Source of the DNA: an uncultured Halieaceae bacterium
GTDB taxonomy: Bacteria > Pseudomonadota > Gammaproteobacteria > Pseudomonadales > Halieaceae
Length of the DNA stretch: 38,428 bases
Direction of reading: 5' to 3'
Assembly (NCBI GenBank): GCA_913048495.1
Contig: CAJWWA010000003.1
Span: 1 to 38,428 of the forward strand
Under the pieces are notes generated by a model. It had not been told where the DNA came from and did not search any database. It saw nothing but the letters and a program-made list of their open reading frames with translations. The number at the start of each line of letters is the position of its first letter. Within the stretch, counting starts at the first letter, position 1. A program made the position numbers and the translations under genes. Positions 1 to 38,428 of this stretch are shown in pieces.

Positions 1-285
1 GGCATCGGCGGTGCCGTCGCCGAAGTGGTCGGACGGCTCTTGAAGCGTCTCGGCCAGGAGCGCCAGGTGCTGTGCGTGACGCACCTGCCGCAGGTCGCCG
101 CCCAGGCGCACCGGCAGCTCAAGGTCAGCAAGGAAGGTGACCGCAAAGCGGTGCGCACGGCGCTGGCCGTGCTGGACGACAACGGCCGGGTCGAGGAAGT
201 GGCGCGGATGCTCGGCGGTGTGAAAGTGACGGCGCAGACCCTGGCCCACGCGCGGGAGATGCTGGCGGAGGCGGCGGCGGGCTGA
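1..285 (+). CDS. recN: DNA repair protein RecN, C-terminal fragment (5' end outside window)
   Basis: The frame is open from base 1 and stops at 283-285, giving the last 94 residues. RecN is an SMC-like ATPase that acts early in recombinational repair of double-strand breaks. The fragment contains the VTHLPQVAAQAH stretch (the Walker B/H-loop end of the ATPase head) and the RVEEVARMLGG motif close to the C-terminus, both characteristic of RecN rather than other SMC-like proteins. It is convergent with fur, as in other gammaproteobacteria. The N-terminal head and coiled coil lie outside the window. Confidence 0.95.
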   Translation, partial: GIGGAVAEVVGRLLKRLGQERQVLCVTHLPQVAAQAHRQLKVSKEGDRKAVRTALAVLDDNGRVEEVARMLGGVKVTAQTLAHAREMLAEAAAG

Positions 286-322
286 CGCTGCCGGCGAGGC
301 CAGGTCGGAACCCGGTCGAGGG

Positions 323-748
323 TCAGTCCCCGCCCTGGCCCTTCTTGCGCACGTACAGGACCAGGGAGTGGTCCACGAGTTCGTAACCGTGCGCATCGGC
401 GATCTGCTGCTGCCGCTCCTCGATGACCTCGTCGTGGAACTCGATCACCTCGTTCGTATCGACGCAGACCATGTGGTCGTGGTGCTCGCCCTTGGCCAGC
501 TCGAACACCGAGTGGCCGGTCTCGAAGTTGTGCCGGGTCACGAGACCCGCTGACTCGAACTGCGTGAGCACCCGGTAGACCGTGGCGAGGCCCACGTCGT
601 CACCGGCGTCGAGCAGGGCGCGGTACACGTCCTCCGCGCTCATGTGCTGCGAGCGCTCCTCCGCGGCATCGAGAATCTGCAGGATTTTCACGCGCGGCAG
701 CGTGACTTTCAGGCCGGCGTTGCGCAGCTCCTGATTTTCTTGAGCCAT
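323..748 (-). CDS. fur: Ferric uptake regulator Fur
   Basis: This is a 141-residue Fe2+-dependent repressor of iron-uptake genes. The start chosen is the ATG at 748, giving MAQENQELRNAGLKVTLPR, the usual Fur N-terminus; the frame runs 22 codons further upstream but that part does not look like Fur. The winged-helix segment (ATVYRVLTQFESAGLV, about 55-70) is followed by the metal-binding HHDH at 89-92 and CVDT at 95-98. The second cysteine of the E. coli CxxC is replaced by Thr, which is also the case in Pseudomonas Fur, so it is not a defect. The gene is divergent from bamE with a 72-nt spacer. A Fur-like box before the TonB receptor at 9963 is a plausible target. Confidence 0.97.
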   Translation of the reverse strand: MAQENQELRNAGLKVTLPRVKILQILDAAEERSQHMSAEDVYRALLDAGDDVGLATVYRVLTQFESAGLVTRHNFETGHSVFELAKGEHHDHMVCVDTNEVIEFHDEVIEERQQQIADAHGYELVDHSLVLYVRKKGQGGD

Positions 749-820
749 GGTCGGGGGTTCTCTGGTCTGACGCGTGCCGGTATGATGCCACCCTTGATTT
801 CCGAGGGAAAGCACCGCCCC

Positions 821-1207
821 ATGCGCGTCCTCATCGCCACCCTGCTCCTCCTGTCCGTTACCGCCTGTGGCTTTGTGGGCTTCCCCGGCGTGTACAAGAT
901 CAACATCGAGCAGGGCAACATCATCACCCAGGACATCATCGACCAGCTCGAGCCCGGCATGAGCCGCCGGCAGGTCCGCTTCATCCTGGGTACACCGCTC
1001 GTGGAGGACACCTTTGACCAGAACCGCTGGGACTATCCCTACGAGATCAAGCTCGGTGACGAGATCATCCGCAAGGCCATGGTCACGGTCTACTTCGACG
1101 GCGACCGGCTGGTCGACGTGAAAGGGGATTACCTGCCGGCCTGGGCGGCGGGCGCTGCGGAAACAGGCACCGGGACCGCAGAGACGCCCGCCGGGGATGC
1201 CAGCTAG
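821..1207 (+). CDS. bamE: Outer membrane assembly lipoprotein BamE (SmpA/OmlA)
   Basis: The product is a 128-residue lipoprotein subunit of the BAM complex, which inserts beta-barrel proteins in the outer membrane. The signal peptide MRVLIATLLLLSVTAC ends in a lipobox (VTA-C16), so the mature protein starts at Cys16. The BamE core follows: VYKINIEQGN, then LEPGMSRRQVRFILGTP, then the NRWDYPYE strand. The C-terminal 25 residues are a low-complexity Ala/Thr/Gly tail. The start at 821 is fixed by the lipoprotein signal; a GAGGGAA at 803-809 could serve as ribosome-binding site. A possible -10 (TATGAT) is at 781-786. The stop overlaps the convergent rnfH stop by 4 nt. Confidence 0.95.
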   Translation: MRVLIATLLLLSVTACGFVGFPGVYKINIEQGNIITQDIIDQLEPGMSRRQVRFILGTPLVEDTFDQNRWDYPYEIKLGDEIIRKAMVTVYFDGDRLVDVKGDYLPAWAAGAAETGTGTAETPAGDAS

Positions 1208-1578
1208 GGCTCGCCGCCCCCTTCACCGCCGGGCCCGCTCTCTCTAGCGGTTTCTTCGCCGGCGCGACGCGCCTTCGCCTTTTCCGCCCGCGCCTTGCGC
1301 GCGGCTTTCGGGTCGGCCTTCAGGGGTCGATAAATTTCCACCCGGTCCCCGGGCCTGAGCGCCTGCTGTGGCGGCACGGCCTGGCCGAAGATGCCGAGGT
1401 TCGTCCCCGCGTCGATCACCAGCCCGGGGAACTCCTGCTCGATACCCGACTGCTGCGCGGCCTCCAGGGCCGTCGTACCCGCGGTCACCTCGAGCGGCAC
1501 GATCAGCTGGCGCTCCGGCAGCGCGTAGGCCACCTCGACGGCGATCAGCTCACCTTCGCCCTTCTTTGCTGCGGTCAT
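1204..1578 (-). CDS. rnfH: RnfH family ubiquitin-like protein (UPF0125)
   Basis: This 124-residue protein belongs to the RnfH/RatB family, small beta-grasp proteins of unknown biochemical role. Family features are IAVEVAYALPERQLIVPLEV at the N-terminus, GIFGQAV in the middle and RPGDRVEIYRPLKADPKAARKARA at the end. The last 25 residues are a charged Lys/Arg/Gly tail. The start at 1578 overlaps the ratA stop as ATGA, which indicates translational coupling to ratA. The ratA-rnfH pair next to bamE is a conserved gammaproteobacterial arrangement. Confidence 0.92.
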   Translation of the reverse strand: MTAAKKGEGELIAVEVAYALPERQLIVPLEVTAGTTALEAAQQSGIEQEFPGLVIDAGTNLGIFGQAVPPQQALRPGDRVEIYRPLKADPKAARKARAEKAKARRAGEETARESGPGGEGGGEP

Positions 1579-2006
1579 CCGTACAGCTGCCTGGCGCGAC
1601 GCACGACCGCGTCCACGAGGTTGTTGGTTACCCGGTCGAAAAGCCGGCTGGCGGCCGCCCCGAGCAGGCTCGAGCGCACGGCGAAGTCGAGCTCCAGGGT
1701 CACCTTGCAGGCGGCGTCGCCGAGCGCCTGGAAGTGCCAGCGACCGGCAAAGCGCTCGAAGGGCCCCTCCTTCAACTCGAGGACGATGCTCTCCGGTGCC
1801 AGCAGCCGGTTGCGGGTGGTGAAGCTCTGGGCGATGCCGCCGCGGGACAGGTCGAGACGCGCCTCCATGCTGGCGTCGTCCCGGTGCAGCACCTGCGCGC
1901 CCACGCAGCCTTCCAGGTACTGCGGGTACGCCTCGACATCGTTGATGAGGTCGAACAGCTGGCGCTGGGTGTAGGGCAACAGGGCGCTTCGGTTGATGGC
2001 GGGCAT
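1575..2006 (-). CDS. ratA: RatA/COQ10-type START-domain protein
   Basis: This 143-residue single-domain protein is of the polyketide-cyclase/START fold known as RatA or COQ10-like. Eukaryotic Coq10 binds coenzyme Q; E. coli RatA was described as inhibiting 70S ribosome association, so the cellular role in this organism is open. Typical elements are INRSALLPYTQRQLFDLINDVEAYPQYL at the start, the central GIAQSFTTRNRL, and the long C-terminal helix SRLFDRVTNNLVDAVVRRARQLYG. The start was set at the ATG at 2006; the longer frame upstream is not family-like. The stop overlaps rnfH by 4 nt. Confidence 0.93.
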   Translation of the reverse strand: MPAINRSALLPYTQRQLFDLINDVEAYPQYLEGCVGAQVLHRDDASMEARLDLSRGGIAQSFTTRNRLLAPESIVLELKEGPFERFAGRWHFQALGDAACKVTLELDFAVRSSLLGAAASRLFDRVTNNLVDAVVRRARQLYG

Positions 2007-2047
2007 GCTGCGGTCCGTAGCTGCAATCCGTGAATTCGGAGCGCCGG

Positions 2048-3394
2048 TCAGGAGCCCGACACGGCGAGCCAGAACCATACGATAAGCAGCCCCAGCGGGG
2101 CAACAAAACGCAGCTGCAGCAGCCAGGCGCGGAAGAAATGGTCCGGCTCGCGGTACAGCACCCGGCGCAGGAACGCCGGGTCCATGCACCAGCCGACGAA
2201 AGTCGCCGCGGCGAGCGCACCGAGGGGAATCAGCCAGGCCGTCGTGGCCTGCTCGAGCAGCGGCAGGAGGCCCGCGAGCGGCGAGCCGGGGACCAGGGAG
2301 AAGGCCACCGCGAGCGCCAGCAGCCAGGCGGCAAGGCCCGCGGCGAGCGCGCCCTGCCAGCGCCGCCAGCGCAGGCGCTGGCAGAGCGTGGCGACGGCCG
2401 GCTCGAGGAGCGCGACCGCCGTACCCAGGGCGGCCAGCGCGACAAGCAGGAAAAAGAGCATGCCGTAGGCATCGCCCTCGCGCAGGTTGCCGAAGGCATA
2501 GGGCAGGCTGACGAAGAGCAGTCCGGGCCCCATGTCGGGCGCGATGTTGTTGGCAAAGACGACCGGGAAGACGGCGATACCTGCGGCGAGCGCTGCCGCG
2601 AAGTCGAACACCGCAACGGCGAGCACGGAGCGGCCGAGAGGCAGCCGTGACGGGGCGTAGCTGCCATAGCTGATGCCCACGCCCAGCCCCACGCCGAGGG
2701 TGAACAGGGCCTGGCCGAAGGCGACGAGCAGCGCGTCACCGTGAAAATCCAGCGGCTGGGTGGAAAAGAGGAAGGCCTGCGCGGCCGCCAGGTCGCCGTG
2801 GGCGAGGGCAAAGTCGATGAGCAGCCAGAACAGCGCCATGATCGACGGCACCAGCACCCAGGCCAGGGCACCGAGACCACGGCGCACCCCCGCGGCGGAA
2901 ACGGCAATGGCCGCCGCGAGGAACAGGGACTGCCAGGCCAACATGCGAAAGGGGGCGGCGAGCAGGCCGTCGAGGAACCCGCTCACGTCCCGGGGGCTGG
3001 CCGCGGCGAAGGTACCCCGCGCCAGGTGCCAGGCGTAGGTGAGGGACCAGCCGCCCACCACGGCCCCGTAGCCCAGCACGGCCAGGGCCGTGACCGCCGC
3101 GAGCAACCCCCACGCCCCCCAGCCGGCGCCGAGGCGCGCGCGCCGCGCCGAGGAAGCCCAGGCCATGGGTGGCGCGGTCCGGCCAAGGCTGCCGATGGCC
3201 ACCTCGGCGATCACCACGGGCACCGCCATCAGCAGCAACCCTGCCAGGTAGGCCAGCAGAAACGGCGTGCCACCGTGGCTGCCGAGCAGGTAGGCAAAGC
3301 GCCAGAGATTGCCGAGTCCGACCGCGGCCCCCACCAGGGCAAACACGAAGGTCGAGCGCGAGTGCCAGGCACCTGGGGGGTCGGGAAACTGCAC
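2048..3394 (-). CDS. Sodium:neurotransmitter symporter (NSS/SNF) family transporter
   Basis: This 448-residue inner-membrane protein has about 11 hydrophobic segments, the usual size of bacterial LeuT-type transporters. The signature AAVGLGNLWRFAY lies in TM1 (residues 23-35), where LeuT binds Na+ and substrate. Family members import amino acids or related amines with Na+; the substrate here cannot be read from sequence. The start is a GTG at 3394, since no ATG precedes the TM1 signature, and a possible AAGGAG lies 13 nt upstream. It sits between ratA and smpB, which are often adjacent in related genomes, so it looks like a later insertion. Confidence 0.93.
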   Translation of the reverse strand: MQFPDPPGAWHSRSTFVFALVGAAVGLGNLWRFAYLLGSHGGTPFLLAYLAGLLLMAVPVVIAEVAIGSLGRTAPPMAWASSARRARLGAGWGAWGLLAAVTALAVLGYGAVVGGWSLTYAWHLARGTFAAASPRDVSGFLDGLLAAPFRMLAWQSLFLAAAIAVSAAGVRRGLGALAWVLVPSIMALFWLLIDFALAHGDLAAAQAFLFSTQPLDFHGDALLVAFGQALFTLGVGLGVGISYGSYAPSRLPLGRSVLAVAVFDFAAALAAGIAVFPVVFANNIAPDMGPGLLFVSLPYAFGNLREGDAYGMLFFLLVALAALGTAVALLEPAVATLCQRLRWRRWQGALAAGLAAWLLALAVAFSLVPGSPLAGLLPLLEQATTAWLIPLGALAAATFVGWCMDPAFLRRVLYREPDHFFRAWLLQLRFVAPLGLLIVWFWLAVSGS

Positions 3395-3522
3395 GGTTGC
3401 GGTGGAACTCCTTGTTCACAGTATCGAGAAGCGGGGCCGGTAGCGTCGCGCCCGGACAGCCTGCAGCCCGGGCCTGCCGGTGAAAAGAGCAACATTCACG
3501 TTCCCCCGCCGGGGGCGCTACG

Positions 3523-3528
3523 TATAAT
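3523..3528 (+). promoter_or_regulatory. Probable -10 element of smpB promoter
   Basis: A perfect TATAAT lies at 3523-3528, only 8 nt before the smpB ATG at 3537. A start site 6-8 nt downstream would place the mRNA 5' end at or within a base or two of the ATG. The -35 region (around 3500-3505) is weak. A GC palindrome, CCCCCGCCGGGGG, lies between the two at 3503-3515. Confidence 0.55.
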
Positions 3529-3536
3529 GCCGCCCC

Positions 3537-4019
3537 ATGTCAAAAAAGAAACGCAAAACGCCCGATAACGTCATTGTCCAGAACAAGCGCGCCCGCTTCG
3601 ACTACGAGCTCCTCGAGACCTTCGAGGCCGGCATCGCCCTGGAGGGCTGGGAGGTGAAGGCCCTTCGCGCCGGCAAGGTTCAGCTTACCGATTCCTACGT
3701 CCTCATGAAGGACGGTGAGGCCTTCCTGCTGGGCTCGCAGATCACCCCGCTGGATACCACGTCGGCGCACACGGCGGCGGACCCGTCGCGTACCCGCAAG
3801 TTGCTGCTGCACAAGAAGGAACTGGCCAGGATCCTGGCCGCGACGGCGCAGAAAGGGCAGACCTGCGTGTGCACGCAGCTCTACTGGAAGAAGCACCTCG
3901 TCAAGGCGCGCGTTGCGCTGGCCCGCGGCAAGCAGACCCACGACAAGCGGGACACGACCAAAGAGCGCGACTGGAACCGGCAGAAGCAGCGCATCCTGCG
4001 CGACGCCGTCAAGCAGTAA
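3537..4019 (+). CDS. smpB: SsrA-binding protein SmpB
   Basis: This 160-residue protein is the partner of tmRNA in trans-translation: it binds the tRNA-like domain and carries it to stalled ribosomes. Hallmarks are [33 protein letters not shown] at the N-terminus, [13 protein letters not shown], the [12 protein letters not shown] segment, and the basic C-terminal tail ending [12 protein letters not shown], which enters the decoding centre. The length is normal. No Shine-Dalgarno sequence precedes the ATG, and a consensus -10 ends 8 nt upstream, so translation may be leaderless. Its RNA partner ssrA is about 24 kb away in this window. Confidence 0.97.
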
Positions 4020-4020
4020 G

Positions 4021-4046
4021 CGGTACCCGGCCTGCGCCGGGCACCG
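4021..4046. terminator. GC-rich hairpin between convergent smpB and binding-protein gene
   Basis: CCCGGC (4026-4031) pairs with GCCGGG (4036-4041) around a CTGC loop, extended by CGGT (4021-4024) with ACCG (4043-4046) across one A/C mismatch. It starts directly after the smpB stop and lies before the convergent gene's stop at 4056. There is no T-tract, so intrinsic termination is uncertain; it could act as a bidirectional transcript 3' end. Confidence 0.4.
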
Positions 4047-4055
4047 CCGGCGGGG

Positions 4056-4865
4056 TCAGGGCAGCGCCGCGATCCAGCCGCTGTTTTCCATCCACTTCTG
4101 GCGCAGCGCCATGAGCAGGCCGGTGCGCTCGTAGGCGTCGAGGTAGTTGTCGACGAGGTCGGCAAACTGCGCGTCCCCGGCGTTCACCGCGATGCCCAGG
4201 GGCTCTACCGTGAGCGGCTCGTCCAGGGTGACCAGGTCGGCATCGGGATGACGCATGACCGCGAGCAGGCAGGTCGGCATGTCCGCCACGAGCCCCGAGA
4301 CTTCGCCGGCCTGGATCATGGCCACGGCGCTGGCGTAGTCGTCCACCTCCACGAGTTCGGCGTTCGGCGCCGCCTCGCGCACGAAGGTCGCGCTGGTGGA
4401 GTTGGCCAGCGCCGCGAGCTTGACGTCCTGGCTGGCGAGGTCGCCGGTGGCAAAGCGCTCCACCACGTCGCCGCGGGTGAGAATGGACTTCCCGGAGAGC
4501 ATGTACGGGCCGACGAAGGTGGCGTCGACAGCGCGCTCCGGTGTGATCGCCATGCCGGAGATGACCAGGTCGACCGCGCCCTTCTCCAGCGCGCCCATGA
4601 GCTCACCGAAGGGCATCTTTTCGATACGCAGGTCCACGCGCATGGCGTTGGCGAGGGCCCTGGCGAGGTCCACGTCCAGGCCCATGAAGTTGCCCTCGCG
4701 GTTGACCGCGTTCATGGGCGGCTGGTCGCCGGACATGCCGACGACCAGGGTGCGGCTCTCGAGCACGCGCTCCAGGGCCGCGTCGTCTGCCTGGGCAGCA
4801 CCGGAACCCAGCGCAAAAGCCAGGCACAGCGCGGCCACGGCCGCGGCAAAGAAAGGACGAATCAT
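4056..4865 (-). CDS. Periplasmic amino-acid-type substrate-binding protein (SBP family 3)
   Basis: This 269-residue secreted protein has a classic Sec signal peptide (MIRPFFAAAVAALCLAFALG, cleavage near AAQA-DD). The mature part matches the bacterial family 3 solute-binding fold: LVVGMSGDQPPMNAVNREG at the start of lobe 1, GLDVDLARALANAM, then AVDLVISGMAITPERA, and a lobe-2 stretch DDYASAVAMIQAGEVSGLVAD. Such proteins deliver amino acids or small polar compounds to an ABC permease. No permease or ATPase gene is adjacent, so it is an orphan here. The next gene upstream on the same strand is an amidohydrolase (84 nt away), so the two may be co-transcribed. Confidence 0.92.
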   Translation of the reverse strand: MIRPFFAAAVAALCLAFALGSGAAQADDAALERVLESRTLVVGMSGDQPPMNAVNREGNFMGLDVDLARALANAMRVDLRIEKMPFGELMGALEKGAVDLVISGMAITPERAVDATFVGPYMLSGKSILTRGDVVERFATGDLASQDVKLAALANSTSATFVREAAPNAELVEVDDYASAVAMIQAGEVSGLVADMPTCLLAVMRHPDADLVTLDEPLTVEPLGIAVNAGDAQFADLVDNYLDAYERTGLLMALRQKWMENSGWIAALP

Positions 4866-4949
4866 TGACTATCTCCTCGTTGATGGGGGCATCCCCCGTT
4901 TGTAGCAGCAAGTTGTAGCAGTGAACTATGACGCTTTCGCGACGCCGCC

Positions 4950-6695
4950 TCAGGCGGCGCTCTGCAGCGCGCCGGTTACCCGGTCGTCGGCCACGACAGT
5001 CTCTCCGGCGACGATGATCGCCCGGTAACCCGCGGCATCCTGCAGCAGCCGCTGACCGCCCGCCGGGAGGTCCTGCACCATGCGCGGCGCGAACAGGCGC
5101 AAGCGCTGGTAATCGATCACGTTGATATTGGCCTTGAGGCCCGGCCGCAGCCGGCCGCGGTCGTTGAGCCCGGCGTAATCGGCGATATCTGCCGTCAGCC
5201 GGCGCACGACATCGGCCAGCGGCAGCCGGGCGCCCCGCTCGCGGTCCCGGGTCCAGTAGCTGAGCAGGTAAGTGGGGAAGCTCGAGTCGCAGATCGTGCC
5301 CACGTGCGCGCCGCCGTCCGACAGGCCCATGATAGACAGCGGGTGCTGCATCATCGTGTGCAGGTTGTCGAAACTCATCTCGGTGTAATTGTAGATCGGG
5401 AAGTAAAGCAGCGCCCTGCCCTCGTCCTCCAGGAGCAGGTCGTAGATCATCTCGAGGGCGGGGATGCCGCGCTCCCCGGCCATGTGCAGCACGGAAGTCT
5501 CTGCGGTCTGCTCGTAGTCCGGGTTGTCGCCGAGCAGGAAGGTCTTGCTGGCGACGTAATCTATGGCGGCCATGAGCGCATCGACGATCGGCGGCACCGG
5601 CGTGCCGTCTCCCGCCAGCTTCTCGCTTTCTTCGGCGAGGAGCCGGCGCTTGAAGGCGGGGTCGCGCATACGCGCAACGCGCTCGTCCAGCGGCAGCTGG
5701 CTGATGGCCTTGTAGCTCGGGAAACCGATGAAGGGGTGGAAGGTGCACTGCAGCCCGGTGATCACCCCGATGCCCCGGGGCGCCACCTGCAGGCGGATAT
5801 CGAGGCCGTTCGCATGGGCCTGCTCGGCGCGCTCGATAATTCGCAGCCACTGGTCCGGGGCGAAGTCACGCTGCATCAGCGACAGGGAGAAGGGCCGGCC
5901 ACCGGCACCGCGGGCAAAGGTTTCCAGAATATCGAACTCGCGGTCGAAGGCGTCGCCCTCCCGCTCGAGATCAAAGTCGTTGACCGCCTGCAGCACGCCG
6001 TGGTCGAGGCCCTGGAAGGCGGCGGCGATGCCCGCGAGTTCCTCGGCGGTTGCCTCGGAGGACGGGGTCCAATCGCCGTCGGCGCTGCGGTGCACGTCCG
6101 AGCGCCCGGTGGAAAAGCCGATGGCGCCCGCCTCCAGCGCTTCCCGGGTCAGCCGGCGCATGGCCTCGATGTCTTCCGGCGTCGCGGCCTCGTTGTACAC
6201 CGCCCGCTCACCCATGACGTAGACGCGCAGCGGATCGTGCGTGACCTGCACGGCGAAATCGATGGCGTGCGGCTTGCGCTCCAGGGCGTCGAGGTAGTCG
6301 GGCAGGCTCTCCCAGTCCCAGCTCATGCCCTCGGTCAGGGCGATGCCGGGAATGTCCTCCACGCCTTCCATGAGGCGCACGAGCTTGTCCCGGTCCTCGC
6401 GGCGCACCGGCGCGAAGCCGACACCGCAGCTGCCCATGACCACGGTGCTGACGCCGTGATTGATGCTGGGGCGCAGCTCCGGATCCCAGGACACCTGCCC
6501 GTCGTAGTGGGTATGGAGGTCGATGAAGCCCGGCGTGACGATATGGCCGCTGGCGTCCAGCGTTTCCCGGGCCTCGCCGGGGCAGTCACCCACGGCGACG
6601 ATGACGCCGTCCCGCACCGCGATATCGGCCTGGCGCGGCTCGCCGCCATCGCCGTCGTAGACCGTGCCGCCGGTGATCTTGAGGTCGTACTGCAT
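4950..6695 (-). CDS. N-acyl-D-amino-acid deacylase family amidohydrolase
   Basis: This 581-residue enzyme of the amidohydrolase superfamily hydrolyses N-acyl-D-amino acids or related amides. The small N-terminal beta domain ([27 protein letters not shown]) leads into the metal-binding HTH at 61-63 in [11 protein letters not shown], then GSCGVGFAP at 88-96, [11 protein letters not shown], and a late SDGGAHVG with the catalytic-type Asp. The C-terminal [11 protein letters not shown] closes the beta domain. Length and motif order match the D-aminoacylase group rather than dihydroorotase or hydantoinase. The stop codon sits in the loop of a 7-bp GC hairpin (4943-4959). The substrate is not predictable. 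Confidence 0.9.
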
Positions 6696-6791
6696 ATGGC
6701 CTCCGAGGCTGGCCCGTTATCGTTATGGACTGGGAGTCTAGGAGCCTGGCGCAGGGCCGTCCAGTCGCGGGGCGGCCGGCTCCCGTGCGGG

Positions 6792-6810
6792 GTAAACTAT
6801 TCTCGTTTAC
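6792..6810. promoter_or_regulatory. 19-bp inverted repeat upstream of the ferredoxin-NADP+ reductase gene
   Basis: GTAAACTATTCTCGTTTAC has perfect 6-bp arms (6792-6797 and 6805-6810) around a 7-bp centre. It sits in the 195-nt divergent spacer between the deacylase and reductase genes, 81 nt before the reductase start. The size and the ATTCTC core resemble a degenerate Fur box, but another regulator is equally possible. Confidence 0.4.
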
Positions 6811-6890
6811 ATTGACCCACAGCGCCGCGGGCAACGTAGCTAGCAACGGGGGCGCTACGGCCTCTCTAGAGAACAGGCAGGGAGCAGGAC

Positions 6891-7664
6891 ATGGCAGCGG
6901 TACAAGCCACCCGGGTCACCTGGGTACACCACTGGAATGACAGGCTGTTCAGCTTTGCAACGGAGCGCGACCCGGCGTTCCGCTTCGAAAACGGTCACTT
7001 CACCATGGTGGGCATCGAGGTGGACAACAAGCCGGCCCTGCGCGCTTACAGCATTGCCAGCGCCAATTACGAGGATCACCTCGAGTTCCTCAGCATCAAG
7101 GTGCCCGACGGGCTGCTCACGTCGCGGCTGCAGCACATCCAGGCCGGCGATACCGTGCTGCTGGGAAAGAAGCCGGTGGGCTCTTTGGTACTCACCGACC
7201 TGCACCCGGGGCGCAACCTCTACCTGTTCGCCACCGGCACCGGCCTCGCCCCTTTCATGGCCATCGTCCGCGACCCGGACGCCTATGCACGCTACGACCA
7301 CGTGGTCCTCGTCCACGGCGTGCGGCAGGTTAGCGACCTCGCCTACCGCGACTACCTGACCCGGGACCTGCCCGAGCACCCCTACCTGGGCGAAGTCGTC
7401 CGGGAAAAGTTCCGTTACTACCCGACGGTCACCCGCGAGCCCTTCGAGCACCAGGGTCGCATCACCGACCTCGTCGCCAGCGACCGGCTCACCGCGGACC
7501 TGGGCCTGCCCCCGCTCGACCCGGCCAGCGACCGGGCCATGATTTGCGGCAGCATCGCCATGCTGGAAGACCTGTCAAAGCTGCTGAACGAGCGCGGCTT
7601 TTCCGTCTCCCCCAGCCAGGGCACGGCCGGCGACTACGTCATCGAGAGAGCGTTCGTCGGCTAG
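6891..7664 (+). CDS. fpr: Ferredoxin--NADP+ reductase
   Basis: This 257-residue FAD enzyme exchanges electrons between NADP(H) and ferredoxin or flavodoxin. The FAD-binding motif RAYSIAS is at 51-57, the NADP-binding GTGLAPF at 116-122, and the C-terminal segment ends VIERAFVG, as in short bacterial (subclass I) Fpr proteins of about 257 residues. A purine-rich GGGAGCAGG precedes the ATG. The stop is 10 nt from the convergent TonB-receptor stop. It could supply or drain the ferredoxin/flavodoxin pool used by the NifJ-type oxidoreductase encoded at 11181-14837, which is an inference from co-occurrence. Confidence 0.93.
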   Translation: MAAVQATRVTWVHHWNDRLFSFATERDPAFRFENGHFTMVGIEVDNKPALRAYSIASANYEDHLEFLSIKVPDGLLTSRLQHIQAGDTVLLGKKPVGSLVLTDLHPGRNLYLFATGTGLAPFMAIVRDPDAYARYDHVVLVHGVRQVSDLAYRDYLTRDLPEHPYLGEVVREKFRYYPTVTREPFEHQGRITDLVASDRLTADLGLPPLDPASDRAMICGSIAMLEDLSKLLNERGFSVSPSQGTAGDYVIERAFVG

Positions 7665-7674
7665 CCGCGACCCT

Positions 7675-9963
7675 TTACCAGTTCGCCCGCAACGTCACAC
7701 CCACATTGCGCCCCGGCCGGGTAAAGCGCTCGGGGTTGTTGGGCGCACCGCTGTTCACTTCGGCGATGCCCGCGGTGTCGGCCCAGCGCAGGTAGGTCTC
7801 GTCGAGCAGGTTGAATACGCCGATGTCGAGCTGCAGGTTGTCGCGCAGGTCGACGTGCGCGAGCAGATCGAACACGTGGTAGCTGTCCGACGCCACCCGG
7901 GGGCCATCGATATCGTCCCTGTCCTTCTGCGCGGCATAGGTCCAGACCAGTTCCGCCTCCCAGCGCGCCTGCACCGGCGCCCAGCGCAAACCGAGCACGG
8001 CGTTGAAGGGGTCGACCGTGTTGACGGGCACGCCGTTCTCATCCTCGCCCTCGGCCCAGGCCGCGGCCGTCTCCAGCGACAGGGCGGCAAGGGCTGGCGT
8101 CAGCGCGCCAAGGTTCAGGCGGCCGCGGAACTCCAGGCCCTGTATTTCGACGCCCCCGCGATTGACGGACTGGAACGTCAGCAGGCCATCGCTGGGGTCG
8201 ACACCGCCGGTAGCAAGGAACGCCGGTGCCAGCGCGTTGGCTTCGATGAAGTTATCGTAGTCCGTGCGGAAAGCCGCGAACTGTGCCTGCCCCCAGTCAT
8301 TGTTCAGGCGCAGCCCCAGTTCCAGCCCCTCGCTGGTCTCGCTCTCCAGGTTGGGCGCCGTGATCGACTTGTAGCCGCCGAGGAAGTTCGAGAAGCCGAC
8401 GTTGACGTCGTCGTAGGGCGGCGCGCGGAAACCCTCGCTGTAGCGCGCCCAGCCCGACACCGTGTCCGTAAAACGGTACAGCGCGCCGAGCTTGAGCGTG
8501 AGGTCCGAGTCATCGTAGTCCTCCGGCGGGGCCACACCGGGGTTGCCCTCGAAGTAGAGCGTGTCGGCCGATACGTCCGCGCGGTAGTCGTCGTAGCGCA
8601 GGCCGGGCGTCACCCGCAGGCGACCGGCGAGCATCACGATTTCGTCCTGCAGGAAGAACGCCCGGTTCTCCACCTCGGTGTTCGGAAAATCCCGGGTCGG
8701 CAGGGGATTGAACTCGAACTGGGTGACACCGGTCAGCACATCGACCGTGGCGCCGTCGCGGATGTTCTCGTTCTCCGTGCGGTACCAGTCGATGCCCGCC
8801 GTGACCGTGTGCTGCATGCCGCCGAGCGCAAGCGTCCGCGTGCCCTGGGCGAACAGGCCCCGGATCTCCTGCTCAAAGGTCGAGAAGCGTTCACGCTGCA
8901 GGGACCGGAAGCCCGGCGCCGTCTGCTCTTCGAAGGTGGCCTGGAAGGTATCGGACGACTGCCGGTAGACCGTGACGCGCGCCGAGTCCACCAGGCCGCC
9001 GGCGTTGTCGTAGCGGTATTCGAGGCTGTAGCGCTCCCGCTCCCGCTCGTCGCTCGAGATGCGGCTGTCGGTGACCGTGCCGCGCGCGACCGTACCGAAA
9101 TCCGACAGCAGCGTGCTGTCCACGGTGCTGTCGAAACGCTCGAGGCCCAGGATCAACTCGTGCCCCTCAACCGGCATGAAGGCGAGCTTGGTGCCCAGCG
9201 TTTCCGTGTCGATGGACTGCGGGTCTGCCTCGCTGCGGCCCGGCCCGTTGCCGCCGATGCTACCGGCCGTCTCGGTCTCGTCGCCGCTGCGGTAGGTGTA
9301 GTTGATGAGCCCGGCAAAGCGATCGCCGCCGTAGGCACCGGTCACAGCGCCCACGTAGCTGTTGTCTTCGCTGGAATAGCCGGTCTTGAGGCCGAGGTAG
9401 CCGGGGTCGCCGTCGGCGAGGTACTCCCTCGGCGAGCGGGTGGTGATCGCCACGACACCGCCCAGGGCATCACTGCCGTAAAGCGTCGAAACCGGCCCCC
9501 GGGCGATCTCGACGCGGGACACGGTGTCGACGTCCACGAAATCACGGCGCGCCGACAGGAACGGCCCGAAGGAGAACTCCTCCGGCATCCGGATCCCGTC
9601 CACCATGGTCAGCACCCGGTTACCGCCCACGCCGCGGATCGTGAAGCCCTCCAGGCCGAAGCGGCTGCCGGTGCCGCCGACGCTGACACCGGGCTCGTAG
9701 CGGACGAGATCCTGAATGTCCCTGACGACCTGCCGCTCGATATCCTCGCGGCCATAGACCGAGATCGTCGCCTCGACCTCGTCGAGGGTGCGCTCGGTGC
9801 GGGTGCCGACCACCGTGACCGTTTCGAGCTGTGGCACGAGCCGGACGTCCCCGCCGGCATCGGCGGCGAGCGCCACGGCAGGCAGCACCAGGGAAGGCAA
9901 CACAACGAAACGCGACAGGATAGCGCCGAGGGAGCGCCGGGCGGGGTAGCGGGGGTGCGACAC
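7675..9963 (-). CDS. TonB-dependent haem/haemoglobin-type receptor
   Basis: This 762-residue outer-membrane receptor has a signal peptide (hydrophobic FVVLPSLVLPAVALA, cleavage near ALA-AD), a TonB box (ETVTVVG), a plug domain (VRYEPGVSVGGTG, then YGSDALGGVV) and a 22-strand barrel ending in aromatic Trp. FRAP and PNL-like motifs (GFRAPPYDD, then APNLESETS) match receptors for haem, haemoglobin or transferrin. The start chosen is the GTG at 9963: GGAG lies 8 nt before it, and it leaves the Fur-like box at 9995-10013 outside the gene. The longer frame to 10044 would run through that operator. Iron-repressed expression is likely. Confidence 0.9.
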   Translation of the reverse strand: MSHPRYPARRSLGAILSRFVVLPSLVLPAVALAADAGGDVRLVPQLETVTVVGTRTERTLDEVEATISVYGREDIERQVVRDIQDLVRYEPGVSVGGTGSRFGLEGFTIRGVGGNRVLTMVDGIRMPEEFSFGPFLSARRDFVDVDTVSRVEIARGPVSTLYGSDALGGVVAITTRSPREYLADGDPGYLGLKTGYSSEDNSYVGAVTGAYGGDRFAGLINYTYRSGDETETAGSIGGNGPGRSEADPQSIDTETLGTKLAFMPVEGHELILGLERFDSTVDSTLLSDFGTVARGTVTDSRISSDERERERYSLEYRYDNAGGLVDSARVTVYRQSSDTFQATFEEQTAPGFRSLQRERFSTFEQEIRGLFAQGTRTLALGGMQHTVTAGIDWYRTENENIRDGATVDVLTGVTQFEFNPLPTRDFPNTEVENRAFFLQDEIVMLAGRLRVTPGLRYDDYRADVSADTLYFEGNPGVAPPEDYDDSDLTLKLGALYRFTDTVSGWARYSEGFRAPPYDDVNVGFSNFLGGYKSITAPNLESETSEGLELGLRLNNDWGQAQFAAFRTDYDNFIEANALAPAFLATGGVDPSDGLLTFQSVNRGGVEIQGLEFRGRLNLGALTPALAALSLETAAAWAEGEDENGVPVNTVDPFNAVLGLRWAPVQARWEAELVWTYAAQKDRDDIDGPRVASDSYHVFDLLAHVDLRDNLQLDIGVFNLLDETYLRWADTAGIAEVNSGAPNNPERFTRPGRNVGVTLRANW

Positions 9964-9994
9964 AGCGGGGTCTCCATTCTCAAATGCAAACGGT

Positions 9995-10013
9995 AATACG
10001 AATAGTTCGCATT
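9995..10013 (-). promoter_or_regulatory. Fur-like operator upstream of the TonB receptor
   Basis: On the minus strand the site reads AATGCGAACTATTCGTATT, with 8-bp arms matching at 7 of 8 positions around a 3-bp centre, the 19-bp architecture of a Fur box. It lies 32 nt upstream of the proposed GTG start, within a conspicuously AT-rich pocket. A longer inverted pair, CAAATGC (9981-9987) and GCATTTG (10009-10015), overlaps it and may mark a second binding register. Confidence 0.6.
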
Positions 10014-10074
10014 TGATTAAAGACCGCCCAATCCGCCCTGTCAAGACGGCAGGTGGAAGGCTGCTCTTCCGGTC

Positions 10075-10134
10075 GCGCTACGGGTGCGCTACGGGTGCGC
10101 TACGGGTGCGCTACGGGTGCGCTACGGGTGCGCT
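10075..10134. repeat. 11-bp tandem repeat, 5.5 copies
   Basis: The unit GCGCTACGGGT occurs five times without a mismatch (10075-10129) followed by a partial GCGCT. It lies in the 202-nt spacer between the TonB receptor start and the DHOD-like stop. The unit length equals about one helical turn and is not a multiple of three; no ORF runs through it convincingly. The GCGCTACG core also occurs in two other intergenic places (3515-3522 and 6852-6859). Confidence 0.9.
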
Positions 10135-10165
10135 GACGGGTTGACCAGCTCTTAACGGTGGGGCC

Positions 10166-11179
10166 TCAGTAGCGCACCCCGGCAGGCACGCTGTAGTTCT
10201 CCAGGACCTGTACGTAGTTGGCGCGGGCATAGGCCGCCGGGTCCGGCGCATGCTGGCAGCTGAGGCTGCCCTTGAGCTGCGTCACCGAGTCGTACTCGCG
10301 CTCCTCCAGCCAGCGCGCGAGGGCGTCGAGCATGGCCGCCAGGGCCACGGGTCCTTCGCGCAGCAGCACACTGCACAGGTGCACCACGTCGGCGCCGGCG
10401 AGCAGTGCCTTGAGGGCATCGTCCGCGCTGTGGAAGCCGCCGGTGACGGCGATCCCGCAGCGCGTGTGGCCGCGCAGCATGGCCGTCCAGCGCACGCGCA
10501 GTAGCGCCTCTTCCGCCGTGGAGAGCGCGAGGCGCGGGACCACCTCGAGGGTCTCGAGATCGATATCCGGCTGGTAGAAGCGATTGAACAGCGCAACGCC
10601 GCGTACGCCCTCGCGCTCCAGGCCCTGCACGAGGTCCAGGGGCGCGGTGAACTGCGACGACAGCTTCACGGCGACCGGCAGGTCTACCGCGGCCACCAGG
10701 CTTCGGGCGATGGCGAGGTAGCGGGCCTCCACGCTCGCGGCCGTGTCCGAGGGGTCCCCGGCAAGATAGTAGATGTTCAGCTCGAGCGCATCGGCCCCCG
10801 CCTCCGCGAGCGCGGTGGCATGGCCGAGCCAGCCCCCGTCGGTGGTGCCGTTCAGGCTGGCGATGACCGGGATCTCCAGCGATTCCTTGAGCCGCCGGAG
10901 CCGCTCGAGATAGGTCGCCTCGGTGCCCTGGAAGCGGGCCGGCAGGGGCCGGAAGCTGTCGGCTTCACCGTGCCCGATACCCTGGTCGTCCAGGAAGCGC
11001 GTGAGCCGCTCTTCTTCGGCGATGATCGTTTCCTCGAACAGCGACGGCAGCACGATAGCCGCCGCCCCGGCGTCTTCCAGGCGCCGGGCGCTGTCGAGAT
11101 CGCCGGTGAGCGGCGACGAGGACGGCACCAGCGGGTTCTTCAGGGGTAGGCCGAGATAGACGCTGCTCAGGTCTGCCAT
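10166..11179 (-). CDS. Dihydroorotate dehydrogenase-like FMN protein
   Basis: This 337-residue TIM-barrel flavoprotein has the DHOD fold: YLGLPLKNPLVPSSSPLTGDLDSARRLEDAGAAAIVLPS at the start, VIASLNGTTDGGW, ALELNIYYLAGDPS, VAVKLSSQF and the phosphate-binding GIAVTGGFHSADDALKALLAGAD. The usual pyrimidine-pathway context is missing. The start is 1 nt from the stop of the NifJ-type oxidoreductase, so the two are co-transcribed. DHOD-like proteins of this group are found next to pyruvate:ferredoxin oxidoreductase genes, so a redox role linked to the oxidoreductase is more likely than UMP synthesis. The physiological substrate is unknown. Confidence 0.88.
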   Translation of the reverse strand: MADLSSVYLGLPLKNPLVPSSSPLTGDLDSARRLEDAGAAAIVLPSLFEETIIAEEERLTRFLDDQGIGHGEADSFRPLPARFQGTEATYLERLRRLKESLEIPVIASLNGTTDGGWLGHATALAEAGADALELNIYYLAGDPSDTAASVEARYLAIARSLVAAVDLPVAVKLSSQFTAPLDLVQGLEREGVRGVALFNRFYQPDIDLETLEVVPRLALSTAEEALLRVRWTAMLRGHTRCGIAVTGGFHSADDALKALLAGADVVHLCSVLLREGPVALAAMLDALARWLEEREYDSVTQLKGSLSCQHAPDPAAYARANYVQVLENYSVPAGVRY

Positions 11180-11180
11180 G

Positions 11181-14100
11181 TCACTCGCCCTCCTTGCTCG
11201 TGGCGGAAGCCGCGCTGCTGTCGACCTGCTTGCGGCGCTGCGCCTTTGCCGCGCTCAGGGTCTCCCCCTCGCTCCAGTCCAGCGCGGCCAGCTGCCGGTA
11301 GTGCTCGAAGCGCGTGTCGATCTCCTGCTGCGCCTGGGCCGCGAAGGCCTCGGCGTCATCCGGGTGGCTGTGCCAGAGCATGCTGAAGCGGGTCTCCGAC
11401 TCCATGTACTGCCGGTAGGGGACGCTGGGCGCCTTCGAGTCCAGCTGCAGCGGATTCTGCCCGTTCGCAAGCCGCGCCGGGTTGAAGCGGAACAGGGGCC
11501 AGTGGCCGCTCTTCACCGCAAGATCCTGCTGGTGGTGGTTGTTCGACAGGTCGACACCGTGGGCAATGCAGGGGCTGAAGGCGATGATCAGCGACGGCCC
11601 CGGGTGCGCCTCGGCTTCGAGGAAGGCCTTCAGCGTCTGCGTATCCTTGGCGCCGTAGGCGACGTGAGCCACGTAGACCTCGGGGTACTCCATGGCGAGC
11701 AGGGCGAGGTCTTTCTTGGCCACCGCCTTGCCGCCGGCGGAGAACTTGGCCACGGCCCCCCGCGGCGTCGCCTTGGAGGTCTGGCCACCGGTGTTGGAGT
11801 AGACCTCCGTGTCCAGCACCAGGATGTTGACGTCCTGTCCGGAGGCGAGGACGTGGTCGACACCGCCGAAGCCGATATCGTAGGCCCAGCCGTCGCCGCC
11901 GACACACCAGACCGACTTGCGGCAGAGGTTCTCCGCCAGCTCCGCGAGGTTTGCCGCCAACTCGCCGTCGAGCCCCGCCAGCGCCTCGCGCAGGGTGGCG
12001 ACCCGTTGCCGCTGCTCGAAGATCCCCGCCTCGTCGCTCTCGTCGGCGCCGAGGATCGCGTCCACCAGGGCCGTGTCCAGCCGGTCCCGGAGCGCCGTCA
12101 ACAGCTCGCGCGCGTGAACGGCCTGCTGCTCGATGGCCATGCGCATGCCGAGGCCGAATTCCGCGTTGTCCTCGAACAGCGAGTTGTTCCAGGCCGGGCC
12201 GCGCCCTTCAGCGTTGGCCTTCCACGGCGTGGTCGGCAGGTTGCCGCCGTAGATGGAGGAACAGCCGGTGGCATTGGCGATCACCATGCGGTCGCCGAAA
12301 AGCTGGCTGGCGAGCTTGAGATAAGGCGTCTCGCCGCAGCCCACGCAAGCGCCGGAGAATTCGAACAGGGGCTCGAGCACCATAGCGCCGGGAATGGTTC
12401 CGGTCTTCAGCGCCGGCCGCGGGTACTCGGGCAGGCCGGTGAAGAAGCGCCAGTTGTCGCGCTCGGCCTCCCGCAGCGGCGCCTGCGGCGCCATGTTCAG
12501 GGCCTTGTGGCTGGCATTGGACTTGTCCCGGATCGGGCAGATATCCACGCAGAGCGTGCAGCCGGTGCAATCCTCCGGGGCCACCTGGTAGCTCATCAGG
12601 GTGCCCTCCGGGTAATCCTTGCTCCGGGTGGGCTCGGCCTTGAAGGTCGGCGGTGCATCCTCCATGAGCCCGGCATCGAAAACCTTGGCGCGGATCGCCG
12701 CGTGCGGGCAGACCAGCGCGCACTTGCCGCACTGGGTGCAGAGGTCCGCATCCCAAACCGGGATCTCCAGCGCCAGGTTGCGTTTCTCGAGCGCGGCGGT
12801 GCCCACCGGGAAGCTGCCATCTTCGGGCATGGCGCTGACGGGGATCAGGTCGCCCTGCCCGGCCATGATCCGGCGGGTCACCCGGGCGATGAAGCTGTCG
12901 TCCTCCGCGAGGTCCTCCACGGGAGCCTCCGCGGTCGCCGGCGCAGCCAGGGTGCCCGCGGGCACTTCATGCAACCCGGCCAGGGTGGCGTCGATGGCCG
13001 CGAAGTTCACCTCGACAATGCGCCGGCCACGGCGTCCGTAGGTTTTCTCCACCGCGTGCTTGATCGCGGTGATCGCCTCATCCCGCGGCAGCACGCCGGA
13101 GATGGCGAAGAAGCAGGTCTGCATGATCGTGTTGATGCGCTTGCCAAGGCCGCAATCGGCGGCCACCTGGTAGGCATCGATGCAGTACAGCGACAGGCCC
13201 TTCTCGATCACCCGGGTCTGGACCGCGACCGGCAGGCTGTCCCAGAAGCGCTCCGGCGGCTCGGGCGAATTCACCAGGAATACGGCACCGGGCGCGGCGC
13301 GGGACAGCATGTCGACGCTGCCGAGGAAGTTCGGCTGGTGGCAGCCGACGAAGTCCGCGCTGTCATGCTCGATGAGATAACTCGAGCGGATCGGCCGGGG
13401 CCCGAAGCGCAGGTGCGAGACGGTGGTGGCACCGGATTTCTTCGAGTCGTAGACGAAGTAGCCCTGGGCGTGCAGGTCCGTGGCCTCGCCGATGATCTTG
13501 ATGCTGTTCTTGTTGGCGCCGACGGTGCCGTCGCTGCCGAGGCCGTAGAAGAGGGCCTGGAAACAGCCGTCGTGGGCGTCGGTGCGGAAGCCGTCGTCCC
13601 AGGGCAGGCTGGTACCGCTGACGTCGTCGTGGATGCCGATGGTGAAGCCGTCGGCCGGGGTCTCCCGGGCGAGCTCGTCGAGCACGGCCTTGACCATGCC
13701 GGGGGTGAACTCCTTGGAGGACAGGCCGTAGCGGCCACCGACCACCCGGGGCAGGGCCGGGAAACGCCGCTCGCCCATGGCGTCGCGGGCCAGCGCCGTG
13801 ACCACGTCCTTGTACAGCGGCTCACCGTCCGCGCCCGGCTCCTTGGTCCGGTCCAGCACGGCGATGCCGCGGGTCGTGGCCGGCAGCGCCGCCAGCAGCG
13901 CACACGCGTCGAAGGGCCGGTAAAGGCGCACCTTGAGCACGCCCACGTGCTCGCCCTGGCGGACGAGGTAGTCGACGGTCTCCTCGGCGGCCTCGGCGCC
14001 GGAGCCCATGAGCACGAGCACCCGCTCCGCCGCCGGGTCGCCGACGTAGTCGAACAGCCGGTACTGGCGGCCGGTGAGCGCAGCGAAGGCGTCCATGGTT

Positions 14101-14837
14101 TCCTGCACCAGGCCCGGGAAGACCCGGTAGTAGGGGTTGACCGTCTCCCGCGCCTGGAAGTACACGTCCGGGTTCTGCGAGCTGCCGCGCAGCACCGGGT
14201 GCTCCGGCGACAGGGCCCGGCGGCGGTGGGCGTGCACGGCGGCCTCGTCGATCAGGGCGCGCACCGTCTCTTCTGGCACCGCGGCCAGCTTGGCCACCTC
14301 GTGCGAGGTGCGGAAGCCGTCGAAGAAGTGCAGCACCGGCACGCGGCCGCGGAGCGTCGCCGCCTGGGCGATGAGCGCCATGTCCTGGACTTCCTGGGGG
14401 CAGTTAGCGGCCAGCATGGCAAAGCCCGTGCTGCGCGCCGACATCACGTCGCTGTGGTCGCCGAAGATCGACAGCGCCTGGCAGGCGAGGGAGCGCGCGG
14501 CGATATGGAACACCGTCGGCGACAGTTCCCCGGCGATCTTGTACATGTTCGGCAGCATCAGGAGCAGGCCCTGGGACGCCGTGAAGGTAGTAGTCAGCGC
14601 ACCCACCTGCAGCGCGCCGTGAATCGCGCCGGCGGCGCCGGCCTCGCTCTGCATCTCCACTACCCGGGGCACGCTGCCCCAGAGGTTCTGCCGCCCCTGC
14701 GCCGACCACTCGTCGGACCACTCACCCATCGGTGAGGCCGGTGTGATCGGGTAGATGGCGATGACTTCGTTGGTGAGGTGGGCGATACGGGCCGCCGCCT
14801 CGTTACCGTCGATCGTGAGGGTGTCCGCGGCGTCCAT
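11181..14837 (-). CDS. nifJ: Pyruvate:ferredoxin (flavodoxin) oxidoreductase, single-chain NifJ type
   Basis: This 1218-residue enzyme oxidatively decarboxylates pyruvate to acetyl-CoA and reduces ferredoxin or flavodoxin. Domains in order: the pyrimidine-binding half with YPITPASPMGEW near the N-terminus; the central gamma-type domain with GSDGTVGANKNSIKII; a two-cluster ferredoxin domain with CTQCGKCALVCP (from about residue 700) and CTGCTLCVDICP (from about 757); CVGCGETPYLKL; and the TPP-binding domain with GGDGWAYDIGFGG (about 980) and DTEVYSNTGGQTSKA. The ATG at 14837 is preceded by GGGAGG. It is slightly longer than typical NifJ owing to a polar C-terminal extension. It is unusual beside otherwise aerobic genes. 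Confidence 0.95.
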   Translation of the reverse strand: MDAADTLTIDGNEAAARIAHLTNEVIAIYPITPASPMGEWSDEWSAQGRQNLWGSVPRVVEMQSEAGAAGAIHGALQVGALTTTFTASQGLLLMLPNMYKIAGELSPTVFHIAARSLACQALSIFGDHSDVMSARSTGFAMLAANCPQEVQDMALIAQAATLRGRVPVLHFFDGFRTSHEVAKLAAVPEETVRALIDEAAVHAHRRRALSPEHPVLRGSSQNPDVYFQARETVNPYYRVFPGLVQETMDAFAALTGRQYRLFDYVGDPAAERVLVLMGSGAEAAEETVDYLVRQGEHVGVLKVRLYRPFDACALLAALPATTRGIAVLDRTKEPGADGEPLYKDVVTALARDAMGERRFPALPRVVGGRYGLSSKEFTPGMVKAVLDELARETPADGFTIGIHDDVSGTSLPWDDGFRTDAHDGCFQALFYGLGSDGTVGANKNSIKIIGEATDLHAQGYFVYDSKKSGATTVSHLRFGPRPIRSSYLIEHDSADFVGCHQPNFLGSVDMLSRAAPGAVFLVNSPEPPERFWDSLPVAVQTRVIEKGLSLYCIDAYQVAADCGLGKRINTIMQTCFFAISGVLPRDEAITAIKHAVEKTYGRRGRRIVEVNFAAIDATLAGLHEVPAGTLAAPATAEAPVEDLAEDDSFIARVTRRIMAGQGDLIPVSAMPEDGSFPVGTAALEKRNLALEIPVWDADLCTQCGKCALVCPHAAIRAKVFDAGLMEDAPPTFKAEPTRSKDYPEGTLMSYQVAPEDCTGCTLCVDICPIRDKSNASHKALNMAPQAPLREAERDNWRFFTGLPEYPRPALKTGTIPGAMVLEPLFEFSGACVGCGETPYLKLASQLFGDRMVIANATGCSSIYGGNLPTTPWKANAEGRGPAWNNSLFEDNAEFGLGMRMAIEQQAVHARELLTALRDRLDTALVDAILGADESDEAGIFEQRQRVATLREALAGLDGELAANLAELAENLCRKSVWCVGGDGWAYDIGFGGVDHVLASGQDVNILVLDTEVYSNTGGQTSKATPRGAVAKFSAGGKAVAKKDLALLAMEYPEVYVAHVAYGAKDTQTLKAFLEAEAHPGPSLIIAFSPCIAHGVDLSNNHHQQDLAVKSGHWPLFRFNPARLANGQNPLQLDSKAPSVPYRQYMESETRFSMLWHSHPDDAEAFAAQAQQEIDTRFEHYRQLAALDWSEGETLSAAKAQRRKQVDSSAASATSKEGE

Positions 14838-14939
14838 GGCCGCCTCCCTGGACTGCGAGTGAGGCCTCCTATGCTCCTCCCGCAGCCGGGACCGGGGCAT
14901 TGACCTCGGTCAGTAATCGGGGCAATCGGCGCTGGCGCC

Positions 14940-15737
14940 TCAACCCGCCCGGGGGACGAGCGCCAGCTGGCGGGACTGGGCGACGAAGTGCCCTGCCGAG
15001 TCCCAGAGCTCGCCGTCCTCTTCCATCAGGCCGCCGGCGATGAAGCGGGTACTGAAGCGGCAGCGCAGCCAGCCCGGCGCGGGGACCGCGCGCAGGTGGG
15101 CGGTAAGCTCGACCGTCGGCGTCCAGCTCACCGGCAGGTTGGCGTTGAAGATCGTCGGCGGGAAGGCGTCGAGGGCCAGGAGCAGCGCGGACGCGTCCAG
15201 GGGCTCGTCGTCCAGCAGCCGGAACCAGCCGCGGAACAGGGGGCGGCCCGAGGGCTTGCCGGCCTTGAAGCCGGCATCATCGGGGTGCAGACGGAGATCG
15301 ATGCGGTCCATCATCGCGGGAGGAAAGCCCTCGGGGGCGGCCCGCACCCGCGGGCACTCGTCCGGGGGCGGCAGCTCCGGGGGCTGCTCCTCGATGCGCG
15401 CGGGCCCCTCGAGGGCCCCGAGGTCGCCGAAGCCGCCGAGCAGGCGCAGCAGCGGCTTGTCGGCGCTGGACAGGGTCGCCGACAAGGTCGCGAAGCGGCG
15501 CCCTTCCTTGACCGTCTCGCAGTCAATGGTCAGCGGCCCCGGCCGCCCCGGCGACAGGAAGTGCGCGCTCAGGGTCACCGGGTGCGGCCGCCCTGACGCC
15601 GCCGTCATTGCCCGCGCCGCGATCGCCAGCAGGTAGCCGCCGTTGGCATTGCCGACGACGTCCCAGCCCTCGCAGAGCGTGGCGCCGTAGCACGTCCCGG
15701 TAATCGCCTCGACGGCGGTGTCGGCGTGGAATCCCAT
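14940..15737 (-). CDS. Acyl-CoA thioesterase family protein (double hot-dog)
   Basis: This 265-residue protein has the two-hot-dog layout of TesB-like thioesterases. The N-terminal half has WDVVGNANGGYLLAIAARAMTAASGRPHPVTLSAHFLSPGRPGPLTI; the second half has the acyl-CoA thioesterase-like WTPTVELTAHLRAVPAPGWLRCRFSTRFIAGGLMEEDGELWDSAGHFVAQSRQ, broken here only by normal residues. It probably hydrolyses an acyl-CoA to the free acid and CoA. It lies just upstream of nifJ on the same strand with a 102-nt gap, so co-transcription is possible but not evident. The exact chain-length preference is unknown. Confidence 0.85.
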   Translation of the reverse strand: MGFHADTAVEAITGTCYGATLCEGWDVVGNANGGYLLAIAARAMTAASGRPHPVTLSAHFLSPGRPGPLTIDCETVKEGRRFATLSATLSSADKPLLRLLGGFGDLGALEGPARIEEQPPELPPPDECPRVRAAPEGFPPAMMDRIDLRLHPDDAGFKAGKPSGRPLFRGWFRLLDDEPLDASALLLALDAFPPTIFNANLPVSWTPTVELTAHLRAVPAPGWLRCRFSTRFIAGGLMEEDGELWDSAGHFVAQSRQLALVPRAG

Positions 15738-15889
15738 GGGCGTCGGTCCTTGGCAGCGCGGGCATGAGAGCGCAAAGTAGGTGCTTTTACCGGTGCGGTC
15801 AACGCGGACCGAAAGCGCCTGCCGCGAGCTACAGAGGCACGTCTACCGGACGGAGCGCCCGCGCAGGCCCACGCAAGCAAGGAGGCAGC

Positions 15890-16426
15890 ATGGAACCCGT
15901 GGACATTCTCTCGTTCTGGTTCGGGGAGCTCGAGCCGCGCGCGCGGTTCCGCCGTTCCGACGCGGTCGACAGCGCCATCCGGGAGCGGTTCCTCGCCACC
16001 CACCGGGCGGCGGCCGCCGGCGAGCTCTGGCACTGGCGGCGGACGCCCGCCGGGCGCTGCGCGGAGATCATCGTGCTCGACCAGTTCTCCCGGAACCTCT
16101 TCCGCGACAGCCCCCGCGCCTTTGCCCAGGACGGCATGGCCCTGGCGCTGGCCCAGGAGGCCGTCGCCGTCGGCGACGACCTGCGCATGGACCAGGACCA
16201 GCGCTATTTCACCTACATGCCCTACATGCACTCGGAATCGCTCGTCGTCCACGAGGAGGCGCTGCGCCTGTTCACGGCCCTGGGCAACGCCACCGCCCTG
16301 CACTACGAGCAGCGGCACCGCGAGGAGATCGAGCGCTTCGGCCGCTACCCGGGGCGCAATGCGGCCCTCGGCCGGGAGAGCACGGAGGCAGAAACCGCCT
16401 GGCTGGCGGACGGCGGCGGCTTCTGA
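15890..16426 (+). CDS. DUF924 family protein
   Basis: This 178-residue protein matches the uncharacterised DUF924 family, helical TPR-like proteins of unknown function. Family marks are VDILSFWFGE at the start, the IIVLDQFSRNLFRDSPRAFAQD stretch, YFTYMPYMHSES and HREEIERFGRYPGRNAALGRESTEAE. The ATG at 15890 has GGAGG 5 nt upstream. The reading frame extends further 5' but that part is not family-like. It precedes the peroxiredoxin gene with an 86-nt gap. Confidence 0.9.
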   Translation: MEPVDILSFWFGELEPRARFRRSDAVDSAIRERFLATHRAAAAGELWHWRRTPAGRCAEIIVLDQFSRNLFRDSPRAFAQDGMALALAQEAVAVGDDLRMDQDQRYFTYMPYMHSESLVVHEEALRLFTALGNATALHYEQRHREEIERFGRYPGRNAALGRESTEAETAWLADGGGF

Positions 16427-16512
16427 GCGGCTCGCAGGGCGGGGCAGGACGCTGCCGGGCCTCAGGGTCTATACTCGGGGGCCCCTCCCGCCAACGATAG
16501 AGGAGTGACATC

Positions 16513-17166
16513 ATGGGTCTTCGCATCAACGACACCATCCCCAACCTGACCGTCGAGACCGACCAGGGCAGCTTCAGCCTGCACGATTTCGTCGGCGACA
16601 GCTGGACGATCCTGTTCAGCCACCCCAAGGACTTCACCCCGGTGTGCACCACCGAGTTCGGCGCCGTCTCCACGCTCGCGGCCGAGTGGGAGAAACGCGG
16701 CACGAAGGTCATCGGCCTGTCGGTGGACGGGGTCGAGGAACACAAGCAGTGGAAGGCCGACATCGAGAACTTCTGCGGCGCTCCCGCGGGTTTCCCGATC
16801 ATCGCCGATGAGAACCTGGAGGTCTCGAAAGCCTTCGACATGCTCCCCGCGGATGCCTACCTGCCCGATGGCCGCACCGCCGCCGACTCGGCCAGCGTGC
16901 GCTCGGTGTTCATCATCAGCCCGGACAAGAAGCTGCAGCTGTCGATGACCTACCCCATGAGCGTCGGTCGCAACTTCGCCGAGGTCCTGCGCGCCCTGGA
17001 CGCGCTTCAGGCCACCTACGGGAACCCCATCGCCACACCGGCGAACTGGGAGCACGGCCAGGACGTCATCGTCGCGCTGTCCCTCGATGACGACGCCGCG
17101 AAGGCGAAGTTCGGCGAGATCGAGATCCGCCTGCCCTACCTGCGCACCACCAGGATGCCGGAGTAA
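16513..17166 (+). CDS. 1-Cys-type (Prx6) peroxiredoxin
   Basis: This 217-residue thiol peroxidase reduces H2O2 and organic peroxides. The peroxidatic Cys45 lies in DFTPVCTTE, and the length and C-terminal domain (PMSVGRNFAEVLRALDALQ, then a 50-residue extension) are those of the Prx6 group, not AhpC. A further Cys at 88 (NFCGAP) is not in the usual resolving position. An AGAGGAG precedes the ATG. Promoter and regulator sites are not obvious; the downstream aconitase, an oxidation-sensitive enzyme, is read in the same direction 100 nt later. Confidence 0.94.
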   Translation: MGLRINDTIPNLTVETDQGSFSLHDFVGDSWTILFSHPKDFTPVCTTEFGAVSTLAAEWEKRGTKVIGLSVDGVEEHKQWKADIENFCGAPAGFPIIADENLEVSKAFDMLPADAYLPDGRTAADSASVRSVFIISPDKKLQLSMTYPMSVGRNFAEVLRALDALQATYGNPIATPANWEHGQDVIVALSLDDDAAKAKFGEIEIRLPYLRTTRMPE

Positions 17167-17266
17167 GGACAGCGCCACCCTGCGCGGGGGCAGCCAGCGC
17201 GCCGCCCCGACGCCCTCACCCGCGCCCCGGTGACGGGGCGCCCCACGGAGCAATCCGGAGGCCAAC

Positions 17267-20020
<2,754 letters not shown>

Positions 20021-20024
20021 GCGC

Positions 20025-22049
20025 TCAGGGCGGCGGGACGGCCTGGGCCGCGAGCTCCGGGATCCGGTCCGCCGCCCAGCTTCCCCGCACCCGTTCCGCG
20101 CAGCCGGCCACCACGCTCTCCTCCACCGTCTCCGGGGCACCCGGCTCCAGCGGGTCGAAGTGGAAGATGTAAAGGCGCGAGGCAAACTCGGCGAACGGCA
20201 GCGAGGACTCCCCGTAGCGCTCGCCGTGGCCGGCCGTGCTGACCACGACCCCGTCGCCCCAGTCCTGGCCGCCGTCGTTGTTCGGGTTGAAGAAGTACAC
20301 CCGCATTTCCTCCGCCTGGTCCAGGGCCACGCGGAGGATCGTGATCGCGTGCCAGCCGATGAAGCGCGCGGCACTGTCGGTCACCGCGATGCCCGCCGGC
20401 TGCGGGTGAATGAGCGGCTGGTTGCCGTTGTAGTAGGGGTGGTAGCAGGCGAAGAAGTGGCGCAGGAAGTCCTCCAGGGCCGCCAGCTTGCCGGTGGCAA
20501 CGTCCACGTTGATGCGAAAGCCGCGGCCGGCCCACCAGCCGTGGAACTCCGGGTTCACCCAGCGGTGCGGGTCCTCCGCGCGGCCGACGCAGCGCTGCAT
20601 CATCTGCGCGTAGATGTGGTCCAGGTGGGGGACCACCAGCAGCGAGACCGGGTCGAGGTCGAAACCGAGGAGCGGCGGCCGCGGGAGGCCGCCATCCCGG
20701 GAGGAAATCGCGTCGCCCTCGAAATGCATGATGATCGCGTCGTCCCGCGCCGCCCAGGCCACCATCTGCAGCAGGTAGTCCGGCTCGGCATAGGACCACA
20801 TGGACAGGGCCCGGGCCGACTGGCAGGTCGGGTTGTTGCCCTGGCCGATGCCGAGCGGCTGGCCGAGCACCGCGAGCACCCCGGCCAGGAGCTGCTGCTC
20901 CGGCGCGGGCGTGTCGCCGTAGGTCTGCAGCAGCCGCTCCCGCGCCGCGGGGGCCAGCACCAGGCGGAGCTGGCGCCAGAGCGCCGGCGCGACCGGCGGC
21001 TGGTACAGGATGCCCCGCTCCAGCATCAGCGCCAGCCCGTACAACGCCTGGCAGCTCTGCGGGTGAATGGCCGCCTCCACCAGCGCGTGGACCAGCCCCT
21101 GGTAGCAGAGCAGGCAGTCCCGGCCCGTGCTCGACAGGCCGAGCACGTCCGGCAGCAGCGTGCCCTGGTTGCTGTCCAGGAGATGGCGCACCGCCACCGC
21201 GTGGTAGGGCGAGACGAGCCCGGTGTCGTGCATGGAGCGCGCGAGCCCGAGGACTTCGCCCTGCAGGGTGACGGCGTCCATGGCCGCCAGCCGCTCGGCG
21301 TAGCCGGCGACACCCGGGTCCTCGCTGCAGGCACGGGTCGGCCCGTAGAGGCTGCTCACCAGCCGCTCGGCGCCGCGGCCGCTACCGCCGAGATCGATTG
21401 CCGGGTCCTGCAGGCATCGGGCGATCTGCGTGATCATCTCGCGCACCGGCTCGACCCGGATGGGCCGCTGCTCCAGGATCCGCCAGATCTCCGCGATGAG
21501 CTCGTCGATCACCTGTTCGAAACCGAGGCGATCGACGATGAAGCAGAGCGATCGCCGCGCGATGGCCGCCAGGCGCTCGCCCTGCTGCCGCTCCGCCTCG
21601 CCGGCGATCCCGAACAGGATCGACAGGTTGAGCGCGACGACCCGCACGAGGTGACTGTGGGCCGCCGCCGGCGTCAGCGGCCGCTGTGTATAGCTGCCCT
21701 CGGCAATCGCCAGGAAGCGGAGTTCGCTGAGCACCTCGATCACCACCGTCGCCGAGTCCGGGCTGGTCAGTGCCTGGCGCGCGAGCGCCGGCACGAGCCG
21801 GTCCGGCTCGTCCCAGTCCGAGCCACGGAAAATTCCCGCCTCGACGAGCGCCGCGATGCGCTCGTGCAGGAGCTCCAGGCCCCCCTCCTCCGCCAGGATC
21901 TGCCGGGCGGCGTCCAGGGCCCGGGGGACCTTGGCGCCATGGGTCACCCGGCTGGCGCCGCGCAGCGCTTCAAGGGCGCCGTCCAGCCGCTGTGCCCGCA
22001 GCGCGAGTCGCTGCGCCGGCTCGTCGGCAAGCCTGTCGTGTTCAGCCAT
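20025..22049 (-). CDS. Large protein with a C-terminal papain-like cysteine peptidase/ligase pattern
   Basis: This 674-residue protein is not a family I recognise by name. Residues 1-400 are mostly helical, without a signal peptide or membrane segment. The C-terminal third reproduces the papain active-site order: Gln403 in QG(x4)C with Cys409 (spacing as in papain Gln19-Cys25), then His567 in GWHAI, then Asn588 or Asn590 in FFNPNNDGGQDWGDG, the place of papain's NSWGxxWG. A cytosolic peptidase, amidase or transpeptidase is therefore likely. It follows the ATP-grasp gene by 35 nt on the same strand, with GAGG before its ATG at 22049. The frame upstream of 22049 is an unrelated shadow of the ATP-grasp gene. 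Confidence 0.85.
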   Translation of the reverse strand: MAEHDRLADEPAQRLALRAQRLDGALEALRGASRVTHGAKVPRALDAARQILAEEGGLELLHERIAALVEAGIFRGSDWDEPDRLVPALARQALTSPDSATVVIEVLSELRFLAIAEGSYTQRPLTPAAAHSHLVRVVALNLSILFGIAGEAERQQGERLAAIARRSLCFIVDRLGFEQVIDELIAEIWRILEQRPIRVEPVREMITQIARCLQDPAIDLGGSGRGAERLVSSLYGPTRACSEDPGVAGYAERLAAMDAVTLQGEVLGLARSMHDTGLVSPYHAVAVRHLLDSNQGTLLPDVLGLSSTGRDCLLCYQGLVHALVEAAIHPQSCQALYGLALMLERGILYQPPVAPALWRQLRLVLAPAARERLLQTYGDTPAPEQQLLAGVLAVLGQPLGIGQGNNPTCQSARALSMWSYAEPDYLLQMVAWAARDDAIIMHFEGDAISSRDGGLPRPPLLGFDLDPVSLLVVPHLDHIYAQMMQRCVGRAEDPHRWVNPEFHGWWAGRGFRINVDVATGKLAALEDFLRHFFACYHPYYNGNQPLIHPQPAGIAVTDSAARFIGWHAITILRVALDQAEEMRVYFFNPNNDGGQDWGDGVVVSTAGHGERYGESSLPFAEFASRLYIFHFDPLEPGAPETVEESVVAGCAERVRGSWAADRIPELAAQAVPPP

Positions 22050-22084
22050 CGGCTGCCTCGCTGAGCCGGCGCCGGTCCGCGTGC

Positions 22085-23338
22085 TCACACATAGAAATCC
22101 ATCTCTTCCTGCGCCTTGAGCAGGTCGCGCAGCTTGTAGGGGTCCTCGCCCTGGAAGTACACGAGACCCCAGTGGGTGCCGAACGCCGTGCGCTTGGTCA
22201 CGGTCTCCTCCAGGGGCGGCGTGAGCTCGTGCGACTCGAAGTAGGGATGATCCTCCGTTTCCGGGGGCATCTCCAGACGGCTGACCACGCGCCGGCGCGG
22301 ATAGACCCCGAAGCAGCCGGCATAGGTCTTCGCGTCGACCACCTCTTTCGGGAAGAACGCGGCGACCTCCTCGGCCGTCGCTTTCGGGTCGAAGGCGAGG
22401 ATCAGGCCCTGGTAGGCATTGAAGCCGTAGGCCCGTTCGAGCAGTTCGAACACCTTGAAGCCCGGCGGTCGATAGGCGACCTCGCCGAAGTACATTGTGC
22501 CGTCGCTGGTCACGAAGTACTCCGGGTGCAGGAAGCCGAAGTCGATATCGAAGGTCTTGATCAGCAGCTCGATCTGCTGGCGGATCTGGTCGCGGTACTG
22601 CTCGAGGTCCGGCGTGGCGGGCACGAAGACCGAGTACCCGAGCGTCACGTACTCCGAGATGTTGAGGAAGGCGATCTTGCCGTCGTGGATCCACGCCTCC
22701 ACCGCGAACTCCCAGCCGTCGAGGTGCGATTCCATGAGCACGGGAAACTCCTCCTCCGGAATCGTATCAACCTCATCCGGCGTACGGATCACGCGGTGGC
22801 CGAGGCAGCCCGCCTTGTCGAAGGCCTTCAGGTGAATGGGGTCGTTCGGGTCGCCGTCGAGCTTCAGCAGCGTCTGGTTCACACGCTTCAGGAAGCGGAT
22901 GACGTCGTCCTTGTCGTGGGCCTCCTCGAAGATGCCGACGCGGATACCGCCGAGCTGCGCCCGCCGCTTCATCAGGGCCTTGTCGCGCAGCAGCATGGCC
23001 TGGCCGAACAGCCGCGGCTTGTCGAGGAGCACTGCGTTGATCGCACCGGCCCACTCCACCGTTTCCTCGAACAGGGGGATGGCGACGTCGACACCCATGT
23101 CCTTGAGCGTCTGGGCGATTTCCACCGAGCGGTCGTTCAGGCGCTCGAAGTTCCAGGGCAGGTAGGGAATGTCGTGGTTCTGGCAGTACTCTTCAGCCCA
23201 GTCCGGGGCGACCACGACGTAGCGGCGATCGAACTGATCCGCCGCCTCGATGGCATTCAGGCTCCAGCCCAGCAGGGCGATATAGCCTTTCTCGGGGTCG
23301 TAGTTCTCGGGATTCGCGGTCTTCTTGTCATCGGGCAT
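22085..23338 (-). CDS. ATP-grasp domain protein (probable amide/peptide ligase)
   Basis: This 417-residue cytosolic protein has the ATP-grasp layout. A Rossmann-like N-terminal part (YIALLGWSLNAIEAADQFDRRYVVVAP) is followed by the ATP-binding lysine region around Lys171 (HLKAFDKAGCLG), the hinge with VLMESHLDGWEFAVEAW, and the metal/ATP-binding strand FLHPEYFVTSDGTMYFGEVAYRPPG (Glu286, Arg290). ATP-grasp enzymes join a carboxylate to an amine via an acyl phosphate. The substrate is unknown; it resembles the carbamoyl-phosphate-synthase-like or amino-acid ligase branch. It is the first gene of a two-gene operon with the papain-like protein, suggesting a make/break or tag/remove amide chemistry. 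That is inference. Confidence 0.88.
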   Translation of the reverse strand: MPDDKKTANPENYDPEKGYIALLGWSLNAIEAADQFDRRYVVVAPDWAEEYCQNHDIPYLPWNFERLNDRSVEIAQTLKDMGVDVAIPLFEETVEWAGAINAVLLDKPRLFGQAMLLRDKALMKRRAQLGGIRVGIFEEAHDKDDVIRFLKRVNQTLLKLDGDPNDPIHLKAFDKAGCLGHRVIRTPDEVDTIPEEEFPVLMESHLDGWEFAVEAWIHDGKIAFLNISEYVTLGYSVFVPATPDLEQYRDQIRQQIELLIKTFDIDFGFLHPEYFVTSDGTMYFGEVAYRPPGFKVFELLERAYGFNAYQGLILAFDPKATAEEVAAFFPKEVVDAKTYAGCFGVYPRRRVVSRLEMPPETEDHPYFESHELTPPLEETVTKRTAFGTHWGLVYFQGEDPYKLRDLLKAQEEMDFYV

Positions 23339-23417
23339 GGGTCCTCCATGGTGTGAATGAACCCCCCACCCTAACGAGCGCGGCCGCAGATGCCAAATCC
23401 TCCACCCGGGGAGCGCT

Positions 23418-23461
23418 GGAAAATGGCCCGGCTTCGACTACGGTTATTAAGGCCATTTTCC
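23418..23461. repeat. Perfect 11-bp inverted repeat upstream of fadE
   Basis: GGAAAATGGCC (23418-23428) and its exact reverse complement GGCCATTTTCC (23451-23461) are separated by 22 nt. The right arm ends 13 nt before the fadE ATG, and the likely ribosome-binding site GAGGAG follows at once. It may be an operator for two dimers or a hairpin in the mRNA leader. It does not look like the published E. coli FadR site. Confidence 0.75.
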
Positions 23462-23474
23462 GAGGAGCGCCACC

Positions 23475-26087
23475 ATGACCCTGTTGCTCTTTATCATCAC
23501 TGCTCTCGTTCTCATTTACCGCGCCACGGACGCCAGCCAGGCGCGCATCGCGCTCGTCGTCGCCACCGGGCTCGGCGTGTTGCTGGACGGCATCGGCACC
23601 TTCACGCTGGTGCTCGGCGCCGTGCTCATCGGCGTCGCGTTCCTGCTCATGCAGCCCAACCCGCTGCGCGAGCGGTTCCTCAGCCGGCCGCTGCTGGGCC
23701 GTATCCGCAGCATGCTGCCGAAGCTCTCGGACACCGAGGCGCAGGCGCTGGAATCCGGCTCCGTGGACTGGGACGGCGAGCTCTTCTCCGGCAGCCCGGA
23801 CTGGGACAGGCTGCTCAACGCGCGGCCCGCGCAGCTGAGTGAGGACGAGCAGGCCTTCGTGGACGGGCCGGTGGATGATCTCTGCGCCATGCTCGACGAC
23901 TGGGCCATGGTCCACGAGGACTTCGACCTGCCCGCGCCGGTGTGGGAGCGGATCAAGGCGGACGGCTTCCTCGGGCTGATGATTCCCGAGTCCTACGGCG
24001 GCAAGGGCTTCTCGCACACGGCTCACTCCGAGACCGTGATGAAACTGTCCACGCGCAGCGTCTCCGCCGCGGTCACCGTGATGGTGCCGAACTCCCTCGG
24101 CCCCGGTGAACTGTTGCTCGAGTACGGCACCGACGAGCAGAAAGAACACTACCTGCCGCGCCTGGCACGGGGCGAGGAAATTCCCTGCTTCGCCCTCACC
24201 TCGCCGGTCGCCGGCTCCGACGCCGGCGCCATCCCGGACAAGGGCATCGTCTGCCGCGGCCAGTGGCAGGGTGAGGAGGTGCTGGGACTCAGCGTCACCT
24301 GGAACAAGCGCTACATCACCCTGGCGCCGGTGGCGACGCTGATCGGGCTGGCCATCAAGGTCTACGACCCGGACCGGCTGCTCGGCGGCGACGAGGTCGT
24401 GGGCGTGACCTGTGTGCTCGTGCCCCGGGACCTCGACGGTGTGCACGCCGGCGCGCGTCACCTGCCGATGAACACCGTGTTCATGAACGGGCCGACCTGG
24501 GGCAACGACGTCTTCATCCCGCTGGAGCAGGTCATCGGCGGCCGCGAGGGCATCGGCAAGGGCTGGACCATGCTCCTCGAATGCCTGTCCATCGGCCGCT
24601 CCATCTCCCTGCCCGCCCTCGGCACCGGTGCAGGCAAGCTCGCCAGCCTCGCCACCGGCGCCTACGCCTACACGAGGGAGCAGTTCGGCCGCTCGATCAG
24701 CGAATTCGAGGGCGTGCAGGAAGCGCTGGAACCGCTGGCCGGCCACGCCTACCAGATGAACGCGGCGCGGCTGCTTACCGTCGGCATGCTCGACCGCGGC
24801 GTGCGCCCCTCCGTGCCCTCGGCACTGCTCAAGTACCGCAACACGGACCTCATGCGCCGGGCCATCAACCACGCCATGGACGTGGTCGCCGGCCGCGGCG
24901 TCATCACCGGGCCGCGGAACTTCCTCGCCCGCGCCTACCAGGCCGTGCCCATCGCGATCACCGTGGAGGGTGCAAACATCCTGACCCGCAGTCTCATGGT
25001 CTTTGGCCAGGGGGCGATCCGCTGCCACCCCTACATCACCCGGGAAATCGAGGCCGCGAGGGACAGCGACAGCGTACGCGGGGCCCGGGCCTTCGACGGG
25101 GTCTTTTATGGCCACATGGCGCACACGGTGCGCAACGGCCTGCGCGCCCTCCTCCTCGGCTACGCCGGCGGCAGGCTCGAGCGCGTGCCTTTCAAGGCGG
25201 ACCTGGAGCCCTATTACCGCCAGCTGGCGCGCTTCTCTGCCGGCTTTGCCCTGCTCACCGACGTCACCCTGCTGTCCGTGGGCGGCGGCCTCAAAGCCCG
25301 GCAGCGCCTGTCCGGGCGCATGGCCGACAGCCTGGTCGCCCTTTACTACGCCTCGGCCGTGATCAAGTTCTGGCACGACCAGGGCTACCCGCCGGAGCAG
25401 AAGCCGCTGGTGGAATGGTGCCTGCAGCGCAACCTCGCGGACCTGCAGGACGCGCTGCGCGGCGCCGTGGACAACTTCCCCGTCCCCGCCCTGCGCCGTC
25501 CGCTGCGCTGGCTGGTATTCCCGCCCGGTCATACGCGCCTCTCGGGCCCGGACGATACGCTCGGCCGCACCGTTGCCGCCGCCATCGTCGAGGACACGCC
25601 GCTGCGCGATGCCCTCGCCGCCGGCTGCTATCGCAACGAGAACCCGGACGACTCGCTGGGCCGCGTGCTGAACGCCTACCGCCTCGCTCGGGAAACGGCT
25701 CATATCCGCGACCGGCTGCACGCCGCGATCCGCAAGCGCGACGAGGACGAACTCGACGGCATTGCCCTGCTCATGGGCCACCAGCGCGCGGAGCTGGTGA
25801 ACTGGGCCGTGGGCGAGGGGATCGTCAGCGAGGAAGAGCGCGAGCCGCTGCTGGCTGCGTTGACCGCCCTGTACGACGTGCTTCGCGTGGATGCCTTCGA
25901 CCCGAGCGGCCTGCGCGAACTCGCGCAGGCCGCGAAGGGCAAGCGCCGCGTGGTCGAGCGCCCGGCACCGCAGGAGCCGCTCGAGGAACCGGAACCCTAC
26001 CCGGAGACCGGGAGCTACGCGGTAGAGGAGCGCACGGCCGACGCGGACATTGCCGAGGACGAGGAGAGCCGCGACCCGACCGCCTGA
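23475..26087 (+). CDS. fadE: FadE-type acyl-CoA dehydrogenase
   Basis: This 870-residue flavoenzyme catalyses the first oxidation of fatty-acid beta-oxidation (acyl-CoA to trans-2-enoyl-CoA). Like E. coli FadE it has an N-terminal membrane segment or pair (LLLFIITALVLIYR, then IALVVATGLGVLL and FTLVLGAVLIGVAFLL) before the dehydrogenase domain. That domain begins near LSEDEQAFVDGPVDDLC and includes ESYGGKGFSHTAHSE, CFALTSPVAGSDAGAIPD and GRGVITGPRNFLARAYQ. The C-terminal 300 residues match the FadE-specific extension. The start is supported by GAGGAG; the 13-nt gap from an inverted repeat suggests local regulation. It converges with the DUF1761 gene. Confidence 0.95.
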   Translation: MTLLLFIITALVLIYRATDASQARIALVVATGLGVLLDGIGTFTLVLGAVLIGVAFLLMQPNPLRERFLSRPLLGRIRSMLPKLSDTEAQALESGSVDWDGELFSGSPDWDRLLNARPAQLSEDEQAFVDGPVDDLCAMLDDWAMVHEDFDLPAPVWERIKADGFLGLMIPESYGGKGFSHTAHSETVMKLSTRSVSAAVTVMVPNSLGPGELLLEYGTDEQKEHYLPRLARGEEIPCFALTSPVAGSDAGAIPDKGIVCRGQWQGEEVLGLSVTWNKRYITLAPVATLIGLAIKVYDPDRLLGGDEVVGVTCVLVPRDLDGVHAGARHLPMNTVFMNGPTWGNDVFIPLEQVIGGREGIGKGWTMLLECLSIGRSISLPALGTGAGKLASLATGAYAYTREQFGRSISEFEGVQEALEPLAGHAYQMNAARLLTVGMLDRGVRPSVPSALLKYRNTDLMRRAINHAMDVVAGRGVITGPRNFLARAYQAVPIAITVEGANILTRSLMVFGQGAIRCHPYITREIEAARDSDSVRGARAFDGVFYGHMAHTVRNGLRALLLGYAGGRLERVPFKADLEPYYRQLARFSAGFALLTDVTLLSVGGGLKARQRLSGRMADSLVALYYASAVIKFWHDQGYPPEQKPLVEWCLQRNLADLQDALRGAVDNFPVPALRRPLRWLVFPPGHTRLSGPDDTLGRTVAAAIVEDTPLRDALAAGCYRNENPDDSLGRVLNAYRLARETAHIRDRLHAAIRKRDEDELDGIALLMGHQRAELVNWAVGEGIVSEEEREPLLAALTALYDVLRVDAFDPSGLRELAQAAKGKRRVVERPAPQEPLEEPEPYPETGSYAVEERTADADIAEDEESRDPTA

Positions 26088-26102
26088 ACCGCGGAGGCCG
26101 GC

Positions 26103-26510
26103 CTATTTCCAGCCGCCAAGGATGGCGCCCATGGCTGTCATGGTGACGACCCAGTACCCGCCGTTGACCAGCAAGTAGGCCCATGGACGCCGCTCGAAGA
26201 GCGCGACCACGCCGATAGCGAAAAACAGCCAGCCGAAGCCGGTAAGGAAGCCATACAGGGCACCCGATGCCAGCGTTACCCCGGGCGCCGCGAGAAACAT
26301 GGCCAGGCAGAAGGCCATGACCAGCAGGAACAGGAAGGCGAGCCCGAAGATCATCGCCTTGTTACCGCCGGCGACCGTGGCATCGTCGAGACCGGCCGCG
26401 CGCTGCCAGGCAGCGCCGAAGAGTGCGGGCGCGTACCACGCACCCCCAATGACGAAGCCGACCAGTGCCGCGACGATCACGGCGGGCAGGTTGATGACGC
26501 CTGGGTCCAT
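26103..26510 (-). CDS. DUF1761 family integral membrane protein
   Basis: This 135-residue protein has four predicted hydrophobic segments (VIVAALVGFVIGGAWYAPALF, then MIFGLAFLFLLVMAFCLAMF, ALYGFLTGFGWLFFAIGVVALF and GGYWVVTMTAMGAILGGW). The GGAWYAPALFGAAW signature after the first segment matches DUF1761, a small inner-membrane family with no known function. The length is typical. It stands alone between convergent fadE and the AI-2E-family gene. Confidence 0.85.
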   Translation of the reverse strand: MDPGVINLPAVIVAALVGFVIGGAWYAPALFGAAWQRAAGLDDATVAGGNKAMIFGLAFLFLLVMAFCLAMFLAAPGVTLASGALYGFLTGFGWLFFAIGVVALFERRPWAYLLVNGGYWVVTMTAMGAILGGWK

Positions 26511-26641
26511 GACCTTTCCCCCTCGCTTGTTATGGTTATACGGGAAGGGTTGGCCAGGCGGGCCGCGCGGTCAAGGGCCATTCGTCGCAGCACGGACTCG
26601 TCCTGCCGCAGGGACCGGCCCGGCACCCATGCTGCGCGTGT

Positions 26642-27727
26642 CTACTCCCCGGCGGACGTCTCGTCGGGGGCGGCCTCGATGCGCGTGTCGGGATTGAACT
26701 CGTTACTGAAAATCTGCCAGAAGGCCAGGAACAGCACGGCGATGAGCGGGCCGATGACAAAGCCGTTGATTCCGACCAGCGAAATGCCGCCGAGGGTGGA
26801 CAGGAGCACCATCCAGTCCGGGAGCTTGGTATCCCGGCCGACCAGGATCGGCCGCAGGATGTTGTCTGCGAGGCCGATGACCAGCACGCCGTAGGCAATT
26901 AGCACCGTCGCCGAGACGAGCTCACCGATGGCGTACAGGTAGAGCGCGGCGGGCAGCCAGACCACGCCGGCGCCGACGACCGGGATCAGTGAGAGCACGG
27001 TCATCACCACCCCCCAGAGGAGCGGGCCGGGCAGGCCGAGGATCCAGAAGATCAGCCCGCCCAGCGCTCCCTGAACGATCGCCACCAGCAGGTTGCCCTT
27101 CACGGTGGCGCGGGCCACCTCGGCAAACTTCTGGAACAGGTGCCGCTCCCGCTCGTCGCCCAGGGGCAGCGCATGGATGAGCTTCTCGACCAGGGCCCGG
27201 CCGTCGCGGAGCAGGAAGAAGGCGACGTAGAGCATGAGCGCCAGCTGCAGCATGAAACCGAAGGCCCCCTGGCCGAAGGCGAGCGCGTTGCGGGCCAGAA
27301 ACTGGCTGGCGGTCACCGCCGCCTGCGCGGCGTTCTCCCGCGCGGTGGTCATGTCGATATCCAGGCGCTCCAGCAGGGCCTGGACGCCCGGGAAGGCCGC
27401 GCGGACCTTTTCGAGGTAGACACCGGGCTGGAGCTGCCCCGCCTCGATCTTCTCGAACAGCGCCAGCCCCTGCTGCAGGAAGGAGATCAGCAGGAACAGG
27501 ACCGGCAGCACGACCAGGACGACACAGGCCAGCAGCGTGACCAGGGCGATCGTGTTCGGCCGCTCACCCCAGCGCCGCGACAGCCATACCTGCACCGGGT
27601 GGAACAGTACCGCGATGATCGCGGCCCAGAGCAACGGCGCCAGGAACGGCCAGAGCAGCAGGCCGAAGAGCAGCGTGACCGCCACCAGCATGCTGAGGAA
27701 GGCCATGTGTTCGAGCTTCTCGCTCAC
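26642..27727 (-). CDS. AI-2E family transporter (PerM-like)
   Basis: This 361-residue membrane protein has two N-terminal helices (AFLSMLVAVTLLFGLLLWPFLAPLLWAAIIAVLFHPV), a soluble segment, and about six further TM helices, with the family signature GVVMTVLSLIPVVGAGVVWLPAALYLY near 240-270 and a C-terminal VIGPLIAVLFLAFW. Members export diverse small molecules or ions; AI-2 transport is shown only for a few, so no substrate is claimed. The start is set at GTG 27727 because GGAG lies 5 nt upstream; ATG 27706 is the alternative. The frame running to 27949 would overlap the tmRNA gene and is rejected. Confidence 0.92.
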   Translation of the reverse strand: MSEKLEHMAFLSMLVAVTLLFGLLLWPFLAPLLWAAIIAVLFHPVQVWLSRRWGERPNTIALVTLLACVVLVVLPVLFLLISFLQQGLALFEKIEAGQLQPGVYLEKVRAAFPGVQALLERLDIDMTTARENAAQAAVTASQFLARNALAFGQGAFGFMLQLALMLYVAFFLLRDGRALVEKLIHALPLGDERERHLFQKFAEVARATVKGNLLVAIVQGALGGLIFWILGLPGPLLWGVVMTVLSLIPVVGAGVVWLPAALYLYAIGELVSATVLIAYGVLVIGLADNILRPILVGRDTKLPDWMVLLSTLGGISLVGINGFVIGPLIAVLFLAFWQIFSNEFNPDTRIEAAPDETSAGE

Positions 27728-27981
27728 GAGGGCTCCGGGAGGCAGGGTCCAAGATCCAGCATTATGCAGTGCCCGCCCGGCCCGGGGCCACCGCTGCGGC
27801 CGGCGCAGGGGGAACTTGTTACCCGCGAGACGGTCGAAGTGAGTGACAGTGAAGAGTGCCGGATGTGGTACCCTTGCACTGGAACCTGGGGGCGATACGG
27901 ATTCGACGGCAGTAACGAACCCTGAGGTGCATGCCGTGATGGCAGCCAATCACGTAAATCCAAAGCTGCAAACCAATAGTT

Positions 27982-28020
27982 GCCAACGACGACAACTACG
28001 AGGTAGCGCTGGCCGCGTAA
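27982..28020 (+). other. tmRNA proteolysis-tag reading frame
   Basis: From the resume codon GCC at 27982 the frame reads ANDDNYEVALAA and ends at TAA (28018-28020). The ANDDNY start and ALAA end are those of typical ssrA tags recognised by ClpXP-type proteases. Two residues (E, V) sit between the usual ANDDNY and ALAA. The resume codon follows the usual AATAGTT context. Confidence 0.95.
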
Positions 28021-28263
28021 GCGGTCCATCGTGACCCTCATCTAGTGGCTTCGGCCCTAGCGGTCTTTAGCAAGGTGCCAGTACCGCGCTACTGACTGTC
28101 ATAGAGAACTGGATCGCAGCCGGGCATGTCCCGGGTCAGGCTGTTAAACATAAACGGGGCTCGCCGACCACGTCCTGCCCGTCGGGCTGTGGAAGGCTAA
28201 AGCAATAGACGGAACCTAAGCATGTAGAGCCGAAGGCGGAGTACTGGCGGACGCGGGTTCGAT

Positions 28264-28546
28264 TAACACCATGGTCGCCACGGGGAGTGATCCCCGTTGG
28301 AAAAAGAGGGCTCATACGGTGAACGCTAAGGGGCTGGCAGTGAAAAGCCCTACGCCAACGCCGTCCGGTGAATGGGAAACCAGCAAGCCGGCTAGAGACT
28401 CATAGGCTCCTACCGATGCCCAGGGCATCCACGGAGTACTAGGGTGGGCATGAAGATGCTCACAACACGCCCTCCCCTGCCACCGGGCCTGGCCCGATGC
28501 AGGTGAAGGAATAGTCCAGCCCATGTCGAAAGGCATGGATCAGCTG
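28264..28546 (+). ncRNA. Group I intron in the T-loop of tmRNA
   Basis: The intron is self-splicing in type and lies between T-loop U59 and U60. P1: CGAU|UA (28260-28265) pairs with UGGUCG (28272-28277), giving the splice-site pair U28263.G28274. P2: ACGGGG (28280-28285) with CCCCGU (28292-28297). P3: CAU-A-CGGU (28313-28320) with ACCGAUG (28412-28418), one bulge. P7: GACU (28397-28400) with AGUC (28513-28516), in the classic contexts AGAGACU and AUAGUCC. P9: CCAUG (28521-28525) with CAUGG (28534-28538). The last base is G28546 (omega-G). A UGG-GAAA-CCA tetraloop hairpin is at 28373-28382. There is no homing endonuclease ORF. The subgroup was not assigned. Confidence 0.92.
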
Positions 28547-28568
28547 TCCCGCCGCCTCCACCAATTCC

Positions 28569-28602
28569 CCTCCTCGGCCCAAGGCCGGGGAGGATTTTCT
28601 TT
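28569..28602 (+). terminator. Intrinsic terminator of ssrA
   Basis: An 11-bp stem, CCTCCTCGGCC (28569-28579) with GGCCGGGGAGG (28583-28593), closed by a CAA loop and containing one T.G pair, is followed by ATTTTCTTT. It begins 6 nt after the tmRNA CCA end. Confidence 0.9.
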
Positions 28603-28666
28603 CCGCCGCAGAATACAGTTCGAGCGCACGTTGTGCCTTCTTGCGTGGCATTGCTAGGCTTTAGAC

Positions 28667-29908
28667 ATGCCGCTGATTGCCAGGCGCGCCCGCCGGTTGT
28701 GCCGGGGGCATCGCAAAGCTAGCGCGAAGAGGCGCAAGGACGGCGTCAAAGATCCCTGTGTGCGGGTTCGGCACGCGATGGTCCTGGTGGTCTGCCTGCA
28801 GGGCCCCTGCGTCACCGCACAAGGTCTTACCCTCGGCCCCATCGACGTGGGGGGCGCGGTGCGCGCCAACCTGCTGAACAAGAGCTGGGAAACCCGCAAG
28901 CGCTTTCCCCGCGACGCTCTTGAGTTCGACACGTTGCGCCTGCGCCTGGATTTCGAACAGGATCAGTGGGAAGGCTCGTCGCAGTACCGGTTCTACTACT
29001 ACGACGAAACGGACCGCTACACTCACTTTCTCCACCATGCCTGGGTCGGCTACCGGCTGGCGCCGGGACGCACGCTGCGCGCCGGCGTGCACCAGGTCCC
29101 CTTCGGCAACCTGCCCTACAACTCCCACAGCTATTTCTTTTCCCTGGCCTACTACGTGGGACTTGAAGACGACTACGACCTGGGCATCAAGTACACCGAC
29201 CGGCGCGGCCTCTGGCGCTTCGACCTTGCGTGGTACCTCGAAGACGAGGGTAGTGGCTACGGCGACAGCAGGGACAGCGCTCGCTACTCCTACGATGTGG
29301 TGAAAAGCGCCACCTCAGCCAACGGCGAGGAGAACCAGCTCAACGCCCGGGCCAGCTATACGCTGGCGCATGGCGAGCACGGGGCATCGCAGGTCGGGGT
29401 TTCCCTCCAGGCGGGGGAGGTGCCCAACGACGCTACCGGCAGGACGGGCAGCCAGGTAGCCGCGGCCCTGCACTGGAACGGGGACTTCGGCCCCTGGAAT
29501 CTCAAGGTGCAGAGCGCCTGGTACCGCTACAACCTCGAGAACCCCCCGGGGCAGGCGGACACGGCCGTCGTCATGGGGGCCTACGATTTCCCCTACCGTG
29601 TCGCTGCGGAGGGCACCCTGCACAGCGTCGGCATCAGCTACCACTGGGACGTGGACTGGGGCACGGTCACCGGCATCACCGCCTACGAGGACTACAGCGT
29701 GCTGCGCAAGGCCGGGGCGGACTTCGAGGACTCCATGCAGAATGTCGTCGGCGTTTCCGTCGACGCCGCGCCACTATTCATCTACGCGGACATCGCGCTC
29801 GGCCAGCATAACGCCTGGATCGGCCGTGACTTCGGCACGGCCCTTGCCAGCGGCGGGGACGACGACCTCCATGTGCGGGTAAACCTCAACATCGGCGCCT
29901 ACTTCTAG
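28667..29908 (+). CDS. Outer-membrane beta-barrel (porin-like) protein
   Basis: This protein of up to 413 residues has amphipathic beta-strands throughout (for example FDTLRLRLDFEQDQWEGSSQYRFYYYDE is typical in pattern), an HHAWVGYRLAPGRTLRAGVHQVPFG segment as in phosphate-porin-like barrels, and a C-terminal Phe (NIGAYF), the BAM recognition residue. The start is uncertain. A Sec-type signal seems to begin near GTG 28760 or ATG 28778 (MVLVVCLQGPCVTA-QG), while ATG 28667 would give an unusually long basic N-region. A possible promoter (TTGTGC 28631, TAGGCT 28655, spacing 18) would start transcription near 28667 and favours a later start. The transported substrate is unknown. Confidence 0.8.
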   Translation: MPLIARRARRLCRGHRKASAKRRKDGVKDPCVRVRHAMVLVVCLQGPCVTAQGLTLGPIDVGGAVRANLLNKSWETRKRFPRDALEFDTLRLRLDFEQDQWEGSSQYRFYYYDETDRYTHFLHHAWVGYRLAPGRTLRAGVHQVPFGNLPYNSHSYFFSLAYYVGLEDDYDLGIKYTDRRGLWRFDLAWYLEDEGSGYGDSRDSARYSYDVVKSATSANGEENQLNARASYTLAHGEHGASQVGVSLQAGEVPNDATGRTGSQVAAALHWNGDFGPWNLKVQSAWYRYNLENPPGQADTAVVMGAYDFPYRVAAEGTLHSVGISYHWDVDWGTVTGITAYEDYSVLRKAGADFEDSMQNVVGVSVDAAPLFIYADIALGQHNAWIGRDFGTALASGGDDDLHVRVNLNIGAYF

Positions 29909-30040
29909 TCACGCAACCCGGCACCGCAGGGAACAGCAGGAATGGCCTCGGTGTCGCAACGCTGGCTCGTCGCAGCAAAAGGAGCGTTTCGGCGACATGT
30001 AGCCGGCGGGTACTGGCAGGCCCTGCCGTCTTCAGGGGAC

Positions 30041-31159
30041 TCACTGCTGCCCGGCACCACCTGACAGAAAATAGAAGTAGGCGTAAGGCACGAGGCCCGC
30101 CAACGTCGGTTTGAGCGGCGCGGCAAGGGGTGATGCCAGAGCCCGATAGCGGCAGGCACGGAGATACCAGCGCTGTAGCAGCACCGATGGGGTTCGCCGG
30201 TGCTCCTTCGCCATGACGGCATACTCCCGACGCTCGACCCAACTCGTGGGCTCGCGCTGCAGCGCCGCCATCACGCGTTCCGGCACCGCCGCCTCCCACT
30301 CCGCCACAAGGTAGCCGAGCGTATGCCTCAGCTGGCAGAGCATACGCGTCCGACGGGCCAGGTCCAGGACGACATCCCAGTCGATGCCTGACCCTTCGTC
30401 GCCGAGCAAAGTCAGCGCATCCGGAATCCAGGCGAGCTTTGCCTCGCTCCAGCGCGCGCCGTGCACGCAGGCGTGGTACAGCAGCAACGTATCCGATGGC
30501 AGGCGCACCGGGGTGCCGCGCCAGTCCACGTTCTGCGCACCCTCGTAAAGCGACGCTTCGTCCATGGGCACGAAGCGCGTCAGCTGGGCATGGAGGTCTA
30601 CCTCACTGCCGTTCCGCCGAAAGCCCCAGCCATGCTGGAACGCGACTTCCTGGAGACGGAGCAGGCGTTTCCTATCGATCCTCGCGGGGCTCCATCCAGC
30701 GCCGGCGACGGCAGCAACCGCCGCCGCGAAGCTTGCTCGCGGTACCAACACATCGATATCGACCATGTAGCGCACGCCATCATCCCGGTAATGGCGAAGA
30801 CTCATCGCCCCGCCCTTGAGAAGCATCGGCTCGATACCTGCACGCTCGAGTTCGCCGAGGAACTGGCGGGCCTGAAGGAAAAGGGCCTGGTTGCGAAACC
30901 AGCTGTGCCGGTACACGACCTTCAGGCGAGCGCCGCAGGGCACGACGTCGCTCCCCCGGCAGAGGTTTCGATAAACCATCGGCAAAAGCCGGAAGGAGGC
31001 GGCATCCATGTGCTCCAGATCGCCCCGCTCCAGCCACTGCTGCCAGGCCTCCCGGGCTACCGGCCCGGTTGCAATCGCCGCCCGCAGCAGCAGCGCCTGC
31101 TGTGCGCTCGGTGCACAGTCGTGCAGTTCGTAGGCAGAACTTACTGCGAGCGCGCTCAT
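30041..31159 (-). CDS. NTP_transf_5-type nucleotidyltransferase family protein
   Basis: This 372-residue cytosolic protein matches the uncharacterised nucleotidyltransferase family often found with HprK-like kinases and PqqD-like proteins. The family signature is LKGGAMSLRHY (from 114) followed by MVDIDVLVP (132-140), where Asp134 and Asp136 are the likely metal ligands. The C-terminal half is helical. It is the last gene of the right-hand operon: its ATG overlaps the stop of the glycosyltransferase upstream by 4 nt. In other clusters such proteins accompany modified peptides or exopolysaccharides; what they transfer is not known. Confidence 0.88.
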   Translation of the reverse strand: MSALAVSSAYELHDCAPSAQQALLLRAAIATGPVAREAWQQWLERGDLEHMDAASFRLLPMVYRNLCRGSDVVPCGARLKVVYRHSWFRNQALFLQARQFLGELERAGIEPMLLKGGAMSLRHYRDDGVRYMVDIDVLVPRASFAAAVAAVAGAGWSPARIDRKRLLRLQEVAFQHGWGFRRNGSEVDLHAQLTRFVPMDEASLYEGAQNVDWRGTPVRLPSDTLLLYHACVHGARWSEAKLAWIPDALTLLGDEGSGIDWDVVLDLARRTRMLCQLRHTLGYLVAEWEAAVPERVMAALQREPTSWVERREYAVMAKEHRRTPSVLLQRWYLRACRYRALASPLAAPLKPTLAGLVPYAYFYFLSGGAGQQ

Positions 31160-31830
31160 GACCGCCGGCGGTCCAGGTGCCGCTTGAGCACGGCAAGGTA
31201 TTCACTGCGCGCCGCGGCGTTGCCCAGCCCCTTGTTGGCGCCGTGCAGCCGCCGGTACATCACCACATCGTCCATCCCCGCCTGGCGAAGGCCGGCCTGC
31301 AGGATTCTCGTCGCCCATTCCACGACCTCGGTCTGGCGAAACGTCTCGGAGAAGCCACCCGTCCGTTCGAAGGCTTCACGCCGAAGAAGGGCCGCCCCCG
31401 GGTGAGGTGCTGCCAGCACAGGCAGGTCGCTTGCTGCCGGATCGTCGCCATCGCGAAACTCACGCACGCCTCCCCAGACCATGTCGAGGGTCGGGTCATC
31501 GGCCAGGGCTGCAAGCTGGCGAGAGAGCTTGCCCGGCGCCCAGAGATCGTCAGCATCGAGGAAGGCGAGATAATCGCCGCGCGCCCTGGCCGCCCCCAGA
31601 TTGCGCGCCGCGCCGCTGCCCGCGTTGTCCTGGCGGAAAACCCGCACCTGATCTCCGAAAGGGCAGAGTACCGCCGCCGTACCATCCGTGGAGCCGTCGT
31701 CGACGACGATGACGTCCAGGTTGGCACCCTCCTGGCCAAGAGCCGACTCGAGGGCGGCGGCCAGGAAAGCCTCCGCGTTGTACGCGGGAATCACGACGGT
31801 GACCAGCGGCAGCGCACACTTTGCCTTCAT
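31156..31830 (-). CDS. GT2 family glycosyltransferase
   Basis: This 224-residue GT-A fold enzyme has VTVVIPAYNAEAF at the N-terminus, DDGSTDGT at 44-51 and the metal-binding DADD at 92-95. It transfers a sugar from a nucleotide-sugar to an unknown acceptor. It is compact, lacking the C-terminal membrane helices of polysaccharide synthases, so it is probably cytosolic or peripheral. The start overlaps the methyltransferase stop (TGATG) and its stop overlaps the nucleotidyltransferase start (ATGA). It is one of three similar GT2 genes in this operon. Confidence 0.92.
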   Translation of the reverse strand: MKAKCALPLVTVVIPAYNAEAFLAAALESALGQEGANLDVIVVDDGSTDGTAAVLCPFGDQVRVFRQDNAGSGAARNLGAARARGDYLAFLDADDLWAPGKLSRQLAALADDPTLDMVWGGVREFRDGDDPAASDLPVLAAPHPGAALLRREAFERTGGFSETFRQTEVVEWATRILQAGLRQAGMDDVVMYRRLHGANKGLGNAAARSEYLAVLKRHLDRRRS

Positions 31831-32525
31831 CAGAAATCCTCAAACCAGTCCCAGTTCCGCCGGTCCTCCGCCCGCTTGCGTACGGCGGCGAGGCGGTACT
31901 CCGGTACGCCGGCGGCACGCCGCACGCGCGCCACCCGGGAGCGCCGGAAGTCATCGGGCAATGGCAGACGTTCATAGGCGGGGAAGCTGAGCACCTGTGC
32001 GAGAACCTTCTGCAAGGAAGGCATGTGCACGTCATCGAAGACGATCACGCCTCCCGGCGCCAGCATGCGATTGATGAAGTAGAACTCCACGGCGACCTGG
32101 TCGAAGGTGTGCCATCCATCAATGTAGGCAAAATCATACCGGGCCCCGGCGGCAAGCAGCCGGGGCAGGCAGAGCTCCGATAGCTCCTCATGGAAAACGA
32201 GCCCCCCGGGGATCCCCGCCTCCTGTAGATGGCGCAGACCGGCACCGTGCCAGTCCCGGGTCTGAAAGGCATCGATGATGTCGTAACGCTCCGGCGGATC
32301 TTCAAGGGCAGCCAGTATGCTGAGCGTTGAAACCCCATAGGCCAGGCCCACCTCGAGGATCCGCGCGGGCCGTTGGTCGCGCAGCCAGCGCTGTAGCAGC
32401 TTAGCCTCGACGACCGGCAGTTCCGAGTGCAGCGGCAGCGTATCGCCCTCCGCGGTAACGATGACACCGGCGGACCTCAGGCGCTCGAGCACCTGCATAG
32501 CCGCTTCACGCCGGTCGCTACTCAT
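31830..32525 (-). CDS. Class I SAM-dependent methyltransferase (Methyltransf_24 type)
   Basis: This 231-residue enzyme has SAM-binding motif I as ILEVGLAYGVST (from 56) and the Methyltransf_24 mark YIDGWHTFDQV at 134-144, followed by GGVIVFDDVHMP. Members methylate small molecules or sugars; the acceptor here is unknown. It lies between two glycosyltransferases with start/stop overlaps on both sides, so it probably methylates the same glycan or conjugate. Confidence 0.9.
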   Translation of the reverse strand: MSSDRREAAMQVLERLRSAGVIVTAEGDTLPLHSELPVVEAKLLQRWLRDQRPARILEVGLAYGVSTLSILAALEDPPERYDIIDAFQTRDWHGAGLRHLQEAGIPGGLVFHEELSELCLPRLLAAGARYDFAYIDGWHTFDQVAVEFYFINRMLAPGGVIVFDDVHMPSLQKVLAQVLSFPAYERLPLPDDFRRSRVARVRRAAGVPEYRLAAVRKRAEDRRNWDWFEDF

Positions 32526-33223
32526 CTTGAGCCCCGGCGCTTGCGATCGATCGACGCCCGCAGCAGCTGGAACAGCTCCCGGTGGATCACCGCCGCCTGG
32601 CTGGATTGGTTGGCGCGGTGGATTCGCCGCTCCAGCGTCACATCGGGCAGTAGCCTCATCGGCAGCCCCGCATCCCGAGCTCGCGCAAACCAGTCTGCAT
32701 CGCTTGAAATCGGGTAGCGAGGGTCGAACCCACCGAGCTCAGCAAAGACTGAGCGGCGCACCATGAGACCACCGGGAAGGAAGGCAGGCAGCGGTTCTCC
32801 GAGGGGCTGCAGGCGGAACCAGTCCGGGCAGTCGGCCCCGGGCTCCAGGAAGCAGCGCTGGTGCGCCACGGTGTAGGCAAGAGCGGGCTCGAGACCGAAA
32901 GCACACAGATGTGTTGCGAGCGCCTCGGGGCGCCAGCGGTCGTCCTGATCGAGAAACGCGAGGTATTCACCACGCGCCACAGCGACACCGCGGTTGCGCG
33001 CGACGGTAACGCCGGCGTTACCCTGGCTCAGCAGGCGAACCGACGGATGCTTCCGCTCGTGGTACTCGGCAATGCGCCGGGTTCCGTCGCTCGAGCCGTC
33101 ATCGACCAGGATCACCTCGAAGTCAGCCTCCACCTGGCCCAGCACACTCGCAAGCGCCTCGGCGAGGAATGCCTCACCGTTATGGAGCGGCATGATCACG
33201 CTGACCACGGGCGTCCCGGACAT
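32522..33223 (-). CDS. GT2 family glycosyltransferase
   Basis: This 233-residue GT-A glycosyltransferase has VSVIMPLHNGEAF at 7-19, DDGSSDGT at 41-48 and DQDD at 92-95, in which the second position is Gln rather than the more usual Ala. The N-terminal 20 residues are nearly the same as in the GT2 at 34065-34736, pointing to duplication. Its ATG overlaps the sulfotransferase stop (TAATG), and its stop overlaps the methyltransferase start by 4 nt. Sugar donor and acceptor are unknown. Confidence 0.92.
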   Translation of the reverse strand: MSGTPVVSVIMPLHNGEAFLAEALASVLGQVEADFEVILVDDGSSDGTRRIAEYHERKHPSVRLLSQGNAGVTVARNRGVAVARGEYLAFLDQDDRWRPEALATHLCAFGLEPALAYTVAHQRCFLEPGADCPDWFRLQPLGEPLPAFLPGGLMVRRSVFAELGGFDPRYPISSDADWFARARDAGLPMRLLPDVTLERRIHRANQSSQAAVIHRELFQLLRASIDRKRRGSR

Positions 33224-34068
33224 TACCAGTCCTCCGTGCGCTCGTAGCCGAGCTGCACCAGCAGTTCACCGTAGCGCTCCCGGAAACGGCGCCGCAGTTC
33301 GGGTGTGAAATGCTGCCGCCAGCTTCCGGGCAGCCCCGAGCGGTAGTGATGCATCGGATCGGTCTCCCCGGGACGGCGACCTCCCGACTTCGCGGTGAAG
33401 TCATGGCGCCGGATACTCCCTTCGAGAGTCCGCGGGTCTACCCGTGTGCTGCGCCACCGGGGCACGCCGGGCGCGCCGAACTCCGCTTCCAGGCGCGCCG
33501 CCAACTTGTTCCACACCCGGATCGCCTGCGAGAGAGCGACCGCACGAGGTTCGACAGCCAGCCCCCACTGCCGCAGCAGGCGCTCGACATGTTCCACGGG
33601 ACGGGCGACAACCTCTTCAAAGCGCCACTCGCAGATGCGCTCATCGCCGTAAGGCCAGGCAGCCATCGCCGAGAACTGATCCTGCCGGCAATCGAGCTCC
33701 AGGAGCAGTCCCTCCTCCTCTCCAGCGGCCTCCAGTTCCCGTCGATGGGCGGCGAGTTCCGGCCAATCAGTGGTGGGATGGCTGAAGCGATGGGCAAAGT
33801 AGGAGGACACGAGCACATCACGTGGGTCGCGAACAAGATGCACGCCGCGGAATGCGGGCAGCGCTGCGAGAAGCTCCGGACGCGCATTGCTGAAGACGAC
33901 GAAATCGGGCGCACTGTGAGGGCTGTCAGATGCGAGCACCGCAGGCAGGCTCCCGGCATCATGGATCACCGACCGGCGCCAACCGAAGGAGGCGCAGAGT
34001 TCACGGAAGACAGCGCTACTCCAGGTGCTGGCGCTGCGATGATGGGCAAACAGGCAGAGAACTGTCAC
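33223..34068 (-). CDS. Sulfotransferase family protein
   Basis: This 281-residue PAPS-dependent sulfotransferase candidate has the 5'-phosphosulfate loop HHRSASTW at 9-16 and the 3'-phosphate-binding VRDPRDVLVSSY at 79-90. Acceptors of this family are carbohydrates, lipids or peptide tyrosines; the neighbours favour a glycan. The start is a GTG at 34068, overlapping the preceding glycosyltransferase stop as GTGA. No PAPS-synthesis genes (cysDN, cysC) lie in the window, so PAPS must come from elsewhere. Confidence 0.9.
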   Translation of the reverse strand: MTVLCLFAHHRSASTWSSAVFRELCASFGWRRSVIHDAGSLPAVLASDSPHSAPDFVVFSNARPELLAALPAFRGVHLVRDPRDVLVSSYFAHRFSHPTTDWPELAAHRRELEAAGEEEGLLLELDCRQDQFSAMAAWPYGDERICEWRFEEVVARPVEHVERLLRQWGLAVEPRAVALSQAIRVWNKLAARLEAEFGAPGVPRWRSTRVDPRTLEGSIRRHDFTAKSGGRRPGETDPMHHYRSGLPGSWRQHFTPELRRRFRERYGELLVQLGYERTEDW

Positions 34069-34736
34069 GAGGATTCAGCGCGCAGCCGGCGGCGGTGCTT
34101 GGCCACCACCCGAAGCGTGTAGTGCCGGACGAGGTCCCGCCGGTTGGTGAGATTTCCCGCGTGGCGCCGGTAGAGCGTCGCCACGCGCGGCTCTCTGCGA
34201 ATGGCTGTAGCCGCGGTCGCGGCGGCGAAAAACCAGTCCACGTCTTCACAGTAAACGAGAGACTCGTCCAGGTAACCCACGCTGTTGAAGACCTCTCGGC
34301 GGAACAGCCCCGTGCAGAGGGAATTGGCGAAGAGAGGCGCCCCGGTGGCAACCCACTGCCCCTCCCACTCGTGCAGTTCCTGCAGCTGCCCCTGGACAAC
34401 GGCGAGCCCGGGATCGGCATCCAGCGCGGCTATCTGCCAGGCCAGGCGATCGTCAGGCCAGCGATCGTCGGCGTCGATGAAGGCCAGGTACGCGCCCCGC
34501 GCGGCGCGGATGCCGCGGTTGCGTGCGGCGGCCGGCCCGGACCGTGGCTGCGTCAACAGTCTTGCCGGGGCGCCGCATGCACGTACCCTGTCGGCGCCGC
34601 CGTCGTCTGAACCGTCATCGACCACCAGTATCTCCAGCTGCGCCAGGTCCTGCTCACAGACGCTCTGCAGGGCATCCACGACAAACGCCTCACCATTGTG
34701 CAACGGCATGATGACCGAGACCCGGGGGGCGCTCAT
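34065..34736 (-). CDS. GT2 family glycosyltransferase
   Basis: This 223-residue GT-A glycosyltransferase has VSVIMPLHNGEAF at 6-18, DDGSDDGG at 40-47 and DADD at 88-91. It is the most upstream of three GT2 genes in the operon and close in sequence at its N-terminus to the one at 32522-33223. Its ATG overlaps the HprK-like gene by 4 nt (ATGA), and its stop overlaps the sulfotransferase GTG. Substrates are unknown. Confidence 0.92.
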   Translation of the reverse strand: MSAPRVSVIMPLHNGEAFVVDALQSVCEQDLAQLEILVVDDGSDDGGADRVRACGAPARLLTQPRSGPAAARNRGIRAARGAYLAFIDADDRWPDDRLAWQIAALDADPGLAVVQGQLQELHEWEGQWVATGAPLFANSLCTGLFRREVFNSVGYLDESLVYCEDVDWFFAAATAATAIRREPRVATLYRRHAGNLTNRRDLVRHYTLRVVAKHRRRLRAESS

Positions 34737-35782
34737 GCGGCGTTCGCCAGCTCGCGCAATAGCCGGACCGCATGATCGGGCTCCGGCCCGAGCGCCAGCT
34801 CATAGCAGGGAACAGCCGAGACCAGGTCCCGAAGGATCGCCGTACTGCCGCGGCCCGCACCGGGAAGCTGGAAGACGGTGGTTGGCGCCAGCGCGAGAAA
34901 GGCCGCGGCGGGGCTCAGGGGAGCCAGGCGCGTAACGGACTCAACGACCCTCGGAACAACGACGGCGCAAAGAGACCGAGGCGCGGAAGATCGCCCCGGT
35001 ACAAACAGAACCGCCTTCTCCCGCCCGCTATCCTGGGGGACGTCTACCAGGGAGCGCAGCTGCGGCACGCGGAGCAGCGCCCGCTCATCGACCTTGGCAG
35101 AGCGATAGAGGCTGTGCAGCTTCGGCAGCGAGCCGGGCTCGACGACCACGTAATCGTCGCCGAGATAACTCATGCCGGCCGCGAGCGCTGCCAGCGCCGT
35201 CGTGGACTTGCCGGAACCGCCCTTTCCGGTGAGCAGCACCGCGGCTTCATCGCCACCTACGGCCGCGCCATGGACGAGTTGCATACCCCGCTCCCCGCAC
35301 CACCAGTGCCAGAGCCCGCGAAGCGGGGCCGCATACTCCCAGTAGGGACAACGCGTCGCGTCGTCGACCCAGGCCACTGCCCTGCCCGCAGCGGCATCAT
35401 GGAGCATCAGTACCCCGGAGCCCGGCTGGAAGGCGACCCGCACGAGGCCCGTTTCGCTGAAGCCATCGATCTCGCCACGGGAAGCCAGGGTGTCGCGCGG
35501 CCATGGAGGCGCAGGCAGCGCCACACCGCTCGCGGCACTGTCCCAGACACAAACCTGCAGCGAAGGCGCGCTGCCACCGGCCACGGGCGTCCGCGCAAGG
35601 GCAGGAAGGAACAAGCGCTGCGCCGCGGTCCCGGCGAAGTCGATGGCAACGACACCACCCGCCAGCGCAAATTGGTGCGACAGGCGCCCGGCTCGCTCCG
35701 CAGCGCGCTCGAAGGCCGCGCACACCTCGCGAAAATACCGGGCTACAACCTCCGGCGCCGGGGCGACAGCGGCGGGCTCCAC
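34733..35782 (-). CDS. HPr-kinase-like (HprK-type) P-loop kinase
   Basis: This 349-residue protein has a P-loop TGKGGSGKSTT starting at 185, followed by YLGDDYV around 207-212, where the Asp pair matches the catalytic region of HPr kinase-like proteins; VHGAAVG just before the P-loop is also typical. True HprK phosphorylates HPr; relatives in biosynthetic clusters phosphorylate other substrates, including lasso-peptide C-terminal serines. The start is a GTG at 35782, 5 nt from the PqqD-like stop, so translation is coupled. There are no PTS genes nearby, which argues against a carbon-catabolite role. The substrate is unknown. Confidence 0.9.
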   Translation of the reverse strand: MEPAAVAPAPEVVARYFREVCAAFERAAERAGRLSHQFALAGGVVAIDFAGTAAQRLFLPALARTPVAGGSAPSLQVCVWDSAASGVALPAPPWPRDTLASRGEIDGFSETGLVRVAFQPGSGVLMLHDAAAGRAVAWVDDATRCPYWEYAAPLRGLWHWWCGERGMQLVHGAAVGGDEAAVLLTGKGGSGKSTTALAALAAGMSYLGDDYVVVEPGSLPKLHSLYRSAKVDERALLRVPQLRSLVDVPQDSGREKAVLFVPGRSSAPRSLCAVVVPRVVESVTRLAPLSPAAAFLALAPTTVFQLPGAGRGSTAILRDLVSAVPCYELALGPEPDHAVRLLRELANAA

Positions 35783-35787
35783 GATGA

Positions 35788-36198
35788 CTAGAGCGGCCTG
35801 CCGGCCTCGTCCATCTCGTGGATGGGGTCCAGGAGCAGGAGCTCCTGCAGGTCCGTGAACTTCTCCAGTTGCGGACTTTCGTAGTCGCCCTCCGCAGGGG
35901 TTGAGGGCGGCATTTCCACGGCGGCGCGCTCGGGAGCAGCAACGATCAATTGCTCACGTTCCAGCTTTGCAACGAAGTCCCGGATATCGATGGCGCACGG
36001 AGTCACGCCGGGGCCGTAGCGGCTACCGAGGCGCTCCACGAGCGATGTCGTGGTGACGCCGGCAGCGAGATCCTCCCAGATCGACCGGGCGCTCTCGTTG
36101 AGGCTGTAGTAAGTACCGCTCTCGAAGTTGAGAATAATGGCTTCACCTTCGATGACCTCGGAAATCACCGCGGGTTCATTGATCCGGTATCCGCTCAC
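35788..36198 (-). CDS. PqqD-like (RiPP recognition) protein with a long conserved-looking C-terminal tail
   Basis: This 136-residue protein has a PqqD-fold domain in residues 1-85 (GEAIILNFESGTYYSLNESARSIWEDL is the typical beta-hairpin and helix), as used to bind leader peptides in RiPP systems. Residues 105-136 form an extra tail, YESPQLEKF followed by TDLQELLLLDPIHEMDEAGRP, rich in Leu and acidic residues and unlike a linker. The start is set at GTG 36198, preceded by GGGAGG; ATG 36228 is possible but has a weaker site. It is the first gene of the operon. No separate precursor peptide gene was seen nearby. Confidence 0.88.
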   Translation of the reverse strand: MSGYRINEPAVISEVIEGEAIILNFESGTYYSLNESARSIWEDLAAGVTTTSLVERLGSRYGPGVTPCAIDIRDFVAKLEREQLIVAAPERAAVEMPPSTPAEGDYESPQLEKFTDLQELLLLDPIHEMDEAGRPL

Positions 36199-36239
36199 CT
36201 TCGGCCTCCCGCCGACGTGCCATAGCACCTGCGCTCCGG

Positions 36240-36269
36240 ATAATCGTACGACTCACAGCGCCATTGCAA
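36240..36269 (-). promoter_or_regulatory. Candidate sigma70 promoter for the PqqD/HprK operon
   Basis: On the minus strand TTGCAA (36269-36264) is followed after 18 nt by GATTAT (36245-36240). A start about 7 nt on gives a leader of some 35 nt before GTG 36198. It lies in the 95-nt gap between the lipid kinase and the PqqD-like gene, so the operon could be transcribed independently of the genes upstream. Confidence 0.4.
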
Positions 36270-36293
36270 GCCAGGCGGTTCGAACCTGGCGAT

Positions 36294-37373
36294 TCAGATA
36301 CGGAGAAAGGGGAAGGAGCCGCCTTTCTCGACGACCAGAGATCCCTCTTCCGGACGAACGCGATGCAGTTCCCCGTCCAGGTTGATAAGTCCATCGAGAG
36401 CGATCTCGAGCCGATGACCGTTGTGGCTGAAGTGCCCAGCGCCTGCCCCCGCCGTCCGGTGCCCACGGCCGCAGAGCATGAAAGGCAGGCTGCGCAGTAA
36501 CCGCCGATGCCCCGACGCAATCACGGTGCATCTGACGGCGCCCGGCTCCCGGCCCCAGAAAGGATTCACCCCGAGGAACAGGCGGTCCAGCGACGTCACC
36601 AGGACGACCAGTGCGTCCCGGGCCGGAAAATGCCGGGAGCCGTCCAGGCTCAGCGTAGTAGGCACCGGGCTGGCGAAGCGCGGATCCCCCCGGCGCAGTC
36701 CCCAGAGGGTGCGCGCCACGGCAACGGCGAGACCGGCGTTGTCTCGCAGGCCGCGGGCGTGAACCTTGCGGTGCGCATACTCGGTGCCCTGGATGACGGC
36801 ACCGGCGCCGAGGAACATGCCGTAGGCATTGTCGCGGCCGTCGGCGAAACGCACTCTCAGGATCGGCCGGCTGAGCGTCTCGCACGTGCCCCGATGCCGC
36901 CCGGCCGACCAGTCGAACAGTCGCCTCGCAGCCCTCGTCAGGCTGCCGCGCACGCCCAGCCGGTCCGCGCTCATGTTGGCGGTACCGCCCGGCAGCAGCG
37001 CCACGGGCAGGCGCCCCGGAAAGGGTTGATGCTCCAGCACCTCGCCCAGAACCCGGGCCACCGTGCCGTCACCGCCGTTGATGGCAAGCACATCGATCTC
37101 GTGCCGGGCGAACTCGGCGAGGGCTTCGCGCACCTCCCCGCCGTGGCCGGTAGGAAAGTGCATGACATTCGGGTAACGCCGCGCCAGCGCTTCCAGGCGA
37201 CCGAGCTGCTGTCGGTTGCGACCGCTATTGGCGTTGCTGAGCAAACCCAGGCGCAGGACCCCCTCGCTCAGCGCCACAGGCGCCTCCCTGACTTCGCCCT
37301 CGTCGTACGCGGGCAGGGGCCAGCGGGCGACGGCACGGCCGGCCAGCAGGTCCCTGGGTTCAGCCGCGGTCAT
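36294..37373 (-). CDS. Diacylglycerol/lipid kinase family protein
   Basis: This 359-residue protein has the DAGK catalytic fold: NANSGRN at 48-54, the nucleotide-binding GGDGT at 100-104 and LLPGGTANMSADRLGV. Bacterial relatives phosphorylate diacylglycerol, other lipids or sphingoid bases. The C-terminal two thirds form the usual beta-sandwich, ending LDGELHRVRPEEGSLVVEKG. The ATG at 37373 overlaps the stop of the membrane protein upstream as ATGA, so the two are coupled. A link to the adjacent PqqD/HprK operon is possible, for example a lipid anchor, but unproven. Confidence 0.9.
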   Translation of the reverse strand: MTAAEPRDLLAGRAVARWPLPAYDEGEVREAPVALSEGVLRLGLLSNANSGRNRQQLGRLEALARRYPNVMHFPTGHGGEVREALAEFARHEIDVLAINGGDGTVARVLGEVLEHQPFPGRLPVALLPGGTANMSADRLGVRGSLTRAARRLFDWSAGRHRGTCETLSRPILRVRFADGRDNAYGMFLGAGAVIQGTEYAHRKVHARGLRDNAGLAVAVARTLWGLRRGDPRFASPVPTTLSLDGSRHFPARDALVVLVTSLDRLFLGVNPFWGREPGAVRCTVIASGHRRLLRSLPFMLCGRGHRTAGAGAGHFSHNGHRLEIALDGLINLDGELHRVRPEEGSLVVEKGGSFPFLRI

Positions 37374-38017
37374 TTTGATCCCAGCGGCAGCGCGCCGCAG
37401 TCACCCCGCGGGTGGCATCCCGGAGGACCGCCTGCCGCCGGCGCCTCGCCCATGGTGACCAGTACAAGCAGCAAAGCGTAGGCGTTCAGTTCGATTACCT
37501 CCTCGAGGAAGCGGTTCGGAACCGCCAGGTGAACAAGCCCCTTGTCCAGTGCAGCCGCCGCGAGCACCAGCGCGGCGGCCAGCGGCAGCAGAAGACCGAC
37601 GCCGGCGAAAAGAAAGCGCAGCAGGCGGGCCGGCTCCCGGTAGAGGCAATGCAGGAGCAGGTACAGGAGGTAGCCGTAGCAGGCCGGGAAGACCGCGTAC
37701 TTGAGCAGGTAGGAGAGCTGATGCAGCAGGCCGCCGGGCGTAATCCAGGCCCGGAAGTCTGACTCTCGATAGCTGATCGCCAGCAAGGCCAGGGCCAGCG
37801 CGCCGAAGAGCCGGCGGCCGAACGCATCCGGCGCCACGGCCACGCGGCGCAGTGCAAGCAGGGCCGCCAGTACGGTGAGCGCCAGCTGGCTGTACTCGAG
37901 CGGGCTGTTCTCCTGGTAGGCTGCCTCCAGCGATGCCCAGGGCAGCCGGGCGAGCAGCAGGTCCACGGCGAGCACGCACAAGAGGAACGCGGCCACCGTT
38001 GTGCTGCGGGTCAGCAC
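37370..38017 (-). CDS. Uncharacterised multi-pass membrane protein
   Basis: This protein of about 215 residues has six or so hydrophobic segments (TVAAFLLCVLAVDLLLARL, then YSQLALTVLAALLALRR, RLFGALALALLAISY, YLLKYAVFPACYGYLLYLLLHCLYR, LLRFLFAGVGLLLPLAAALVLAAAALD and LNAYALLLVLVTMG). I do not recognise the family. GTG 38017 is chosen because it overlaps the preceding reading frame's stop (38011-38013), a pattern seen throughout this strand; GTG 38053 is the alternative. The stop overlaps the lipid kinase start, so they probably work together, perhaps in membrane lipid or surface chemistry. Confidence 0.75.
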   Translation of the reverse strand: MLTRSTTVAAFLLCVLAVDLLLARLPWASLEAAYQENSPLEYSQLALTVLAALLALRRVAVAPDAFGRRLFGALALALLAISYRESDFRAWITPGGLLHQLSYLLKYAVFPACYGYLLYLLLHCLYREPARLLRFLFAGVGLLLPLAAALVLAAAALDKGLVHLAVPNRFLEEVIELNAYALLLVLVTMGEAPAAGGPPGCHPRGDCGALPLGSK

Positions 38018-38428
38018 GGCAGGGCCTGGCCGAGAAGGTCGCGGATGCGCCACAGCGCCCGGAGATCGTCGGCCGCCGCAGGCGGTCTCGGCGCCGCCTC
38101 GCGGGCCGGAGCGCCATCGCGGTTCAGCCAGGCGGCCCTGCCGCCCGCGACCAGTTGCCGCTGGATGACGCCGATGTCGCGCTGCATGTACGCCGGCCCG
38201 AACAGGTGTGCGAGGCGGTCCCGCAGGGCGTGGTAACGAAGCGCCGCGCGCAGGCGCTGCGGCGCGTGGCGACGGCGGGCCGCCGCAACCGCGCGCGCAT
38301 CCTCGCGCTGGCGGCGCGGGCGATGGGCTTTGACGTGGACTGCATCTCGGACACGGCGTCGCACCCGGGCGACGACGCGCGCGGGGCCATCGTGAGCGCC
38401 GACGTCATCATCAACTCGCTGCGGAAGG
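38011..38428 (-). CDS. Uncharacterised protein, C-terminal part (open at window end)
   Basis: The frame is open from the window end and stops at 38011-38013, overlapping the membrane-protein start. The last 75 codons (LRYHALRDRLAHLFGPAYMQRDIGVIQRQLVAGG is a helical, protein-like stretch) have gene-like composition. Upstream of about 38280 the composition in this frame becomes poor, and the opposite strand looks better. A start at GTG 38364 or an incomplete 5' end are both possible. Function unknown. Confidence 0.45.
   Translation of the reverse strand, partial: LPQRVDDDVGAHDGPARVVARVRRRVRDAVHVKAHRPRRQREDARAVAAARRRHAPQRLRAALRYHALRDRLAHLFGPAYMQRDIGVIQRQLVAGGRAAWLNRDGAPAREAAPRPPAAADDLRALWRIRDLLGQALPC
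38230..38428 (+). CDS. Possible plus-strand coding segment, open at window end
   Basis: From about 38280 to the end this frame has G or C at nearly every third codon position and reads a sensible Rossmann-like stretch (ILALAARAMGFDVDCISDTA, then GAIVSADVIINSL). The minus-strand frame over the same bases has markedly lower GC at third positions. GTG 38230 is a possible start without a clear ribosome-binding site. It may be a real gene start, or the window may end in a chimeric join. I do not recognise the family. Confidence 0.3.
   Translation, partial: MVTKRRAQALRRVATAGRRNRARILALAARAMGFDVDCISDTASHPGDDARGAIVSADVIINSLRK

Follow-up and report, generated by a model that had tools for sequence, protein, structure and literature searches.

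An uncultured Halieaceae bacterium with a compact group I intron in the T-loop of its tmRNA gene, and relatives of the intron in bacterial and viral DNA

How can a tmRNA gene serve ribosome rescue when it is broken inside its T-loop by an insert of 283 nt? The question is raised by a draft genome of an uncultured Halieaceae bacterium (424 contigs), one entire contig of which, 38,428 bases long, was analysed here and is called the window. A sequence-only reading of this DNA had ascribed the insert to a group I intron. The first exon of the tmRNA gene (27888-28263, forward strand) holds the 5' tRNA-like half, the body, the tag reading frame and the 3' half as far as nucleotide 6 of the T-loop (...GCGGG-TTCGAT). 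The second exon (28547-28563, forward strand) holds the last T-loop base, the 3' strands of the T-stem and acceptor stem, and CCA. The Rfam tmRNA model RF00023, which the earlier reading had proposed as a check on 27888-28563, matches 27896-28265 with 152.4 bits (E 3e-60), and this match is forced to end at the T-loop insert. With the insert in place, ARAGORN reports 0 genes in the window. Without 28264-28546, it finds a complete tmRNA of 393 nt with a CCA end and the tag ANDDNYEVALAA, whose reading frame and stop occupy 27982-28020 on the forward strand. The joined exons have tRNA-like ends, a G.U third acceptor pair, the T-arm, CCA and a tag frame. The boundaries, the T-arm, the G.U pair, the CCA and the 283-nt length all proved to be as first described.

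The product of joining is thus directly seen to be intact, and so is the gene of its partner SmpB, which lies in the same window at 3537-4019. A search of the 3.5 Mb draft genome with RF00023 gave the window gene as the sole tmRNA above the cut-off; two further sites, both below it, have scores of 17.7 and 16.1 bits. Directly after the CCA stands a terminator-like hairpin with a T-rich tail (28569-28593, forward strand; -23.2 kcal/mol, z -3.35), and sites of this kind are at about chance level (one found, against 1.1 in shuffled sequence). Upstream of the tmRNA gene, a search for promoter-like sites gave none. An integrase was also sought beside it; the neighbouring ORF, 28667-29908, has no Pfam match.

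The insert itself (28264-28546, forward strand) begins directly after T-loop nucleotide 6 and contains no ORF of at least 80 aa. Its fold is better than that of 199 of 200 shuffled sequences (z -2.99), and all 68 pairs of the P1-P9 scheme are standard pairs in the window copy; the helix names are those we take from general knowledge of group I introns. P1 (28260-28277) is formed by exon bases CGAU (28260-28263) and the guide GUCG (28274-28277), invariant in 18/18 introns compared, each with a U.G pair at the 5' splice site. It is followed by P2 (28280-28297), which has a four-base GUGA loop, and by the 5' strand of P3 (28306-28311), which pairs with 28469-28474. P4, P5, P6 and P6a occupy 28316-28391. 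The guanosine-binding helix P7 (28397-28400 with 28513-28516) forms a pseudoknot with P3, and between P7 and the 3' strand of P3 two hairpins, P7.1 (28406-28410 with 28433-28437) and P7.2 (28444-28450 with 28457-28463), fill 28406-28463. This arrangement presumably places the intron in an IA-like subgroup. P8 spans 28476-28503, and the segment 28518-28546 holds P9.0 (28518-28519 with 28544-28545), P9 with a GAAA loop (28521-28538) and the terminal G (28546); all these helices are on the forward strand. A convincing P10, between the 3' exon and the guide, was sought and none was placed. The P1 with its U.G splice-site pair, P2, P7, P9 and the terminal G of the earlier reading all have their place in this scheme; its P3 also stood, with six placeable pairs in place of the seven claimed.

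The scheme can be judged by comparison. The window intron and 17 of 18 named loci with an intron at the same site were aligned with their flanks by sequence alone (MAFFT); the eighteenth (L038) was omitted for its long P8 insert. Of 1198 cells, 96.2% were paired, compared with 80.4% in shuffles and 33.1-41.6% when the partners were slid. Two-sided changes occurred in 38 of 68 pairs (shuffle mean 26.0; 0/500 shuffles as high) and further pair types numbered 68 against 59.2 in shuffles (equalled by 1/500), counts that tilt toward the scheme because it was drawn by eye from the same, related rows. Covariation is clearest in P2, P3, P5, P6, P7.1, P7.2 and P9. The pairs with two-sided changes are 7/7 in P2, 3/6 in P3 (100% paired), 1/6 in P4, 5/8 in P5, 2/4 in P6, 2/3 in P6a, 4/5 in P7.1, 7/7 in P7.2 and 5/7 in P9. 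P8 has 2/5 and is 85.6% paired, a score lowered by what reads as a one-position slip of the MAFFT alignment in rows of the Thioalkalivibrio type. P1, P7 (4/4 pairs) and P9.0 give no covariation signal because they are invariant among the 18 introns. The group I core, P3 to P9 with the P7/P3 pseudoknot, is therefore present, with covariation directly seen in P2-P6, P7.1, P7.2, P8 and P9 only. By eye, P9.0 is C-G in viral introns, described below, and G-C in bacterial ones. The omitted locus, a tmRNA intron from an Acidiferrobacterales MAG (L038:6913-7257, forward strand), carries its long additional insert in the P8 region.

We therefore hold with high confidence that this tmRNA gene yields one precursor with a compact group I intron, which would be spliced out to leave a normal tmRNA. 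The gene and intron would be transcribed together. An outside guanosine, bound at P7, would most likely attack on the 3' side of the U in the U.G pair of P1 (28263/28264), and the freed exon end would then attack after the terminal G at 28546, joining TTCGAT to T in the junction GGGTTCGAT-TCCCGCC. Splicing would make the acceptor stem and the T-arm whole again, for SmpB and for alanylation. Ribosome rescue would depend on this event, since the gene encodes the sole tmRNA above the cut-off and the unspliced RNA would have neither the T-arm nor the 3' acceptor strand in place. Splicing, self-splicing and any regulation of splicing are predictions from sequence. A variant of this reading, in which the intron is of group I and has lost the ability to self-splice, so that the cell lacks tmRNA or leans on protein helpers, is very unlikely: every pair of the scheme is kept in the window, the 18 sequences keep them with compensatory changes, and the exon halves and SmpB are intact.

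The Rfam group I model (Intron_gpI, RF00028; gathering score 50) seems at first to speak against a group I intron, and the earlier reading had named its silence beforehand as a refutation. The window copy indeed gave no match at gathering and none at E 10 across 28200-28620, nor did its genome at up to E 1, while the identical genome search was positive in 8 of 14 control genomes. The model is equally silent on relatives. None of the 13 scanned bacterial homologues was matched at gathering, and neither were the viral loci L052 and L054; L035, L045 and L049 were unmatched at E 5, and L052 at E 0.5. A Thioalkalivibrio homologue (L036) was nonetheless matched over its intron with 33.6 bits (E 2.9e-5), below gathering. 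A covariance model of our own (R1), built only from the 18 aligned tmRNA introns and covering 12 exon bases, provides an independent link. It scores the window intron, which is in its training set, at 304.5 bits, and also matches an intron in a tRNA gene of a genome of the same family (L063; 49.1 bits, E 4.6e-12) and the viral intron L053 (124.8 bits, partly from exon and guide bases), to which RF00028 gives 80.4 and 103.7 bits. Since R1 reaches L063 and L053, and RF00028 reaches the homologue L036, the window intron is tied to accepted group I introns. The argument that a missing RF00028 match disproves group I was rejected for this reason. We read the silence on the window copy as a limit of the model, a match to which is a detection aid and not a defining trait. 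An annotation gap results at this locus: ARAGORN finds 0 genes, RF00023 stops at the insert and RF00028 says nothing.

The same silence would suit a different account, in which the insert is a spacer outside group I, cut by tRNA-type processing to leave a tmRNA in two pieces; two-piece tmRNAs do exist, according to the part of a 2025 survey available to us (PMC11915505). We regard this account as highly improbable. The break lies inside the T-loop, the gene order is normal and not permuted, the insert has the P1-P9 fold with a U before it and a G at its end, and R1 and RF00028 link it to accepted group I introns. The U and the terminal G are shared by all of the strong R1 matches (40/40).

The group I intron at this site is also supported by relatives in which the site is empty. 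When 58 genomes, the window's own included, were searched, 33 gave a match; six of these (own included) cover the entire intron and 27 the exon only, to or just past the T-loop. In all intronless loci fetched (24/24), the T-stem is directly seen to follow the T-loop, one of them (L021) having a changed 3' end. Comparative structure, empty sites and the model links thus all uphold the original proposal that the T-loop of this tmRNA holds a group I intron. That the insertion is an assembly artefact or was misplaced is scarcely credible even for a draft in 424 contigs, because the same intron interrupts the same nucleotide in independent assemblies, namely 7/140 family genomes (own included) and 18 named contigs, some of named strains.

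The intron is patchily distributed, which fits gain and loss. With R1, a tmRNA intron was found in the 7 of 140 family genomes just mentioned, an eighth match being the tRNA intron; among 369 genomes of the class it was found in 20 (own included), and the window's own genome has one R1 match. A pattern of the intron's first bases retrieved the 18 named contigs: 16 Gammaproteobacteria (by record name or its reading), one Candidatus Muproteobacteria and one Nitrospirales. The closing 3' exon is present in every one of them (18/18), the introns measure 253-345 nt, and the carriers include Pseudohaliea rubra DSM 19751 and Chromatocurvus halotolerans DSM 23344. Two additional class genomes have weak R1 matches outside tmRNA; the weak non-tmRNA matches L083, L084 and L085 (24-28 bits) do not enter the counts. 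The tRNA intron (L063:1501-1748, forward strand), by reading in the anticodon loop, adjoins a similar second tRNA copy at 1321-1384 (Rfam, 38 bits).

Carriers and non-carriers differ in the T-loop. The intronless loci read TTCAA (22/24), TTCGATT (1/24) or TTCGAGA (1/24); for those of the same family (among L010-L033), TTCAA stands in 21/22 and TTCGATT in 0/22, compared with TTCGAT in 7/7 Halieaceae carriers. TTCGAT precedes the insert in 40/40 strong R1 matches, a count in which 19 owe their selection to a pattern including TTCGAT, certain loci stand in two rows, and R1 itself has 12 exon bases. Fifteen of the 40 have other first intron bases, beyond the reach of the pattern, yet they have TTCGAT too. 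TTCGAT at the carriers fits the pairing of the guide GUCG with CGAU, and the contrast with TTCAA may reflect guide matching or co-conversion of the flanks. The identities of introns and exons were considered as proof of interspecies transfer and rejected in this role: their direction is mixed (window and distant L050, intron 0.845 and exon 0.722; window and nearest L043, intron 0.911 and exon 0.952), the 5' exon came from only 8 of 18 loci, and tmRNA bodies may evolve faster.

The class to which the window intron belongs is already known, introns having been named as a tmRNA feature in the part of PMC4383926 available to us. The 2025 survey, in its accessible part, counts 883 unique intron-form tmRNA sequences from 21 phyla, all interrupted in the T-loop and most at position 7, of which 36 have an endonuclease gene; it terms the tmRNA intron self-splicing and credits the earlier known site to prior work (PMC11915505). 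In view of these numbers, the remark in the sequence-only reading that ssrA introns are few and rare is outdated, and the window intron is a further member of this class (PMC11915505, as far as available). It shares with the position-7 introns the insertion point, after nucleotide 6 and before nucleotide 7 of the T-loop, the U before the insert, the terminal G and the P7.1 region; at 283 nt it is close to their mean of 293 nt (843 founding introns), and no structural difference was found against the part of the survey seen (PMC11915505). A Clostridium tmRNA intron studied in vitro, as the available part of PMC2729099 describes, is from another phylum than the host of the window. The Halieaceae locus is a clean example of ribosome rescue that should hinge on a ribozyme, with near relatives in named strains of the family. 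Its intron probably represents a mobile element whose endonuclease was lost or never present.

Viral DNA holds further copies. The first-bases pattern was found in three IMG/VR contigs (L052, L053 and L054), and neither a TTCAAT-type pattern nor a core pattern was found in viral contigs. Two of the three, L052 and L054, are identical across the 4 kb compared. Their tmRNA gene (RF00023, 58.2 bits; T-arm and acceptor stem intact by eye) has a 663-nt group I-type insert at the same T-loop nucleotide as the window (L052:1526-2188, reverse strand; L054:7622-8284, forward strand). R1 matches either half of this intron, with 131.2 and 33.3 bits. Unlike the window intron, it carries in opposite orientation an ORF of endonuclease type, LAGLIDADG_3 with 30.4 bits (cut-off 22.5), by eye in the P7.2 region. 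L053 has a group I intron of 240 nt (1445-1684, reverse strand), which belongs to another lineage, at the same nucleotide of a tmRNA gene scoring 86.7 bits. All share with the window the first bases TAACANNATGGTCGC, a likeness largely demanded by the search pattern.

The records are taken as phages on the basis of IMG/VR and of PHROG and Pfam families. Among proteins near the viral tmRNA genes, five of nine have a PHROG match and four have none; of the large proteins encoded elsewhere in two of the viral records, all have one (9/9). The matches include DNA polymerase (phrog_405), primase, DnaB-like helicase and thymidylate synthase. No terminase (PF03237) was found in the three viral records, nor the T4 portal (PF07230), for which the search was also positive in no control genome. 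BLAST of the window intron against phages and plasmids, and of part of L054 against phages, gave no match. The L053 intron matched 35 phage records, none at 80% coverage; among the best 20 of these 35, it was covered to 23-28% with E values of 4e-5 to 6e-3, in genes for DNA polymerase, a Sak4-like protein, an AAA ATPase or a hypothetical protein, or in unannotated DNA. Among the papers listed in a literature search, none was seen to describe a phage tmRNA gene with an intron; the database of the survey holds 79 phage sequences, according to its available part (PMC11915505). The two viral lineages with tmRNA genes interrupted at the nucleotide seen in the window are possibly new.

Their relationship to the window intron was examined in a tree of 40 introns, comprising 38 of 43 collected rows plus L054 and L063; the weak, non-tmRNA matches L083-L085 and the repeats L059 and L066 were omitted. 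In it, the window intron is closest to P. rubra (96/92) and to C. halotolerans (97/97). The LAGLIDADG-bearing intron of L054 shares a set of 23 rows with the window (100/100), and a 100/100 branch separates the window from L053, which lies with the tRNA intron L063, in a tree whose bootstrap is unsettled, in which L053, L054 and above all L063 have long branches, and in which L053 and L054 are of odd composition. A pairing of L079 with L054 was set aside as two long branches meeting, and the broader set of 23 rows was used instead. The tRNA intron L063 differs from that of the window, despite the same family and its detection by R1, in host gene and site and in its very long branch.

The viral copies offer a possible route of intron spread between bacteria. 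The presence of a LAGLIDADG-bearing viral intron in the tree group of the window suggests that phages may act as vectors. A fuller scenario, which we advance tentatively and rate somewhat short of an even chance, is that large tmRNA-carrying phages spread T-loop introns: an intron with LAGLIDADG would home into the T-loop of the host ssrA gene, preferring TTCGAT, and would then lose the endonuclease to become a compact intron, two distinct group I lineages having reached the same viral tmRNA nucleotide.

Other elements were seen in the viral records. The record with the 240-nt tmRNA intron also has a transposase ORF (L053:7439-8698, reverse strand; phrog_506), which we take to be of the IS605 accessory or TnpB-like kind. 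Pfam intein domains were found in two viral proteins, and one more, below the cut-off, in a protein of the phosphoesterase type (L086:564-4268, L086:15003-17084 and L087:1780-4809, all reverse strand); the intein-bearing proteins are a primase/helicase and a DNA polymerase.
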